Below are positions 1 to 58,104 of a DNA stretch of 58,104 nt, piece by piece. This DNA is from Methanoregulaceae archaeon (GTDB taxonomy: Archaea > Halobacteriota > Methanomicrobia > Methanomicrobiales > Methanospirillaceae): positions 1 through 58,104 of the forward strand of contig JAJFVA010000040.1 in the NCBI GenBank assembly GCA_021371995.1, given 5' to 3'. Positions within the stretch are counted from its first letter, which is position 1. The number at the start of each line of letters is the position of its first letter. Both the position numbers and the translations under genes were made by a program. A model generated the notes under the pieces. That model worked only from the letters and a program-made list of their open reading frames with translations. It ran no database searches and was not told the DNA's origin.

Positions 1-366
1 GTGGAAGTTGTCAGGACCGATCTCTTTTCAGGCATATGCGGCATCTTTGACCTGGTGCTCTTCAATCCGCCCTACCTCCCCACGACTCCCGATGAACGGA
101 TGGATGACTGGCTCGAGTATGCCCTTGACGGAGGTCCGGACGGCCGTACCGTCATCAGGAGGTTCCTTTCCGGAGTCGGCAGGGTGCTTGCACCGGGAGG
201 GCGGTGTCTTCTTCTGATCTCGTCCCTTACCGGTCTTCCCGAGGTATGCATGCTGATTGAGCAGGCAGGGTTTACTCCAGAAGTCTTCATGGAGGAGCAG
301 GTCGAGGGCGAGATGCTCATGGTGATCAGGTTTGCAAGAGTTACCGCAGAGCAGATTATTGGTTAA
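1..366 (+). CDS. HemK/Mtq2-like protein methyltransferase, C-terminal part
   Basis: This is the 3' end of an S-adenosylmethionine-dependent methyltransferase whose start lies outside the window. The NPPY motif (residues 22-25 of the visible part) is the substrate-amide binding signature of the HemK/PrmC/Mtq2 family, which methylates the glutamine of the GGQ motif in peptide release factors. Downstream of it the usual terminal strands of a Rossmann methyltransferase follow, including an LAPGGR-type turn near residue 65. The first codon in the window happens to be GTG, but an intact family member is about 180-200 residues, so it is not the true start. In archaea a short Mtq2-like form acts on aRF1. 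The stop codon overlaps that of the convergent small gene next to it. Family call is good; exact substrate is inference. Confidence 0.8.
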   Translation: MEVVRTDLFSGICGIFDLVLFNPPYLPTTPDERMDDWLEYALDGGPDGRTVIRRFLSGVGRVLAPGGRCLLLISSLTGLPEVCMLIEQAGFTPEVFMEEQVEGEMLMVIRFARVTAEQIIG

Positions 367-656
367 ATCATCGTTCCATCTGGTAACAAGTAATGGATAC
401 GTTCACAACCCTCGGTCGAATAATGGCGATAGCGATAGGCATTAAAAATCCAGATTTTATTGACGAGGGAAAAACTATCCTCTCCTGCCGAAGGAGATCC
501 ATTGGTAGATAAATTTATTGTTGACGGTAAAAACGCAGGGGAAACATCGGTTTTTGTCCGGTAAAACGAGATCAGATCACTTTTACTGGTTGCGAGAGCA
601 GGTGAAAATAAAATGGACAGTAATAATACCCCCATAATCAGAGAGAAAATTTTCAT
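363..656 (-). CDS. Small exported protein, function unknown
   Basis: A 97-residue ORF starting at ATG 656, with a classical signal peptide: two charged residues followed by a hydrophobic core ending at an ALA-type cleavage site near residue 22. The mature part is about 75 residues and has no motif I recognise. The reading frame stays open upstream, but that part overlaps the tautomerase gene and lacks hydrophobic character, so the start just before the signal sequence is preferred. It converges with the methyltransferase gene, sharing bases of the two stop codons. The signal peptide is the main evidence that it is real; no function can be given. Confidence 0.5.
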   Translation of the reverse strand: MKIFSLIMGVLLLSILFSPALATSKSDLISFYRTKTDVSPAFLPSTINLSTNGSPSAGEDSFSLVNKIWIFNAYRYRHYSTEGCERIHYLLPDGTMI

Positions 657-702
657 TTCAATATCTTCACTGACAATATCTGTTCCTGTACTATATTTCA
701 CC

Positions 703-891
703 TTATCGTGTCTCAGAGAGCAATGAACCCCCAATCGAGATATTCTCCTTCTCCAGCTCGTGGACAAGGATGGTAACACGCTCGATCGGAACCCCGAGCA
801 CGTTCTTGACCGTTAGTGCGATCTGGTCGGTCATCTGCTTCTTCTGTTCGTAACTTCTTCCTTTTGCCAGGGTGATGGTCACAACGGGCAT
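703..891 (-). CDS. 4-oxalocrotonate tautomerase family protein
   Basis: A 62-residue protein starting MPVVTI. In this family the initiator methionine is removed and Pro-1 is the catalytic base for keto-enol tautomerisation, so the start was placed at ATG 891 rather than nine codons upstream. Size matches the usual 60-75 residues, and the pattern of a first beta strand, a long helix rich in K and Q, and a second strand (VTILVHE) is typical. Members form hexamers in the cytoplasm. The substrate cannot be told from sequence; many archaeal copies are orphan. It lies just downstream of the malic enzyme gene on the same strand (gap about 43 bases). Confidence 0.8.
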   Translation of the reverse strand: MPVVTITLAKGRSYEQKKQMTDQIALTVKNVLGVPIERVTILVHELEKENISIGGSLLSETR

Positions 892-934
892 ACGTGGTAT
901 ATTATTCCTGGAGGACAAGAATACTCCCGGTTTT

Positions 935-2152
935 TTACCTGATATCCCGGGCCATCCCTGAGTACCGTGCAGCCTCGCTTACCGCTGAGGCAACCACCTT
1001 CACGACCTTTTTATCAAGTACCGGCGGCATAATATGATCCTTTGCCGGTTTCTTCACGAATCCTGCAAGGGCGTGAGCTGCAGCAACCTTCATATCATCG
1101 TTTATCTTTCTGGCATGAGTATCGAGAGCTCCCCGGAACACACCGGGGAAAGCGAGGGCATTGTTGATCTGGTTGGGATAATCGGAACGCCCGGTCCCCA
1201 CGATGGCAGCACCGGCTGCCTTCGCCATTTCCGGCATAATCTCCGGGACCGGGTTTGCCATCGCAAACACGATCGGGTTGTCGTTCATTGTCCGGATCAT
1301 ATCCCCGTTCACAAGGTGGGGAGCTGATACGCCGATGAAGACATCAGCCCCTTCCAGTGCTTCTGCAAGTCCTCCGGTCCTGCCCGCATGGTTCGTCTCA
1401 TCAGCAAGGATGAACTTGTACTTGTTTGCATAGAGCCCTTTCCGGTTCCGGTGGATAATCCCCTGGGTGTCGCAGACGATGATATCACGGACCCGCTGGC
1501 AGACATCAGGGCTGTACCCGATACACCGGAGGAGGCGGACGATCGCAAAGCCGGCAGCTCCTGCCCCGCTGACGACAATGTTCAGGTCTTCAAATTCCTT
1601 TCCTGTCACCCTGCAGGAGTTCAGGAGCGCTGCAAGCACGGTGATAGCCGTACCATGCTGGTCATCATGCATGACCGGGATCCCGATGTCCTGCAGGGCT
1701 TCTTCCACTTCAAAACACTTCGGGGCGGCAATGTCTTCGAGGTTGATTCCCCCGAACACCGGGGCGATGTTCCGTACCTCATCGATAAAATCGGTATGAT
1801 AGCTCTCAAAACACAGGGGAAATGCATCGATCCCGGCAAACTTCTTGAAGAGGAGGGCTTTCCCCTCCATGACCGGTATCGCGGCATACCCCCCAATGTT
1901 ACCGAGCCCGAGGACCGCAGAGCCATCCGTCACGATCGCAACGGTATTCGCTTTCATCGTGTAACGGTAGGCGAGGTCCCTGTCTTTAGCAATCGCCCGG
2001 CAGACCTCTGCGACTCCCGGTGTATAAGCCCGTGCAAGGTCCAGCCGTGTCTTGAGCGGGACTTTTGGATGCAGTTCTATCTTGCCATGGTACCGGGCAT
2101 GAAGGTCAAGCGCCTCCTGATACAGTTCGTTGGTCTCTTCGTCATCTCCCAT
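935..2152 (-). CDS. Malate dehydrogenase (decarboxylating), malic enzyme
   Basis: A 405-residue malic enzyme, converting malate to pyruvate and carbon dioxide with reduction of NAD(P). The N-terminal malic domain shows the YTPGVAEVC stretch and a conserved lysine-containing TDGSAVLGLGNIG region with metal ligands further on (VMHDDQHGTA). The C-terminal NAD-binding domain has a Rossmann GAGAAG motif near residue 195. Length fits the short bacterial/archaeal type without a phosphotransacetylase domain. The start was set at ATG 2152 because a GGTGGTG ribosome site lies about 6-7 bases upstream; the open frame continues 42 codons upstream but into the opposing lipoprotein gene. It may supply pyruvate or, in reverse, malate for the partial TCA pathway of these methanogens. 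Confidence 0.93.
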   Translation of the reverse strand: MGDDEETNELYQEALDLHARYHGKIELHPKVPLKTRLDLARAYTPGVAEVCRAIAKDRDLAYRYTMKANTVAIVTDGSAVLGLGNIGGYAAIPVMEGKALLFKKFAGIDAFPLCFESYHTDFIDEVRNIAPVFGGINLEDIAAPKCFEVEEALQDIGIPVMHDDQHGTAITVLAALLNSCRVTGKEFEDLNIVVSGAGAAGFAIVRLLRCIGYSPDVCQRVRDIIVCDTQGIIHRNRKGLYANKYKFILADETNHAGRTGGLAEALEGADVFIGVSAPHLVNGDMIRTMNDNPIVFAMANPVPEIMPEMAKAAGAAIVGTGRSDYPNQINNALAFPGVFRGALDTHARKINDDMKVAAAHALAGFVKKPAKDHIMPPVLDKKVVKVVASAVSEAARYSGMARDIR

Positions 2153-2271
2153 CTGTTCACCACCGGCATTCCAGTGTTCTATGAGTGCATCAGAGCCGGG
2201 AGAATAAAAATCCTGCCGGTCCTGGCCCCCGGCAGATACCGTGGTTTTTTGAGGAAGGGGGCCAAAAAGTA

Positions 2272-3192
2272 ATGCCATTCAGCATGATTACCGGCAGGAC
2301 GACCCTTCATATCATTTTGCTCCTGGCTGTATTCTGTCTTTTCGCAGGGTGCAGCATGGAAACAGGATCTTCTCCGGATCCTGATCTCTCTGCCGGCCTT
2401 CCTTTAAGGGCCACGGTTACCGGGACCATCGATGGCGACACTTTCCGGCTCTCCTTTCCGGACGGGAGAACAGAGACCCTCCGCATTCTTGGCATCGATA
2501 CCCCTGAAGTAACCCCGGGAGGAAACGATCCCGGTAAATTCGATGGGATCACGGATCCGTGGTTTCTCTCTCTATGGGGGGAAGAAGCCGCTTTATATGC
2601 GCATCAGAATCTGGACAGGCAGGTGGTCACAATCGAATGTGATAGTGATGCAGGCACCCGGGATCCGTACGGGCGGCTGCTCGCAACCCTCACTCTCCCG
2701 GACGGCTCTGATTATGGTGAAGCCCTACTCATGCGGGGACTTGCCCGGGTCTATACACAGGAGACCTTTTCCCTGAAAGACCGTTATCTCGCGGTCCAGA
2801 AGGAGGCCATGGATACCCGCACTGGTATCTGGAGCGGCCTCGAACCGCTGCATGGTGCTTCCGGGCAGATCGTTATAGCGAAAGTCCACTATGATGCCGC
2901 CGGCGATGACAGGGAGAACCTGAATGATGAATACCTCACGATCCGCAACGGTGGTACTGCCACGGCTGACCTCACTTCATGGCAGGTCAGGGATTCGGAC
3001 GGGTTTGTCTACCTCTTCCCTGCGGTCAGCCTCTCTTCAGGGGAAACCCTGGCCCTTCATTCCGGGAACGGGACACCTTCTGCAGGGGATATCTTCATGG
3101 GTTCCCCATTTCCGGTTCTCAACAATGATGGTGATACCGTAACCCTTTCAGACCGGGAAGGAAACGTCGTCTCCTCATTCTCATGGGGCTGA
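2272..3192 (+). CDS. Thermonuclease-like lipoprotein with lamin-tail domain
   Basis: A 306-residue exported protein. Residues 1-27 form a lipoprotein signal ending in a lipobox (LFAGC), so it should be anchored to the outer face of the membrane. Residues about 45-195 are a staphylococcal-nuclease domain: IDGDTF, LGIDTPE and RDPYGR carry the expected calcium-binding and catalytic Asp, Arg and Glu positions. Residues about 205-306 resemble a lamin-tail (LTD) immunoglobulin-like fold, often paired with extracellular nucleases. The ATG at 2272 has a purine-rich GGGG site about 11 bases upstream. The role is probably degradation of extracellular DNA or RNA. The gene is divergent from malic enzyme, with overlapping open frames at the 5' ends. 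Confidence 0.85.
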   Translation: MPFSMITGRTTLHIILLLAVFCLFAGCSMETGSSPDPDLSAGLPLRATVTGTIDGDTFRLSFPDGRTETLRILGIDTPEVTPGGNDPGKFDGITDPWFLSLWGEEAALYAHQNLDRQVVTIECDSDAGTRDPYGRLLATLTLPDGSDYGEALLMRGLARVYTQETFSLKDRYLAVQKEAMDTRTGIWSGLEPLHGASGQIVIAKVHYDAAGDDRENLNDEYLTIRNGGTATADLTSWQVRDSDGFVYLFPAVSLSSGETLALHSGNGTPSAGDIFMGSPFPVLNNDGDTVTLSDREGNVVSSFSWG

Positions 3193-3322
3193 TTCGGGGT
3201 CGTTTTCCCGACAAATGCATGGCAAACATTTTTTTACGGACTGATACAAGACCAATTTTTCCCTGTCCGTTCCTGGGGATGATACAGGGCGGCGATCCCA
3301 CGATACCTCCAGGGTCGCGGTT

Positions 3323-5284
3323 TCACTTCCGTGCCTGCTCAAAGGCAAAAGCGATCTCTTCCCAGGCTTTTCCGAGCAGTTTCCTGTAATACCCGCGGTC
3401 AAAACGCTTTGCAACCCAGTCCAGGTCCACAGACCAGGTCCTGGCATCGGTCACCACGTACCCGATCTCCATCCCTGGTTCAACCCCGATTCCGGCATGA
3501 GCGCATGCCGCAACGGCCGATGCTTCAGGGCAGCGGCGCGAGTAGGTGAGCCGGCTTACCTGCCGGCGAATCGCCATGGATGAGGGGGGGGCATCAGGGA
3601 GTCCGGCTGCTGCCTCCCGGTACATTCCACGGACCTCCTCTTCAAGTGCCACCAGATCGGTACGCGTCACTGCCTGTTTCATCACCGAAAGCATCGACTC
3701 CTGCATCGTCCGGACGTAGGGAGGAGTATCGCCGCGCCGTGCCATGATCCCGCGGACCTTTATCTCTCCCGTGCTGAGGCGCCCGTAGTAGCGGTTGTAG
3801 GCGCCAAAACCGTCCGGCATGGGGAGAAAGACGATCCAGTCGTAAGGATCAAGCGTTGTATGAAGGCCGGTCTTCTCCTCGACCCGCACCTTTAGTGCAC
3901 CGGCAGGGCCCCCCCGAACCCAGAGGCAGTCAACGATACCGTGCAGGACGTCAAAGCCCATCTCCTCTGCACATTCCTTTGTCGTGAGCAGGATGTCCCG
4001 GGCATGCCCGGTGATCTTCTCGTGCACTTCAATCTGACCGAACTTTGCATTTTTATACCCGGTATACCCGAAACAGGTCACAAGCATCCACTTCAGGATC
4101 GAATCGATCCCGGTATAAGAAGGATCGGACACTTTCCGTGCCTTGCTCTCCTTCCGGAGTGCAAGAAGCGGTTCGAGCACCGTGGGCAGAAAGCCTTTCC
4201 TATCAGGGTTGGCGAGAGTTTCGGGAGAGAGGTTGTACGAAACGATGATGGAGGGATAGAGCGAGGTGAAGTCAATCTCAGACACCTCGTTGTAGAGCCC
4301 GGGCACCGGCTGGAACATCATCCCCCCGCGGTCGGTTGCCTTCAGGTTGCAGAACCGGCGCACGGCCTCTGGATCACTTTTACGGAAGGGAATGGCAATC
4401 CCCCGTTTCAGCGCCTCGTAGACCTCGTATGCCGAGATCAGCGTGCCCGAAGTGAAGCGGGCGGTGAGGTTCGGGGCAAGCCCGGTGAGACGGGCGCCAA
4501 GGATGATGCCCGCAAGGCCGCTCTCGCGGTAATGGAAGCTCTGGGTGGTGTCGATCAGGATCCTGCCGTCGGGGATCAGGGAGCCTGCCCGGTACTCGGT
4601 CTTTCCGTAGCTCCAGTAGGATTTCTCTGCAAGCTTCCGGTACCTGCCGCTCCTGCTGAACGGGAGCACGATCCCCTTTCTTTCTGCAGTGGAGAGGATG
4701 CGTGGCAGCCAGAGGTCAGAGTGGGGGAAAAGCACGACATGGGGGTCGATGGCTGTAACAAGGGCAGCAAGGTCGGCAAGGACCGCTGGTTCCTCCCCGC
4801 TGAGATGCTCACAGCGTTCGTGCACCACGTCAATGGAGCGGACAGGGTCCTTTCCGAAGGGAATGCCCCTGATATGCACTTCGATGATTCGGAACGGGAG
4901 CGATGGGAGTACCGGAGTGAACCTGGACTCGGCCTCATCACAACAGGGGACAAGGCCCTGCCCCGCCAGGTACCGCTGATCGGGTCGCAGGTCAACATTG
5001 TAGAGTTCGGCGGCAAAACCGGTCTGCCGCTCGATCGCCATGGCAACCTCCCGCCCGGCGGGGACAAAGTACCCGTCACAATCACCATGAACGGTCCGGA
5101 ACGTACACTCCTCTGCTCCGTATGCCGACTCCAGTGCCTCGAGAAGCTCCCAGTGGGCAGCCGGATCTGCAAGATGAAGGTAAAATGAGGGGGTGCAGGG
5201 GACGGTCCTGTGAAGGGTGACCCCGTCGCGGGTGAGTTCCCAGATCTCCACAGCATCCCGGTAGCAGGTGTCAGTGATCCACAT
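3323..5284 (-). CDS. Family B DNA polymerase, PolB2-like with broken active sites
   Basis: A 653-residue family-B polymerase, shorter than the usual 770-900. Motif A is intact ([10 protein letters not shown], Asp338), motif B is altered (K398 present, NSxYG replaced by TCFGYTGY), and motif C reads HGIVDC instead of YGDTDS, so the first catalytic Asp is Ile450 while Asp452 remains. In the exonuclease domain the DIE motif is IIE (Ile133, Glu135) and the second Asn/Asp motif is not recognisable. A KVRG stretch marks the thumb side. These changes are those known for the archaeal PolB2 (Dpo2) group, described as inactivated polymerases and, in Sulfolobus, tied to damage-induced mutagenesis. The start has a GGGAGGGG ribosome site and overlaps the preceding gene by 14 bases. 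The family call is strong; the role here is inference. Confidence 0.88.
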
Positions 5285-5507
5285 GCCGCCCCTCCCGGAC
5301 TTTCAGGATCTCGATGAAGACAGAGAAAAGGGCAGCCTCGAGCGGATCGTCAAATGCATAGAATCCCTCGCTTGCATGTCGCCTGGTCATTTCAACGATT
5401 ATGAGCGCTGTTTCCCCCTCCGCTCCCGGGAGTGACCGGGCCACCCGCTCCCAGCGCCCGGTGATATCCTTTACCCCCATGCGCACGCTCTCAAAACTTC
5501 GTCCCAT
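5271..5507 (-). CDS. Small conserved-looking protein in the PolB2 cassette
   Basis: A 78-residue protein without a motif I recognise. It looks soluble, with a predicted helix-strand pattern (TALIIVEMTR near residue 35) and an acidic middle. Its start codon shares bases with the stop of the RecA-like gene (4-base-type overlap at 5507) and its 3' end overlaps the polymerase gene by 14 bases, so the three genes are almost certainly co-translated. The context suggests a partner or adaptor of the degenerate polymerase. It is too short for confident fold assignment. Confidence 0.7.
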   Translation of the reverse strand: MGRSFESVRMGVKDITGRWERVARSLPGAEGETALIIVEMTRRHASEGFYAFDDPLEAALFSVFIEILKVREGRHVDH

Positions 5508-6034
5508 CAGAAACCCTCCAGGGTGGTCTGGTCCCGCGGGAGCCCTGACGGGTGCCGCACTGGTCCGCCATGGCGGGACCGCTGCACGGTTGGAAACGCC
5601 GTAGGTGAGAGGGAGAAGAACCGGTCTGCCCGATCTGCAACGAGTGAGAAGGCCGGGTCAGGGGCAGGGGCATACAGCACGACTGCAGCGTTCTGCCCTG
5701 CACCCTTCAGTGCCTGCGCCACCTGCGGGATGGCCTCCTCTCCGGATCCTTCGTACAGCCCGGGGTCGTGCTCGACAAAGATGATGGTATGGTAAGATTC
5801 CCGGAGGATGGTGAGGAGCTGGAAAGCGGTGAATGCCCTCCGTACCTCAATGGTGACCGACCTGCGGTTGATCCCGGAAAGGAGCCGTGAATAGTTTCCG
5901 CTCACAAAAAGGAAGAGGAACCTCCGGAGAACCGGGTTGTCGTTGAGACCTGCCAGCACCAGATCCTCCGGTGCAACGAGCGCTGCAAATGTCCCGGTGC
6001 GCAGGGTGACCGCTGGGTGCAGGTCAAATTCCAT
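5507..6034 (-). CDS. Possible RecA/RadB-like protein without P-loop, PolB2 partner
   Basis: A 175-residue protein that opens the PolB2 cassette. No Walker A motif is present. The segment TIIFVEHDP near residue 83-91, flanked by hydrophobic strand-like segments (AAVVLYAP, then ADRFF), resembles the Walker B and following strands of a RecA-fold core, so it may be a degenerate RecA-type ATPase; this is inference from pattern only. A GGGTGGTG ribosome site lies about 8 bases upstream of ATG 6034. The last 30 residues look disordered and end LEGF, which is reminiscent of short clamp-binding tails (QxxLxxF: QTTLEGF), though this also needs testing. Gene order is RecA-like, small protein, polymerase. 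Confidence 0.65.
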   Translation of the reverse strand: MEFDLHPAVTLRTGTFAALVAPEDLVLAGLNDNPVLRRFLFLFVSGNYSRLLSGINRRSVTIEVRRAFTAFQLLTILRESYHTIIFVEHDPGLYEGSGEEAIPQVAQALKGAGQNAAVVLYAPAPDPAFSLVADRADRFFSLSPTAFPTVQRSRHGGPVRHPSGLPRDQTTLEGF

Positions 6035-6212
6035 TGCAGGTACACCACCCTTGCAAGCTCCATAAGGGTGCAGAGCATGTGGTGCGAAAGTGGGGTCGAT
6101 ACGGTCATAAAGAAAGAGAAAAGGATAATATGACGTTGAATTCGAAAATCAGGTTTATTTTAAATGAAACATGATGAAAGGGTTGTCCCGTACATCAGGA
6201 AAAAATAGATCT

Positions 6213-6605
6213 TCAGGAGCAGCCGCCGCATCCGCATGAGCTCGGTGCTGGAGTGAAAAGATCTTTCCAGGTGAACCGGGGACTGCCGTTGCTGCTTTCA
6301 GCAGGTAATACCGGAGATATATAATCGTCCGGGTTGATGGGCTGGACGGTTAAGGACCCCAGGTTGTGAGAGGCGGATGAAAATATCCTGGCGCTTAACG
6401 GGTCTTTTGGGAGGATATCATCAGGGACATCCGAAGTGGCCGGGATGACAGGACCAGTTCCCGTTCCGGAAGAATACCCGTTTAAACGGGAGAATGAGTT
6501 CAGCTGGGAGAATGAGGCACCTGCTGCGGCTACTGGTGCAGCAAATACTGCAAGGACAATCAGGGCAGAAATAACAAGTGCGGAACATATGCGTGTGGTA
6601 TTCAT
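6213..6605 (-). CDS. Exported protein with Cys-Gly-rich C-terminus
   Basis: A 130-residue protein with a strong signal peptide (hydrophobic core residues 8-22, AxA site near 27). The mature part is rich in Ser, Asn, Pro and Gly and ends SSCGCGGCS, with three cysteines within the last seven residues and none elsewhere in the mature chain. Such a tail could bind metal, be lipidated or be cross-linked. A TATA box (6646-6655, read on the minus strand) would start transcription near 6624, giving a leader of about 19 bases with a GAGG ribosome site. No family recognised. It stands alone between the PolB2 cassette and other small genes. Confidence 0.7.
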   Translation of the reverse strand: MNTTRICSALVISALIVLAVFAAPVAAAGASFSQLNSFSRLNGYSSGTGTGPVIPATSDVPDDILPKDPLSARIFSSASHNLGSLTVQPINPDDYISPVLPAESSNGSPRFTWKDLFTPAPSSCGCGGCS

Positions 6606-6645
6606 ATCGAATCCTCGGTTGTATTTACCCTATTTTGGTGATATG

Positions 6646-6655
6646 CCTATAAATT
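6646..6655 (-). promoter_or_regulatory. TATA box for the Cys-tailed exported protein
   Basis: On the minus strand the sequence reads AATTTATAGG. Its centre is about 26 bases before a predicted transcription start near 6624 and 45 bases before the ATG at 6605. The spacing is that of archaeal TBP sites. Confidence 0.5.
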
Positions 6656-6691
6656 CTTGCCGGGCGGCCGGACAGGGAACGGAAGTCAGGT

Positions 6692-6826
6692 TCATGCCTT
6701 CTTCCGGAAGGTGCGGGACGGGCAGCGTTCAGCTTCGCGGTCTGCTGGAACAGGACCGTTGATGGTGCAGATCCCCTCCCGGTCGTTTTCCGGTGTGTAG
6801 AGGAAACAGTCAGCACAGGTTGGCAT
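6692..6826 (-). CDS. Small four-cysteine protein, possible metal or Fe-S binder
   Basis: A 44-residue ORF starting at ATG 6826 with cysteines at 4, 7, 20 and 35 in the order CxxC, C, C, and the sequence GIC near the third and RCPSR around the fourth. Such spacing is seen in small Fe-S or zinc-binding proteins. The frame is open far upstream, but that part overlaps the divergent membrane protein gene and looks non-coding. The ribosome site is weak (AAGGGA about 18 bases upstream). Function unknown; it could also be a remnant of a larger gene. Confidence 0.45.
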   Translation of the reverse strand: MPTCADCFLYTPENDREGICTINGPVPADREAERCPSRTFRKKA

Positions 6827-7021
6827 GAGAATGGATTGCCGTTTCCCTTCTTGTAGGTTGCGGCTTTTCCACTGATTGCAGTTCAGACCGGAATGGCGGG
6901 CTGTGCCACTGCGGATTATTTGATTTAAAACCAGGATACCCTCCGATGGCTCCTTCATCCCGTACCGCAGGAAATCCTTCCTAAAAATAATGTTTATTGC
7001 TCCTTGTGCAGAGAACAGAGC

Positions 7022-7801
7022 ATGCATATACGGACGTTCTGTGGCCTGATGACAATCCTGCTTCTTGTCACGACCGGTATTGCTGCAGCTCATCCGCCTG
7101 CAGGGATGCAGCTGGCATACAGTGAACAGACCGGAGAACTCGTGATGACCATCACCCATGATGTTGCCGATCCTGCCACGCACTTCGTCAGGCAGGCAGA
7201 GATCCGGAAAAACGGGGAGACGGTCATCAGCGAGAGGTATACCAGTCAGCCCTCAACGGATACATTCACATACCGGTACCCGGTCCCCCTCAACCCTGGG
7301 GACGAGGTCGTTGCAACCGCTGAATGTAACATCGGGGGATCAGCTACAGCCCGGTTTATCATGCCGGGGCAGACAGGAACCATCCCCACGGAACCCGGCA
7401 TGACTCCCCTCTGGGTATACCATGCAATCCTGATGGTGACCGGGATTCTCTGCATCCTGACTGCAGGGCTCCTCCCTGTCTTCGGGAAAGGGATTGCCGG
7501 CTGGTACCGTCTCCATATTATTACCGCTATTGCCGGGAGCATTCTTGTCATCCCTGCCGTAATCCTTGTGTTCAGAGTCCCGTACCTCTCTGCATCTCCT
7601 TCAGCCTTTGCTGTCCATGTCGTGCTTGGGCTCCTCCTCCTCTTCTCGCTCCTTGCAGCGATTCTGCTTGCCCTCATAAGGAGCCGGGCGGGACCGCGCA
7701 AGGCAGTTATCAGGAGTGCCCATATCTGGTCCGGCCGGGCTTTCATCGTGCTCGTGGTGATCAATATTCTCATCGGGCTGGCAGCAGTCGGGATAATCTG
7801 A
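7022..7801 (+). CDS. Cytochrome b561-like membrane protein with N-terminal soluble domain
   Basis: A 259-residue protein starting MHIRTF. Residues 1-22 form a signal peptide. Residues 25-130 form an extracellular beta-rich domain (MQLAYS, VMTITHDV, PLNPGDEV) that resembles desulfoferrodoxin- or SoxZ-like sandwiches. Then come four transmembrane helices containing conserved histidines: YHAIL, RLHII, AVHVV and SAHIW, which is the arrangement of a b561-type four-helix bundle holding one or two hemes. This suggests transmembrane electron transfer, possibly to the exported domain. The start was chosen at ATG 7022; a TTG six codons upstream is also possible. The heme call is inference from histidine placement. 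Confidence 0.75.
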   Translation: MHIRTFCGLMTILLLVTTGIAAAHPPAGMQLAYSEQTGELVMTITHDVADPATHFVRQAEIRKNGETVISERYTSQPSTDTFTYRYPVPLNPGDEVVATAECNIGGSATARFIMPGQTGTIPTEPGMTPLWVYHAILMVTGILCILTAGLLPVFGKGIAGWYRLHIITAIAGSILVIPAVILVFRVPYLSASPSAFAVHVVLGLLLLFSLLAAILLALIRSRAGPRKAVIRSAHIWSGRAFIVLVVINILIGLAAVGII

Positions 7802-7868
7802 AATAATTTTTCAGAGAAAATGTGTGTACGGGGCAGGACATCTCACAGAACATAGGGAGGATACGATT

Positions 7869-8486
7869 ATGACAAAAGTACTGATTGTCTATTACTCGCT
7901 GTATGGCCATATCCACAGAATGGCAGAAGCAGTCGTCATGGGGTGCGTGAGGTCCCGGGCTGCGAAGCAGTACTCAGGCGGGTGCCTGAAACGCTCTCAT
8001 TAGGGGTCCTGGAAAAGGTGGGGGCAGGTGAGTTCCAGAAGGAATTCTCACGCGTGCCGTTCTGTACGATGGAGGAACTGGGGGTGGCGGATGCGGTCAT
8101 ATTCGGGACACCGACACGGTTTGGGAACATGTGCGGCCAGATACGCCAGTTCTTCGATGCCACGGGCAGACTCTGGGGGGTGGGAGCACTTGTGGGAAAG
8201 CCAGGGAGTGCCTTTACAAGTTCTGCGACCCAGCATGGCGGCCAGGAGTCCACCATCCTCTCCGTACATACCACGCTCCTCCACCATGGCATGATCATCG
8301 TCGGACTCCCGTATACATTCGAAGGGCAGAGCAGGCTTGATGAGATAACAGGCGGGAGCCCGTATGGAGCATCTACCATTGCGGGCAACGGGCCGGACAT
8401 CCGGTGGCCAAGTGAGAACGAACTTAATGAAAGCCCGCTACCAGGGCAGGCACGTTGCACAGATTGCGCGGAAACTGGCAGGCTGA
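7869..8486 (+). pseudogene. wrbA: WrbA-type NAD(P)H:quinone oxidoreductase, two frameshifts
   Basis: The region encodes a WrbA-like flavoprotein of about 205 residues if two single-base shifts are corrected. ATG 7869 has a perfect GGGAGG ribosome site 8 bases upstream and starts MTKVLIVYYS, the FMN-binding strand and loop. Near 7940-7943 a run of four G appears one base short: the frame moves so that VREVPGCEA follows. The middle part carries FGTPTRFGNMC and GGSPYGAST, both family hallmarks. Near 8431 an extra A in GAAAGCC shifts the frame back, giving ARYQGRHVAQIARKL and TGA at 8484-8486. The shifts compensate. Either the gene is recently broken or the sequence has two indel errors. WrbA reduces quinones by two electrons. 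Confidence 0.85.
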
Positions 8487-8552
8487 TCAGGGTCTGCCCG
8501 GATAGACCGGGCGTTTACCCGGACTCTCTTCCTTCTAATTCCGGTTCATCCA

Positions 8553-9356
8553 TCAGGGCACGGGCTTTCGCCCGAGGCTCCCGAGTTCCCTGAGATACCG
8601 ATCCCTTCGCGCCATGTATGCGTCTGCTCCCGTCCCGAACGGGATATATTCGGATACCTGCCACCCTTCCGCGGACATTTCCTTCTTTGTACTGTCAGCA
8701 AGGCCGAAGAGAAACCCGAACTGTATCTGGTCCTTCCGGTCGGCTGCCAGGCTCCGTACCTCCTTTAGGAGAACAGGGTCATGCGTTCCAATATGAAAAG
8801 GAACTTCGTAGCGATGTGCATCCTTCACCAGGTCGAGGAACCGTTCCTGTATCCCGGTAAAATCAGTAATATCCCCATGATACGCTCCCTTGACGAACCG
8901 CGGAGTTATCCCGAGAGCGAGGAGAAGCCGCAGATCCCCCGTCGACCGGTACAGGTAAGCCTGGAGTGCGAGAGTCACAGGGAAGTTTTTCTGCCGGCAG
9001 AGGCTGGCAGCCTCGATTGCAGCACCGATAAGACCCTTCCCTTCCATGTCGATCTCGAATCCCGCCTTATTTCGATTCGCCTCCCGGCACAGGTCAAGGG
9101 CCCGTTCCATGGCTGCATCTCCGTCATTGAGGGCACCAAGCGATGATAGTTTTACAGAGACTGATGCGTCAAGCCCTTTCCGGGCAATCCCGGAAATGGC
9201 TTCCCTGTATGCAGTGCTGACGGTATCAGCTTCATCGGCGGTCCGGGTATACTCATCGAGTACATGGAGGGTGCAGGATATTCCCTGGATGTTTTGCTCT
9301 TCGCACCGTGATAGTGCCGATGAGAGATCCGGGAGGGTCCAGCGGCCGGTGGTCAT
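8553..9356 (-). CDS. Proline dehydrogenase-like flavoenzyme
   Basis: A 267-residue TIM-barrel protein of the PutA/ProDH family, which oxidises proline to pyrroline-5-carboxylate with FAD. Recognisable pieces are VSVKLSSLG (strand with the conserved lysine), the FEIDMEG stretch, LQAYLYRS, FVKGAYH and, near the C-terminus, YMARRDRYLRE, the proline-carboxylate-binding YxxRR pattern. Length is close to the monofunctional type. The start was placed at ATG 9356, eleven bases after the stop of the preceding membrane-protein gene, which suggests co-transcription. No pyrroline-5-carboxylate dehydrogenase is nearby, so the fate of the product is unclear. In methanogens such proteins may feed electrons to the membrane or act on another imino acid. 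Confidence 0.85.
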   Translation of the reverse strand: MTTGRWTLPDLSSALSRCEEQNIQGISCTLHVLDEYTRTADEADTVSTAYREAISGIARKGLDASVSVKLSSLGALNDGDAAMERALDLCREANRNKAGFEIDMEGKGLIGAAIEAASLCRQKNFPVTLALQAYLYRSTGDLRLLLALGITPRFVKGAYHGDITDFTGIQERFLDLVKDAHRYEVPFHIGTHDPVLLKEVRSLAADRKDQIQFGFLFGLADSTKKEMSAEGWQVSEYIPFGTGADAYMARRDRYLRELGSLGRKPVP

Positions 9357-9366
9357 GGTCCTGATC

Positions 9367-9621
9367 CTAACTCCTGTTGTAGATGTGCCATACGGCATAC
9401 AGGATAGAGATACTTGCCGCCAGAAATATCAGGGCAAGAAACTCCGGAGCAATTGTTGCATTTACCAGTATCAGGAAATCGTACACGACATACACGCCAA
9501 ACGTGAACGCGATGAACCAGCCGTATACTTCCTTCTTCCGGAATGCAATAGCGGCCCCGAGGATGCACACCAGTCCTTCGATCAGGATGGAGACCGGCTG
9601 GATGAGGGAAGGGAGATCCAT
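9367..9621 (-). CDS. Small integral membrane protein, three helices
   Basis: An 84-residue protein with three predicted transmembrane helices (about residues 8-27, 33-53 and 58-78). A charged FRKKE loop lies between the first two. It is immediately upstream of the proline dehydrogenase gene and probably in one operon with it; it could anchor or serve that enzyme, but nothing in the sequence proves this. No family recognised. Confidence 0.65.
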   Translation of the reverse strand: MDLPSLIQPVSILIEGLVCILGAAIAFRKKEVYGWFIAFTFGVYVVYDFLILVNATIAPEFLALIFLAASISILYAVWHIYNRS

Positions 9622-9690
9622 AAGAGAAGATGGATCGCAGATGAAGAAAAGTTTGTCCGCACAATCCGGATCTTTTTTTTATGGGCTTTC

Positions 9691-10101
9691 TCAGATGTGC
9701 CCTGGTTTGCCTCCATCCACACCAGACTGATCCTTCCGTTCAGCATCATAGTACCATTCCCGTATGAGACGGCTGGCACGGTCCCCGGTCTCAATTATCT
9801 CTTCGTCATCCTTCATATCCCTCTCAAGGACAAATTCTTCCCAGAGATCGACCAGGGCTGAAAGTGCCTTCTCCTTCCTCTCCAGCTGCTCTTCCAGCAC
9901 AGAGATTTTCATCCTGAGCAGCTCAATTTCGTGGGAGGACTCATCCACCGGATGATCCGATATTCCAAGCGATGCGATGTAGATCCCCAGAATCTCATTG
10001 ACGCACTGCTCGGGGCTTTCTGCCCGGCGCTCACTCGTGATACTTTCCAGTGCCTGGTTCAGGGCAGGATTGATGGTGATGCGAATCTGCTTCTCTTTCA
10101 T
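9691..10101 (-). CDS. Ribbon-helix-helix-like DNA-binding protein with coiled coil
   Basis: A 136-residue protein. Residues 1-45 begin with an alternating strand (KQIRITINP) followed by two short helices, as in ribbon-helix-helix regulators, where the strand pair contacts the DNA major groove. Residues about 60-95 are a leucine-containing coiled coil (LLRMKISVLEEQLERKEKAL). The tail is acidic then basic. It is likely a dimeric regulator; targets are unknown. The gene sits upstream of the membrane protein and proline dehydrogenase on the same strand. Confidence 0.65.
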   Translation of the reverse strand: MKEKQIRITINPALNQALESITSERRAESPEQCVNEILGIYIASLGISDHPVDESSHEIELLRMKISVLEEQLERKEKALSALVDLWEEFVLERDMKDDEEIIETGDRASRLIREWYYDAERKDQSGVDGGKPGHI

Positions 10102-10530
10102 CAGCGATGGGTATAGCGGGAGCCTTCATCATCATTTCCATTCAGGGAACCATCTCTACCAGGATATACTATCCCAGTGTCCCTCCAATATCAGGAAAAA
10201 AAGCAGGGTATGGTGTCATTGGTACCACCTGTCGTGCTGACAAATCATGACGAGAAAATTTGTGATATCCGGTCACTGCTATTTATATCCGGTCACTGCT
10301 ATTTGAGTGGAAAAGTGTTGTCTGTCGGTCTCGTAATACCCATGCAATAGATCCCGCTGCCACCAAAGTGCGCCCCGGCGGTGGTTCAATAACTATTCAC
10401 ATGAGACTTGATGATCGAAGGGGTTATCTGAAATTTACAAAACTGCAAGGAAAACCATCTCAATGTACCGGGATTATTCATACCGTTCGACAAAAAGTTG
10501 GTGGCCGGATTGTCACTAGCCCAAAAAAAA
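10102..10530. other. Intergenic region of 429 bases
   Basis: No convincing gene was found. The left part should hold the promoter of the ribbon-helix-helix gene. The middle holds a perfect tandem duplication (10265-10304). A 48-codon frame on the plus strand from ATG 10401 runs into the opposite gene at 10547; it has no ribosome site or recognisable features. An A-run (10522-10529) lies at the 3' end of the lipoprotein gene and, read on the minus strand as a T-run, could serve as its terminator. Confidence 0.5.
10265..10304. repeat. Perfect tandem duplication, 2 x 20 bp
   Basis: The 20-base unit that begins ATATCCGGTCACTG occurs twice head to tail without mismatch. No third copy was seen nearby. 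It may be a replication-slippage event or a doubled binding site. Confidence 0.95.
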
Positions 10531-10944
10531 TTATTGCTCTAACTTGAAGGAATGGGTCATGTTCGAGGCGATCATGCCGTCATGGATCAGCTCTGCCTCA
10601 ATCTGGTAAGTCCCCGCACTCAGCCCCGAGCATGAAGAACAACTGGGGAGCTGGTGGCTATAGACCAGAGTGTTCAGACCGGGTGAGAGATTCACCGGGA
10701 TCTCCGTATCAAGCTGAAAATCACCATCCCGGGACTGGATACCACGGATCCTGAGGGTGGTGTTGCTCATATCCCCCTGTGAACTCGCCAGGACTGTTAT
10801 GTTCATTCTCTCTTTTGAATGATAGAGGTCCTTGTCAGTGGTGACAGAGGTGATACGTGCAGTGTCTGGACCAAGGCACCCGGGCACTACAGACATTGCG
10901 ATAATGACCATGATCACAGCAATAATAAGAAGATCCCGTCGCAT
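10531..10944 (-). CDS. Small lipoprotein, function unknown
   Basis: A 137-residue protein with a lipoprotein signal (hydrophobic residues 5-20, lipobox VPGC with Cys23). The mature part is a beta-rich domain with strand pairs ITSVTTDKDLY and MNITVLAS, resembling immunoglobulin-like folds of adhesins or carbohydrate-binding accessory proteins, and a CSSC pair near residue 104. Several NxT/S sites suggest glycosylation outside the cell. A minus-strand TATA box places the transcription start at or next to the ATG, so the mRNA is probably leaderless. Confidence 0.75.
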   Translation of the reverse strand: MRRDLLIIAVIMVIIAMSVVPGCLGPDTARITSVTTDKDLYHSKERMNITVLASSQGDMSNTTLRIRGIQSRDGDFQLDTEIPVNLSPGLNTLVYSHQLPSCSSCSGLSAGTYQIEAELIHDGMIASNMTHSFKLEQ

Positions 10945-10965
10945 AAAGAGTGGTGGTGCGTGTTT

Positions 10966-10977
10966 CTAATAAATACC
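10966..10977 (-). promoter_or_regulatory. TATA box, leaderless lipoprotein promoter
   Basis: The minus strand reads GGTATTTATTAG, centred about 27 bases before ATG 10944. Transcription would begin at or within one or two bases of the start codon, as for leaderless archaeal mRNAs. Confidence 0.5.
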
Positions 10978-11157
10978 ATCGGTAGACTGCACCCTGTGCT
11001 ATCTGAATATCCCGTGAGAAACGAAGAGTGCAGGCAGGCGCAGATCAGGAAAGATGTTGCAGGAATCCCTAACGCCGGCTCTTATTTCCCCTTCCCTGGT
11101 CTTCGGTTCGGCAATGTCTTTATCTCCAGCAGGAACCATCAGTGGATCGGGATATCC

Positions 11158-11655
11158 ATGCCAGGCGGACTTACATTCTCTTCCGTGATGATAGAAAAAC
11201 CAGCAGATATGAACGTGATAATCGGGCACTCTCATTTCATCAAGACTGCAGAAGATCTCTACGAGGCAGTCGCTGGAGCAGTCCCTGGTGCACAGTTCGG
11301 GCTTGCATTCTGTGAAGCATCGGGGGACTGCCTGGTCCGGGTTGAAGGCAACGACGATGCACTGAAGAAACTGGCGGAGAAGAATGCCCTCCTCATTGGG
11401 GCAGGTCATTCGTTCGTCCTCTTTCTCGGTAACTGCTACCCGATCAATGTTCTCAGCACAATCAGGAACGTCCAGGAGGTCTGCACCATCTATTGTGCAA
11501 CGGCAAACCCAGTCGAAGTGATCATCGCCGCGTCACCCCTTGGACGGGGAATCATGGGGGTCATCGATGGATCATCACCGAAGGGAGTGGAAAGCCCGGA
11601 TGATGTACGGAAGCGGGTAGACCTGCTCAGAAGGTTTGGGTATAAAAGGGGATGA
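11158..11655 (+). CDS. Adenosine-specific kinase family protein
   Basis: A 165-residue protein of the archaeal adenosine-specific kinase family (Pfam PF04008). The family core is clear: IIGHSHFIKTAEDLYEA, FGLAFCEASG, GAGHSFVLFL, PINVLSTIRNVQEVCTIYCATANPVEV and GVIDG. Members are cytoplasmic trimers reported to phosphorylate adenosine specifically. The open frame continues more than 100 codons upstream without family similarity, so ATG 11158 was chosen; it has a GGGAT site close by and gives the normal family length. No partner gene is adjacent. Confidence 0.88.
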   Translation: MPGGLTFSSVMIEKPADMNVIIGHSHFIKTAEDLYEAVAGAVPGAQFGLAFCEASGDCLVRVEGNDDALKKLAEKNALLIGAGHSFVLFLGNCYPINVLSTIRNVQEVCTIYCATANPVEVIIAASPLGRGIMGVIDGSSPKGVESPDDVRKRVDLLRRFGYKRG

Positions 11656-11797
11656 CTGGAGGATCCCGGTAGGATGATGCCGGGCAGGTGAGATCTTTTG
11701 GAAAAAGGGAGAGGATGAAACCCGGACTTCTGCCGGATGGCCCGCGATAGTGAACAGTGATATATGCAGAGGTTGCCGGAAAAAACAGGGAATGGAA

Positions 11798-12283
11798 TCA
11801 GGAGGCGTTCCCTGCAGCCTTCACTGCATTTACCAGCCCCGCAACCTTCTGCTCATCGCTCACGTCCTTCTGTGTCAGCACATACTCCCCGACAACCGTC
11901 ACCCCTTTCTCCTGGAGACCTCTCTTCATGATCGGGATGGCCTCCCCGGCCTTAGAACCGCAGGTCGCAAAGACCACGGCCTTCTTCCCCTGGCAATTTT
12001 TCATGGCTCTGATCGCCCCGTTTGTGACCGGTGTTGTCTTCCAGAACCAGACCGGCGTTCCTATCACGATTAGGTTCGATGAGGCAAGATCGATCTCCCT
12101 TGGATCGACGGGGTCTGCTTCTTCGCGCCTCGCCCGCATGCTCCCTGTTGTATAGGCCGTGATCTTGCTGTACGGGTTCCGGGGCTTCACCTCGATGAGG
12201 TCGCCCCCGCACGCTGCCTGTATCCGTTCAGCGATCCCCCTGGTAATCCCGGAATACGAATGGTAAATGATAGAGATCTTCAT
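11798..12283 (-). CDS. Flavodoxin family protein
   Basis: A 161-residue flavodoxin-fold protein. The N-terminal strand and phosphate loop (IIYHSYSGITRGIAE) bind the FMN phosphate, GTPVWFWKTTP forms the second FMN loop, and FATCGS the third. Length matches short-chain flavodoxins. It should carry electrons between donors such as ferredoxin-linked oxidoreductases and low-potential acceptors. It has its own promoter region (12284-12330, with an AGTTAAATG TATA-like stretch on the minus strand). Confidence 0.88.
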   Translation of the reverse strand: MKISIIYHSYSGITRGIAERIQAACGGDLIEVKPRNPYSKITAYTTGSMRARREEADPVDPREIDLASSNLIVIGTPVWFWKTTPVTNGAIRAMKNCQGKKAVVFATCGSKAGEAIPIMKRGLQEKGVTVVGEYVLTQKDVSDEQKVAGLVNAVKAAGNAS

Positions 12284-12524
12284 GGTGCACTTCTTAGTGG
12301 TTTAATGCTCTTCCGCATTTAACTATCTGCACTCTCCGGGATCTAATTTTTCACTTCTCCCCCCATTGCTCTCCTTTTCAAAAAAACCCGGTCTTCGGAT
12401 ATTCATTATCAGGGGATGAAGACTGACCTCATGCGATGTAATGCGGCAGGGTCTCCTTTTTCGGGTAATGTTTGTCAACGCCCGGATTTTCATTCCGGGT
12501 GCTGATAAAAATGGGTGGAGAATC

Positions 12525-14354
12525 TCAGATATACCGGGCTTTCTTCGAGAGATGTGCCGGGGTGTAGAGCGGCCGGTAGGGCATGCAGGCAGTCTCTTCC
12601 TGCACGAGCTCGATCAGTACATCCTCGGTCATTGTCTCCTTGTGCGGCTTGTTTGGCTGCGACATCGCCCGGACGGTCACTGTCAGGATACCCTTGTCCA
12701 TCTCGGCATCACCGATAACGACCACGTAGGGCACCCATTCCATGGCCGCATCCCGGACCTTCTTTCCGACACTCTCATCCCTGTCGTCAAGGTCTGCACG
12801 GATCCCGGCGCTCCTGATCCGGCCGGCAACTTCAGTTGCCAGGGGGAGATGGCGTTCTGCGACCGGAACGACCCGGACCTGGGTGGGTGAGAGCCAGAGC
12901 GGGAGCATTGGTACCTTCTGGGTGCTCGTGGTCTCGAGGATGGCGCAGATGACCCGTTCAACACTTCCGGTCGGTGAGCAGTGGAGAATAGGGGGGTGGA
13001 CCGCAACGCCATCCCTGTAGTACTTGATATCGAACCGCTTTGAAGACTCGACATCGATCTGGACGGTCGGATTCTCGATCGGCCGGCCCTGCCCGTCGAT
13101 TGCAGCAAGATCGACCTTGGCCACCCAGTAGTGGACCCTGTCGGAAAGGATTTCGATGAGCATCGGGACACCAGAGACCGCAACCATCTTCTTCACCCAT
13201 TCATGGTGCTCATCATAGAAGTCCCGCGTGCACCGGAACACTCCGACAAGCGTGGTGCCAAAATCCTTCCCGGTCTTCCAGCCCATTGCAAGCTGCTCCT
13301 CAAAACAGGTGAGCGCCTCGGGCATATCGGTACAGAGGCTGTGCATATCGGGCATTGTAAACGCCCGGAGCCGTTTTAACCCGATCACTTCCCCTTTCTG
13401 CTCGTGCCTGAACGAATACGTGGAGAGCTCGTACATCTTCATCGGCAGCGAATTAGGCGAGATGTGCATGTCCCTCATGATCGAGAACATGCCAAAGCAG
13501 GCAGCAAACCGGAGCATCATGTTCCGGTTCCCGCTCTTGAACCGGTACTGGCGCTCCCCGAACTTTTCGGCATGCTCATAGATGGCAGTGTCCGCAAGGT
13601 CATACATGACCGGGGTCTCGACCGGTGTCGCCCCGTAGGGAAGAACGAGGCCAAGCACATAATCGGCGAGCAGGTCCCGGATCAGCTTGCCTTTTGGCAT
13701 CCACCGGAGGTGGCCGACATCAGAGACAGGCTCATAATCGACAAGCTCCTTTGAACGCATCAGCTCGACATGGGCGGGTTCGCCTCCCCCGGCAGCCGGT
13801 TCCCCGAGTTCTTTTTTCAGGAGGCAACCGAACGGGCTTTCGTCCAGGAACTTTTTTGCGTCATGGGTGATCCCATCAGGGGTCATCACAAAAAACTCGT
13901 GGGTGACCTCTTTCTTCTCCTTCTTTGCACCCTCTTCGGAAGGGAGGATAGTCTTTGAGAGTTCGGAGAGGGGGTGACCCTTGCAGGAAAGCTTGAAGGA
14001 TTTATACCAGCCAAAGGGTGCCCGTTTCACGGTAAAGCCAATCCCGGTAAGTCCTTCCTCAAGCGCTTTAAGCGCCCATACTGCTGCGTCAGGCCGCGAG
14101 AGATCGCTGCTTAAGTGGGCGTACGGGTAGACCATGATTGTCTCGACAGACAACTTATCGGCGACGAGCCCAATCTCTGCCAGTGCCTGTTCGACCACGC
14201 CTTCAAGGTCGTCTTCATCAACGGCCTCAACAGCACAAAAGACCGCGAGGGCATCTTCTGCCCGATCCTGGAGCATGGTCGTCTCCTCGGCCATGCCGGT
14301 CTTCTTTTTTGCCTCGTATTCGATAAAATCGGAATGTATCAGAAGGAGCCGCAT
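12525..14354 (-). CDS. thrS: Threonyl-tRNA synthetase, archaeal type
   Basis: A 609-residue class II synthetase that charges tRNA-Thr. Residues 1-140 are the archaea-specific D-Tyr-deacylase-like editing domain that removes serine ([20 protein letters not shown] start is diagnostic). Residues about 200-500 hold the catalytic domain, with the [11 protein letters not shown] motif 1 region, [17 protein letters not shown] motif 2 and [14 protein letters not shown] near motif 3. The C-terminal anticodon-binding domain ([28 protein letters not shown]) closes the protein. ATG 14354 has a GGAG site about 7 bases upstream. It stands alone with an upstream TATA-like sequence. Confidence 0.97.
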
Positions 14355-14419
14355 GCGTCATCTCCGATAAATATGCATTCTTATCCGCACTATTTCTGTA
14401 TTCATAGGGTATATATCCA

Positions 14420-14974
14420 TCAGGAACGAGGGTTCTCGTGGTAACGGGAGAGGGTTGCCTGCCGCTGGTCCATGTACTTGGCATCTGCCTTCAGGTTATA
14501 GGGCTGGGCTGCCCGCTCGGTGGTATAAAAGACGAGCTGCCCGACAGGCATCCCGGCATACATCCGGACAGGGCGGGCATTCACGTTGCACATCTCAAGG
14601 GTGATCGAGCCCCGGAATCCGGCATCGATCCACCCCCCGGTCTGGTGAAGCTCGACTCCCAGGCGTGCAATGCTGCTCTTCCCCTCGATGCTTGCGACAA
14701 TGTTGTCAGGGAGCCCGATCACCTCCATCGTCTCGGCGAGCATGAACCGGCCGGGCTCAAGCACGATGGAATCCGCAAAGCAGTCTGCAGTCCCGCTTCC
14801 GATCGTCTCTTTCCGGTACGGATCGATCACCTCGTTCCCTTCCTCGTACCAGAGGAAGTGGTTACCGAGACGGATATCCAGTGAATTTGGCTGAACAAGG
14901 GCAGGGTCAAACGGGTCCACCTGGATAAACCCGTGGGTGATCCGGTCCAGGATCTGCCAGTCGACAAGGATCAT
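14420..14974 (-). CDS. dcd: dCTP deaminase
   Basis: A 184-residue trimeric dCTP deaminase, which makes dUTP (or dUMP if bifunctional) for thymidylate synthesis. Motifs are GKSSIARLG (phosphate-binding loop), the catalytic [15 protein letters not shown] with its Glu, and GMPVGQLVF near the C-terminus. The protein has the normal family length. Whether it also has dUTPase activity, as in Methanocaldococcus, cannot be decided from these motifs. The gene is preceded by an AT-richer leader at 14975-15060 and lies 65 bases upstream of thrS on the same strand. Confidence 0.95.
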
Positions 14975-15085
14975 TGGGGTAGTTATGGGAAGGGGAAGGT
15001 AATGAGGGTGTCTGATGGAATTTTGGATGGTTCGGCAAAGCGAAGAATCGTTTATTGAAAAAGTGAGGATAGAGCCTGCCTTTCC

Positions 15086-15964
15086 TCACTTCGTTGTATC
15101 ATAGATCATCGTGATCTTTCCGGTGCCATCAGAAAGGGTTAGCTCATTGCCGGAGATCTTGTAGACCTTCATACTCGGGAGGACGGCAAGATAGGTGCTT
15201 TCAAGATCCATGACTCCAGGTTCACCGCAGTACATCAGGGTTACCGCAAACCCGCTCATGCTGATGCTGTTCCCTGATACGGTATATGTTCCGGAGTAGC
15301 TGTTGCATCCGGAATTCCCGCTGACTTTCCCGTCATCAGCAAACTGCAGGGAGATGGGGTATGCTTGTCCCGGCGTCCAGAAATTGCCCTGGACATCGAC
15401 AAACGAGTTCAGGTACCACATCGTGCCGGTAAAGGGGGCAGGCGTCATCTGGTAGGGGGGGACCGTCGAGTAGGTAAGGATAGCCTTCCCTCCGCTATCT
15501 TGTACTGTCAGGGTATTTCCAGATATGGAATACCCGGATGAACCCTGGATTGTCGTAAGGTACAGCGTTTCCTGGTTCATGATCCCTGCCGGATCGCTGC
15601 AGGACATTTTAGTGGTGGCAGGTGCACCGATCGATAGGCCGTTCAGGGTTGATTCATAGGAGGCGGTATACTGGTTGCACCCTGCGGAGCCGGAGACCTT
15701 CCCCTGGGTATCAAAGAAGGCTGTGATCTGAGTCCCGGGTTTGACAGAAAGCGACCCTCCTCCACTGTCAAAGGCTACCAGGTACCAGGTGACTCCGGTT
15801 AGTGTCTGGGGTGCGGCTTGAGTGGTCATGGGTGTCGGCTGGGCAGTCGGGGGTGTAGTTGGGGGGGAGGTCGGGGTTACGGTAGGTACAGGAGAAGTGC
15901 ACCCGCTGATGCAGAGCATCAGGATGAGGGCTGTTGCAATGAGCCCGTACATGAGTGGTCTCAT
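15086..15964 (-). CDS. Lipoprotein with two META (HslJ-like) domains
   Basis: A 292-residue lipoprotein: signal with lipobox ISGC (Cys22), then a Thr/Pro-rich linker (residues 27-55), then two META domains at about 58-170 and 178-292. Each has the GCNxY core (GSAGCNQYT, GNSGCNSYS), a TWYL/MWYL opening and a late C-P/C-E loop. META domains occur in HslJ of Escherichia coli and in surface proteins linked to stress resistance; no enzymatic role is known. A TATA box lies about 25 bases before the ATG, so the mRNA should be leaderless. Confidence 0.88.
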   Translation of the reverse strand: MRPLMYGLIATALILMLCISGCTSPVPTVTPTSPPTTPPTAQPTPMTTQAAPQTLTGVTWYLVAFDSGGGSLSVKPGTQITAFFDTQGKVSGSAGCNQYTASYESTLNGLSIGAPATTKMSCSDPAGIMNQETLYLTTIQGSSGYSISGNTLTVQDSGGKAILTYSTVPPYQMTPAPFTGTMWYLNSFVDVQGNFWTPGQAYPISLQFADDGKVSGNSGCNSYSGTYTVSGNSISMSGFAVTLMYCGEPGVMDLESTYLAVLPSMKVYKISGNELTLSDGTGKITMIYDTTK

Positions 15965-15984
15965 AGTGTGTGATATGAAATTTC

Positions 15985-15993
15985 GCTATATAA
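15985..15993 (-). promoter_or_regulatory. TATA box, leaderless META lipoprotein promoter
   Basis: The minus strand reads ATTATATAG. Its centre is 25 bases upstream of ATG 15964, so transcription should begin at the start codon. Confidence 0.55.
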
Positions 15994-16179
15994 TGTTACG
16001 TATGAAGGAGATATCATGGTCATAGCCCGGCAGATATCATCATCAGTACCAGGCCCCCTGCTTGCTGGTAATGGGGATGAGGTCATCTGTTACCAGAGCC
16101 CAGTCTTCAGGGAATTTAATCCTTCAGTTTTCCCTTATAGGTTTCTCGTTTTGAAAAGAGATGGATTGCCGGGAGCTGC

Positions 16180-16938
16180 TTACTGCCCCTTACCCGGGAT
16201 GGTATCCTCATCATCCGGGTATGTCCCTTTTTTCCTCTCGAAGGCATCAGGGTTGATGTTCCACTCGGATCGCCTCATCAGGCCATGCAGGGTTGTCGCC
16301 TCCCGGGAAGTGAGCATGGCCCTGCCGAGAACCCGGCGGATCAGGAGCATGGTCGGCTGCCGCTTGAAATCCGGATGATCGATAAGGGTGAGATATGCGT
16401 CGATGTGCGCATACAGATATTCCATCTCCTCGCGGGAGGCGAGGAGATACTCGCCCCGTGGAAGATGGGCAAGTTCATAACAGACGATACCCACCGCATG
16501 GGAAAGATTGAGGATGGGATACTCCTTTGCCGAAGGGATGGTGCAGATGATATCGCTCTTCTGAATTTCTTCGTTGTTCAGGCCCCAGTTCTCCCGGCCA
16601 AAGAGGATGGAGATTCTCCCATCGATGTCAGCGATCAGGTCCCGTATCTCATTTGGGGAAAAGTAGGGCATCCGCATCGGGTTACAAACGGACTTACTCA
16701 CCTCCCCGGTGGTCGCGATCACGATGCTGCTTTGGGAGCAGACCTCCTCAAAAGTGAGCCGTTCAGCATTCTCAAGCACATCACGGGCGTGGGCTGCCCG
16801 CATGAGAGCTTCATCCCCTATCTTGCAGGGGTCGATTAGCACCAGGCGGGTAAACCCGAAGTTTTTCATCACCCGGGCCGCAAACCCTACGTTCCCTTCA
16901 TACAGAGGGGAGACAAGCACGAATTCTATTTCAGGCAT
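16180..16938 (-). CDS. TrmJ-like tRNA 2'-O-methyltransferase (SPOUT)
   Basis: A 252-residue SPOUT methyltransferase. The N-terminal 160 residues contain the family motifs NVGFAARVMKNFG (motif 1), LFGRENWGLNNEE (motif 2) and YPILNLSHAVGIVCYE (motif 3), which together form the trefoil knot binding S-adenosylmethionine. The C-terminal part is helical and basic, as in TrmJ proteins that methylate the ribose at position 32 of tRNA. It is the last gene of the long minus-strand run and starts 12 bases after the GGGP synthase gene. The exact target nucleotide is inference. Confidence 0.88.
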   Translation of the reverse strand: MPEIEFVLVSPLYEGNVGFAARVMKNFGFTRLVLIDPCKIGDEALMRAAHARDVLENAERLTFEEVCSQSSIVIATTGEVSKSVCNPMRMPYFSPNEIRDLIADIDGRISILFGRENWGLNNEEIQKSDIICTIPSAKEYPILNLSHAVGIVCYELAHLPRGEYLLASREEMEYLYAHIDAYLTLIDHPDFKRQPTMLLIRRVLGRAMLTSREATTLHGLMRRSEWNINPDAFERKKGTYPDDEDTIPGKGQ

Positions 16939-16950
16939 GGAAAAAAGCGA

Positions 16951-17637
16951 TTACTGGATGGCCCTTACCGTCTCTTTCAGGACCCCGATACCCAGATCAT
17001 ATACGGCATTTCCTACGACGATAGTGTCGGCATACCGGGCCATCTCGGAAGCCTTCTCTCCCGAGTTGATCCCCCCTCCGTAATAGATGACTGCAGATTC
17101 GACCGCCTCTGCAGCGGCTTTCACCGTTGCAGGATTGCCATACATCCCTGAATATTCAATGTAGATAATCGGGAAGTGGAAGTAGTGGTCCGCGAGCGCG
17201 GCAAACGATGCCACCTCTTTTCCGTTCAGGGTGCAGGCTGCCCTGGTGACCTTTCCCACGGCAGAGTCAGGGTTCAGCACGATATATGCCTCAGGAACAA
17301 CCTTCTCCCACTGCACCGGCTGTTTCTGTATCCATGAACGGTGCTTGCCGACAATCCACTGGACATCTGATGAGTTCAGTACTGATGGGACAAAGACCAG
17401 GTCCACACCATCCCAGAGTACTGCCTCCGGACCTGCAGGCTCCACGATAAGCGGGAGTCCGGAGGCTCTTGCCTCTTTTGCAAGCGCGGCCATGTTCTCG
17501 GCAGTGACATTGAGGGTTCCCGAGAGCATCAGCGCGTCCGTCCCGCTTGACGCAATTTCTGCAATCGCACCGGAAGGGAGCATCTTGTCCGGGTCAAGCT
17601 TAGTCACATGGACCCAGTTTTTCCATCGGGTATGCAT
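16951..17637 (-). CDS. Geranylgeranylglyceryl phosphate synthase
   Basis: A TIM-barrel prenyltransferase that joins geranylgeranyl diphosphate to glycerol-1-phosphate, the first committed step of archaeal ether-lipid synthesis. The start HTRWKNWVHVTKLDPDK, the central YIEYSGMYGNP and the phosphate-binding GGGINSGEKA are diagnostic. The 228-residue form from ATG 17637 is chosen because a GGTG ribosome site lies six bases upstream; a GTG at 17646 and ATG at 17640 are in frame. The gene follows topoisomerase I almost without gap. Confidence 0.95.
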   Translation of the reverse strand: MHTRWKNWVHVTKLDPDKMLPSGAIAEIASSGTDALMLSGTLNVTAENMAALAKEARASGLPLIVEPAGPEAVLWDGVDLVFVPSVLNSSDVQWIVGKHRSWIQKQPVQWEKVVPEAYIVLNPDSAVGKVTRAACTLNGKEVASFAALADHYFHFPIIYIEYSGMYGNPATVKAAAEAVESAVIYYGGGINSGEKASEMARYADTIVVGNAVYDLGIGVLKETVRAIQ

Positions 17638-17647
17638 CATCCACACC

Positions 17648-20485
17648 TTATACCACTATAATATCGGGCTCTGCCTTTTTTGCCCTTTCCTGTAATATTG
17701 CCTGGAAGCGGCGGATCTTATCAGGTGGAATGCCGGTCCGCTCTCCAAGAACTGCCGGATCAGAGCCGAGAAGGAGTATCCCGCTGATGATTCCTGCCTT
17801 CCGGAGTCTCAACACTTCCTCCTCTTTGATGCCGGAGAGGGAGAGGAGTTCCGCTCTCCCTTTTGCCACCTGTGCTTTCGTATACCGGACGGGAGGTGTC
17901 TTTCCCTTTGTAAAAGCCACAAGCCCGACGTGCTTCTGCACGGTGTCGAGGCTTATGCCTGTCACATCAGAGATGTAGACCGGGTGCGAGGAGAGGAAGT
18001 CTTCTGGGGCAGCGATACCGGCAGCAAAGTATTTTTTCATGCTGGTGGCAGGTACTCCCGCAAGTTTCAGGAAACGCTCGTTTTCCACCATTTTTGCCTC
18101 TCTCAGGATTGATTCTGCCTCTTTCTCGGCTATCCCTACTTTTTTCAGCAGTGCCGGGTCTGCAGTCCCGAGAGAGGCAATATCGTTTACCCCAGCTTCC
18201 TGGAGTTTCTTGATCACCTTGGCCGGGCTTCTGCCCCTTTTTGGGACAAGCATCCTCCGGACGAGTTTCCTGCAATCGGATCTCCTCCTGAGAAGGTCAA
18301 GAACACCCTCTGCCTCCCTAATGATGTCCGAAGCCTTCTCATCGGTGATTCCAAAGAGGCTGGCCAGCTTCCCGGGAGTGGCGTTTGCTACGTCGGTAAC
18401 AGTATAGAGATGCGCTGAAAGCATCCGCTCATGGATCTGCGGGGTCATTGATGCCATGAGGAAGAGCGCCTCTTTGTTCGATGCGATCTGGTGACAGAGA
18501 GGGCAGCCGATGTCCCACGGCCTGCTCCCTTTCCTGACCAGGCGGACGAAATGGAGATGGTGGGCCGGACAGGTATCGTCTGTCCTGATGGCAAACCCCC
18601 ACATGGCGGAGGGGAGGCCGATATTAAATGTGCAGTCCGGGTAATTGGTACAACCGATAAACTGTGTCTGGTTCCGGAGGTGGCGAATCCTGATGTCATG
18701 CCTGCAGACCGGGCAGGGACCGAGCGTCAGCTCTTCTGCCGTCTGCTCCATGATCTCCTGCCCGACCTCGCGTTCATGGGGTTCGAGCTGATCAAAGACC
18801 GAATGCAGCATCCCCCGGGACTCGGCAACAACATCGTCCCTGCTCCGGTGCTGCTCTTTGATCTGCTGCATGTGCTCATCCAGCGTCTGAGTCATGGCCG
18901 GACGCGTAATCGTGTTGGCATGCCGCTCGAGGGACTCGGTCACCGCACGGCCGACAAGGGTCGGGCGGAGGGGGTTACCCTCGATGTATTTGCGCGAGAG
19001 GAGTTTTTGTATGACTTCGTGCCGTGTGCTTTTTGTCCCGAGACCGAGCTCCTCCATCTTCTGGATCAGCCTGCTCTGGGTAAAGCGTGCCGGCGGCTGA
19101 GTCTCCTTCTCCTCGAGTTTTACCTCTTTTACCGGGAGTTTCTCGCCAGGCTTCATCTCCGGGAGGATATACTCTGTCGCGGTGCTGTAGGGGTAGACCT
19201 TCCGCCATCCCGGCTCTATCAGCTGCCCCCCGGTTGCAGTATAGGGTTCTTTTCCTGCCTCGAAGTTAATCTTCATCGTCTTCCAGCGTGCATCAGGGGA
19301 GAGCGTTGCGAGGAACCGGCGGACCACGAGCTCGTAGATCTTCCACCTCTCTTCTCCTAGTGACTGGCGGGTCGCTGCTGATGCGGGATGGATCGGGGGG
19401 TGATCGGTGCTTGATTTTTTCCCGCGGGTCGGTACAGGCCTCCGGTGAGTGCTGACCCAGTGCACTTCCTCCTCGAATTCGGTGCCTGCCAGAGCCTTCA
19501 GCACCCCACCAAGATCAAGGGTTTGGGGATACACGGTGTTGTCTGTTCTGGGGTATGAGATGTACCCGTTCATGTACAGGTCTTCTGCCACCCGCATAGC
19601 GCCTGCAGCCGGGAAACCGATCCGGGCTGCAGCGACAATAAAACCGGTAGTATCGAGCGGGACGGGGGCACGGTCGATCTTTGTTCCTTCCTTCACCTCG
19701 GTGACCACGAGCGGGGGCTGTGTGCGGTCCCTGGCTCTTTCCGCCTCAGCTTTGTCACAGAATCGCGGAGTGGCATGGCGGGCTTCGACCTCTTCGCCGT
19801 CTTTTTCGGTCGTGAGTGAGAGCTGCCAGTATTTTTGGGAGACAAATTCCTCGATCTCTTTCTCCCGATCGACAATCATTGCAAGTGTCGGGGTCTGCAC
19901 CCGCCCTACCGAGAGGATATTGCTGCCTCCCCGCCGTGCAGCAAGACTGATGAACCGTGTGAGGGAAGCCCCCCACATCAGGTCGATCACCTGCCTTGCC
20001 TCGCCGGCTGAGGCAAGGTCAAAATCGATCCCTGTGGTCTCTCTGAATGCATGCCTGATCTCATCGGGGGTGATTGCACTGAACCGTGCCCGGTTGACAG
20101 CGACATCCCTGCTGACCTGCCGGATAAGCTCATACGCTTCCTTCCCGATCAGCTCCCCCTCGGTATCAAAATCGGTCGCAATCGTGATCAGGCTGGACTG
20201 TTTTGCCAGTTTCTGGAGGAGGTGAACGATCTTCTTCTCTGTCGGGACCTTGATAGTCCGGGCATCGATCAGGGAACGGGGGGTCCGTTCGGTGCTCCTC
20301 CAGTTCGAATAACCCTCCTCGAAATCGATCTCCACAACGTGACCCCTGAGCCCGACGACTGCCGTATCATCGAACCGGTATACCGGAACTCCCCCGTCCT
20401 TCTCCTCCCTCACCCTTTTACTCCCCGCAAGGATAGAAGCGATCCGGTGGGCAGAAATGTTTTTCTCGGCAACAATGAGGTGCAT
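17648..20485 (-). CDS. topA: DNA topoisomerase I (type IA) with long HhH tail
   Basis: A 945-residue type IA topoisomerase that relaxes negative supercoils by a 5'-phosphotyrosine intermediate. The Toprim domain is residues 1-130, with Glu7 and the metal-binding ATDFDTEGE (Asp105, Asp107). The active-site tyrosine is Tyr311 in ISYPRTDN, and SVGRVQTPT marks domain IV. After the core come one intact four-Cys zinc ribbon (CPVC to CTNYPDC, near 610-635) and a tail of about 250 residues made of several helix-hairpin-helix units (for example LASLFGITDEKA, IASLGTADPALLKKVGIAEKEA). The tail probably grips duplex DNA. It starts 5 bases after the GatB stop. Confidence 0.96.
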   Translation of the reverse strand: MHLIVAEKNISAHRIASILAGSKRVREEKDGGVPVYRFDDTAVVGLRGHVVEIDFEEGYSNWRSTERTPRSLIDARTIKVPTEKKIVHLLQKLAKQSSLITIATDFDTEGELIGKEAYELIRQVSRDVAVNRARFSAITPDEIRHAFRETTGIDFDLASAGEARQVIDLMWGASLTRFISLAARRGGSNILSVGRVQTPTLAMIVDREKEIEEFVSQKYWQLSLTTEKDGEEVEARHATPRFCDKAEAERARDRTQPPLVVTEVKEGTKIDRAPVPLDTTGFIVAAARIGFPAAGAMRVAEDLYMNGYISYPRTDNTVYPQTLDLGGVLKALAGTEFEEEVHWVSTHRRPVPTRGKKSSTDHPPIHPASAATRQSLGEERWKIYELVVRRFLATLSPDARWKTMKINFEAGKEPYTATGGQLIEPGWRKVYPYSTATEYILPEMKPGEKLPVKEVKLEEKETQPPARFTQSRLIQKMEELGLGTKSTRHEVIQKLLSRKYIEGNPLRPTLVGRAVTESLERHANTITRPAMTQTLDEHMQQIKEQHRSRDDVVAESRGMLHSVFDQLEPHEREVGQEIMEQTAEELTLGPCPVCRHDIRIRHLRNQTQFIGCTNYPDCTFNIGLPSAMWGFAIRTDDTCPAHHLHFVRLVRKGSRPWDIGCPLCHQIASNKEALFLMASMTPQIHERMLSAHLYTVTDVANATPGKLASLFGITDEKASDIIREAEGVLDLLRRRSDCRKLVRRMLVPKRGRSPAKVIKKLQEAGVNDIASLGTADPALLKKVGIAEKEAESILREAKMVENERFLKLAGVPATSMKKYFAAGIAAPEDFLSSHPVYISDVTGISLDTVQKHVGLVAFTKGKTPPVRYTKAQVAKGRAELLSLSGIKEEEVLRLRKAGIISGILLLGSDPAVLGERTGIPPDKIRRFQAILQERAKKAEPDIIVV

Positions 20486-20490
20486 CGGAT

Positions 20491-22092
20491 TCAGCCCTCT
20501 TTTCCAAGTATCCCCAGAAGTACCTGGTTCACGTCCGCAGGCTTGGCACGCCCCCGGGTCTTTTTCATGACCTGTCCCACAAGGAAGTTGAATGCCTCTT
20601 TCTTCCCGGCATGGAAATCGGCAACCGCCTGGGGCTGCTCTGCGACAACTTCACGTGCCGCCATCGCAACCGGGTCATCAGCATCTCCTGCCCCTCCAGT
20701 CCGTTCAATTACTATCAGGCCAAGCCTCCCGACGCATTCATCCGGGGTTTCGCAGGAGCCCGACTCCCTGATCTGGTCAAGCAGCGATCGCAAAACCTCA
20801 ACACCGCCCTTGTCGGTGACACTCCCTTCCTTGATGAGCAGGATCAGTGCACGGAACCACCCGGGAGAAACTTTGCTGACACTCATGTCCCGGTAATTGA
20901 GTTCTCCGAGCAGTGTGTCGGCAACCCAGGTTGCTGCAAGGATCGGGTCGGTTTCGGCAACCTGTTCGTAAAATTCGGCAAGCCTGAGATCCCCGGTAAG
21001 GGTCCGGGCATGGATTGGAGAGCATCCATACTGCCCGAGGAACCGGGCCCTTCGGGCATCCGGGAGCTCGGGAAGAACAATCCCGGCAGCCCAGTCACAG
21101 ACCCTGAGCGGGCGGAGATCGGGCTCCGGGAAATACCGGTAGTCCTGCTCCATCTCCTTGCTCCTCGATGCAGTGGTGATCCCCCGTGTCTCGACAAAGT
21201 GGCGGGTCGCTGTCTCCAGTCTCTGCCCTCTCCTGAGCGCATTCTTCTGGCGGGTCACCTCAAAGGTGAGGGCTTTTTCAACCCCCTTGTAGGAGGAGAT
21301 ATTCTTGACTTCAGCCCTGCCGCGGCCTTCCTTTCCTTTCCCCTCCTTCTCAAACCAGCCCTTTGGCTGGATGGAGATATTTGCGTCGACACGGAGCGAC
21401 CCTTCCTTTTCACTGTCAAAAACGCCGAGATACTCGAGGGTTGCCCGGAGTTTGTTCAGGAACTTTCGTGCTTCTTTTGGCGACCGGAGATCCGGTTCCG
21501 TCACGATCTCGATCAGCGGGATCCCGGCCCGGTTGTAATCGACAAGGGTGTATTTCGCCCGGTCGGCACCCCCCTTGTGGACGAGCCTTCCCGGGTCCTC
21601 TTCGACATGGACCCTGGTGATCCGTACCCGTTTTTCACCGTCGTCACCTTCGATATCAAGATAGCCTCTCACTGCAAGAGGCTTATCATACTGGGTGATC
21701 TGGAAGCCCTTGTTCAGGTCAGGGTAGAAATAGTTCTTCCGGGCAAATTCCGACTCTTCGAGGACCGTGCAATTGAGGGCTTTCCCGACCCGGAGGGCAT
21801 ATCCGATTGCCTTTTTGTTCACCCGTGGGAGCGAACCCGGCAGCCCGAGACAGACGGGGCAGACATGGGTGTTCGGGCTATCGTCCCGGTAATCCGTTGA
21901 ACAGCCGCAGAAGAGCTTCGTCGCGGTATCCAGCTGGCAGTGAATCTCAAGGCCGATGATTACCTCGTCATCGGAAAAATCCATCCGAATATTCGCTGGC
22001 TGTGTCTGGCGTTGAATATCGGATATCTTTTCCCCAGGCCATCGAGTGACCCCCTCACTTGCCGGCCGGGAAATTGGTGCATCATCCGTCAT
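20491..22092 (-). CDS. gatB: Asp/Glu-tRNA amidotransferase subunit B
   Basis: A 533-residue GatB, the kinase and tRNA-binding subunit of GatCAB, which converts Asp-tRNA-Asn (and in some organisms Glu-tRNA-Gln) to the amide form. The core starts IIGLEIHCQL and has the zinc cysteines FCGCS and CPVC, the YRYFPEPDL motif, and the C-terminal YqeY-like tail. A strong GGGGGTG site and a start-stop overlap with gatA point to ATG 22092, which adds 36 residues before the usual family start (ATG 21984, which has no visible ribosome site). The extension is not similar to anything I know. Archaea with GatCAB usually use it for Asn-tRNA, as GatDE handles Gln. Confidence 0.95.
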   Translation of the reverse strand: MTDDAPISRPASEGVTRWPGEKISDIQRQTQPANIRMDFSDDEVIIGLEIHCQLDTATKLFCGCSTDYRDDSPNTHVCPVCLGLPGSLPRVNKKAIGYALRVGKALNCTVLEESEFARKNYFYPDLNKGFQITQYDKPLAVRGYLDIEGDDGEKRVRITRVHVEEDPGRLVHKGGADRAKYTLVDYNRAGIPLIEIVTEPDLRSPKEARKFLNKLRATLEYLGVFDSEKEGSLRVDANISIQPKGWFEKEGKGKEGRGRAEVKNISSYKGVEKALTFEVTRQKNALRRGQRLETATRHFVETRGITTASRSKEMEQDYRYFPEPDLRPLRVCDWAAGIVLPELPDARRARFLGQYGCSPIHARTLTGDLRLAEFYEQVAETDPILAATWVADTLLGELNYRDMSVSKVSPGWFRALILLIKEGSVTDKGGVEVLRSLLDQIRESGSCETPDECVGRLGLIVIERTGGAGDADDPVAMAAREVVAEQPQAVADFHAGKKEAFNFLVGQVMKKTRGRAKPADVNQVLLGILGKEG

Positions 22093-23387
22093 CGAGACAC
22101 CCCCTGTTCAAAGGCATAAGCGACATCGATTACTCTCTCATCCCTGAAATGCGGACCCATAATCTGGAGCCCTACCGGGAGCCCTTCGGACTTCCCGCAG
22201 GGGACCGAGATGGAGGGTATCCCTGCCAGATTGGCCGGCACGGTCAGGATATCTGAGAGGTACATGGAAAGCGGGTCAGTTTTCTCCCCGAGCCTGAACG
22301 CGACGGTGGGCATGGTCGGACCCGCAATCACGTCAACAGTCCTGAAGAGGTGCAGGAAATCATTCCTCACCTGCTGTCGTGCAGCCTGTGCCTTTGCGTA
22401 GTATTTGCCATAGTATCCCGAGGAGAGGGCAAATGTCCCGAGCATTATTCTCCTCTTTACCTCTGTCCCAAATCCGCTCTGTCTCCGCTGCTGGAACGCT
22501 TCATGCCACGGGAGTTTTGTATCAGCCGGGGGTCCGTACCGGACCCCGTCGAACCGTGCAAGGTTGGAACTCGCCTCGCTCGTGCAGGTCACGTAATAGG
22601 CTGCAAGGGCATACGCCATGCTCGGCATCCGGCAGGTGACGATCTCCGCCCCTTTCCGTTCAAGGAGTGTTATCCCGTCCCAGACCGCCGAGGCGACTCT
22701 CGGGTCAACCCCTTCGCCAAAGAACTCTTCCGGGACTCCGATCTTCAATCCCCGGATCTCCGGGTCCGGGGTATGAGAATAGTGGCAGTCGACAGCGGTT
22801 GAATCGCGGGGATCATACTTTGTGAGGACTTCCATGAGGAGGGAGATATCTGAGACGCTCCGGGCCATAGGGCCGATCTGCTCAAGGGAATTTGCATATG
22901 CAATCAGACCGTACCGGGAGACCCTTCCATAGGTGGGCTTATGCCCGACAATTCCGCAGAACGCAGCAGGGCACCGGATCGATCCGCCCGTATCGGTGCC
23001 AAGTGCCATCCGGACCATCCCTGATGCGACGGCTGCGGCACTCCCGCCAGATGAACCGCCGGGAACCCGGGAAGGGTCGGCCGGGTTTTTCGTGGGCCCA
23101 AACGCGCTGTTCTCGGTCGTTGTGCCCATCCCGAACTCGTCCATGTTGGACTTCCCGACGATTGCTGCCCCGGCCTTTTTTAAGAGCGTGACAACATGTG
23201 CATCATAGGGCGGGACATACCCTTCAAGGATCCGGGAGCCGCAGGTGGTGGGGATTCCCCGCGTGGAGATATTGTCCTTGACCGCGACAGGGATTCCGGA
23301 GAGTGCCCCCGGACCTGATTCAGCCTCGTTCAGGGTGGTGATGAAGGCGTTATACTGGTCTTTTGGAGAAAAACTGATTGTCGCCAC
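22089..23387 (-). CDS. gatA: Asp/Glu-tRNA amidotransferase subunit A (amidase)
   Basis: A 432-residue amidase-signature enzyme that releases ammonia from glutamine for GatB. The Ser-cisSer-Lys triad is visible: Lys in PVAVKDNIS, the GGSSGGSAAAVASG loop with the two serines, and TDTGGSIRCPAA. The protein is a little shorter than bacterial GatA (about 480) but complete. It starts right after gatC stops and overlaps gatB by 4 bases, so translation is probably coupled. Confidence 0.96.
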   Translation of the reverse strand: MATISFSPKDQYNAFITTLNEAESGPGALSGIPVAVKDNISTRGIPTTCGSRILEGYVPPYDAHVVTLLKKAGAAIVGKSNMDEFGMGTTTENSAFGPTKNPADPSRVPGGSSGGSAAAVASGMVRMALGTDTGGSIRCPAAFCGIVGHKPTYGRVSRYGLIAYANSLEQIGPMARSVSDISLLMEVLTKYDPRDSTAVDCHYSHTPDPEIRGLKIGVPEEFFGEGVDPRVASAVWDGITLLERKGAEIVTCRMPSMAYALAAYYVTCTSEASSNLARFDGVRYGPPADTKLPWHEAFQQRRQSGFGTEVKRRIMLGTFALSSGYYGKYYAKAQAARQQVRNDFLHLFRTVDVIAGPTMPTVAFRLGEKTDPLSMYLSDILTVPANLAGIPSISVPCGKSEGLPVGLQIMGPHFRDERVIDVAYAFEQGVSR

Positions 23388-23657
23388 TCACATCACCCGT
23401 GGCGCCCTGAAAAATCCGTCTTCCGGATCAGGGGTATTAGCCAGCACTTCGTCTTTTGTGAGGGAAGGGTCCACCACATCTTCACGAAAGACATTCACAA
23501 GGTCTGCCTCCCGGGTCTCTCCCGCGCCAACCTGGTCGAGGATGTCAAAATAGTCAAGAATCTCGTTGAACCGGCCGGTAAATTCCGCCAGCTCCTCTTT
23601 ATCGATGCCGATATCGGCAAGTTCCGCGATATGCAGTACGTCCCTCTCAGATACCAT
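23388..23657 (-). CDS. gatC: Asp/Glu-tRNA amidotransferase subunit C
   Basis: An 89-residue GatC, the belt-like subunit that stabilises GatA and GatB. Typical features are LHIAELADIGIDKEEL at the N-terminus, FNEILDYFDILDQV in the middle and a C-terminal segment with LANTPDPEDGFFRAPRV, which threads between the two larger subunits. It shares its start with the last base of the stop of the asparagine-synthetase-like gene. Confidence 0.94.
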   Translation of the reverse strand: MVSERDVLHIAELADIGIDKEELAEFTGRFNEILDYFDILDQVGAGETREADLVNVFREDVVDPSLTKDEVLANTPDPEDGFFRAPRVM

Positions 23658-24685
23658 TACGCGCCTCCACCGGTCGTTCTGATCTGATCTAAGTACCCTT
23701 GTAAAGACCTTTTATAACCATTGTCACGTGCGAACATCCGGAGCACTTTTGCAATGCCGGTCCCGTACTGCATGGCTTTTTTCCGGTAAAATGCTATTTC
23801 ACGCGGAATATGACGGGCTGCGATCTCCCGGAGCGGCCATTTTCCAACCCCCTCCCTGACCATCTCCCGGGCCGGGATCGAGCGGGCAGCGCGCACCACC
23901 CTGACATCAAGGAAGGGCATGGAGAGGTAGGTTCCATTGAGAGCGGCAACCGACTGGTCACGGAGCCCCTGGCGGGCGAGGCCGGCAAAGTCACGTGCCA
24001 GCGCAACCCCGGGATCAGTGCAGGTCCGGTACCGTGCATAACCCCCGAAAAGCTCGTCCGCTCCCTGGCCGGTCAGTACCCTCTCGTGGCCAAGCTCCCG
24101 TGCGGAACGGGTGATCAGGTACTGGGTGATGGCAATCGCGGTATTGACCGGGGTCGGGTCCGGGATCACGCCGATCACTGCAGAAAGACCCTCCCGCACG
24201 TCTTCCAGAGTTATCTCAATGCAGGTGCAGGGGAGATTCATTGCTTCTGCCGCAAGGTGTGCCTGCGTGAGGTCATGCGACCCGGCAAGCCCGACAGCAA
24301 GGCATGGGCGCTTTGAAAGATATGCAACCAGTGATGAGTCCACGCCCCCGGAAAGGGCGCAGATTCCTTCGGTGCTCCGGAGAAAAACAGCTTCCTTGAC
24401 AGCATCTTCAAGGGGCATGGCAGGAACAACGGGGTATATTTTTCCTAGTTCTTTTCCGCTGCAAAAGATGGTCCCCGCCGGGATAGGACCCGGCAGGATT
24501 CCAAAGTGGTCCCGTGCAGTGTACCCGTCCCAGGAGAGGAGAAACTCACCACCGAACCGTGAGGCAGCCAGCGGATCGGCGATGAGTAGTGTTGCAAGTT
24601 CACGGGAGGAGAGCAGGTTCCCGTCCTGTTCCACCCAGCCCCTCAGCTCCATTTTCAATAAAAGCTCTGATACCCGCCTCTTCAT
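23657..24685 (-). CDS. Asparagine synthetase-like protein without glutaminase centre
   Basis: A protein of 342-354 residues belonging to the asparagine synthetase C-terminal family. The PP-loop CALSGGVDSSLVAYLS binds ATP, and LTGQGADELFGGYARY, SMPFLDVRVV and GKWPLREIA form the aspartate/AMP site. Before the PP-loop there are only about 115 residues. These contain FGGEFLLSWDG and ARDHFGILPG, which look like the end of a class II glutaminase domain, but the N-terminal catalytic Cys is missing. So it probably uses ammonia, or it adenylates another substrate. ATG 24685 is the likelier start (AAAGGG just upstream); ATG 24721 would overlap the divergent kinase gene. It heads the operon with gatCAB. 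Confidence 0.85.
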   Translation of the reverse strand: MKRRVSELLLKMELRGWVEQDGNLLSSRELATLLIADPLAASRFGGEFLLSWDGYTARDHFGILPGPIPAGTIFCSGKELGKIYPVVPAMPLEDAVKEAVFLRSTEGICALSGGVDSSLVAYLSKRPCLAVGLAGSHDLTQAHLAAEAMNLPCTCIEITLEDVREGLSAVIGVIPDPTPVNTAIAITQYLITRSARELGHERVLTGQGADELFGGYARYRTCTDPGVALARDFAGLARQGLRDQSVAALNGTYLSMPFLDVRVVRAARSIPAREMVREGVGKWPLREIAARHIPREIAFYRKKAMQYGTGIAKVLRMFARDNGYKRSLQGYLDQIRTTGGGA

Positions 24686-24742
24686 ACCCTTTGTGGATGG
24701 GCCGCGAACCTTATGTTCCATCCGGATAAACCCCGAAACATC

Positions 24743-25723
24743 ATGGGGTATGCAGTGGCAGTTGACCTGGGGGCAACCAACACCCGGGTAGCAATCGTGG
24801 GGGAAGGGGGGAGGATTGAAAAAAAGCGCGAAGCACCGACCCTGGCAAAGGAGACCGACCCGTCCCGGCTCACCGGTTTCCTTTCAGGCTTTATTGCAGG
24901 TATCACGGGAGAAACGACTACTGAACCGATCACCGGTATCGGTCTCTCGGTTGCAGGGCCGGTGGATATCAGGAAGGGAGTGCTTGTAAACCCCCCGAAC
25001 ATGGCGTTCCGGGATGTACCTCTCACCCTGCCCCTTTCCCGGATCTTTCACTGTCCGGTACGGATGGTCAATGACTGCCATGCCGGGGTGCTTGGAGAGA
25101 TGTACCACGGGCAGGGAAGGGGCCGGAGCGATGTCGTCTACCTGACGATTTCAACTGGCATAGGAGGCGGGGTTATATCGGGAGGCCGGCTCCTTCTCGG
25201 GAGGCAGGGCAATGCAGCGGAGATTGGTCATTTCCACGTGGACAGCACCTATGACCTTCCCTGCGGCTGCGGCAGCACCGGTCACTGGGAGGGGTATGCC
25301 TCCGGGAGATATCTGCCCTGGTTTTTTGGTGAGTGGTGCAGGTTTCATGCTAAGCCCCACTGGGGCCCTGACACCGCTCTGGAGATTTTTGCATCAGCCC
25401 GGCAGGGTGACGAGGATGTCCTCAGATTTATAAAAGAACTTGCCCGTATCAATGCCCGGGGCATCTCCGATGTTATTGTTGCTTACGACCCTGAGATGAT
25501 CATCCTTGACGGTGCCGTCATCAGGTCCAATGCCGACCTCCTCCTCCCTGCAATCATAGAATCTGTCGACCGTTACCTCCCACTTCCCGACATCGTGATG
25601 TCGGAGCTGGCCGGGGATGCGCCCCTGCTCGGGGCAGCGGTCATTGCCGGAGGGTATGAGACCGGGTACGGGGACTTTGGATTATCGGCAGGAGATGAAG
25701 AAAAAAAAATGGGTGATTACTGA
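24743..25723 (+). CDS. ROK-family sugar kinase (glucokinase-like)
   Basis: A 326-residue ROK kinase. The N-terminal phosphate motif is DLGATNTRVAIV, the sugar-binding core has NDCHAGVLGE and STGIGGGVI, and the zinc-binding ROK signature EIGHFHVD...CGCGSTGHWEGYAS is present with its His and three Cys. It phosphorylates glucose or a related hexose using ATP or polyphosphate; the substrate is not certain. ATG 24743 is preferred over 24713 because the protein then begins GYAVAVDLG as in the family. The tail is charged and contains seven lysine/glutamate codons in an A-rich stretch. Confidence 0.9.
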   Translation: MGYAVAVDLGATNTRVAIVGEGGRIEKKREAPTLAKETDPSRLTGFLSGFIAGITGETTTEPITGIGLSVAGPVDIRKGVLVNPPNMAFRDVPLTLPLSRIFHCPVRMVNDCHAGVLGEMYHGQGRGRSDVVYLTISTGIGGGVISGGRLLLGRQGNAAEIGHFHVDSTYDLPCGCGSTGHWEGYASGRYLPWFFGEWCRFHAKPHWGPDTALEIFASARQGDEDVLRFIKELARINARGISDVIVAYDPEMIILDGAVIRSNADLLLPAIIESVDRYLPLPDIVMSELAGDAPLLGAAVIAGGYETGYGDFGLSAGDEEKKMGDY

Positions 25724-25743
25724 ATTTTTCGCCGGGATGCCTG

Positions 25744-27693
25744 CTATTTCATCAGCCGTTCGAGCGCGAGAGCGCCAAGCTGTGCCATGGATTCCGGGAC
25801 ACCCTTGGTCTCCAGGGTGAGCACAGCGTCAGGGTTCTGGAAGGCAAAAGCCAGTACCCCGTAAACCAGGCCATGAGCCTTCATTGGAACATAGTGACCG
25901 GTTCCTCCAGGGAGCGTATCGGTTCCTTTCCCTGCCATCTCGCCATTATCATAGACCCACCTGGCAATTGTGCGTTCCTTGTCGGTGAATGGATAGTCCT
26001 CGTCGCCTCTTACAACCTTCAGACCACCATCCTCCGGAACAAGAATCGATACTTTCCCGGGTGCAAACGAATGCATGTGATCGGCAAGGATTGTAAGAAC
26101 CTCATCGTAGTCACTCGTCTCAACAAGATCCTTTGAAAGCCCGGCCACTGCAGCAACCGTTGCTTCACTCTCCCGGATCTGGGGAAGGAGGTACCGGAGC
26201 CGGTTTGCAAGGTGGCTTATCATAAAGGCGATGATCACGTATCCCGTGAACGAGATGAAATATTCCCAGTCTGAGATGCTCAGCGTGTAGTAGGGCGCCA
26301 CAAAGGCGATATCAAAGACAAAGATGCTTACCACCGCTGCAAAGAGCGATGCTCGCCTGCTGAAGAACCAGGCACTCACGACTACCGGAAGCAACTGGAT
26401 GATGATGAGGTTTGTTGTTGAGATAGTTCCAAGAAGCAGGTAGTTCAGAAGGGTTGCAGCAAGGATAAGGACGAGGGTGATGAGATAATCCCTTGGAATG
26501 AGCCGGGGGATCTGCCGTTCGATGGGGAGAGCAGGTGCTCCTTTGGCATCAAAGAGGATAATATCGATACCTGTCGATCTCCTCATGATACGGTATACGG
26601 GGGAGATCAGAATGTCGAGCCCCCGGGGTTTCCCGAGCATGATAGTAGTGACGTTGTGCTGCCGGGCATACCTGAGGATCTCGTTTGCCACATCCTCACC
26701 ACGATAAAGGACGATCTTTCCTCCAAGCTTCCTTGCGGTCTCCGTGGCGCTGCTCAGCCAGGCCCGCTCCTGTTCGGATGGCGGACCACTGCTCTCCTCT
26801 TCAACCGAGATTACCACCCATTCTGCGTTCATTCGAAGGGAATCCCGGTACGCTGCCCGCACCATCGCTTCTGCATAGGGGCTCGGACGTATCGCCACGA
26901 GAATCCGTTCGACTGCAGGCCATGGCCCCGGTATGGCCCGTGCCCGCATATGGGTGACCATTTGCCGGTCAGTACGTTGCGCCAGGTACCGCAGGGTCAG
27001 CTGGCGGAGAGCCACCAGGTTCCCGGTCGAGAAGAAATGCTCGATAGCCTGGGAGGCCATGTCCCCCAGATACACTTTCCCTGCCTTCATCCGCGTTTGG
27101 AGCGCTTCCGGGGTGAGGTCAATCAGCCGGATATCATGGGCAAGGTCAAAAAAGGTATCAGGAACGGTTTCGGATACCTGTATACCGGTAATCTGGGAGA
27201 TGGCATTGTTCAGGCTGTCGATATGCTGGATATTGACCGTGGTATAGACCGAGATACCGGCCCGCAGGAGTTCCTCGATATCCTGGTATCGCTTCAGGTG
27301 GCGCGAATTTGGCGCATTGGTATGCGCCAGCTCATCGACAAGGACAATTGCAGGTTTTCGCGCGATCACGGCATCGAGGTCCATTTCCCGGATTTCAAGC
27401 CCCTGGTACCAGATCCTGGCTGGTGGGATGGTTTCGAGCCTGCTGGCGAGGGTATCAGTCTCGACCCTTTTATGGGTCTCCACGTAGCCGATGACCACAT
27501 CGTTCCCCTCTCCCCTGAGCTGGAGGGCATCCCAGAGCATGGTGTAGGTTTTTCCCACACCTGCCGCATAGCCAAGGTAGACGATCAGTTTACCCTCCCT
27601 GTTACTCCGTTCTTCGGCATTTGCAAGGGTAAGGAGATCTTCGGGTGCCGGTCTCCTCTCACCACGGAGTAGGGAGTTATTCAAAGCCATCAT
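25744..27693 (-). CDS. kdpD: KdpD-like potassium sensor lacking the histidine-kinase domain
   Basis: A 649-residue protein. Residues 1-230 are the KdpD domain with an intact P-loop (GYAAGVGKT, Lys48) and the DELAHTNAP motif. Residues about 250-375 are a universal-stress-protein domain, residues about 405-500 four transmembrane helices (DUF4118 type), and residues about 515-649 a GAF-like domain. Full-length bacterial KdpD continues into HisKA and HATPase domains; here the chain ends at LERLMK with neither. No kdpE response regulator is nearby. The gene overlaps the kdpC stop codon and has a GGGGAGGG ribosome site. It probably modulates KdpFABC directly or senses potassium or c-di-AMP without phosphorelay; this is inference. 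Confidence 0.9.
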   Translation of the reverse strand: MMALNNSLLRGERRPAPEDLLTLANAEERSNREGKLIVYLGYAAGVGKTYTMLWDALQLRGEGNDVVIGYVETHKRVETDTLASRLETIPPARIWYQGLEIREMDLDAVIARKPAIVLVDELAHTNAPNSRHLKRYQDIEELLRAGISVYTTVNIQHIDSLNNAISQITGIQVSETVPDTFFDLAHDIRLIDLTPEALQTRMKAGKVYLGDMASQAIEHFFSTGNLVALRQLTLRYLAQRTDRQMVTHMRARAIPGPWPAVERILVAIRPSPYAEAMVRAAYRDSLRMNAEWVVISVEEESSGPPSEQERAWLSSATETARKLGGKIVLYRGEDVANEILRYARQHNVTTIMLGKPRGLDILISPVYRIMRRSTGIDIILFDAKGAPALPIERQIPRLIPRDYLITLVLILAATLLNYLLLGTISTTNLIIIQLLPVVVSAWFFSRRASLFAAVVSIFVFDIAFVAPYYTLSISDWEYFISFTGYVIIAFMISHLANRLRYLLPQIRESEATVAAVAGLSKDLVETSDYDEVLTILADHMHSFAPGKVSILVPEDGGLKVVRGDEDYPFTDKERTIARWVYDNGEMAGKGTDTLPGGTGHYVPMKAHGLVYGVLAFAFQNPDAVLTLETKGVPESMAQLGALALERLMK

Positions 27694-28262
27694 CCCTCCC
27701 CATCCAGTGCCCTGTTCAGCGAAAGGACATTCACGTACTCTGGATTGAAGGGGAACTGTCTTCCTTCAACTTCGGACAGGACAAGCGCCCGGACTTCCTC
27801 TTTATTCATTCCCCTGGCCTCTGCAACCGCAGGGACCTGTGCGAGCGCAGCCTCAAGGGTGATATGCGGATCAAGGCCGCTTGCCGAAGCCGTCACCAGA
27901 TCTCCCGGCCACGGGCCGGAAATCCCCTGCCTTCCAAGAGCACTGATTGTCTGGTTCACCCGTTCTGCAAGGACCGGGTTTGAAGGCCCAAGGTTCGATC
28001 CTCCCGACAGCCCAGCATTATATGGGTTGCCTGGCGTTGCGGAAGGACGGCCCTGGAAATAATAGGGGCCTTCGAAGTCCAGGCCGATGAGCATCGATCC
28101 GATCACGGTTCCGTTCCTGTCCCTGACAAGGCTCCCGTGAGCCTGTGAGGAGAACGCGAGATCGCCAATCCCGGTAACCAGGAGAGGGTAGATCACGCCG
28201 GAAACCAGGAACAGCACCACGAAGAGAAGAGTTGCAGTCTGCAGGGGTCTTTTTAGTCTCAT
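27690..28262 (-). CDS. kdpC: Potassium-transporting ATPase subunit C
   Basis: A 190-residue KdpC with one N-terminal transmembrane helix (residues 10-30) and a soluble domain outside the membrane. Diagnostic parts are [28 protein letters not shown] and [12 protein letters not shown]. KdpC is needed for assembly and high-affinity potassium binding. Its start shares bases with the kdpB stop and its stop with the kdpD-like start, so the operon is translationally coupled. Confidence 0.96.
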
Positions 28263-30328
28263 AATGCTGTCACCGCCGAGAGGAGAAGATCGATTGCCTT
28301 GATCCCGAGAAACGGGGCAACAATTCCCCCGAGACCAAAGATGACCAGGTTGTACGTGAACAAGCGGCCTGCAGGCATGGGGCGGAACTGCACGCCGCGG
28401 AGGGCAAGCGGGATGAGCAGGGGAATGATCAGGGCATTGAAGATCACTGCCGAGAGTATTGCTGTCTCGGGCGAAGACAGCGCCATAACATTGAGCACGG
28501 CAAGTTGTGGATAGATCGCAACGAATGCTGCGGGGATGATTGCAAAGTACTTTGCCACGTCATTGGCAATCGAGAAGGTAGTGAGTGCACCCCGGGTCAT
28601 CAGGATCTGCTTTCCAATCTCAACTACTTCGATCAGCTTTGTCGGGTCCGAGTCAAGGTCAATAATGTTTGCAGCTTCACGGGCAGGCTGTGTCCCGTTG
28701 TTCATCGCCACCGCAACATCAGCCTGTGCGAGAGCCGGCGCATCGTTTGTACCGTCTCCGGTCATGGCAACCATGTATCCCTCCTCCTGGTAGGTGCGGA
28801 TAAGCCTGAGCTTGTCATCGGGTTTGGCTTCGGCAAGAAAGTCATCCACCCCTGCTTCAGCAGCGATAGCCGCTGCAGTTAGCCGGTTATCCCCGGTTAT
28901 CATGATGGTCCTGATTCCCATGCGGCGGAGATCAAAAAAGCGTTCACGGACCCCGGTCTTGAGGATGTCTTTCAGATGGACCACACCGAGCACGTTCCAG
29001 TCCCTGCTTACGACAAGAGGTGTCCCCCCGGTCTGGGCGATCCGGGTTACCTTTGTATCAATATCCGGTGGAACAAAACCGCCCCGTGAAGTAACCTCCC
29101 GGACGATTGCATCATAAGCTCCCTTCCTGTAGGAAGCCCCGTTCAGGTCCACTCCGCTGATCCGGGTCTGTGCAGAGAACGGGATGAATGCAGCCTGTTC
29201 AGGGATCCCCGGGAGGGGGCTGATCTGCCCGGAAGCAAGTGCAACAACGCTCTTTCCTTCCGGCGTATCGTCAGCAAAAGATGCAATGTATGCGGCCTTT
29301 ACAAGCTCATCCTCATTGACACCATCTACCGGGATGAACGCGGCTGCCTGCCGGTTTCCAAGGGTGATGGTCCCGGTCTTATCAAGAAGGAGGACATTGA
29401 CATCACCAGCAGCCTCTATTGCCCTGCCGGACATCGCAATGATATTTCTCTGGAAGAGCCGGTCCATCCCGGCAATCCCGATAGCTGGCAGAAGTGCTGC
29501 GATGGTGGTAGGGGCGAGACAGACAAACAGGGCCACGAGCACGGGCAGCCCTGCAGGGCTCCCGCTCCCTGATACCGAAGAACTATAGGCAGATACCGGC
29601 CATATGGTGGCCACCACCAGCAGGAAAACCCCGGTCAGCGCGAACAGCAGGAGCTCGAGTGCCTGTTCGTTCGGTGTTTTCCTCCGCTTTGCCCCTTCGA
29701 TCATGAGGATCATGGAATCGAGGAAGGTCTTGCCGGGCTCTGCGGTGATCCGGATGATAATCTCATTGGCAATGACCGTTGTCCCCCCCGTCACCGCACT
29801 CCGGTCTCCCCCCGACTCCCGGACTACGGGTGCAGATTCGCCGGTGATTGCCGCTTCGTTGATCAGGGCAGCCCCGGCAATAACATCGCCGTCACCCGGG
29901 ACCAAATCTCCTGACCTGACAAGGACCAGGTCGCCAGGCTTCAGATCGGAAGAGGAAATTTCCTCAAAGGGCGCTGAAAACTGTGCTGAATTCACTTTCC
30001 GCGCGGTCATGGCGGTCCTTGAACGCCGGAGCGATGCAGCCCGTGCCTTTCCCCGTCCTTCTGCAAGGGCCTCGGCAAAATTTGAAAACAGGACTGTCAG
30101 CCAGAGCCAGGCAGAGACCAGGGCGGTGAAGAGCGCGGTCTCGCCGGGATAAACAAAAAGTCCGTACAGGTAAGAGAGGGTGGTCAGGATTCCCCCGATC
30201 TCCACCGAAAACATAACGGGATTTTCTATCTGCCTGCGGAGGTCGAGCTTTTTTATTGCATCGATTGCTGCCCCCCGCAACAATGCCGGGTCAAAGGCGG
30301 TAACCGGTGTCACCCGTTTCCGTGCCAT
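28259..30328 (-). CDS. kdpB: Potassium-transporting P-type ATPase subunit B
   Basis: A 689-residue P-type ATPase, the energy subunit of the Kdp potassium pump. The phosphorylated aspartate sits in [13 protein letters not shown], the actuator loop is TGESAPV, and the hinge is [16 protein letters not shown]. The membrane helices include the [18 protein letters not shown] segment typical of KdpB. ATG 30328 is preferred because a GGAGGG ribosome site stands just upstream; it leaves one base between the kdpA stop and this start. It is complete. Confidence 0.97.
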
Positions 30329-30329
30329 G

Positions 30330-32036
30330 CTAGAACCCTCCGGCAAGGGCCAGCTGTTCTGCAAGAGGCCCCATAGCAAACAGGGGGAAGAAGGTCAGGG
30401 CCCCTATGATCAGGATGACTGCGATGAGCCAGAGGACAAAGGTGATGGTTGCTGTAGGAAGGGTGCCCTGACCTGATGGGACTGCTTTCTTTTCAGCAAC
30501 CGAGCCGGCAAGGGCAAGAATGGCGACTGCCGGTATGAACCGCCCGATGGCCATGATAATAACCCCTGAAAGGGAGTAAAAAGTCGCAGCAGCATTCAGG
30601 CCGGCAAATGCACTCCCGTTGTTGTTTGCCATCGAGGCAAATGCGTACACGATTTCCGAGAGACCATGGGGGCCTGGGTTGAAGATGCCGGCCGTCCCTC
30701 CTTTGGTCACTAAGGCGATTCCAGTGAAGACGAGAACGAGTATCCCCGGGACCAGGATTACGATCAGTGCCATCTTCATCTCAAAGATCCCGATCTTTTT
30801 GGAAAGATATTCGGGGGTCCGCCCGATCATCAGCCCGGCGATGAATACAGCAATGACGATGAATGCAATCATGGTGGCAAAACCGGACCCGATTCCCCCG
30901 TAGACCACTTCGCCAAGCAGGATGAGAAACATCGGGACAAGCCCCCCTATCGGGGTGAATGAATCAAACATCGCATTTACCGCACCGCATGCAACTGCAG
31001 TGGTTGACGTGCTGAAAAGCACGGTTCCGGTCAGCCCGAACCTGACTTCCTTGCCCTCCATCGATATCCCTGGGACGTCAAGCGATGTGAGTACAGGGTT
31101 CCCGCCAAGCTCTGCTGCGTAGAGAACGCCGAATGCAGCGACAAACAGGATCAGCATTGCGGCAAAGATCGCCCACCCCTGCCGCATATTCCCGGACATC
31201 CGCCCGAATGTGAACGGGAGCGCTGCCGGGATGAGAAGGATGAGGAACACTTCGAATATGTTCGAGAAAGGGGTGGGATTTTCAAAAGGATGGGCAGAGT
31301 TGGCGTTAAAAAACCCCCCGCCATTGGTCCCGAGGAGTTTGATCGCCTCCTGGGAGGAGACCGGCCCCGTGGCAATTGTCTGTGGCGCAGCTCCACCGTA
31401 CCCGGCCATGGTAAAAGATGGATCAAAATTCTGGATCACTCCCTGGGAAAGGAGGACAACCGAAGCAATGACAGCGAGAGGAAAGAGGATATAGAGGATT
31501 GCACGGGTCATGTCAACCCAGAAATTCCCGACTGTGCCGGTCAGTTCCCTTGTGAGTCCACGCATCAGGGCGATCGCGATGCACAGCCCGGTGGCCGCGG
31601 AGAGGAAGTTCTGGACGGTAAGGCCGGCAACCTGCGTGAGATAACTTGCCGCTGCCTCACCGCTGTATACCTGCCAGTTGGTATTCGTGACAAAACTTAT
31701 GGCGATATTCAATGCATGGACTGCGGAAAAGCCCGGGAAATGCTGGGGGTTTGCCGGGAGAAAGCCCTGGGCAAGAAGGATAAAAAAAAGGACACAAAAA
31801 CCGATGGCATTAAAAAGGAGCATGTCCCTTGCGTATCCTTTCCAGGTCTCTTCATTTTCCGGTGAGGTGCCAAGGAAACGGTACAGGGAATTTTCCATCC
31901 TTACAAGAAAGGGGAGATGGATATTCCCGCCAAAAACGGCTGCCACGTAACGCCCGGCAAGGAAAGCCGCACCGGTAATAATAATGATAAATGCTGCTAA
32001 ACCCACCAGATCGGAGATGGGATCAGAAACCGGCAA
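30330..32036 (-). CDS. kdpA: Potassium-transporting ATPase subunit A
   Basis: A 568-residue channel-like subunit with about ten transmembrane helices, related to the K+ channel/Trk superfamily. Selectivity-filter-like loops are visible: [37 protein letters not shown] and [11 protein letters not shown]. It is the first gene of the operon kdpA-kdpB-kdpC-kdpD-like on the minus strand. No kdpF small peptide gene was seen between the promoter and kdpA. Confidence 0.97.
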
Positions 32037-32107
32037 TCTTACTACCTCTTGGTGTTTCGGACAAATGTTTCACAGCATCTCTAAGAAGTGTGCTTCTCCT
32101 CTCTTTG

Positions 32108-32118
32108 TTTAAATTTTT
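32108..32118 (-). promoter_or_regulatory. Candidate TATA box of the kdp operon
   Basis: On the minus strand the sequence reads AAAAATTTAAA. It is 76 bases before the kdpA ATG, predicting a start of transcription near 32086 and a leader of about 50 bases. Confidence 0.4.
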
Positions 32119-32147
32119 GTCTGCCCTCACTTTTTAAAATCAGTATG

Positions 32148-32169
32148 GATAACCGGTAGATAACCGGTA
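32148..32169. promoter_or_regulatory. Tandem 11-bp direct repeat upstream of kdpA, candidate operator
   Basis: GATAACCGGTA occurs twice with no gap, each copy containing the palindrome ACCGGT. The 11-base period is close to one helical turn, so two protein units would bind on the same face. The repeat lies about 36-55 bases upstream of the candidate TATA box, where archaeal activators often bind. The regulator is unknown. Confidence 0.5.
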
Positions 32170-32214
32170 CCCCCATAGGAATGGGGGATGAGACTGGGAA
32201 TACCCCTCTTCCAG

Positions 32215-33390
32215 TCAGAATGCCATGGGTGTTTCAGGAGAAAGTGCTGCATACAGCAGCTTCTCCTGCCCTGCACTCACCTTTGTTGTCCTGTTTTCAG
32301 TCAGATACCCGGTTTTGGAGAAGGTGATGAAATATTCCCCCGGAGACACACTCTTTATCACCAGGGGAGTATCCCCAGCTTTTTCTCCGTTTACCAGGAC
32401 CATGGCCTGGGATGGGGAAGAATGGACCCGCAGGCTCCCGTAGAGCGGTACAAGGGTTGCGGTTACCATCATCCGTTGTCCATTATGAATAGTCACTGTC
32501 TTTTCCCAGGGAGAATACCCCTCCTTTTGCAGGACAAGGGTATACTCACCTGGATTGAGATCGGAGACGGTGAGTTGTGTTGCTCCCTTCTGTTCACCCT
32601 CCAGGAACACCGTTGCTCCGGAAGGGAAAGAGAGGATGGTCAGAGATCCCGTATCCGGGAGTCTGCTTGCATGACCAGGGCTCGAACCGGTTTTATCGAC
32701 ATGGAGAATGAAGAGGGATACAGGCTGAGGGCCGGTAAAAATCCCGGTAGCATTCGGGCAGAGATTGGATGAGGCGTTTCCTGAAACAAACCTGATATAC
32801 ACCCCTGACTGGTCGAGCGGATCGCGATACCGGGACTCCTCACCAGGAAGGAGTGTCCCTGTCCAGCATTCCTCTCCGTTCCGAAGAATTGCGATGGTTG
32901 CCCCACGTGCAGGGCAGGTAGAGCCGGTACAGTGCTCGCAGTCGGGCTCGGTCACGGCATTTACCACGTATCCACCAGGAAGAGGGGCAGGGAGAGACGG
33001 CAGGTTACCAAAAAGGTCGGTCGCAACATACCCTCCTTCCTCATAGACTGGCGCAAGGACTCCGATTCCGGTCCAGTAACCTCCGGGTATTCCAAGGCTT
33101 GATGCTTCTACAACTTCTCCTGGACGGACCATGGAAAAGACATCTGCTGCAGGCACTTTTCCTGTTACCGGTTTTTGGGATACAGCCTCCCACCCGCAGT
33201 GTTGCGTCGCATTGTCGTAGGAGCAGCGCCATGAATGGGTGGCAAGAAGGGTGAGGTTCCCGCTCACGGGGTCGGTACTGCTTACATATCCACGGTAGGT
33301 AAACTGCTGGAGGATCGCTCCTGCCGGCATGCAGGAGATACACAGGGTCAAAATGAGGATACCTGCATAGAGAGGTCGAATCGATGTCAT
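32215..33390 (-). CDS. Exported protein with two PEGA domains
   Basis: A 391-residue secreted protein. A signal peptide (residues 1-25, AGA site) is followed by a novel region of about 210 residues with paired cysteines (CSYDNATQHC, CEHCTGSTC) that should form disulfides outside the cell. Residues about 250-390 hold two PEGA repeats (SLTILSFPSGATVFLEGEQKG, then SLRVHSSPSQAMVLVNGEKAG), each ending GYSPW or GYLTE-like. PEGA domains are found in surface-layer associated proteins. A larger PEGA protein is encoded at 56.0 kb. Confidence 0.88.
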   Translation of the reverse strand: MTSIRPLYAGILILTLCISCMPAGAILQQFTYRGYVSSTDPVSGNLTLLATHSWRCSYDNATQHCGWEAVSQKPVTGKVPAADVFSMVRPGEVVEASSLGIPGGYWTGIGVLAPVYEEGGYVATDLFGNLPSLPAPLPGGYVVNAVTEPDCEHCTGSTCPARGATIAILRNGEECWTGTLLPGEESRYRDPLDQSGVYIRFVSGNASSNLCPNATGIFTGPQPVSLFILHVDKTGSSPGHASRLPDTGSLTILSFPSGATVFLEGEQKGATQLTVSDLNPGEYTLVLQKEGYSPWEKTVTIHNGQRMMVTATLVPLYGSLRVHSSPSQAMVLVNGEKAGDTPLVIKSVSPGEYFITFSKTGYLTENRTTKVSAGQEKLLYAALSPETPMAF

Positions 33391-33637
33391 GATATCATTT
33401 TCACCTGATTTTTTTATGACATTATCTTTGATGACCGGTTATCAGGGCAGGTATAAATGAGTAGTGTTATCGGGGAGACCCGGTAAGTACCGACATCTCC
33501 GGGTAATTTGGCATGAAGGGACATATCGGTCACTACTGCCTGTGCGGGGTATGACTGGAAGGACAGAGCAGATCGTTCTTGTGATGCCGGGGCAGTTGAT
33601 TCTTTTTAGTCCTGGGACTATCTGATGTGGGAATTAC

Positions 33638-34288
33638 ATGCGCAGGCAGGAAAAGGGAGATCCGGCGCAAGGCACGACACCCCTTCTGACAGATCCGCCG
33701 TTCTACCTCCCGGAGTTTGAAACGTCATACCGCTATATTATTGACGAATATGAGGTGACTCCCCGGGAGATTGCCATCTTCATTCCGTGTGCGGTTCGCA
33801 AGCCTTACAGTACAAGCCCGAGCCATCAGCTGATCCGGATGATCATTTCACAGGTTCTCTCACCGTCCCAATACCATATCGTCGTCTTTGGGACCTGCGG
33901 CATTGTCCCCGCAGAGCTCGAGGAGATGTACCCGTATGCGCATTATCGGTACATGCTCGGGAAATGCACCGATGAAACGATAAAGGAGGATTTTTTGCGT
34001 ATCGAGACAGAACGGGTGGCAGGATACCTTGAAAAGACACGGTATGCCTACACCTGCCGGATTGGGTATTGCCTGGGTCTCTTCCGTGAAGCCCTCATCA
34101 GGGGTTCAAAGCAGGCAAAAATCCCGATCGATCTCCTTCTTCCAAGCCGTGACAGAATTAATAAAATTATCGAGGAAGAGGACTGTTCATTCCAGGAAGG
34201 AAGTCTCTCCATGGATGAATACCTTGGCGAGTTCTGTACCGAGCTGATCAGGTTCCGGAATTCCCTGAAAAAAGACTCCCGGGAATAA
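33638..34288 (+). CDS. Archaeosine synthase-like DUF5591 domain protein
   Basis: A 216-residue protein matching the DUF5591 domain found in archaeosine synthase (ArcS) and related TGT paralogs. The core is IFIPCAVRKPYSTSPSHQL, where ArcS-type proteins have a PC-S/A-KPYS motif, followed by the VVFGTCGIVPAELEEMYPYAHY stretch. In ArcS this region carries the amidinotransferase centre that turns preQ0 in tRNA to archaeosine. Here it stands alone without TGT-like or PUA domains, so it may work with a separate subunit or on another substrate. The likely start is ATG 33638. Confidence 0.75.
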   Translation: MRRQEKGDPAQGTTPLLTDPPFYLPEFETSYRYIIDEYEVTPREIAIFIPCAVRKPYSTSPSHQLIRMIISQVLSPSQYHIVVFGTCGIVPAELEEMYPYAHYRYMLGKCTDETIKEDFLRIETERVAGYLEKTRYAYTCRIGYCLGLFREALIRGSKQAKIPIDLLLPSRDRINKIIEEEDCSFQEGSLSMDEYLGEFCTELIRFRNSLKKDSRE

Positions 34289-34388
34289 GTCCTGGAATTA
34301 CAGACCCGCTCATATCCCTGGGATGACCCGGATGCAATTTTGCGGGTAAGAAAATATCCTGCATTGGTTTTAAACGAAATACACGCGA

Positions 34389-34667
34389 TTATCCCCCCGC
34401 TACCGGTGGGAATACCGCAATCTCGTCTCCCTCACTGATATAAATCAAATCGGCATCCTGTGACCGGATCCTTTTCTTATTCCGCATCACGATCACAAAA
34501 TTCCGGAATGCTCCTGTTTCATCAAAGATTGCATCATACCCTGCCTTGTTCCCGGCTGCAGCCTCCCTCACGAGACCGGCAACCGACATGCCTTCCCTGC
34601 CCTCAATGCAGAGGGAATTTCCGAGCAGTTCCCCGAATCGGGCAAAAAAACGGAGTTTCACCTTCAT
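34389..34667 (-). CDS. MoaD/ThiS-like ubiquitin-fold sulfur carrier
   Basis: A 92-residue beta-grasp protein ending FPPVAGG. The C-terminal Gly-Gly is adenylated by an E1-like enzyme and then turned into a thiocarboxylate that donates sulfur. The start KVKLRFFARFGELLG is characteristic of MoaD, the small subunit of molybdopterin synthase. ATG 34667 was chosen because it gives the family N-terminus. The E1-like gene lies directly upstream and its stop codon is 5 bases before this start, so the pair probably works together. Confidence 0.9.
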   Translation of the reverse strand: MKVKLRFFARFGELLGNSLCIEGREGMSVAGLVREAAAGNKAGYDAIFDETGAFRNFVIVMRNKKRIRSQDADLIYISEGDEIAVFPPVAGG

Positions 34668-34672
34668 GATAA

Positions 34673-35413
34673 TCAATGCTCCGGGGGGGCCCTGCCGGCG
34701 CAATCCTCGCAGGAGGGATCTTTCTCGATTGCTATCTCTTCAACGCGGGCCTGCATCCCGTCCCAGAGGAGGAGCCGGTTTGCCAGCAGTTCCCCCTTAC
34801 AAAGGAGATACTTGCATACCTCGGTTGCCTGTACCATGCCGATGAACCCCGCAGTCACCCCGGCGACAGGAAAGACTTCACGGGGCGGGGGATGGGGAAA
34901 AATACAACGGAGACATGGTGTTTCTCCCGGGATGATCGTGGTTGCCTGGCCGAAAAATCCACTGATTCCCCCGTGAAAGAGGGGGATGTCCTTCTCGATT
35001 GCGATCCTGTTGAGAAGATACCGGGTGGGATAGTTATCCAGTGCATCGACAATTCCGTCAGCGGTGTCCGTCAGGGAATGAACCGTGGTGGCATCAATGG
35101 TTGCATCGATCGCTTTCACCGTGATATCCGGGTTGAGTGCTTCAAGTCTGTCTCCTGCTGACACCGATTTTCTCCGCCCGATATCCCGCTCTCCATGGAG
35201 GATCTGCCGGTTCAGGTTTGTTCGCTCAACCGTATCATTGTCAGCAAGGATGATGGTGCCCACCCCGAGCACGGCAAGGTATACCGCTACAGGGGATCCG
35301 AGACCTCCTGCCCCGGCAATGAATATGGTGGCATCCTTCAGCAGTTCCTGCCCCTCATCTCCAAAGAGCATCATCTGCCGCGAATACCGCTCGCGCTCAC
35401 GGGAGGAAAGCAG
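34673..35413 (-). CDS. MoeB/ThiF-like E1 adenylyltransferase with probable CTG start
   Basis: A 246-residue E1-like enzyme that adenylates the MoaD/ThiS-like partner. The ATP-binding IAGAGGLGSP, the arginine-rich ERTNLNRQILH and the zinc pairs CLRC and CEDC are all present. The family N-terminus (RERERYSRQMMLFGDEG) begins 13 codons before the first ATG, 35374. In that frame no ATG, GTG or TTG precedes it, but CTG 35413 does, with an ideal AAGGAGGAG ribosome site six bases upstream. So either CTG is the start or a start mutation has happened. A 21-codon ORF from ATG 35436 in another frame ends at the ATG 35374 and could be a leader, but the SD matches the CTG better. Confidence 0.88.
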   Translation of the reverse strand: MLSSRERERYSRQMMLFGDEGQELLKDATIFIAGAGGLGSPVAVYLAVLGVGTIILADNDTVERTNLNRQILHGERDIGRRKSVSAGDRLEALNPDITVKAIDATIDATTVHSLTDTADGIVDALDNYPTRYLLNRIAIEKDIPLFHGGISGFFGQATTIIPGETPCLRCIFPHPPPREVFPVAGVTAGFIGMVQATEVCKYLLCKGELLANRLLLWDGMQARVEEIAIEKDPSCEDCAGRAPPEH

Positions 35414-35746
35414 GGAGATCTCCTCCTTTCCACCATTGCAGTTCCTCCCTGCAGGGGATGTTTGTTCTCCCGCAAAGACCCGGCAACAGTATTTTCTCTC
35501 TCATGGCAGTTCCGCTGATATACTCCGGAGTTTTCCCTCATGGAATAAAAAATGAATCATTCCAGCCTGTATATCTAATCACATTCAGGGAAGGTAAAGT
35601 GAATAACCTTGTACCCCAAACCTGTAATATCCAACAGCAAACGAGGGATGAGGAGAATCGTATACCGGAGCTGGAAAGGGCGCTCCTTGATCCCGGCCTG
35701 TTGTTTCCGCGCACCCCTCCCGGATGACCTTTCAAACCCCCGGACC

Positions 35747-36583
35747 ATGACAGATACCATAAATGATACCAGAATGAAAGCCCTTACAGGGCGTATCTCC
35801 GAATGCGGAGGCCTTCTGATTGCCTTCTCCGGAGGTGTTGACAGCGGTCTCCTTGCAGCATTGGCAAAGGAGATCCTGGGCGAAAATGTCCATGCTGTAT
35901 TTATCGACGGTCCCCTGGAGCCAAGATCGGCTGTCCGCGAGGCGCAGCAGATGGCGGGGGACCTTGACCTGTCGCTTGAAATCATCAGTGTCCCGTTTCC
36001 TGACGATACGGTCTGCAGCAATCTTCCTGACCGCTGTTATCATTGTAAAAAGTCCTGGTCGCAGGTTCTGAGAAGACGGGCAGCGGAACTCGGCCTCTCC
36101 TGCGTGGCTGACGGTGCCAATTTTTCTGATGAGTCCGAACACCGCCCCGGTATCCGTGCATCCACGGAAGAGGGAATCATTCACCCGTTTATCGAAGCAG
36201 GGATGACAAAGGCCGATATCAGATACATCGCACGGGAACGCGGTCTTCCGTTCTGGGACAAGCCATCGGCTGCCTGCCTCGCTTCCCGAATCCCGTACGG
36301 GGAAACGATAACGGATGAGAAACTCCGTATGGTTGAAGCGGCCGAAAACATTCTTCATAAAGAAGGCTTTTGTGGGATCCGTGTGCGTATTCATGGAGGA
36401 ATCGCGAGGATAGAAGTAACGGGAGGGGATATGCACCTGCTCATTGCAATGCGGGACCGGATTGTGCCCATCATGAAAGAGGCCGGTTTCTCCTACGTTA
36501 CCCTTGACCTCGAGGGATATCGCAGCGGGAGCATGGATGAAGCACTCTATTCGGGCAGGTCTTTTGAAAAGAAGGGATCCTGA
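35747..36583 (+). CDS. larE: LarE-family ATP-dependent sacrificial sulfur transferase
   Basis: A 278-residue PP-loop enzyme ([13 protein letters not shown]) of the LarE family. In lactate racemase maturation LarE adds sulfur to a pyridinium dinucleotide. Cys97 and Cys100 (CYHC) and Cys177 (ACLASR) form the three-cysteine set known from LarE forms that bind a [4Fe-4S] cluster and use external sulfide, rather than the one-cysteine sacrificial type. No larA, larB or larC is in the window. The gene shares its stop with the start of thiM (TGATG), so here it may serve another sulfur-transfer task. The ATG at 35747 is preferred; a later ATG at 35774 is possible. Confidence 0.88.
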
Positions 36584-37392
36584 TGGATAAAACCTCCTGT
36601 GCCGGGCTGTTCTCCCTTGTGCGGCAGAAGCGGCCCCTGGTGCACCATATCACCAATCTTGTCACCATCAATGACTGCGCAAACATCACTCTTTGTGCCG
36701 GTGCCTCTCCTGTGATGGCAGAGGCTCCTGAAGAGGCAGCGGAAATGGTCGCTGTTTCAGGTGCCCTCGTCCTCAATATCGGGACCCTCTCGTTGGTACA
36801 GGTCGAATCCATGATCCTTGCAGGTTCCCGGGCAAATGAACTCGGGATCCCGGTCATCCTCGACCCGGTGGGGGCCGGGGCAACCCGGATGCGGACGAAA
36901 GTGGTGTTCCACCTCCTCGAGGAACTTGATATCGCAATCCTCAAGGGAAATCCGGGTGAGATTGGGATTATTTCGGGGTTCGGCGGGACGGTACATGGCG
37001 TGGATTCGGGCGGGGTGAGCGGAGACCCGGTGAAGGCCGTTAGGGAATGTGCCCGGATAACCGGTGCCGTTGTCGCGATGACGGGGGAAATTGATATCGT
37101 TGCCGATGAACGGCGTGTCTTTCTTATCGGGAACGGGACCCCTATGCTGGGGGAACTTTCCGGGACTGGTTGCATGGCATCTTCTGTCACCGGTGCATTT
37201 GCCGCAGTCTCGGATGACCTGACCACTGCAGCGGTTGCCGCCCTTGCAGCTTTCGGGCTTGCAGGCGAACGGGCTGCGGCACGATGCTTCGGCCCATACT
37301 CGTTCCGGACAGCACTCTTCGATGGGATGTATACTCTTACCCCTGGAGATCTGGCAGCTGGGGCAAAGGTGAGAGTGCCGGATGGCGTATGA
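36583..37392 (+). CDS. thiM: Hydroxyethylthiazole kinase
   Basis: A 269-residue kinase that phosphorylates hydroxyethylthiazole for thiamine salvage. The family motifs [47 protein letters not shown] and [16 protein letters not shown] (anion hole and catalytic Cys region) are all intact. It is a trimer in the cytoplasm. It overlaps larE by one base and thiE by 11 bases, so the three form one operon. Confidence 0.96.
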
Positions 37393-38026
37393 CCTTTACG
37401 TCATCACCGACCGGGTGATAGCCCGCGGGCTGTCCCATGCCGAGATTGCCCGCCGTGTAATTGACGGGGGTGCCGATGTGATACAGCTTCGTGATAAAAG
37501 CCTCCCGTGCGGCGACCTCGTAGCAGCAGGATGCGAGATCCGGGAGATAACCCGGGAGGCAGGGGCGCTCTTTATCGTAAACGATCGTCTTGATATTGCC
37601 CTTGCATCAGGAGCAGATGGTGTCCACCTCGGGCAGGATGATCTTCCGGTCCGGCATGCGAAAAGGATCGCTCCGCCAGGTTTCATTATTGGTGTCTCGG
37701 TCGGATGCATTGCTGATGCGGTCGCTGCCGAATCTGCCGGGGCGGGGTATGTCGCGCTCAGCCCGACATTCCCAACTACTTCAAAGGAGGATGCCGGGCC
37801 ATGTCACGGGACTACGGTACTTCGTGGGATCTGTTCTTCGGTTTCCCTCCCCGTCATTGCAATCGGGGGGATATCACCCCGTAATGTGCCGGAGGTCATT
37901 GCGGCCGGTGCTGATGGGGTGGCTGTGATCTCATCGGTTGTCGGGCAGGAGGATATCACCGGGGCTGTACGGCAGATGAAAGCGATCATCAGGAATGCCA
38001 AAGCCGGAAACGATCATGCCGGATGA
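37382..38026 (+). CDS. thiE: Thiamine-phosphate synthase
   Basis: A 214-residue TIM-barrel enzyme joining hydroxymethylpyrimidine diphosphate with hydroxyethylthiazole phosphate. Motifs [32 protein letters not shown] and [23 protein letters not shown] are all present, with the phosphate-binding GGI loop. Length is normal. It overlaps the end of thiM, so it is translated with it. This is the usual archaeal salvage pair thiM-thiE. Confidence 0.96.
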
Positions 38027-38069
38027 AAAAGGTTTCCTGAAAACCCTGCTTTTTAAAAAAAATCCGGGC

Positions 38070-38981
38070 TTACCGGATTGCGAGCATTCGCTCGATTGCC
38101 AGTCGGGCACGGTCCGCGGTTCGTTCAGGGACGTGGATCCGCGGCTCCATCAGTTCAAGTGCCGAATATACATTCGGGAGATCCGTCTTTTTCATGTTGA
38201 TGCAGATTGCACGATTCGAGAGCGGGTAGCAGCGCTTTTCAGGACATTTCCGGGAGAGGCCATGGAGAATCCCGATCTCTGTCCCGATGATAAATTCTCC
38301 TGACGGGCTTGTGCATGCATGGCGGATCATACCTGATGTGGAAAAAACATGATCTGCACAATCGATGACCTCGGGACGGCATTCGGGGTGCACCAGCACT
38401 TCTGCAGAAGGATGGAGGGATCTCTCCCTCCGGACATCTTCCGGTGTGAACCGTTCATGAACGATACAATAACCTTCCCAGGGGAGGATCTCCTTTGTTG
38501 TGAACCGGGCGACGTAGCGGGCAAGGTTCCGGTCGGGCACAAGTATCACCTGCGTTTCATTAAGGGATTCAACGACCTTCACCGCGTTTGCCGAGGTGCA
38601 GCAGATATCGCTTACCGCTTTTACTTCCGCAGAAGTGTTTACGTATGCGACGACTGCAGCTTCGGGGTAGTGAGAGCGGAAGACTTCGAGTTCTCCGGCA
38701 GTCACCATCTCTGCCATCGGGCAGCAGGCATCCGCAGCCGGGAGGAGGACCGTTTTCTCCGGGGAAAGAATTGCAGCGGTCTCTGCCATGAAATCCACGC
38801 CACAAAAGACGATTGTTGCATTTTCAAGGGAAGTGGCAGCCCGTGCGAGCTCGAGGGAGTCCCCGACGATATCCGCAATCTCCTGCACTTCATCGGCCTG
38901 GTAATTGTGGGCGAGGATAACTGCATCCCGTTCCTCTTTGAGCGCGAGTATCTGCTCCCTTACTGCACCTTCTTCCACCAT
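38070..38981 (-). CDS. nadA: Quinolinate synthase A
   Basis: A 303-residue quinolinate synthase, condensing iminoaspartate with dihydroxyacetone phosphate in NAD synthesis. The three [4Fe-4S] cysteines are in CGVDFMAE, HPEC and KRCYPLS. Other motifs are AHNYQADEVQEIADIVGDS, YVNTSAEVKA and TEIGILHGL. ATG 38981 has a GGTGG ribosome site six bases upstream and gives the usual family start; the longer frame adds 33 codons without merit. nadB/aspartate dehydrogenase and nadC are not in the window. Confidence 0.96.
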   Translation of the reverse strand: MVEEGAVREQILALKEERDAVILAHNYQADEVQEIADIVGDSLELARAATSLENATIVFCGVDFMAETAAILSPEKTVLLPAADACCPMAEMVTAGELEVFRSHYPEAAVVAYVNTSAEVKAVSDICCTSANAVKVVESLNETQVILVPDRNLARYVARFTTKEILPWEGYCIVHERFTPEDVRRERSLHPSAEVLVHPECRPEVIDCADHVFSTSGMIRHACTSPSGEFIIGTEIGILHGLSRKCPEKRCYPLSNRAICINMKKTDLPNVYSALELMEPRIHVPERTADRARLAIERMLAIR

Positions 38982-39061
38982 AATTCCCACCGTATAGTAA
39001 AATCTGCAGGGTAAAAATACATGGCTCCATCCCTGCCGGGTATGGGAAACGCCGTTATAGT

Positions 39062-39075
39062 AATGAATATTCATT
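39062..39075. promoter_or_regulatory. Perfect 14-bp palindrome between nadA and fdhD
   Basis: The sequence AATGAATATTCATT is its own reverse complement. It is about 80 bases upstream of nadA and 150 before fdhD. It could be an operator for either divergent gene; the protein is unknown. Confidence 0.5.
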
Positions 39076-39098
39076 CCCAATCGTAATCAAGTGACAGC

Positions 39099-39221
39099 AT
39101 GTTCACAATCGTGAATCATCGGTTCCGGGCGTCCCCTGCCCGGAAAGGCCTTCACTACCCTGATCAGGACCTCCTGGAGAAATCCGACCTTCCCTCTTAT
39201 TACGTATTGAGACCGAAGTAA
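39099..39221 (+). CDS. Possible 40-residue ORF before fdhD
   Basis: A 40-codon frame from ATG 39099 to TAA 39219-39221, ending seven bases before fdhD. The product would be basic at the start and has the pattern HYPDQDLLEKSDLPSYY in its second half, which looks compatible with a coding sequence. No strong ribosome site is seen, and the dyad at 39102-39115 lies over the first codons. It may be a short leader or a coincidental frame. Confidence 0.3.
   Translation: MFTIVNHRFRASPARKGLHYPDQDLLEKSDLPSYYVLRPK
39102..39115. promoter_or_regulatory. Inverted repeat TTCAC-N4-GTGAA
   Basis: TTCAC (39102-39106) and GTGAA (39111-39115) form a 5-base dyad with a four-base spacer. It is a candidate operator in the nadA-fdhD interval, adjacent to the larger palindrome at 39062-39075. 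Confidence 0.4.
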
Positions 39222-39227
39222 AGATCG

Positions 39228-40007
39228 ATGTGGAAAACCCTGCCCTGTATCAGGGTCGACGGAGAGATTCGCGAAAAGACCACCCATGAAGTCATTGAGG
39301 AGCTGCCGGTAGCCCTGTTTATCAACGGGCGCCATGCAATGACTGCAATGATGAGCCCGGTGATGCTTGAGGATTTTGTCACAGGATATCTCTTCACCGA
39401 GCAGATTATCAGGGCTGCAGATGAAATCGAATCGATAAAGATCGAGAAGAACCGGATCAGCGTGATCACGAAAAATCTTTTCAGGGCTACCGGCCAGAAA
39501 AAGACCATCCTTTCAGGGTGCGGCGGGAGTACCTCCTCTATCGATCCGGAAAATCTCCCGAAGATCAAATCAGGATTCAGGATGCCCGTCGATCTCATTC
39601 GCATGCTGGTAAACGAGGTACTGACATCCGATCTCCATGTCAGAACCGGGGGCATTCACCTTGTCGGACTTGCCGGTGCAGACGGGCTGATAACCCGGTC
39701 GGAGGATATCGGCCGGCATAATGCCCTGGACCGGGTAATCGGGTACGGGTTGCGCACCGGCACCGATTTTTCACAGACCTGTGTCATCTCATCGGGGCGA
39801 ATCTCCTCCGAGATGGTCCGGAAATGCCTGGTTGCCAATATCCCTGTCATCATCTCACGGGGTGCCACGACAACCCTTGCGGTTGAGGTCGCTTTGAAAG
39901 GTGGCGTCTGCATCATCGGGTTTGCCCGGGGGTCCCGGATGCGGGTGTACACTCATGCCGGGCGGGTGGAAGGGCTCGGGGCTCTCGATCCTGAATCTGA
40001 AGCGTAA
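39228..40007 (+). CDS. fdhD: FdhD formate dehydrogenase accessory sulfurtransferase
   Basis: A 259-residue FdhD-like protein, which in bacteria carries sulfur from a cysteine desulfurase to the bis-MGD cofactor of formate dehydrogenase. Motifs are VALFINGRHAMTAMMSP, EDFVTGYLFTEQII, RTGGIHLVGL, EDIGRHNALDRVIG and SGRISSEMVRKC. The catalytic region reads SGCGGS, with a single Cys in place of the CxxC of the Escherichia coli protein. The downstream convergent gene encodes a desulfurase fusion, which fits a sulfur relay. In methanogens the target is likely the Mo/W formate or formylmethanofuran dehydrogenases. Confidence 0.93.
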   Translation: MWKTLPCIRVDGEIREKTTHEVIEELPVALFINGRHAMTAMMSPVMLEDFVTGYLFTEQIIRAADEIESIKIEKNRISVITKNLFRATGQKKTILSGCGGSTSSIDPENLPKIKSGFRMPVDLIRMLVNEVLTSDLHVRTGGIHLVGLAGADGLITRSEDIGRHNALDRVIGYGLRTGTDFSQTCVISSGRISSEMVRKCLVANIPVIISRGATTTLAVEVALKGGVCIIGFARGSRMRVYTHAGRVEGLGALDPESEA

Positions 40008-40110
40008 AGAAGGGGTAAAGGCCCCCGGGAATTCTACAAAATCGGCATCCTGCTAATTTTGTTTCCCTGGCAGGTTTCCGGGGATATCCTCTCTCCCCTG
40101 TAGCAGAGGT

Positions 40111-42744
40111 TCAGATTCCACGGCAGATTGCCCGTATCCCGGCGATAAGGAGATCGATCTCCTGTTCGGTGGTGTAGAGGGCAGAACTTGCCCTGACCGT
40201 ACCGTTGGCAAGCCCGAGATACTCCATCAGGGGCTGGCAGCAATGGTATCCTGATCTGACGAGGATATCGGCCTGATCATCCAGCTGCTGGGCAACCTCA
40301 TGGGGGTGCAGCCCCTCAACTGTGAAGGAAACCACCCCGATCCGGGCCTCGGGTCGTTTTGTAGCATATACCCTGACTTTTTCAATTCCCTCCAGCCCTT
40401 CAATCAGCCTGCCGGCCAGGTTTCCTTCATGCCGGTGGATGCGGTCCATTCCTATCGCCGTAAGGTATTCTGCCGCGACACCAAGCCCGATTCCTCCGGA
40501 AATATTCGGGGTCCCGGCTTCATAGGTTTCATACCCTCCGGCCGGAATATACCCGTCCGCGGTGACGGACTCGACCATTCCTCCGCCAAGCATCGATGGT
40601 TCGATTACCGGTTCCTTCATCCAGAGCACGCCGGTTCCGGTCGGCCCGAGCATCTTGTGCCCGGAGAAGCATAAGAAATCACAGTCCAGCTGCCGGACAT
40701 CCACCGGGAGGTGGGGGACGGACTGCGCCCCGTCCACAAGCAGGAGTGCCCCGTTCTTCCTGCACATCCGGGAAACCTCTCCGACCGGTGTGATCACTCC
40801 GAGCGCGTTTGAGGCATGGGTCAGCGTGACCAGGCGGACCGGTTTGGAGAATGCTGTCTCAAGGGCTTCAAGATCGAGCGAGTAATCCCTGTTGATCCCG
40901 ATAACTTCGAGATCCACACCCTGACTGGATAGCGCCCGCCAGGGAAGAAGGTTTGAATGGTGCTCAAGGATGGTGGTAACAACCCGGTCTCCAGGGTTCC
41001 ATGAAAGGCCGCTGGCGACCATGTTGATGGCCTCGGTCGTGTTTTTGGTAAATACCGTGGTCCCGTGGGTTCCGTTGATAAGTTTTGCCACCTTCTCGTG
41101 GGCATGCCAGTATCGCTGGGTGGCAATCCGGGTATACCGGTGCACCCCGCGTCCTACGTTGGCACGATAGCGGTGCTCGAATTCAACCATTGCCTCAACA
41201 ACAGGTTCCGGTGAAAAACCGGTTGCAGCATTGTCAAGGTACATGACATCCCCAAGAATAGGAAAGTCCTTCCTGATCTCCTCGACCGCCAGAAGGTCGC
41301 GGCCTGTCTCTTTTGTTTCCGGTACCATAGTGCTCTCTCTCGCGCTGTCGCCAGTTTTTCTCCGTCCGGGGCCGGTTTTAAGGGTGTAATCATCGTTCAG
41401 CAGAATGCCCCTGTTCCTGCAGAGTTCCCGCATTTTCGGGGGGAGAGCCCGCCACCGCCAGAGTCCCCAGCGGCGGTATTCATCAGGCAGCCCTTTTTTA
41501 TCGGCCCACCGGTCGAGGAAATCATCCCACCGCCGGGCATATTCCGGGTGCAGTCTTCTGAGTTCCTCGTACTCACTCTCAAGCATTGCCGGGCAGACCA
41601 TGCACCCGATCCGCTCGATCCCCTCCTCGTAAAGCGGATTGATGGGGGCATCCTGCCACCAGAGGTACAGAAATACCTCCAGTGCCCGCCAGCTTCGAAT
41701 CGGCGAGATGTTCAACTGCAGGGGGTTTGCCGGGTTCTGGCTGGTCTCATCGAGATCGGCCCGGTTCCATGACTCATACCAACGGTTCCCCTGCACCGTG
41801 ACGCAGGGGCCGGTGGTCTCAAGGTAGATCTTAAGGGGGTGAAGTTTTTGGAGCTTGCAGCACCAGCGGTGATCTTTTCCGGGCGGTCCCGCCTTCTCTG
41901 ATGCCTGCCAGAAGTCGGCCGCCTTTTTGATCATCTCCACTCCCTGGGACTCCACAAACTCCAGGGTCTCGGGAAACTCGATACCGGTGTCGATGAAAAA
42001 CGCCTTTGTTACCCCCGCTTTCCTTGCAAGGATAAGGGCTGCCATGCTGTCCTTTCCTCCTGAAAAGGAGACGTTGATGCAGGGGCGGTCATGCATATGT
42101 TGCCGTATGGTGCGGACCGCATTCCGCTCAAGGTTCTTCAGGTGGTAACGGTTCTGCCTGATGGCAACACTCCAGTCCGGATCAGGGGGTGCCCGGGGTG
42201 TCACGGGCATCACCTCCTTCACCCGGATGTATCCTTCCTTTACTACACCGGTCCCGAACCGTTTTTTATACGCGACAATGACGGTCCCGTCTTCCACTGT
42301 TGTTCTGAGGGGGAACCGTTTCCCCCCGATCCTTCCCGGATCTCCCCCGATAGTGGTATCAGTGCTGATATTGACGATGCCCCGGGTGGCATGCGGGATC
42401 AGGTACGGGAGGGCTTCCGGTGCGATATCCAGGCTGAACCTGCGGCTCACCGGGTCAAATGTCAGCCAGCCAAACCTGTCCCCGTGCATGATGACAAGGT
42501 CGGCCCGGTCGAGCCCCCCTGTCTTGTTCAGGAGGATAATTTCTGGCAGCGGGATGGGACCGAACCGTTCGTGCACGAGGCTTTTGATCAACTCCCTGTC
42601 TGCATCAAGCGCCGGGCGGACGTCATACGGTTGCAGGAGGGAGATGGCCCGCCCCTCTGCTCCGCACCCGCAGCTACGCCCGATAAGCGGGACATTGCAG
42701 TGATCACACCAGTACAGGGTTTTTTTGACCGCCGGTTCTCGCAT
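40111..42744 (-). CDS. PP-loop PAPS-reductase-like / cysteine desulfurase fusion
   Basis: An 877-residue two-enzyme protein. Residues 13-30 hold a zinc-ribbon-like CxxC...CGC cluster, residues about 90-185 a small beta domain that may be PUA-like, and residues about 205-420 a PAPS reductase-family PP-loop domain (SFSGGKDSMAA near 228-238, WCCK 297, CMVC 383-386). Residues 485-877 are a complete SufS-type class V desulfurase: EHHSN, DGAQSVPH, PLP lysine in SGHKMLG (about 697), catalytic Cys in SGYHCC (about 835). So it can make persulfide and hold an adenylating PP-loop site in one chain, as needed for thiolation of a tRNA or cofactor. ATG 42744 is preferred; GTG 42750 is two codons upstream. 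No frameshift joins the halves. Confidence 0.92.
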   Translation of the reverse strand: MREPAVKKTLYWCDHCNVPLIGRSCGCGAEGRAISLLQPYDVRPALDADRELIKSLVHERFGPIPLPEIILLNKTGGLDRADLVIMHGDRFGWLTFDPVSRRFSLDIAPEALPYLIPHATRGIVNISTDTTIGGDPGRIGGKRFPLRTTVEDGTVIVAYKKRFGTGVVKEGYIRVKEVMPVTPRAPPDPDWSVAIRQNRYHLKNLERNAVRTIRQHMHDRPCINVSFSGGKDSMAALILARKAGVTKAFFIDTGIEFPETLEFVESQGVEMIKKAADFWQASEKAGPPGKDHRWCCKLQKLHPLKIYLETTGPCVTVQGNRWYESWNRADLDETSQNPANPLQLNISPIRSWRALEVFLYLWWQDAPINPLYEEGIERIGCMVCPAMLESEYEELRRLHPEYARRWDDFLDRWADKKGLPDEYRRWGLWRWRALPPKMRELCRNRGILLNDDYTLKTGPGRRKTGDSARESTMVPETKETGRDLLAVEEIRKDFPILGDVMYLDNAATGFSPEPVVEAMVEFEHRYRANVGRGVHRYTRIATQRYWHAHEKVAKLINGTHGTTVFTKNTTEAINMVASGLSWNPGDRVVTTILEHHSNLLPWRALSSQGVDLEVIGINRDYSLDLEALETAFSKPVRLVTLTHASNALGVITPVGEVSRMCRKNGALLLVDGAQSVPHLPVDVRQLDCDFLCFSGHKMLGPTGTGVLWMKEPVIEPSMLGGGMVESVTADGYIPAGGYETYEAGTPNISGGIGLGVAAEYLTAIGMDRIHRHEGNLAGRLIEGLEGIEKVRVYATKRPEARIGVVSFTVEGLHPHEVAQQLDDQADILVRSGYHCCQPLMEYLGLANGTVRASSALYTTEQEIDLLIAGIRAICRGI

Positions 42745-42947
42745 TTCCACAGGATATTGTGCCGGGAGAAGACATAAGAGAAACTATTGCGGGCAGGTTC
42801 CAGCCCGGGGACCGGGGTTTTTGGAAATCTCTGGTGAGTGAGAGATGGCAGCCCGAACTGGTTCTTCCCCTGTGCCTGGAATCACGGCAGCAAAGATGAT
42901 ATGCCTGGACAACCCCAATGCTTTTTCCCCTGCAGGTGACAGTGAAT

Positions 42948-43547
42948 ATGACTCCCCCGATCTTTCTCACCCTCTATGTCTGCGGTTTCCTTTTTGCGGC
43001 ATCCATCCGTCTCTGGTATACCCAGGAGTACCGGAGAAAAATGAAAGAGATGAAATGGAAGCCGGCACTGGATACCTGGCTTGTGTATCTCCCGGCATTC
43101 GGATTTTTTATCATCCCGGCGCTATACATCCTCACTCCGTTCCTTGCTGCAGCCGATTACACTCTTCCTGAATGGGCCGGATGGGCAGGAGCCGTATTAT
43201 TTGCCGGGGCACTCCTCCTCCTCTGGAGGTCGCATGCTGATCTCGGGGCGAACTTCACCCCGGTTGCTGTCGTGCAGGAAGGCCAGCGGCTGGTCACCAC
43301 CGGGGTCTACCGTTATATTCGCCACCCGATGTATGCAGCCCATTTTCTCTGGGCATTTGCACAGCCGCTTCTGCTCTGGAACTGGATCGCCGGGTTTGCC
43401 CTGCTCATCACCTTCATCCCCCTGTATTATGTCCGGGTCCCTGTCGAAGAGGGGGTCCTCGCAGGCCGGTTCGGCGAAGAATACCGGGAGTATATGGAAC
43501 GGACAGGACGGATAGTTCCGAAGTTTGGCCAGGCTCACAATCGGTAA
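42948..43547 (+). CDS. Isoprenylcysteine methyltransferase-like membrane protein
   Basis: A 199-residue integral membrane methyltransferase of the ICMT/PEMT family. About five helices are seen; the conserved C-terminal catalytic segment is TTGVYRYIRHPMYAAHFLW followed by EEGVLAGRFGEEYREYMERTGRIVP, which binds S-adenosylmethionine and closes over a lipid-like substrate. The start at ATG 42948 has an AGGTGA ribosome site about 9 bases upstream; an ATG ten codons before lacks one. Archaeal substrates of this family are mostly unknown (phospholipids or prenylated groups). Confidence 0.85.
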   Translation: MTPPIFLTLYVCGFLFAASIRLWYTQEYRRKMKEMKWKPALDTWLVYLPAFGFFIIPALYILTPFLAAADYTLPEWAGWAGAVLFAGALLLLWRSHADLGANFTPVAVVQEGQRLVTTGVYRYIRHPMYAAHFLWAFAQPLLLWNWIAGFALLITFIPLYYVRVPVEEGVLAGRFGEEYREYMERTGRIVPKFGQAHNR

Positions 43548-43668
43548 ACATTGTTGTTTGTTGTGGGACCGGAATAAAGAATTACCTGATAAAGACAAGC
43601 TGGTGCTTTCGACTTGACTTCTGGCGGAAAAGTAATATCTTGCTATCAGTGCATAGTTATTAATTCAG

Positions 43669-43753
43669 GCGAGGGTATCTAAGCCAGGCCAAAAGAGCCG
43701 GACTTAAGATCCGGTCACGAAGGTGTTCATGGGTTCGAATCCCATCCCTCGCA
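43669..43753 (+). tRNA. tRNA-Leu (TAA anticodon)
   Basis: An 85-base tRNA gene. The acceptor stem pairs GCGAGGG (43669-43675) with CCCTCGC (43746-43752), with A73 as discriminator. The anticodon stem is CCGGA/TCCGG around the loop CTTAAGA, anticodon TAA at 43705-43707, reading UUA. The long variable arm (CAC-GAAG-GTG) is the class II feature of tRNA-Leu. The T arm is ATGGG-TTCGAAT-CCCAT. No CCA end is encoded and no intron is seen. A TATA-like AGTAATATCT stands about 30 bases upstream. Confidence 0.96.
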
Positions 43754-43835
43754 TCTTCTCCTCGAATCCGGTGCGCCGGAACATCGATAGGATTATCTGG
43801 GTTACAAAGCCTTAACCAGCAGGCTCCTTCCTCTC

Positions 43836-45140
43836 TCAATCCTCCGCTTCTTTTCCTGTGGGTGAAACAAGCACCTTGTCGACCCGGTTCCCGTCCATGT
43901 CGACGACCTCGAAGCGGAACTTGTTCGACTCGGTATAATCCCCGGTTGAAGGGATACGCTGGAGGGCATACATGATAAACCCTGAAAGGGTCTGGTAGGA
44001 TCCCTTCCCCGGCATTTCATCCACCGGAAGGATCTCATCAAGATCTTCCATCACAACGCCCCCATCAATGAGCCACGAGCCGTCTTCCCGCTGGACGATG
44101 GAGGGGGGTTCCGGCCTGTCGATACGACGGACTCCGCCAACGATCGATTCCAGGATATCATGGAGGGTCACAAGGCCCCTGATACTCCCGTATTCATCGG
44201 TAACAAGTGCAATCGGCAGTCCTGATTCCCTGAATGTTTCGAGCAGTTTCAGGATCGAGGTGTTTTCCGGGACAAAGTAGGGTTTCCTGAGAATTTTGCC
44301 TATGTCCGGTTTTCTTCCCGAAGCAAGGGAAGACCAGATGTCTTTTACCGAGACAAGCCCTGAAATAGCGTCGAGATCTCCCTGGAATACCGGGAAGAAC
44401 GAATGGCCTGCTTCAGCCATGACCCGGTAACTGATTTCCGGAGAATCTTCGAGGTCAATCCCGATGATATCGGGCCGGGGGGTCATGAGGCTTGCCACGT
44501 TCCGGTCTCCGAGGTCAAAAATACCCTCGACCATGCTCACTTCCGCCTTGTCGAATACTCCGTGCTCGGTCCCCTCTTCCAGCATGATCTTGATCTCATC
44601 TTCCGTCACGGGCGGGGCATCCGATTGCCGTATTCCGAAAATACGGAGGAATAATTCTGTCGATCGGCTCAGGAGGAAGACGAAGGGGGAAGCAATTGAG
44701 GAAAGGATCGACATCGGTCGTGCAACCCTGGATGCGATGGACTCAGCGTTAGAGAGGGCGATGCGCTTCGGGATGAGTTCTCCAAAGACGAGTGTCAGGT
44801 AAGTGATCAGGAGAACGATCAGGGTGATGCTGATCAAGTCGCTGTAAGGGGCAAGGATAGGGATCTCCTGGATGAGGGGAGAAAGACCCGCTGCAAGCGT
44901 TGCTCCACCGTAAGCACCGGCAAAAATCCCGACAAGGGTAATCCCGATCTGGATTGTCGAGAGGAACGGGGTCGGGTCATCGGCGAGCCTGAGGGCCTCC
45001 CCTGCCCGTTCATCTCCCTCATCAAGCCGCTGCTGAAGGCGTGGCTTTTTTGCAGAGATAATCGCGAACTCCGAGAGTGCGAAATATGCATTGATGGCAA
45101 TAAGGACGAGAATGACAATAATTTCGAAGAGATAACTCAT
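43836..45140 (-). CDS. CNNM/CorC-type membrane protein with CBS domains
   Basis: A 434-residue protein of the CNNM/HlyC-CorC family. Residues 1-190 form a DUF21 membrane domain with three or four helices (ALSEFAIISAKKPRLQQ is diagnostic). Residues about 200-330 hold two CBS repeats (MTPRPDIIGID, VTDEYGSIRGLVTLHDILE), which bind ATP-Mg, and residues about 345-430 are the CorC_HlyC domain (DGSWLIDGGVVMEDLDEILP, TLSGFIMYALQRIP). Members export magnesium or cobalt, or regulate their transport. It starts immediately before a divergently read membrane protein gene. Complete. Confidence 0.92.
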   Translation of the reverse strand: MSYLFEIIVILVLIAINAYFALSEFAIISAKKPRLQQRLDEGDERAGEALRLADDPTPFLSTIQIGITLVGIFAGAYGGATLAAGLSPLIQEIPILAPYSDLISITLIVLLITYLTLVFGELIPKRIALSNAESIASRVARPMSILSSIASPFVFLLSRSTELFLRIFGIRQSDAPPVTEDEIKIMLEEGTEHGVFDKAEVSMVEGIFDLGDRNVASLMTPRPDIIGIDLEDSPEISYRVMAEAGHSFFPVFQGDLDAISGLVSVKDIWSSLASGRKPDIGKILRKPYFVPENTSILKLLETFRESGLPIALVTDEYGSIRGLVTLHDILESIVGGVRRIDRPEPPSIVQREDGSWLIDGGVVMEDLDEILPVDEMPGKGSYQTLSGFIMYALQRIPSTGDYTESNKFRFEVVDMDGNRVDKVLVSPTGKEAED

Positions 45141-45340
45141 TTTCCTGTTATAGTGTCCAATTGGGAGTAAAGAAATTATCTTTCCGGCCCGGTATGAGAC
45201 GCTCCTTTAGAAAATCCTCGTCCCGATACTTTTTTCATGCAGGTGCGATTGGTATAATATCCCTCACAGGCTTTTATCGCAGTCAATCCGGGTTGTTGAG
45301 AACATCAGAACGCTTAACCATCCCGGACGAACAATGTGTT

Positions 45341-46117
45341 ATGGATTCTTTGATGCTGAAATGGGGGCTCATTTTCAAGGCACTCGCCATCACGGCACTC
45401 CTTCTTATCGTGCGGCTGGCGATTGATTTCGCAGGGATGGATATTCTCGCGGTCACAAACCTCATCACCGCGTTTGTCGGCGGTGCGATATTCACGATTG
45501 CCATCATCCTTACCGGGACTCTCGCTGACTTCAAGGAGAGCGAGCGGATACCTGGTGAGCTCGTCACAGCGCTCTCTGCTCTCCATGCAGATACGGGGCT
45601 TGTGGGTCAGCGGCATGCAGAGACAGCGGCCGTGATCAGGTCTCATGCACTGGGCCTCCTGAAAGCCATCACAGAAAATTTCCGTAATAATGTCTGGAAC
45701 CAGGAAGGAATCAGAAAAGAGATAGGAACTATCAACGAGAAAATCTACGAACTTGCCGATACCAGTATCGCTGCCCCGTTACTGGTGAAACTCCGGACAG
45801 AACTGATCAATATCGAGAGGCTCTCGAACCGGATTGCCGTGATCAAGCATACTTCGTTCATCCCGGCAGCCTATACGATTGCTGAACTGGCTGCAGCAGG
45901 GGTCATCGGCATCCTGTTCTTTGCAAAAATCGAGCCCTGGTACGAAGGTCTCGTCCTTTTTGGTGTCCTTTCCGCCCTTCTCATCTCCCTGATTCTTCTC
46001 ATCAAGGATATGGACGATCCCTTTGAGGTGGGGAAAAAATCCTATGCCGATGTGGACCTCTCGATCGTCTTTGACCTGGAGAAGGAATGGGAGAGCAAAG
46101 CAGCCGGAAAAAAATAA
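45341..46117 (+). CDS. Conserved-type integral membrane protein, function unknown
   Basis: A 258-residue protein, start placed at ATG 45341 because the codons before are not hydrophobic and overlap the upstream promoter region. Two helices lie at about residues 10-55 (a hairpin with AVTNLITAFVGGAIFTIAIILTG), a central helical stretch of about 110 residues is soluble and rich in R, E and I, and two more helices lie at about 180-225. The order TM-TM, long soluble helices, TM-TM with a charged tail resembles bestrophin-like or DUF4239-type proteins, but I am not sure. It might be a small anion channel. Confidence 0.6.
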   Translation: MDSLMLKWGLIFKALAITALLLIVRLAIDFAGMDILAVTNLITAFVGGAIFTIAIILTGTLADFKESERIPGELVTALSALHADTGLVGQRHAETAAVIRSHALGLLKAITENFRNNVWNQEGIRKEIGTINEKIYELADTSIAAPLLVKLRTELINIERLSNRIAVIKHTSFIPAAYTIAELAAAGVIGILFFAKIEPWYEGLVLFGVLSALLISLILLIKDMDDPFEVGKKSYADVDLSIVFDLEKEWESKAAGKK

Positions 46118-46149
46118 AAGACACTTACATCCCCATTCTTTCCTGACAA

Positions 46150-46236
46150 TCAATCGCACCCGCAGGATTCATCGCTGCCGCAGCAGCCGCCCTCCCCGCA
46201 GGGCTCCTCGCCCCTGCCGGCCAGTGCCACCCGCAT
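46150..46236 (-). CDS. Possible 28-residue cysteine-rich microprotein
   Basis: A 28-codon frame from ATG 46236 to TGA. The product is acidic and has six cysteines in its last 16 residues (EEPCGEGGCCGSDESCGCD). Such spacing suits a small metal-binding peptide, and it resembles the Cys/His tail of SlyD-type nickel chaperones. A TATA box (GATATAAAA on the minus strand, 46269-46277) would start transcription at about 46244, leaving a leader of only some 8-10 bases. No ribosome site is needed for such a short leader. Too short for usual gene finders. The gene follows the SMR transporter gene on the same strand. Confidence 0.45.
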   Translation of the reverse strand: MRVALAGRGEEPCGEGGCCGSDESCGCD

Positions 46237-46268
46237 GAGAGCAGCGGCACAGCCTCAACCGCTCACTG

Positions 46269-46277
46269 TTTTATATC
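46269..46277 (-). promoter_or_regulatory. TATA box upstream of the cysteine-rich ORF
   Basis: The minus strand reads GATATAAAA, centred about 28 bases before the predicted start near 46244 and 36 bases before ATG 46236. It is after the SMR gene, so it serves only the small ORF. Confidence 0.5.
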
Positions 46278-46301
46278 AGGGTAGGCAGTTACGATACGCA
46301 T

Positions 46302-46637
46302 TCAATCCATCGTAACCAGCCTGAGCCCGAGAATCCCGGCAATAATCAGGAACAGGCAGGCCATTCGTGCGGCATCCCGCGATTCTCCGAAGAGCACCAT
46401 CCCCAGGAGAACAGTCCCGGTTGCACCTATCCCGGTCCAGACGGCATAGGCAGTGCCGAGCGGAAGATCTTTTAATGACTGGGAGAGGAAATAGAAACTC
46501 CCTGCCATCAGCCCGATAGTTACCACTGAGGGGAGGAGCCTCGTGAATCCCCCGGAATACTTGAGCCCCACTGCCCAGCCGGTCTCCATGAGCCCTGCGA
46601 TCAGGAGGGTGACCCATGCTGTCGATGTCATAATCAT
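46302..46637 (-). CDS. Small multidrug resistance family exporter, Gdx/SugE-like
   Basis: A 111-residue four-helix SMR protein. Glu in the first helix (AGLMETGWAVGLKYS) is the essential proton/substrate-coupling residue; the WAVGLKYS motif is that of SugE/Gdx proteins, which export guanidinium ions in exchange for protons, rather than of EmrE. The pair GTAYAVWTGIGA in helix 3 also fits. It works as an antiparallel dimer. The start can be ATG 46637 or 46631. No guanidine riboswitch was seen upstream. Confidence 0.88.
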   Translation of the reverse strand: MIMTSTAWVTLLIAGLMETGWAVGLKYSGGFTRLLPSVVTIGLMAGSFYFLSQSLKDLPLGTAYAVWTGIGATGTVLLGMVLFGESRDAARMACLFLIIAGILGLRLVTMD

Positions 46638-46730
46638 GGGATTAGTGGGTAAAGGATCATAAAAACCCCAGTCGCCCCCATCCCCGTCAGTTTAATGCGA
46701 TTGGGAGCCAAAGGTCTTTTCTGCCCGATC

Positions 46731-47207
46731 ATGACAGGAGAAACCCGGCCTGGTGAAAAAGAATACGATGCCATCCAGCGCTTCTTTATCCGGCCGTTCT
46801 TCCTTTCCCTCACCATCGGCATCCCTTTCTGCATCTTCAAGCTTCTATTCGGAATGACCGCTTTCAGGTCAGGGACTCCGGGATTCGTATTCCTTGGCGG
46901 GGTCGTGACCGTATGGGCATGCCTTGATCTCGCGATGAATATTGGCCGATCGGTCTTTGATCTTGCAGGGCATCATGCTCCGTTCGAATATTGCAGCATC
47001 GCACAGATTGGGAGACTGATTCACCGGCCGCTGGTCTTCCTTGCAATCGATACCCTGCTCTCGTTCATCATCATCTGCCTGATGCTCTGGTCAGGATGGA
47101 TCACGCTCCTTTCGCCCGGAGAATTATACCTTTGGTACGGTGCCACAACGTTAAACCTGATCAGCCTCTCCCTGGTTTCCCTCTATACTGAGATCAGGAA
47201 AGCGTGA
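46731..47207 (+). CDS. Integral membrane protein of unknown function
   Basis: A 158-residue protein with four predicted helices at about residues 22-42, 50-70, 100-120 and 127-147, after a charged 20-residue N-terminus (start ATG 46731). No motif recognised. It is divergent from the SMR transporter. Confidence 0.6.
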   Translation: MTGETRPGEKEYDAIQRFFIRPFFLSLTIGIPFCIFKLLFGMTAFRSGTPGFVFLGGVVTVWACLDLAMNIGRSVFDLAGHHAPFEYCSIAQIGRLIHRPLVFLAIDTLLSFIIICLMLWSGWITLLSPGELYLWYGATTLNLISLSLVSLYTEIRKA

Positions 47208-47218
47208 AAAAGAATGTA

Positions 47219-48127
47219 TCACCGGTGTGAAGCAGCATGGTGTGCTTCCATCAGTTTTGCCGCATTCCGCAGCCCGAATCCATCGATCAGCGAAAGGACG
47301 GCCCCGAGCAGGGTAAGCACTGCAAGAAGAAGGATGAGCAGTTTCAGGAGACCCGCCGGGTTTACAAAGGCAAGCACCCCGAGGACAAATGAACCAATTC
47401 CCATCCCTATGGTGATCCATACGCCCTGGGGGATCGCGGTCTTCTCCCTCATTACTCTCCGGAGGGATACATAGGCGCTCGAAAGGAACCAGAGCGCCAG
47501 GACAGCCAGTAACAGGAAAACGAAAAAGGGCCAGAACATGAACATCAGGAGCCCTGTACAAAGGACGGTAACACCGAGGATAAGGTCCTTTCTCGAATAC
47601 TCTTTCCGGGCTCTCTGGCGGAACCCGGCAATGAGCAGGATGACTCCGAAGGCACATATGAACAGCGGGATCAGTATGGCATAAAAGACACCGGGATACC
47701 CGATAGCAAAAAGGAGCAGCAGCACCCCGGCAATCATCAGTCCGGCACCTGTTGCCATCCGCATCTTCCAGGTGAGGTTCTGGTCAGCGAGCCGCCCGGC
47801 ATAATCCGCTGATTTGGCATCCTTCGCCCTGACAACCAGGGTATCCATCGTGTCGTAGAGCATCAGCACGAGCGGAGCATCATCGACAAGGTGCATTATG
47901 GGGTTCTTTTCGGGATCGTACCGATCCATGTGGATCCGGTAGTCCTGCTCGGTCTCGTGTGCATGGTATTGCCCCTTCCGGTAGGAAGCGATGGTCTCGG
48001 GGCTTGGAACATTCAGTGATGAAATCTTCCATTCCGGCCCGGGCGGTTCGGTCACTTCCGCCCGGGGAACTATCACCTCCCAGACTCCCTGGTGCAGCGG
48101 GCCCAGGAAATCATCGAGTTTCGCCAA
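47219..48127 (-). CDS. HdeD-like (DUF308) membrane protein
   Basis: A 302-residue protein. Residues 1-125 are soluble and unlike anything I know, with the motif NPIMHLVDDAPLVLMLYD. Residues about 130-290 hold six helices in three hairpin-like pairs (MATGAGLMIAGVLLLL, LILGVTVLCTGLLMFMF, WITIGMGIGSFVLGVLAF), the arrangement of HdeD-type DUF308 repeats. A TTG start at 48127 is preferred, with a GGAGAGG ribosome site 9 bases upstream; another TTG at 48136 would sit directly on that site. Function unknown; HdeD is linked to acid tolerance in enterobacteria. Confidence 0.7.
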   Translation of the reverse strand: MAKLDDFLGPLHQGVWEVIVPRAEVTEPPGPEWKISSLNVPSPETIASYRKGQYHAHETEQDYRIHMDRYDPEKNPIMHLVDDAPLVLMLYDTMDTLVVRAKDAKSADYAGRLADQNLTWKMRMATGAGLMIAGVLLLLFAIGYPGVFYAILIPLFICAFGVILLIAGFRQRARKEYSRKDLILGVTVLCTGLLMFMFWPFFVFLLLAVLALWFLSSAYVSLRRVMREKTAIPQGVWITIGMGIGSFVLGVLAFVNPAGLLKLLILLLAVLTLLGAVLSLIDGFGLRNAAKLMEAHHAASHR

Positions 48128-48359
48128 GAGATACAACCTCTCCAGAGAAGGTGATGGGGCATCCTATTTACTCGTGGCGGTGAACGGATCTTCAGGGTTC
48201 ATCAGGCTCCGGACGTGAAAGGTGACATTTCAGGAGCTCATTACCATTATCTCTTGGCAGGATCCCCCAGTGCCCTGGAATGAGACCTCACGGATCGGCC
48301 GCCCCTCAAAATCTCATGTCCGAAACTTCGAATACCTCCCGGGACGAGTAGGTACTACT

Positions 48360-49583
48360 GTGGAACATTACCCGGTAATCATTATTGGCGGGGGGCCTGC
48401 CGGGCTATTCTGCGCCGCAGAGGCGGCGGGAGCAGGGCAGCATGTAATCCTCCTTGAAAAGATGCCCTCGTGCGGAAAAAAACTCCTGGTCACGGGATCC
48501 GGGCAGTGCAATCTCACCCATGACGGGGATATCAGTGATTTCTTTACCAGGTATGGTGATCACGGAACGTTCCTGCGACCTTCGCTCCGGGATTTCTCTA
48601 ACCATGACCTGGTGAGATGGTTCACTGACCGGGATCTTCCCCTCTCCCCTGATGAATCCGGGAAGATCTTCCCGGTAAGCCGGAGGTCATCCGATGTCCT
48701 GTCCGTGCTGCTTGAAGTGTGCAGGGATACCGGGGTAACCATCCGCTGTAATGAAGCGGTACGGGAAATCAGGATGTCTGACAAAGGGTTCCTCATACAT
48801 TCAGAAAAGGCTGAATACGAATCAGAAGCCCTCCTTATCGCTACCGGTGGCGCTTCCTATCCCGCAACGGGGTCAACCGGGGACGGTTTCTCGCTTGCCT
48901 GCTCTCTCGGCCACCAGGTTACTCCGATTGCCCCTGCCCTTGTCCCGATCCGCGTCAGAGCGTATCCCTTTTCGGACCTTTCCGGGATCTCGTTTGACGG
49001 GCTGGCATTCTCCCTGTACCGGGACGGAAAAAAGATCCGGGATGCCAAGGGCGATCTCCTGTTCACCCATACCGGGTTATCGGGCCCGGGAATGCTCCAT
49101 CTTTCCCGTTACATTTTGCCCGGGGATATCCTTAAAATCTCTTTTCTGCCTGGTATGAGGCATGAGGTACTGAAAAGTGATCTTGTCGGCAGGATAGCAG
49201 CTTCCGGAACAAAACAGGTGAAGAGTATCCTGTCCGGTTATTCTTTCCCGGCACGTTTTATCGCACGCCTTCTTGATCTGATCGGCATCCCCCCTGATCT
49301 CACCGGGGCGCACCTCCCGAAAAAAGACAGGGATGAGATCGTCCGGCTGATCCTCGCATTCCCCTTCGAGATCCTTTCTGCCGGTGGATGGAATGAAGCG
49401 ATGGTGACACGGGGCGGGGTCTCCCTTGAAGAGGTCAATTCAAAAACCATGGAGTCCCTGCTTATCCCTTCCCTGTACTTCATCGGGGAGGTTCTCGATA
49501 TCGATGGCGATACCGGGGGATACAATCTCCAGGCAGCATTCTCGACTGCCATGGCCGCGGCTAAATCTCTCTCTTCCCGGTAG
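48360..49583 (+). CDS. HI0933/YhiN-family flavoprotein
   Basis: A 407-residue FAD protein of the HI0933 (BaiN-like) family. The N-terminal FAD motif is PVIIIGGGPAGLFCAAEAA, then KLLVTGSGQCNLTHDG, ALLIATGGASYPATGSTGDGF and, at the end, GEVLDIDGDTGGYNLQAAFSTAMAAA, the second FAD-binding site. The start is GTG 48360, which gives the family beginning VEHYPVIIIGG; the ORF extends 46 codons upstream without similarity. Some members reduce double bonds in steroids; the archaeal substrate is unknown. Confidence 0.9.
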   Translation: MEHYPVIIIGGGPAGLFCAAEAAGAGQHVILLEKMPSCGKKLLVTGSGQCNLTHDGDISDFFTRYGDHGTFLRPSLRDFSNHDLVRWFTDRDLPLSPDESGKIFPVSRRSSDVLSVLLEVCRDTGVTIRCNEAVREIRMSDKGFLIHSEKAEYESEALLIATGGASYPATGSTGDGFSLACSLGHQVTPIAPALVPIRVRAYPFSDLSGISFDGLAFSLYRDGKKIRDAKGDLLFTHTGLSGPGMLHLSRYILPGDILKISFLPGMRHEVLKSDLVGRIAASGTKQVKSILSGYSFPARFIARLLDLIGIPPDLTGAHLPKKDRDEIVRLILAFPFEILSAGGWNEAMVTRGGVSLEEVNSKTMESLLIPSLYFIGEVLDIDGDTGGYNLQAAFSTAMAAAKSLSSR

Positions 49584-49586
49584 CGG

Positions 49587-51008
49587 TCAGGTGGCGTTCT
49601 CTTCAAGTGCTCTCAAGCGGTTGATGTATATCCGGGCCCAGAGATAGGCAACCATGCTGCCGAGGATATTGCCGAGCACGATCCCGAACCATACCCCGGT
49701 CTCCCCATAGCCGAGGACTATCCCGAACAGGACAACGCATACCGCCACAAAGGCAAGGCTCCGGAGGATATTGATCACAAGCGAGGTGAACCCTCTCCCG
49801 GTCCCCTGGAAGACGGAGAGCGACATCATTCCGGGAGGGATGAAGATGAGGAGGAGGGAGATCACCCTGAGAAATGAAGCGATCCGGGGTGCAAGGTATG
49901 CGGTTGATTCCGAATAGGTGAAAAGGATCGCGATCTGCGGGGCAAAGACAAAGATAAAAGCGGCCATTCCCGCTGCAATCATGATGCCCAGCCGGATCGC
50001 ATAACCATGGGCAATGGTCAGGTTCCCGTATTTACGGGCGCCATATGCTGCGCCAATCACCGAGATGAGCGTGGTAGCGATTGCGATGTCAGGGATGACG
50101 GCAAACATAAGGAGCCGCCAGCCGGAGGTATATACCGCGACTGCATCGGTTCCGGAAACGATGACGAGAATCGCGTTGATGACGATGGAGAGGGTCGCCA
50201 TCAGGAGATATTCGATGCTTGCAGGCAGCCCGACTCCCAGGATGTCGCGGGAGATCTTCCTGTCAGGCACAAATCCCCTCATGGTAATGGAAAGGTAGGT
50301 ATCCTTCCTGATAAGGAACCAGTACAGGATCACCAGAGTGACCGAGACGATCGAGATGACCGTGGCGATTGCTGCCCCTGCTATCCCGAAGCCTGCCCAG
50401 TAGATAAGGATAGGGTCAAGGATGGCATTCAGGATCGAAGAGAATGCCATTGCGTACATCGTCCTCTTCGTATCACCCTCTCCCCGGAGGATCGCGTACG
50501 CAATATTGTTGAAGAGGATGAAGATCGCCCCGATGAAAAGGATCCTCCCGTATTCTGCTGCAAGGGGTGCGACAGATCCGGCCCCGAGGATTACCGCGAT
50601 AGGTTCCGCAAAAAGAACGAGGGGAGCGGTGAGGACAAGGGCAATCGCCGCTCCCATCAGGAGTCCGTGCATGGCCGCACTCTCGGCCCCCTGCCGGTTT
50701 TCACCGCCGATCCTCCTTGAGACAACCGAGGAGACCCCGGCGCCAAGCCCGTTCCCGAGCCCGATGAATATCATGAAGACCGGGGTCATGAACCCGACTG
50801 CAGCAAGAGCATCGGGTCCGAGGCCGGCAACCCAGATCGCATTGATCAGGTTGTAGACCGACATGAAGAGCATCGCGGCCATCATCGGGACAGAGAGCTT
50901 CCTGATGGCGGTCTTCGGGTCTCCGGTCAGCACCGAGACCCCCTCGGTCAATGCCCGGATATACTCTGGTTTTGCCGCGGGAGGGAGTGGGTCAGCGGGA
51001 GCTGTCAT
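49587..51008 (-). CDS. MATE-family multidrug/Na+ efflux protein
   Basis: A protein of 473 residues (479 from the GTG at 51026) with twelve predicted helices in two halves of six. Signature pieces are LSVPMMAAMLFMSVYNLINAIWVAGLG in helix 1, GLGNGLGAGVSSVVSRRIGG after helix 2, and the mirrored segments VGLPASIEYLLMATLSIVINAI and GAAYGARKYGNLTIAHGYAIR in the second half. It probably exports organic cations or drugs in exchange for sodium or protons. ATG 51008 has a GGGGAG unusually near it, so the start is not settled. It sits tail-to-tail with the flavoprotein. Confidence 0.9.
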   Translation of the reverse strand: MTAPADPLPPAAKPEYIRALTEGVSVLTGDPKTAIRKLSVPMMAAMLFMSVYNLINAIWVAGLGPDALAAVGFMTPVFMIFIGLGNGLGAGVSSVVSRRIGGENRQGAESAAMHGLLMGAAIALVLTAPLVLFAEPIAVILGAGSVAPLAAEYGRILFIGAIFILFNNIAYAILRGEGDTKRTMYAMAFSSILNAILDPILIYWAGFGIAGAAIATVISIVSVTLVILYWFLIRKDTYLSITMRGFVPDRKISRDILGVGLPASIEYLLMATLSIVINAILVIVSGTDAVAVYTSGWRLLMFAVIPDIAIATTLISVIGAAYGARKYGNLTIAHGYAIRLGIMIAAGMAAFIFVFAPQIAILFTYSESTAYLAPRIASFLRVISLLLIFIPPGMMSLSVFQGTGRGFTSLVINILRSLAFVAVCVVLFGIVLGYGETGVWFGIVLGNILGSMVAYLWARIYINRLRALEENAT

Positions 51009-51107
51009 GCTCCCCTTTTTCCGCACCTTTGCATGAACGCTTGTCCGTTCTCCTCACTCCGTCAAGAAAACTAATTATCTCTATCCTGAAATCCGGATAT
51101 ACCCGGA

Positions 51108-51338
51108 TTACCGGTCCCTGTCACCCTGCCGGGGACCGCAGATCTCGCTGACTCTCCCGACCGTCCCATCGTTCAGCCGAACTTTGATTCCATGGGGATG
51201 GAAAGAGGAGCTGGTGAGGATCTCGCGAACGGTTCCTTCTGTCAGCTTCCCGCTCCGCTGGTCTTTCTTCTGGATGATTCGCACCTGTAATCCTGGCCGG
51301 ATATCGCTCCGTGTCCGGTTGTTGTGTTCGATTCCCAT
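51108..51338 (-). CDS. YwbE-family protein (DUF2196)
   Basis: A 76-residue member of the YwbE family, recognised by RSDIRPGLQVRIIQKKDQRSGKLTEGTVREILTSSSFHPHGIKVRLNDGTVGRV. It is a small KOW/SH3-like beta-barrel found in bacteria and archaea without a settled function; binding to RNA or ribosomes is often supposed. A possible TATA box (TTTATAAAAAGC on the minus strand, near 51447-51456) gives a leader of about 85-90 bases. Confidence 0.88.
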   Translation of the reverse strand: MGIEHNNRTRSDIRPGLQVRIIQKKDQRSGKLTEGTVREILTSSSFHPHGIKVRLNDGTVGRVSEICGPRQGDRDR

Positions 51339-51541
51339 CGATACTGTCCTGAAAGAGCTGCCATGTTCGGGAGACTGCCCCCGATCCGGATCCTGTCAGG
51401 GGGGGCGTTCCCGGTGGCACCAGTTCTGTATTCATTGGGGTGCTTTTTATAAATGTTATCCTGTCAGGGAATTTGATGAATCTCCTTTTTCCAGAACCGG
51501 GAACTGCCGGGAAACATGAGAGTAAGGAGAGCAAAATGTGG

Positions 51542-51557
51542 AAAAAGGGTACTTTTT
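51542..51557 (-). terminator. Terminator-like hairpin after the DUF155 gene
   Basis: AAAAAG and CTTTTT surround a four-base GGTA loop (51542-51557). It lies 9 bases after the stop of the DUF155 gene; the T-run on the minus strand could stop archaeal polymerase. Confidence 0.45.
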
Positions 51558-51565
51558 GATTTAAT

Positions 51566-52636
51566 TCAGTGCAGAACACTCGGCAGGAATAGCACGACCT
51601 CGATCGCGATAAGGATAATCACGATCCATTCAAGGAAATTCGAGTGCTGGACATCCACTTCGTCAGAGAGCATCCGGTAGTTCTCGCGGATTATCCCGAT
51701 GCGACGGTTCAGGCTTTCGGTCCATTGCTGGCTCCTGAGCACCTGAAGCGCCATGGCATAGACTCTTGCATAGTATACATCATCGGTGACCTTGATCAGG
51801 TTATTGACCTTCTCGATAATCTCGGAAACTTCAGTCTGGGTTCTCATCAGTACTTTCATGAGCGAACGGTACTGCCGGATTTTACTGTACCAGAAAAGCG
51901 TGTCTGCCAGCTCGATATCATCATACATCTTCTCCATCTGGCGGGAGAGTTCGCGGTCATAAAACCGGAGCTCGAGAACCTGCACCGCAGCAAACTCGAT
52001 CAGTTCGATAAGGTCGGAAGGGGGCTGGGAGCTGATCAGGATTGCACCGTTCCACGAAAGGATCGCCCGGTCATCCTTTGCATAACTCAACTGGTTCCTG
52101 AGAGTCTCCTGCCGTATCTCGGGAGAGAAGTCTGCCTTTTCACCAAGGAGCAGAGCGACGGGGTCAATGCTTTCATCAAGGCGTTCAGAAAGGTAGATGG
52201 TATAATCATCATAAAAGTCCTGGTCGATCGAACGGTCGCCAACAATCGGGGAGAGTATGGCACGGACCTGCTGGAGTGCTGCGGAAAAGTGGGGATCGAG
52301 CCCTTCATGACCGGCAAAACAGAATGCGGCTTCCTGGAGGGCGGATGCCGGGGCACCCAGCTCCTCATAGATGAGACAGATGCTGACCGCTCCGAAATCA
52401 AACACCCTTGTTACCACGGTAAAGGTACATCCGATACCAGAGACCTCAGCATAAGCAGGCTGGAGGCGGAGGAGGAGCGGAGGCTCTTCCATCGTCATGG
52501 ATGTCGGCCGGACCCTGACAAACCCCGTCCGTGCAATCGCCATGCTGCTGGCAAGAGCCTTTTCCAGGGCAACAAGGTCGATCTCTTCTCCGACATCGTA
52601 AATTCGATAGAAGCGGATGGCGTACGTAGGGATCAC
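51566..52636 (-). CDS. DUF155/RMD1-like membrane-anchored protein
   Basis: A 356-residue protein of the DUF155 (RMD1/YagE/RMND1) family. The key regions are AILSWNGAILISSQPPSDLIELIEFAAVQVLELRFYDRELS and the C-terminal NFLEWIVIILIAIEVVLFL, a single transmembrane helix that ends the protein. The N-terminal 180 residues are beta-alpha and may bind a partner. Eukaryotic relatives work in mitochondrial translation or in growth control; in archaea the role is unknown. ATG start at 52636. Confidence 0.82.
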   Translation of the reverse strand: MIPTYAIRFYRIYDVGEEIDLVALEKALASSMAIARTGFVRVRPTSMTMEEPPLLLRLQPAYAEVSGIGCTFTVVTRVFDFGAVSICLIYEELGAPASALQEAAFCFAGHEGLDPHFSAALQQVRAILSPIVGDRSIDQDFYDDYTIYLSERLDESIDPVALLLGEKADFSPEIRQETLRNQLSYAKDDRAILSWNGAILISSQPPSDLIELIEFAAVQVLELRFYDRELSRQMEKMYDDIELADTLFWYSKIRQYRSLMKVLMRTQTEVSEIIEKVNNLIKVTDDVYYARVYAMALQVLRSQQWTESLNRRIGIIRENYRMLSDEVDVQHSNFLEWIVIILIAIEVVLFLPSVLH

Positions 52637-52705
52637 CTTTATCTGTCAGATGTTCTGGAAGGATAGAGCGGGATAGCTGATAAGGGTTGAGGGGGTCGGG
52701 CAAGG

Positions 52706-52962
52706 TTACCTTTGGCTCCCAAACTCCTTCCTGAGTCTCTCAAACTCCCCGTCATCGGCATCCAGTTCGATGAGATCGGGCCGAAACAGGGTTTATGAAC
52801 GGAAGGAGGATCTTGCTTTTTTTAGGTTTGAAGCCCATGAGCATCGGGCTGTTGTGGAGAATGGTGACACCTCTGAACTCGAAGCCGGGGGGAATTTCGT
52901 AGTACTCCCTGAGAGGACTCTTTAATAAATTCATTGATTGCCTGCTCGGTGGTGTCTTTCAT
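52706..52962 (-). pseudogene. Small gene with two frameshifts, function unknown
   Basis: Three overlapping frames together make one protein of about 84 residues. It starts MKDTTEQAINEFIKE (ATG 52962), continues as PLREYYEIPPGFEFRGVTILHNSPMLMGF in a second frame after one extra base near 52919, and ends PDLIELDADDGEFERLRKEF in a third after another extra base near 52789. The continuity of a clearly protein-like, charged and Pro/Gly-patterned chain argues that each frame was once one gene. Unlike wrbA the shifts do not cancel. Either a decaying gene or two insertion errors. I do not know the family, though it looks like a small methanogen protein. Confidence 0.65.
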
Positions 52963-53108
52963 GACAATTGTGGAACTGATCCTGTTGATGCACCGTGGGA
53001 CAGGAGACATCTCCATGGAGTGCAGCGGATAACTATAAAAAAAAACAAGGTTCGGGGAATCAACGACCGTGGCGGGTTTCCGGGTCAATCGCGAAAAAGG
53101 GAGTGAGG

Positions 53109-53426
53109 TTATGATTTAAGATACCCGTTCCGCTGCAGCCATTCCACCTGGGGCCTTGTGTAGCGGTACGAGATATCACATTTTTCGTCCTGGAAACTCC
53201 AGGGTGTGATAATGAGTACATCCCCTTCACGGATCCAGAGGCGCTTTTTAATTTTCCCCTTGATCCGTCCCATCCTTGTCACTCCGTCAGCACATCGGAC
53301 AGTGATATGGTTTGCACCAAGCATCGATTCAGCCCTGGCAAAGATCTCCTGGTTTCTTTTTCTCGGCAGCCTTACGCGGACGATCTCTGTCTCAGGTCCG
53401 TTCTGTGAATGCGTGGTACTGGTCAG
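53109..53426 (-). CDS. Translation initiation factor aIF1A with probable CTG start
   Basis: A 105-residue archaeal eIF1A, the OB-fold factor that helps the ribosome find the start codon. The core is [56 protein letters not shown]. The first ATG (53324) would cut off the conserved N-terminal 34 residues. The frame upstream has no ATG, GTG or TTG before the stop; CTG 53426, with GGAG eight bases upstream, gives a family-like length with a flexible [13 protein letters not shown] lead. An ATT is seven codons further upstream. A TATA box about 50 bases before the CTG supports a short leader. So initiation probably uses CTG. Confidence 0.9.
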
Positions 53427-53473
53427 GAAAACAACTCCGTCAATGAAGGGTTAATTCAATGCTCTGAACTGCC

Positions 53474-53480
53474 TTTAAAC
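53474..53480 (-). promoter_or_regulatory. TATA box of aIF1A
   Basis: The minus strand reads GTTTAAA. It predicts transcription from about 53450, giving a leader of some 25 bases that contains the GGAG ribosome site for the CTG start. Confidence 0.45.
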
Positions 53481-53609
53481 TATGTGTCATGGGACCCTGA
53501 TTTCGCGTGGTATTACCTCATGTTTTCATCGGGTCCGGAGATCCATAATCGGGGGAGGGGATGGCATGAAGAGAAAGAGCCCGTAACTGGCTCTTTTTCA
53601 CCATAACAG

Positions 53610-53623
53610 CTCCCTTAAGGGAG
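53610..53623. promoter_or_regulatory. Perfect 14-bp palindrome upstream of the RRM gene
   Basis: CTCCCTTAAGGGAG is self-complementary. It lies about 75 bases upstream of the RRM TATA box and just next to a second dyad. Confidence 0.5.
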
Positions 53624-53626
53624 GGT

Positions 53627-53639
53627 TGGCAGATTGCCA
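53627..53639. promoter_or_regulatory. Dyad TGGCA-N3-TGCCA
   Basis: TGGCA (53627-53631) and TGCCA (53635-53639) are perfect inverted repeats with a three-base centre GAT. It adjoins the palindrome at 53610-53623 and could be a regulator site for the RRM gene. Confidence 0.5.
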
Positions 53640-53696
53640 TTCCCAATGAGGCACCGGGAAGCATCTGTCAGTGTTCAGTGTGGGTGACTTCTCCTA

Positions 53697-53707
53697 AAAG
53701 TATATGA
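53697..53707 (+). promoter_or_regulatory. TATA box of the RRM gene
   Basis: The sequence AAAAGTATATG is centred about 26 bases before a predicted start near 53729 and 46 bases before ATG 53748. The leader of about 19 bases contains an AAAAGGA ribosome site. Confidence 0.5.
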
Positions 53708-53747
53708 AGGGAAGAACCGATGTAATGAGGAAAAGGAACGTAATCAT

Positions 53748-54011
53748 ATGCAAGGAAGTAAGCTCTACGTAGGAAATCTCACGTATTCAGTAACCGAAGA
53801 ACAATTACAAAAATTATTCTCAGCGTACGGGGATGTAAAGGAAGTGCGGGTCATCGAGCGCAAAGGGTTTGGATTCGTCGAGATGGCGACCCCCGAAGAT
53901 GCGGAGAAGGCAAAGGCTGCACTCAACGAGACGAACTTTGAAGGCCGCACCCTGAAAATCGACGAGGCACGGCCGCCGCAGCCGAGAAGCAGTTTCCGGC
54001 CCCGGTACTGA
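53748..54011 (+). CDS. RRM-domain RNA-binding protein
   Basis: An 87-residue protein with one RNA-recognition motif covering almost all of it. RNP2 is KLYVGNL (residues 5-11) and RNP1 is KGFGFVEM (about 44-51), with the aromatic residues that stack on RNA intact. The C-terminus is short and rich in Pro, Arg and Ser. Related small RRM proteins in cyanobacteria and archaea respond to cold or act as RNA chaperones; this use is inference. An AAAAGGA ribosome site precedes the ATG. Confidence 0.92.
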   Translation: MQGSKLYVGNLTYSVTEEQLQKLFSAYGDVKEVRVIERKGFGFVEMATPEDAEKAKAALNETNFEGRTLKIDEARPPQPRSSFRPRY

Positions 54012-54139
54012 TTATTGAAAACGTAATTCATTTTTTGGGCAGGGTTTCCGGTCAGGAAACATGCCCGGAGCGTATCGATTAGGTAAGAATGTCGGCATCA
54101 TCTGCCATGATTTTTATTTTCTGACCGCAATGGTATGGT

Positions 54140-55342
54140 ATGGAAGGGATAGTCGGCACTGTGGAATTCCAGATGAGTCTCCTCCTCTTTGTAGCCCTTG
54201 CCGGCTATCTGCTCGCCTCACGCATCAACCAGTCAGCAGTCGTCGGGGAGATCCTGGTCGGCCTGATCGTTGGACCGAGCGTGCTCGGCCTGATCACCTA
54301 CACCGATTTTGTCGCGAGTATCGCCCATCTTGGGGCTGTTATCCTGCTCTTTGTGATCGGGCTTGAGTTCGAGATCAAGGAGATATTCCAGATAAAGTAC
54401 GGGATTATTGCCCTTGTGGGTGTTATCGTCCCGTGGATTGGTGGGTACTGGGTGTCGCTCCTCTTCGGGTTTGATTCGGCAAGTGCCATCTTCATCGGGA
54501 CAGCACTCACCGCGACGAGTATTGCGATTACCGCGAATATACTAAAAGAGCTCGGGAAGCTTGATACCGAGGTGGCAAAGGCGATCATCGGGGCGGCAGT
54601 CATCGACGATATCCTGTCCCTGATTGCACTGTCGGCAACGACCGATGTCGTTTCCGGCACGATCAGCGCCTCATCCATTGGCAGGCTTGTGATCATTGCG
54701 ATCCTCTTTGTCGCGGGAGGGGCTTATATCGGGAGACACTACGTGAGCCGCCTCATCGTGAAAATGGACGAATCGGATATCGCGGGAAAATACCCCGAGT
54801 TTGTCTTTATCTTTGCCATGATGTTTGCCTTCTTCTATGCCATGTGTGCCGAACTGATCGGATTGTCGGCCATAGTGGGCGGGTTCATCGCCGGGGTCTC
54901 ATTCGTCGGCGTGAACCTGAAACGGAGCAGGAACCTCAGGGAAGGGGCCGAGTATCTCCAGATGATATTTGCTGCCGTCTTCTTTGTCTCGCTCGGGATT
55001 CTTGCCGATGTGCACCAGCTGACCCTGCCCATCCTCGGCTTTTTGATCGCTCTCACCATTGTTGCGATCTTCACGAAGGTAGTGGGGTGTGCTGTACCAG
55101 GGAGACTGACCGGCCTCTGTGCAAAAGACAGCCTCATTCTCGGGTTTGGCATGGCGCCAAGGGGTGAGGTTGCCATGATCGTGGCGCTGATCGGGCTTGA
55201 ACAGGGGATCATCGGCCAGGACGTATACGTTGTGATCATCCTGATGAGCCTGCTTACAACCCTTATCACCCCGATCATCTACCGCAACTGGCTCTACAAG
55301 GGAGAGTATTGTACCTACCCGCTGGCAGAAGAGCAGAAATAA
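54140..55342 (+). CDS. CPA2-type cation:proton antiporter
   Basis: A 400-residue antiporter with about twelve helices, of the monovalent cation:proton antiporter-2 family. Recognisable parts are VVGEILVGLIVGPSVLGL, LFVIGLEFEIKEI, TALTATSIAITANILKELGKLDTEVAKAIIGAAVIDDILSLIAL (the ion-binding aspartates in the VIDD pair) and GMAPRGEVAMIVALIG. It has no cytoplasmic TrkA-type nucleotide-binding domain, so it is the short form. It exchanges sodium or potassium for protons. The ATG at 54140 gives a family-like start. Confidence 0.92.
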   Translation: MEGIVGTVEFQMSLLLFVALAGYLLASRINQSAVVGEILVGLIVGPSVLGLITYTDFVASIAHLGAVILLFVIGLEFEIKEIFQIKYGIIALVGVIVPWIGGYWVSLLFGFDSASAIFIGTALTATSIAITANILKELGKLDTEVAKAIIGAAVIDDILSLIALSATTDVVSGTISASSIGRLVIIAILFVAGGAYIGRHYVSRLIVKMDESDIAGKYPEFVFIFAMMFAFFYAMCAELIGLSAIVGGFIAGVSFVGVNLKRSRNLREGAEYLQMIFAAVFFVSLGILADVHQLTLPILGFLIALTIVAIFTKVVGCAVPGRLTGLCAKDSLILGFGMAPRGEVAMIVALIGLEQGIIGQDVYVVIILMSLLTTLITPIIYRNWLYKGEYCTYPLAEEQK

Positions 55343-55439
55343 CCCTTTTTATAAAAAACCTGTAAATACGGGGATTGCTCTCTGTTTCAATGACAACCTA
55401 TTTCACTTCTCTACGCCGAGTTGTCCATTAGCAGGAATC

Positions 55440-55922
55440 ATGCCGTTTTATTGCCAGCAGTGCGGGGAGTGCTGTACCCAGATGGGGGATGTCCACGTGA
55501 TCAAGGGAGAGTTTGGTAACAATGAATACCTGATCCGAAACGAGTACACCGGGGAGGAGACACGATCACGGGTCTCACCACAGATGCTGCATTTGTTCGA
55601 GGACAGGAGCACCTTCGAGCGGTGGCCTAAGGCCTGCCCGTTTTTTCGCTGCGATACTTCCGAAAAAAAGGGATATTGCACCGTATACCCGACATGGCCT
55701 GAGATATGCAGGGAATTTTCATGCTGGCGACTCCTGATCCTGGATGCTCACGGGAGAAGAGCCGGGAGGGTGATGACCGGTACCTATCTTGCCTGCGAGG
55801 ACAATCTGCTTCGCCATGTCTGGGATTACCATATCAGGGAGATGGAAGCCGCTGATGACGCAGAATGGCAGCGCAGGGTGACAAGGATCCTGACAAAGCT
55901 CGGGTATTCCGTGATTCGTTGA
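55440..55922 (+). CDS. YkgJ-family cysteine cluster protein
   Basis: A 160-residue protein of the YkgJ/Fe-S cluster family. It begins MPFYCQQCGECCTQMG, the CxxCGxCC motif of the family, and has further cysteines CPFFRCDTSEKKGYCTVY and CREFSCW that complete the eight-Cys pattern. These proteins are thought to bind zinc or an Fe-S cluster; the function is not established. The C-terminal part is helical and charged. It stands alone. Confidence 0.88.
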   Translation: MPFYCQQCGECCTQMGDVHVIKGEFGNNEYLIRNEYTGEETRSRVSPQMLHLFEDRSTFERWPKACPFFRCDTSEKKGYCTVYPTWPEICREFSCWRLLILDAHGRRAGRVMTGTYLACEDNLLRHVWDYHIREMEAADDAEWQRRVTRILTKLGYSVIR

Positions 55923-56026
55923 GACGGTTCGCAGGGAAAATATCATTCATGCCCTGATCCCGGTCGATCGGCAGGTTGAAATAGTTCCCACGGCATTTTT
56001 CGTTATACCACTTGGAGGTAGTTCCA

Positions 56027-57367
56027 ATGCGTTCTTCTACCGTTCTTATGATTGTAATGCTGCTTGCAGCATCCGTTGCAGTATCAGCTGCCATGGTTTC
56101 GACTCTTCCTGTGACCGAACCGGTCACCGGTGTAACCCTCCCAGCTCCACCAGGGGGAGAGCAGGGCTATTTCTCGATCAACTCCCTCCCGCCAGGGGGA
56201 GACGTGTATTTCGACAACTCCTTTGCAGGTGAAACACCGGTCATTGTCCCGGTTTCCACGACAGGTAATCCCAACCACAACATCAGGATCAGCCTGGCCG
56301 GCTATGAAGAGTGGAGTTCCACCTATAATGGCAACCCACAGGCCGGCCAGACCATCCCGATTACTGCCCAGCTCTCACCGAGTGCTCAGACCGGCAATAT
56401 CCAGGTCGTCTCCACACCATCGGGCGCAATGGTTACCCTTGACCGGAGCCAGTCGGCAAATACGCCCTACACCTTTTACAATATCCCGGTGGGCACCCAT
56501 GAGGTCTCCGTGTATATGTCCGGGTACCAGACATGGTATTCGACCCTGAATGTGAATGAACAGCAGACATCCTACGTGAATGCAGTTCTCCAGCCCATTG
56601 TTACAACCGGGACACTGAGTGTGAGCTCATCTCCCAGTGGAGCGGCAGTGTATGTGGATGGAATTTACCAGGGGGTTACCAGCACCACTATCGGGAACCT
56701 CGTGCCAGGGTCCCACTCGGTAAAGCTGACCAAGGCCGGCTACCAGGACTGGACAGGGAGCGTAAGTATTGCATCCGGTTCCACCACGTACCTGAGCCCG
56801 ACCCTTGTGGTGAACCCACAGCCGCAGTACGCAACGGTGAGTATCAGCTCTAATCCATCCGGAGCGAACGTTTATGGGGATGGGGTCTACATCGGCCAGA
56901 CACGTTCCGGAAGCCCCCTGACCTTTACCAATGTCAAACCTGGTGTTCATACTCTCCGTCTCACCAAATCAGGGTACCAGGATTATGAAACCACTCAGAA
57001 TGTTGTAGCAGGCCAGGACTACGTGGTTTCAGTCACGCTGAATCCAGTCCAGAACCCGACAACGGGCGGAATCTCGGTCATTTCAGCCCCAAGCGGTGCA
57101 GAAGTGTATCTGAACAATGCCTTCAAGGGGCTCACCCCGATTACGCTCGACAGTCTCGCTCCGGGATCCTACACGGTCCTTGTAAAACTGAGCGGGTACC
57201 AGGACTGGCAGGCCACGCAGCAGGTAACTGCCGGCCAGACCTCCCAGATATCGGCAACCCTTATTCCGACAGCCGCCACTCCGACCCCAACCCAGACCGG
57301 GCTCCTTCCCCTGACTATTATTGCAGGGATCGGGATACTCCTCTTTGCGGCAGGGAAGAGATCCTAA
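56027..57367 (+). CDS. Exported protein with five PEGA domains
   Basis: A 446-residue surface protein. A signal peptide (residues 1-22) is followed by five PEGA repeats of about 75 residues, each with a PSGA/PGGD turn and a GYxDW/GYEEW end: near residues 45-95, 123-175, 196-248, 270-328 and 345-397. After a Thr/Pro-rich linker (PTAATPTPTQT) a C-terminal hydrophobic helix ending GKRS anchors it to the membrane, as PGF-CTERM-like proteins. The GGAGGTAG ribosome site supports ATG 56027. It probably belongs to the cell surface layer. Confidence 0.92.
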   Translation: MRSSTVLMIVMLLAASVAVSAAMVSTLPVTEPVTGVTLPAPPGGEQGYFSINSLPPGGDVYFDNSFAGETPVIVPVSTTGNPNHNIRISLAGYEEWSSTYNGNPQAGQTIPITAQLSPSAQTGNIQVVSTPSGAMVTLDRSQSANTPYTFYNIPVGTHEVSVYMSGYQTWYSTLNVNEQQTSYVNAVLQPIVTTGTLSVSSSPSGAAVYVDGIYQGVTSTTIGNLVPGSHSVKLTKAGYQDWTGSVSIASGSTTYLSPTLVVNPQPQYATVSISSNPSGANVYGDGVYIGQTRSGSPLTFTNVKPGVHTLRLTKSGYQDYETTQNVVAGQDYVVSVTLNPVQNPTTGGISVISAPSGAEVYLNNAFKGLTPITLDSLAPGSYTVLVKLSGYQDWQATQQVTAGQTSQISATLIPTAATPTPTQTGLLPLTIIAGIGILLFAAGKRS

Positions 57368-57459
57368 AACTTTTTTTCCGATAAAAAATGCCTTGAATGT
57401 AAAGACTTACTGAGAAGTTTTCCGTGATTCCGGGTCCCTGATACCGCCCATTTTGATCG

Positions 57460-57675
57460 CTATGTCGCAGGAACAACCTCGGCCTCATCCCAGGATTCCT
57501 CCGGTATCAGGATCCATGCAACGATATAGGCAATCACCCCGATTCCAACAGAGAGAAGGGTGAGCACCACCCAGAGTATCCGTATCAGGTTCGGGTCGGT
57601 ATCGTAATACCGGCCGACCCCGCCGCAGACTCCGCCAAGGAGCCTCTCTGTTTTGGAGCGGTAAAGCCGTTTCAT
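57460..57675 (-). CDS. PspC-domain membrane protein
   Basis: A 71-residue PspC-like protein. The family start KRLYRSKTERLLGGVCGGVGRYYDTDPNLIRILWVVLTLLS is complete, followed by a membrane helix and a short acidic tail. PspC works with the phage-shock response in bacteria and senses membrane stress; in archaea it is a stand-alone small membrane protein. The role here is inference. Confidence 0.9.
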   Translation of the reverse strand: MKRLYRSKTERLLGGVCGGVGRYYDTDPNLIRILWVVLTLLSVGIGVIAYIVAWILIPEESWDEAEVVPAT

Positions 57676-57862
57676 AAAAGAAACTATGTTGGATGCAGGG
57701 TATTAATTGTAATTCCAACAGAACGTGCTTTCTGGCGCTGTGAGCAAAAAACTTATGGTGTTGGCAGCCCGTTCATTTCCCGCTCATGACCCAAAAGGTG
57801 ATTGTGGTTCCTTTCGGTCCCACCGGTTGGCTTATCCTCCTGTCTGCTGATAATTTTTTGAC

Positions 57863-58104
57863 ATGGGATCCTATTTCCGCGGTGACGTGCTCCTTGCCCC
57901 GCTCTGTATTTCCCGGGAGCGGGGCACGAAAGTACGCCCGGTAGTGGTTCTTGGAATGTCAGGACAAAGTGAGCTGTTCGTGAGCCCCGTATCGAGCACT
58001 CCCCCTTTTGAAGGACCGGTTGTCCCCCTCTGCCTTGATGACTTTTCCGAAGGAGGGCTTGATCTGATGGGGGAGAGTTACCTGGTCACGGGCCGGACCT
58101 GTCG
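57863..58104 (+). CDS. PemK/MazF-like protein, N-terminal part
   Basis: The gene begins at ATG 57863 and runs off the window after 80 codons. The visible part has the PemK/MazF-like barrel pattern: GDVLLAPLC, the basic RERGTKVRPVVVLG loop and SELFVSPVSS. MazF-type toxins cut RNA; many archaeal relatives are not toxins, and no antitoxin gene is seen. An overlapping frame from ATG 57786 to a TAG near 57945 exists but has no similarity. A complete protein of this type is about 110-130 residues. Confidence 0.6.
   Translation, partial: MGSYFRGDVLLAPLCISRERGTKVRPVVVLGMSGQSELFVSPVSSTPPFEGPVVPLCLDDFSEGGLDLMGESYLVTGRTC

Follow-up and report, generated by a model that had tools for sequence, protein, structure and literature searches.

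The gene located at positions 40111-42744 on the minus strand of the window (the whole stretch of DNA analysed, 58,104 nucleotides in length) encodes a single protein, in which a PP-loop domain, preceded by a zinc ribbon and a PUA-like region, is fused to a SufS-type cysteine desulfurase. We propose, with confidence and doubt about equally matched, that this protein transfers sulfur from a cysteine-derived supply of its own; it would carry out ATP-using thiolation while its SufS domain also feeds FdhD. The fusion itself was already known; new here are the arguments against a sulfate-pathway reductase, the single origin of the fusion and its linkage to fdhD, and the exchange of C-terminal tails on one and the same N-terminal half.

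Domain organization of the fusion protein

The mechanical open reading frame (42750-40111, minus strand) begins with GTG and encodes 879 residues. An in-frame ATG at 42744, six bases downstream, gives 877 residues up to the stop ending at 40111, and homologues start at about the residue of this ATG. Residue numbers throughout are those of the 879-residue frame, and all features described in this section lie on the minus strand. The 877-residue chain with zinc ribbon, PP-loop domain and desulfurase, as described in the original prediction, which named no strand, is encoded by one in-frame gene.

The zinc ribbon (residues 12-31, 42658-42717) has the form C15-x2-C18...C27-x-C29 and is shared by the family and both paralogous groups; its four cysteines are kept in 52 of the 52-53 sequences extending this far. 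It is followed by a pre-PUA and diverged PUA-like region (residues 36-187, 42190-42645), presumed to bind RNA and assigned from the structural model, Foldseek and a paralogue. The PP-loop domain of the PAPS_reduct/COG0175 type (residues 193-455, 41386-42174) matches Pfam PF01507 over residues 225-388 (E=2e-35), and its nearest solved chains are CysD (1zun) and bacterial APS reductases. The PP-loop ATP-pyrophosphatase motif SGGKDS (residues 230-235, 42046-42063), which has the intact SGGxDS form of PP-loop activating enzymes, is present in 54/54 sequences and invariant in every subgroup. Two cysteine pairs, C297-C298 (41857-41862) and C383-x2-C386 (41593-41604), align with the CC and the CxxC of APS reductases and are presumed to form the first and second halves of a [4Fe-4S] site. 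Each pair was likewise found in 54/54 sequences, in agreement with the predicted combination of SGGKDS with cysteine pairs.

The linker (residues 456-486, 41293-41385) differs in length between genomes and is predicted to be disordered, with low pLDDT (below 50 at residues 462-484). The desulfurase domain (residues 487-878, 40117-41292) matches Aminotran_5 (PF00266) over residues 503-868 (E=4e-118). The active-site histidine H598, the PLP lysine K699 (40654-40656; 34/35 sequences) and the catalytic cysteine C838 in RSGxHC (40237-40239; 35/35) are conserved as in SufS-type enzymes, and the desulfurase, earlier described as complete, indeed looks catalytically complete from these residues. The match to TIGR01979 covers the full length of the model but, at 406 bits, lies below the curated cut-off of 475; the C-terminal half is therefore called 'SufS-type' and not SufS, although no family is closer to it than SufS in either sequence or fold. 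It folds as SufS, with T. onnurineus TON_0289 (5b7s, 5b87) as the nearest structure (Foldseek E=1.7e-39, 44-46% identity); the latter has the same fold and catalytic residues but is free-standing, unlike the fused, fdhD-adjacent domain described here. Both halves show almost no variation at catalytic and ligand residues. The AlphaFold model of the fusion had a mean pLDDT of 88 and a pTM of 0.56, with the arrangement of the domains not fixed.

Distribution and origin of the fusion

The search for this domain order in other genomes, suggested along with the original prediction, detected the same order in a single frame, either full-length or with a long linker, in at least 137 of 232 Methanomicrobiales genomes (a hand tally of the listed rows, including five genomes in which the linker is longer and the search reported two separate matches). 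A sequencing error was rejected as the origin of the fusion on the basis of this count. The apparent splits in G055, G114, G126, G128 and G167 were likewise rejected as separate genes, being long linkers instead. Full-length identity to the window protein goes down to about 55%, and the active-site residues are retained. One fusion copy (L053:732-1295) has an outlier N-terminus (32% identity, one row of that alignment matching HSDR_N), which is probably an assembly chimera in that contig.

In the tree of SufS halves, the fused copies all form one clade (99/99) that lies inside a larger group (100/99) of which the unfused members are mostly linked to fdhD. A quick tree of the N-terminal halves places the fused clade beside a lineage that is simply unfused. 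Inside the fused clade, G112, G120, G121, G130 and G208 are SufS-less, and true fission, with SufS as a separate adjacent gene, was found in G155 and G067; G066 and several MAG cases are near contig ends or ambiguous. The genus of the window itself includes both types, fused in G221, G223, G228 and G229 and unfused in G222, G224 and G227. Judged from these trees, the fusion is a single event, and its SufS domain descends from an fdhD-paired desulfurase.

The PP-loop half stands alone in many genomes, and at least two PF01507 matches were detected in each of the 31 relatives checked. The archaeal NCBIfam models PRK13795 and PRK08557 ('hypothetical protein') represent a homologous N-terminal half, in which the zinc ribbon, SGGKDS and CC...CxxC are likewise present. 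Their Methanosarcinales members end in two-cluster ferredoxin tails, in the place taken here by SufS, and the fusion scores below the equivalog cut-offs of these models, its best value being 389 against the 745 bits required for PRK13795. We regard the N-terminal half as an old core enzyme and SufS as one of several tails. Since this half occurs alone or with a ferredoxin tail, its job does not need SufS, and the exchange of tails (none, ferredoxin or SufS) on one enzyme amounts to a natural experiment on the requirements of that enzyme.

The same fusion is included as cluster 536, 'CysH-SufS', in a survey of archaeal fusions (PMC11237513, mSystems 2024), of which the passage on this cluster lists it as a sulfate-assimilation enzyme, exclusive to Methanomicrobiales with four unfused cases, and reports no functional test. 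That passage does not mention the zinc ribbon and PUA part, how the fusion is linked to fdhD or where its SufS half came from, all of which are given here.

Linkage of the desulfurase half to fdhD

The fdhD gene (39228-40007, plus strand; PF02634, E=1e-65) converges on the fusion gene with a gap of 103 nt, and its product is the probable client of the SufS half. By hand tally from coordinates, no more than 600 nt separate fdhD from the fusion in 19 of the 33 fused genomes examined, covering 10 genera, all six families and four arrangements: convergent in the window, G012, G013, G019, G046, G052, G053, G055, G056, G081, G082 and G198; upstream on the same strand in G103, G114 and G119; downstream on the same strand in G011 and G197; and divergent in G086 and G090. 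In contrast, fdhD was found beside none of the 21 unfused PP-loop genes, a number that leaves out G155 with its separate neighbouring SufS (Fisher p=5e-6, ignoring the kinship of genomes that are not phylogenetically independent). Among unfused SufS genes, counted in the same way, 7/8 of the same group adjoin fdhD against 0/6 of a more distant group (p=0.005, again ignoring kinship); in L151 and L153-L158, sufS and fdhD share a strand and are separated by about 5-12 nt. The presence of four arrangements in six families argues against inherited synteny alone.

The sulfur-relay context proposed for this locus is thus real, because fdhD adjacency recurs in every family and follows the SufS half, either fused or unfused. 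The accompanying proposal that both halves serve one FdhD-linked cofactor is not supported in that form: fdhD never adjoins a PP-loop gene that lacks SufS, and in many genomes the PP-loop gene has no SufS attached, indicating that the FdhD link belongs to SufS while the PP-loop substrate is to be sought elsewhere. In E. coli, a cysteine desulfurase is the sulfur source of FdhD (PMC6239281), and TON_0289 closes the fdh1-mfh1-mnh1 formate dehydrogenase/hydrogenase cluster (PMC4463584). Probably the SufS half serves FdhD; it would then be a candidate donor of the sulfur that methanogens need to mature formate dehydrogenase.

In one genus, two FdhD domains are present in one frame of 511-522 residues (G024:C1:992646-994034, G040:C10:129523-130905, G043:C1:229409-230788 and G027:C24:1779-3179), together with further FdhD copies, some of which are broken by stops.

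RNA binding and a model of sulfur transfer

The N-terminal region of about 200 residues was modelled by AlphaFold with a pLDDT of 92. The three best Foldseek matches of this model are archaeal proteins, all weak (E=0.02-0.09, best 0.019), and one of them, 2cx0, is titled as a PUA domain. No PUA domain was detected by Pfam in the fusion protein or in the 52 relatives scanned alongside, and a profile search of the N-terminus against PDB gave chance matches only. At the equivalent position, however, the paralogue in the same genome (L002) is matched by PUA models, those of ArcS and Cbf5 among them, and one match exceeds the cut-off (TIGR00451, 31.9 against 27 bits). The 'possible PUA' of the original prediction therefore found no Pfam match but gained indirect support from the paralogue and from the weak archaeal fold matches, and the region is probably of PUA type. 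Because of the zinc ribbon and this PUA-like region, RNA is the likely substrate of the PP-loop half, and we lean slightly toward the identification of this half as an RNA thiolase. Both ThiI and a PP-loop protein of ATP_bind_3 (the NcsA/TtuA superfamily) are present in 31/31 relatives, and replacement of either type by the fusion was dropped for this reason. With candidates at hand for the usual tRNA thiolations, the target is not an obviously vacant tRNA position.

In the proposed mechanism, the SufS domain would take sulfur from L-cysteine with PLP (K699) and hold the persulfide on C838, while the N-terminal half would bind the substrate, most likely RNA, through the zinc ribbon and the PUA-like region. 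The persulfide would then pass from C838 to the N-terminal half, in which C444 (41419-41421, minus strand) is the best candidate acceptor before transfer. At SGGKDS, ATP would activate (adenylate) the RNA base, and sulfur would then replace the activated oxygen. In parallel, the SufS domain would probably still give persulfide to FdhD in trans, sulfurating the formate dehydrogenase cofactor. C444 is nearly specific to the fused lineage, being present in 64/65 fused proteins, about 1/12 of the unfused class A and 1/11 of the ferredoxin-tailed orthologues. Unfused proteins that belong to the fused clade have largely retained it as well (7/8), so that shared descent may explain its conservation.

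For transfer of sulfur in cis from the SufS half to the PP-loop half, we see the balance as even; it would not be essential to the PP-loop half, which works without SufS in many genomes. The most complete form of the model is a relay on a single chain, from cysteine through the C838 persulfide and C444 to ATP-activated RNA, making a thionucleoside that has no assigned enzyme, with the PP-loop enzyme receiving electrons from its attached ferredoxin in Methanosarcinales and sulfur from its attached desulfurase in Methanomicrobiales; this form is offered as a speculation, and a rather doubtful one.

Alternatively, the chain may consist of two independent enzymes, the PP-loop half using free sulfide and SufS serving FdhD (perhaps also Moco or thiamin), with co-expression as the only effect of the fusion. 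Lone PP-loop genes are common, and no SufS-type desulfurase was found in G106, G109, G112, G100 and G124. The alternative is also in agreement with fdhD following SufS and not the PP-loop half, with the variable and disordered linker, and with the direct use of sulfide proposed for several thiolations in methanogens (PMC10067955). Against it, a single fusion has been kept over six families with the SufS half seldom lost, and a nearly specific cysteine, C444, marks the fused lineage. We consider this alternative unlikely, but serious enough to be weighed along with the proposed thiolation enzyme.

The proposed thiolation enzyme resembles the [4Fe-4S] tRNA thiolases NcsA, TtuA and TtcA in the ATP PP-loop, the presumed cluster and the logic of thiolation, but these belong to another PP-loop family, with three cluster cysteines and no fused desulfurase. 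NcsA is established in methanogens as a PP-loop thiolase with a [4Fe-4S] cluster, and the known [4Fe-4S] thiolases have three cysteines and a free iron site (PMC10067955); set against this, the fusion has four conserved cysteines, as in APS reductases, and the role of its cluster may differ. DndC, SspD and BrxP are members of the same PP-loop superfamily (BrxP 5e-37, SspD 9e-11, DndC 2e-4), and in DndA-DndC (DNA phosphorothioation) a desulfurase is likewise paired with a PP-loop protein. DndA-DndC, SspD and BrxP (BREX) belong to defence systems, whereas the gene described here belongs to the core and is nearly universal, and it encodes a zinc ribbon and a PUA-like region. A search of the literature found no experiments on any member of the family. 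If the fusion is a thiolation enzyme, it exposes an archaeal sulfur modification without an assigned enzyme and shows how cysteine can serve as a sulfur source in methanogens thought to depend on sulfide.

Relationship to sulfonucleotide reductases

In Methanomicrobiales, this core gene is classified with sulfate assimilation, though its hosts appear unable to activate sulfate. ATP sulfurylase was found in none of 31 relatives, and a convincing APS kinase in only one of the 31 (G012), the rest giving about 20-26 bits, mostly over about 50 residues. The window genome has no CysD, because its only two PF01507 proteins are the fusion and its paralogue, both of the zinc-ribbon type. The sulfate activation that would accompany an assimilatory APS/PAPS reductase (CysH) is thus missing from the genomes checked, and the family as a whole has no C-terminal catalytic cysteine of the ECG[IL]H type as in CysH. 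The motif CC...CxxC is common to the whole family and APS reductases, as is GxRxxES, and therefore the fold, and probably the cluster, are in common; from this alignment, a [4Fe-4S] cluster like that of APS reductases is probably bound at the site. Reductases resembling this PP-loop domain have lost SGGKDS, and the loss in the reductase is visible in the alignment to 2goy. The intact SGGKDS of the fusion argues for ATP-dependent activation and not for sulfonucleotide reduction.

The 2024 reading, CysH, takes the protein as an assimilatory APS/PAPS reductase with SufS attached; it draws on the name of the domain family and on the two conserved APS-reductase motifs, and the ferredoxin-tailed orthologues would suit a reductase. 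In addition, two M. jannaschii proteins, candidate relatives of this family, are reported to reduce APS/PAPS (references 44 and 45, as cited in PMC10322725). A literature search for MJ0066 found nothing. On account of the M. jannaschii reports this reading is retained, as an improbable one, in the face of the missing sulfate activation, the intact SGGKDS and the missing catalytic cysteine; it also leaves the PUA-like region and the zinc ribbon without explanation. The fusion is very probably not a sulfate-pathway reductase, and it is probably mislabelled by its family name.

Neighboring genes

Except for fdhD, the neighbors of the fusion are taken as context only. Those named in the original prediction were identified by matches to known families: larE (sulfur transferase; 35609-36583, plus strand; TIGR00268, 285 bits, cut-off 150) and the genes for a MoaD/SAMP-type small protein and a MoeB/ThiF-type E1 (34389-35374, minus strand; PF02597 of the ThiS/MoaD type and PF00899). 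Also near the fusion, but absent from that prediction, are thiM and thiE (36583-38026, plus strand; PF02110 and PF02581) and nadA. In the Methanoregula-type loci (L038-L065, for example L040, L043 and L045-L047), thiM and thiE are located 64-163 nt downstream of the fusion on the same strand. A thiamin-specific role as the main reading was dropped because thiM-thiE is directly downstream only in these loci. That the whole protein matures a sulfur-bearing cofactor (FdhD/Moco, the LarE product or thiamin), its PP-loop half activating the cofactor or a carrier, would fit fdhD adjoining it in 10 genera and moeB, moaD, larE, nadA, thiM and thiE nearby, but is improbable in view of the unfused PP-loop genes, which have purH and grpE-dnaK and never fdhD as neighbors, and of the same confinement of thiM-thiE.

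Some further observations were made around these genes. A 216-residue open reading frame of the window (33638-34288) matches only a part of the archaeosine synthase ArcS (the DUF5591 region). The standalone paralogue of class B (L142, L143 and L145-L149; G000:C11:56674-58023 in the window genome) is followed on the same strand by a hisH-like gene, in Methanomicrobiales and other orders, the hisH identity being by eye, with a negative Pfam query of 65 residues. In L150, L165, L166 and L170, covering several genera, the unfused PP-loop gene is divergent to a purH-like gene (MGS domain) and stands directly before grpE-dnaK(-dnaJ).
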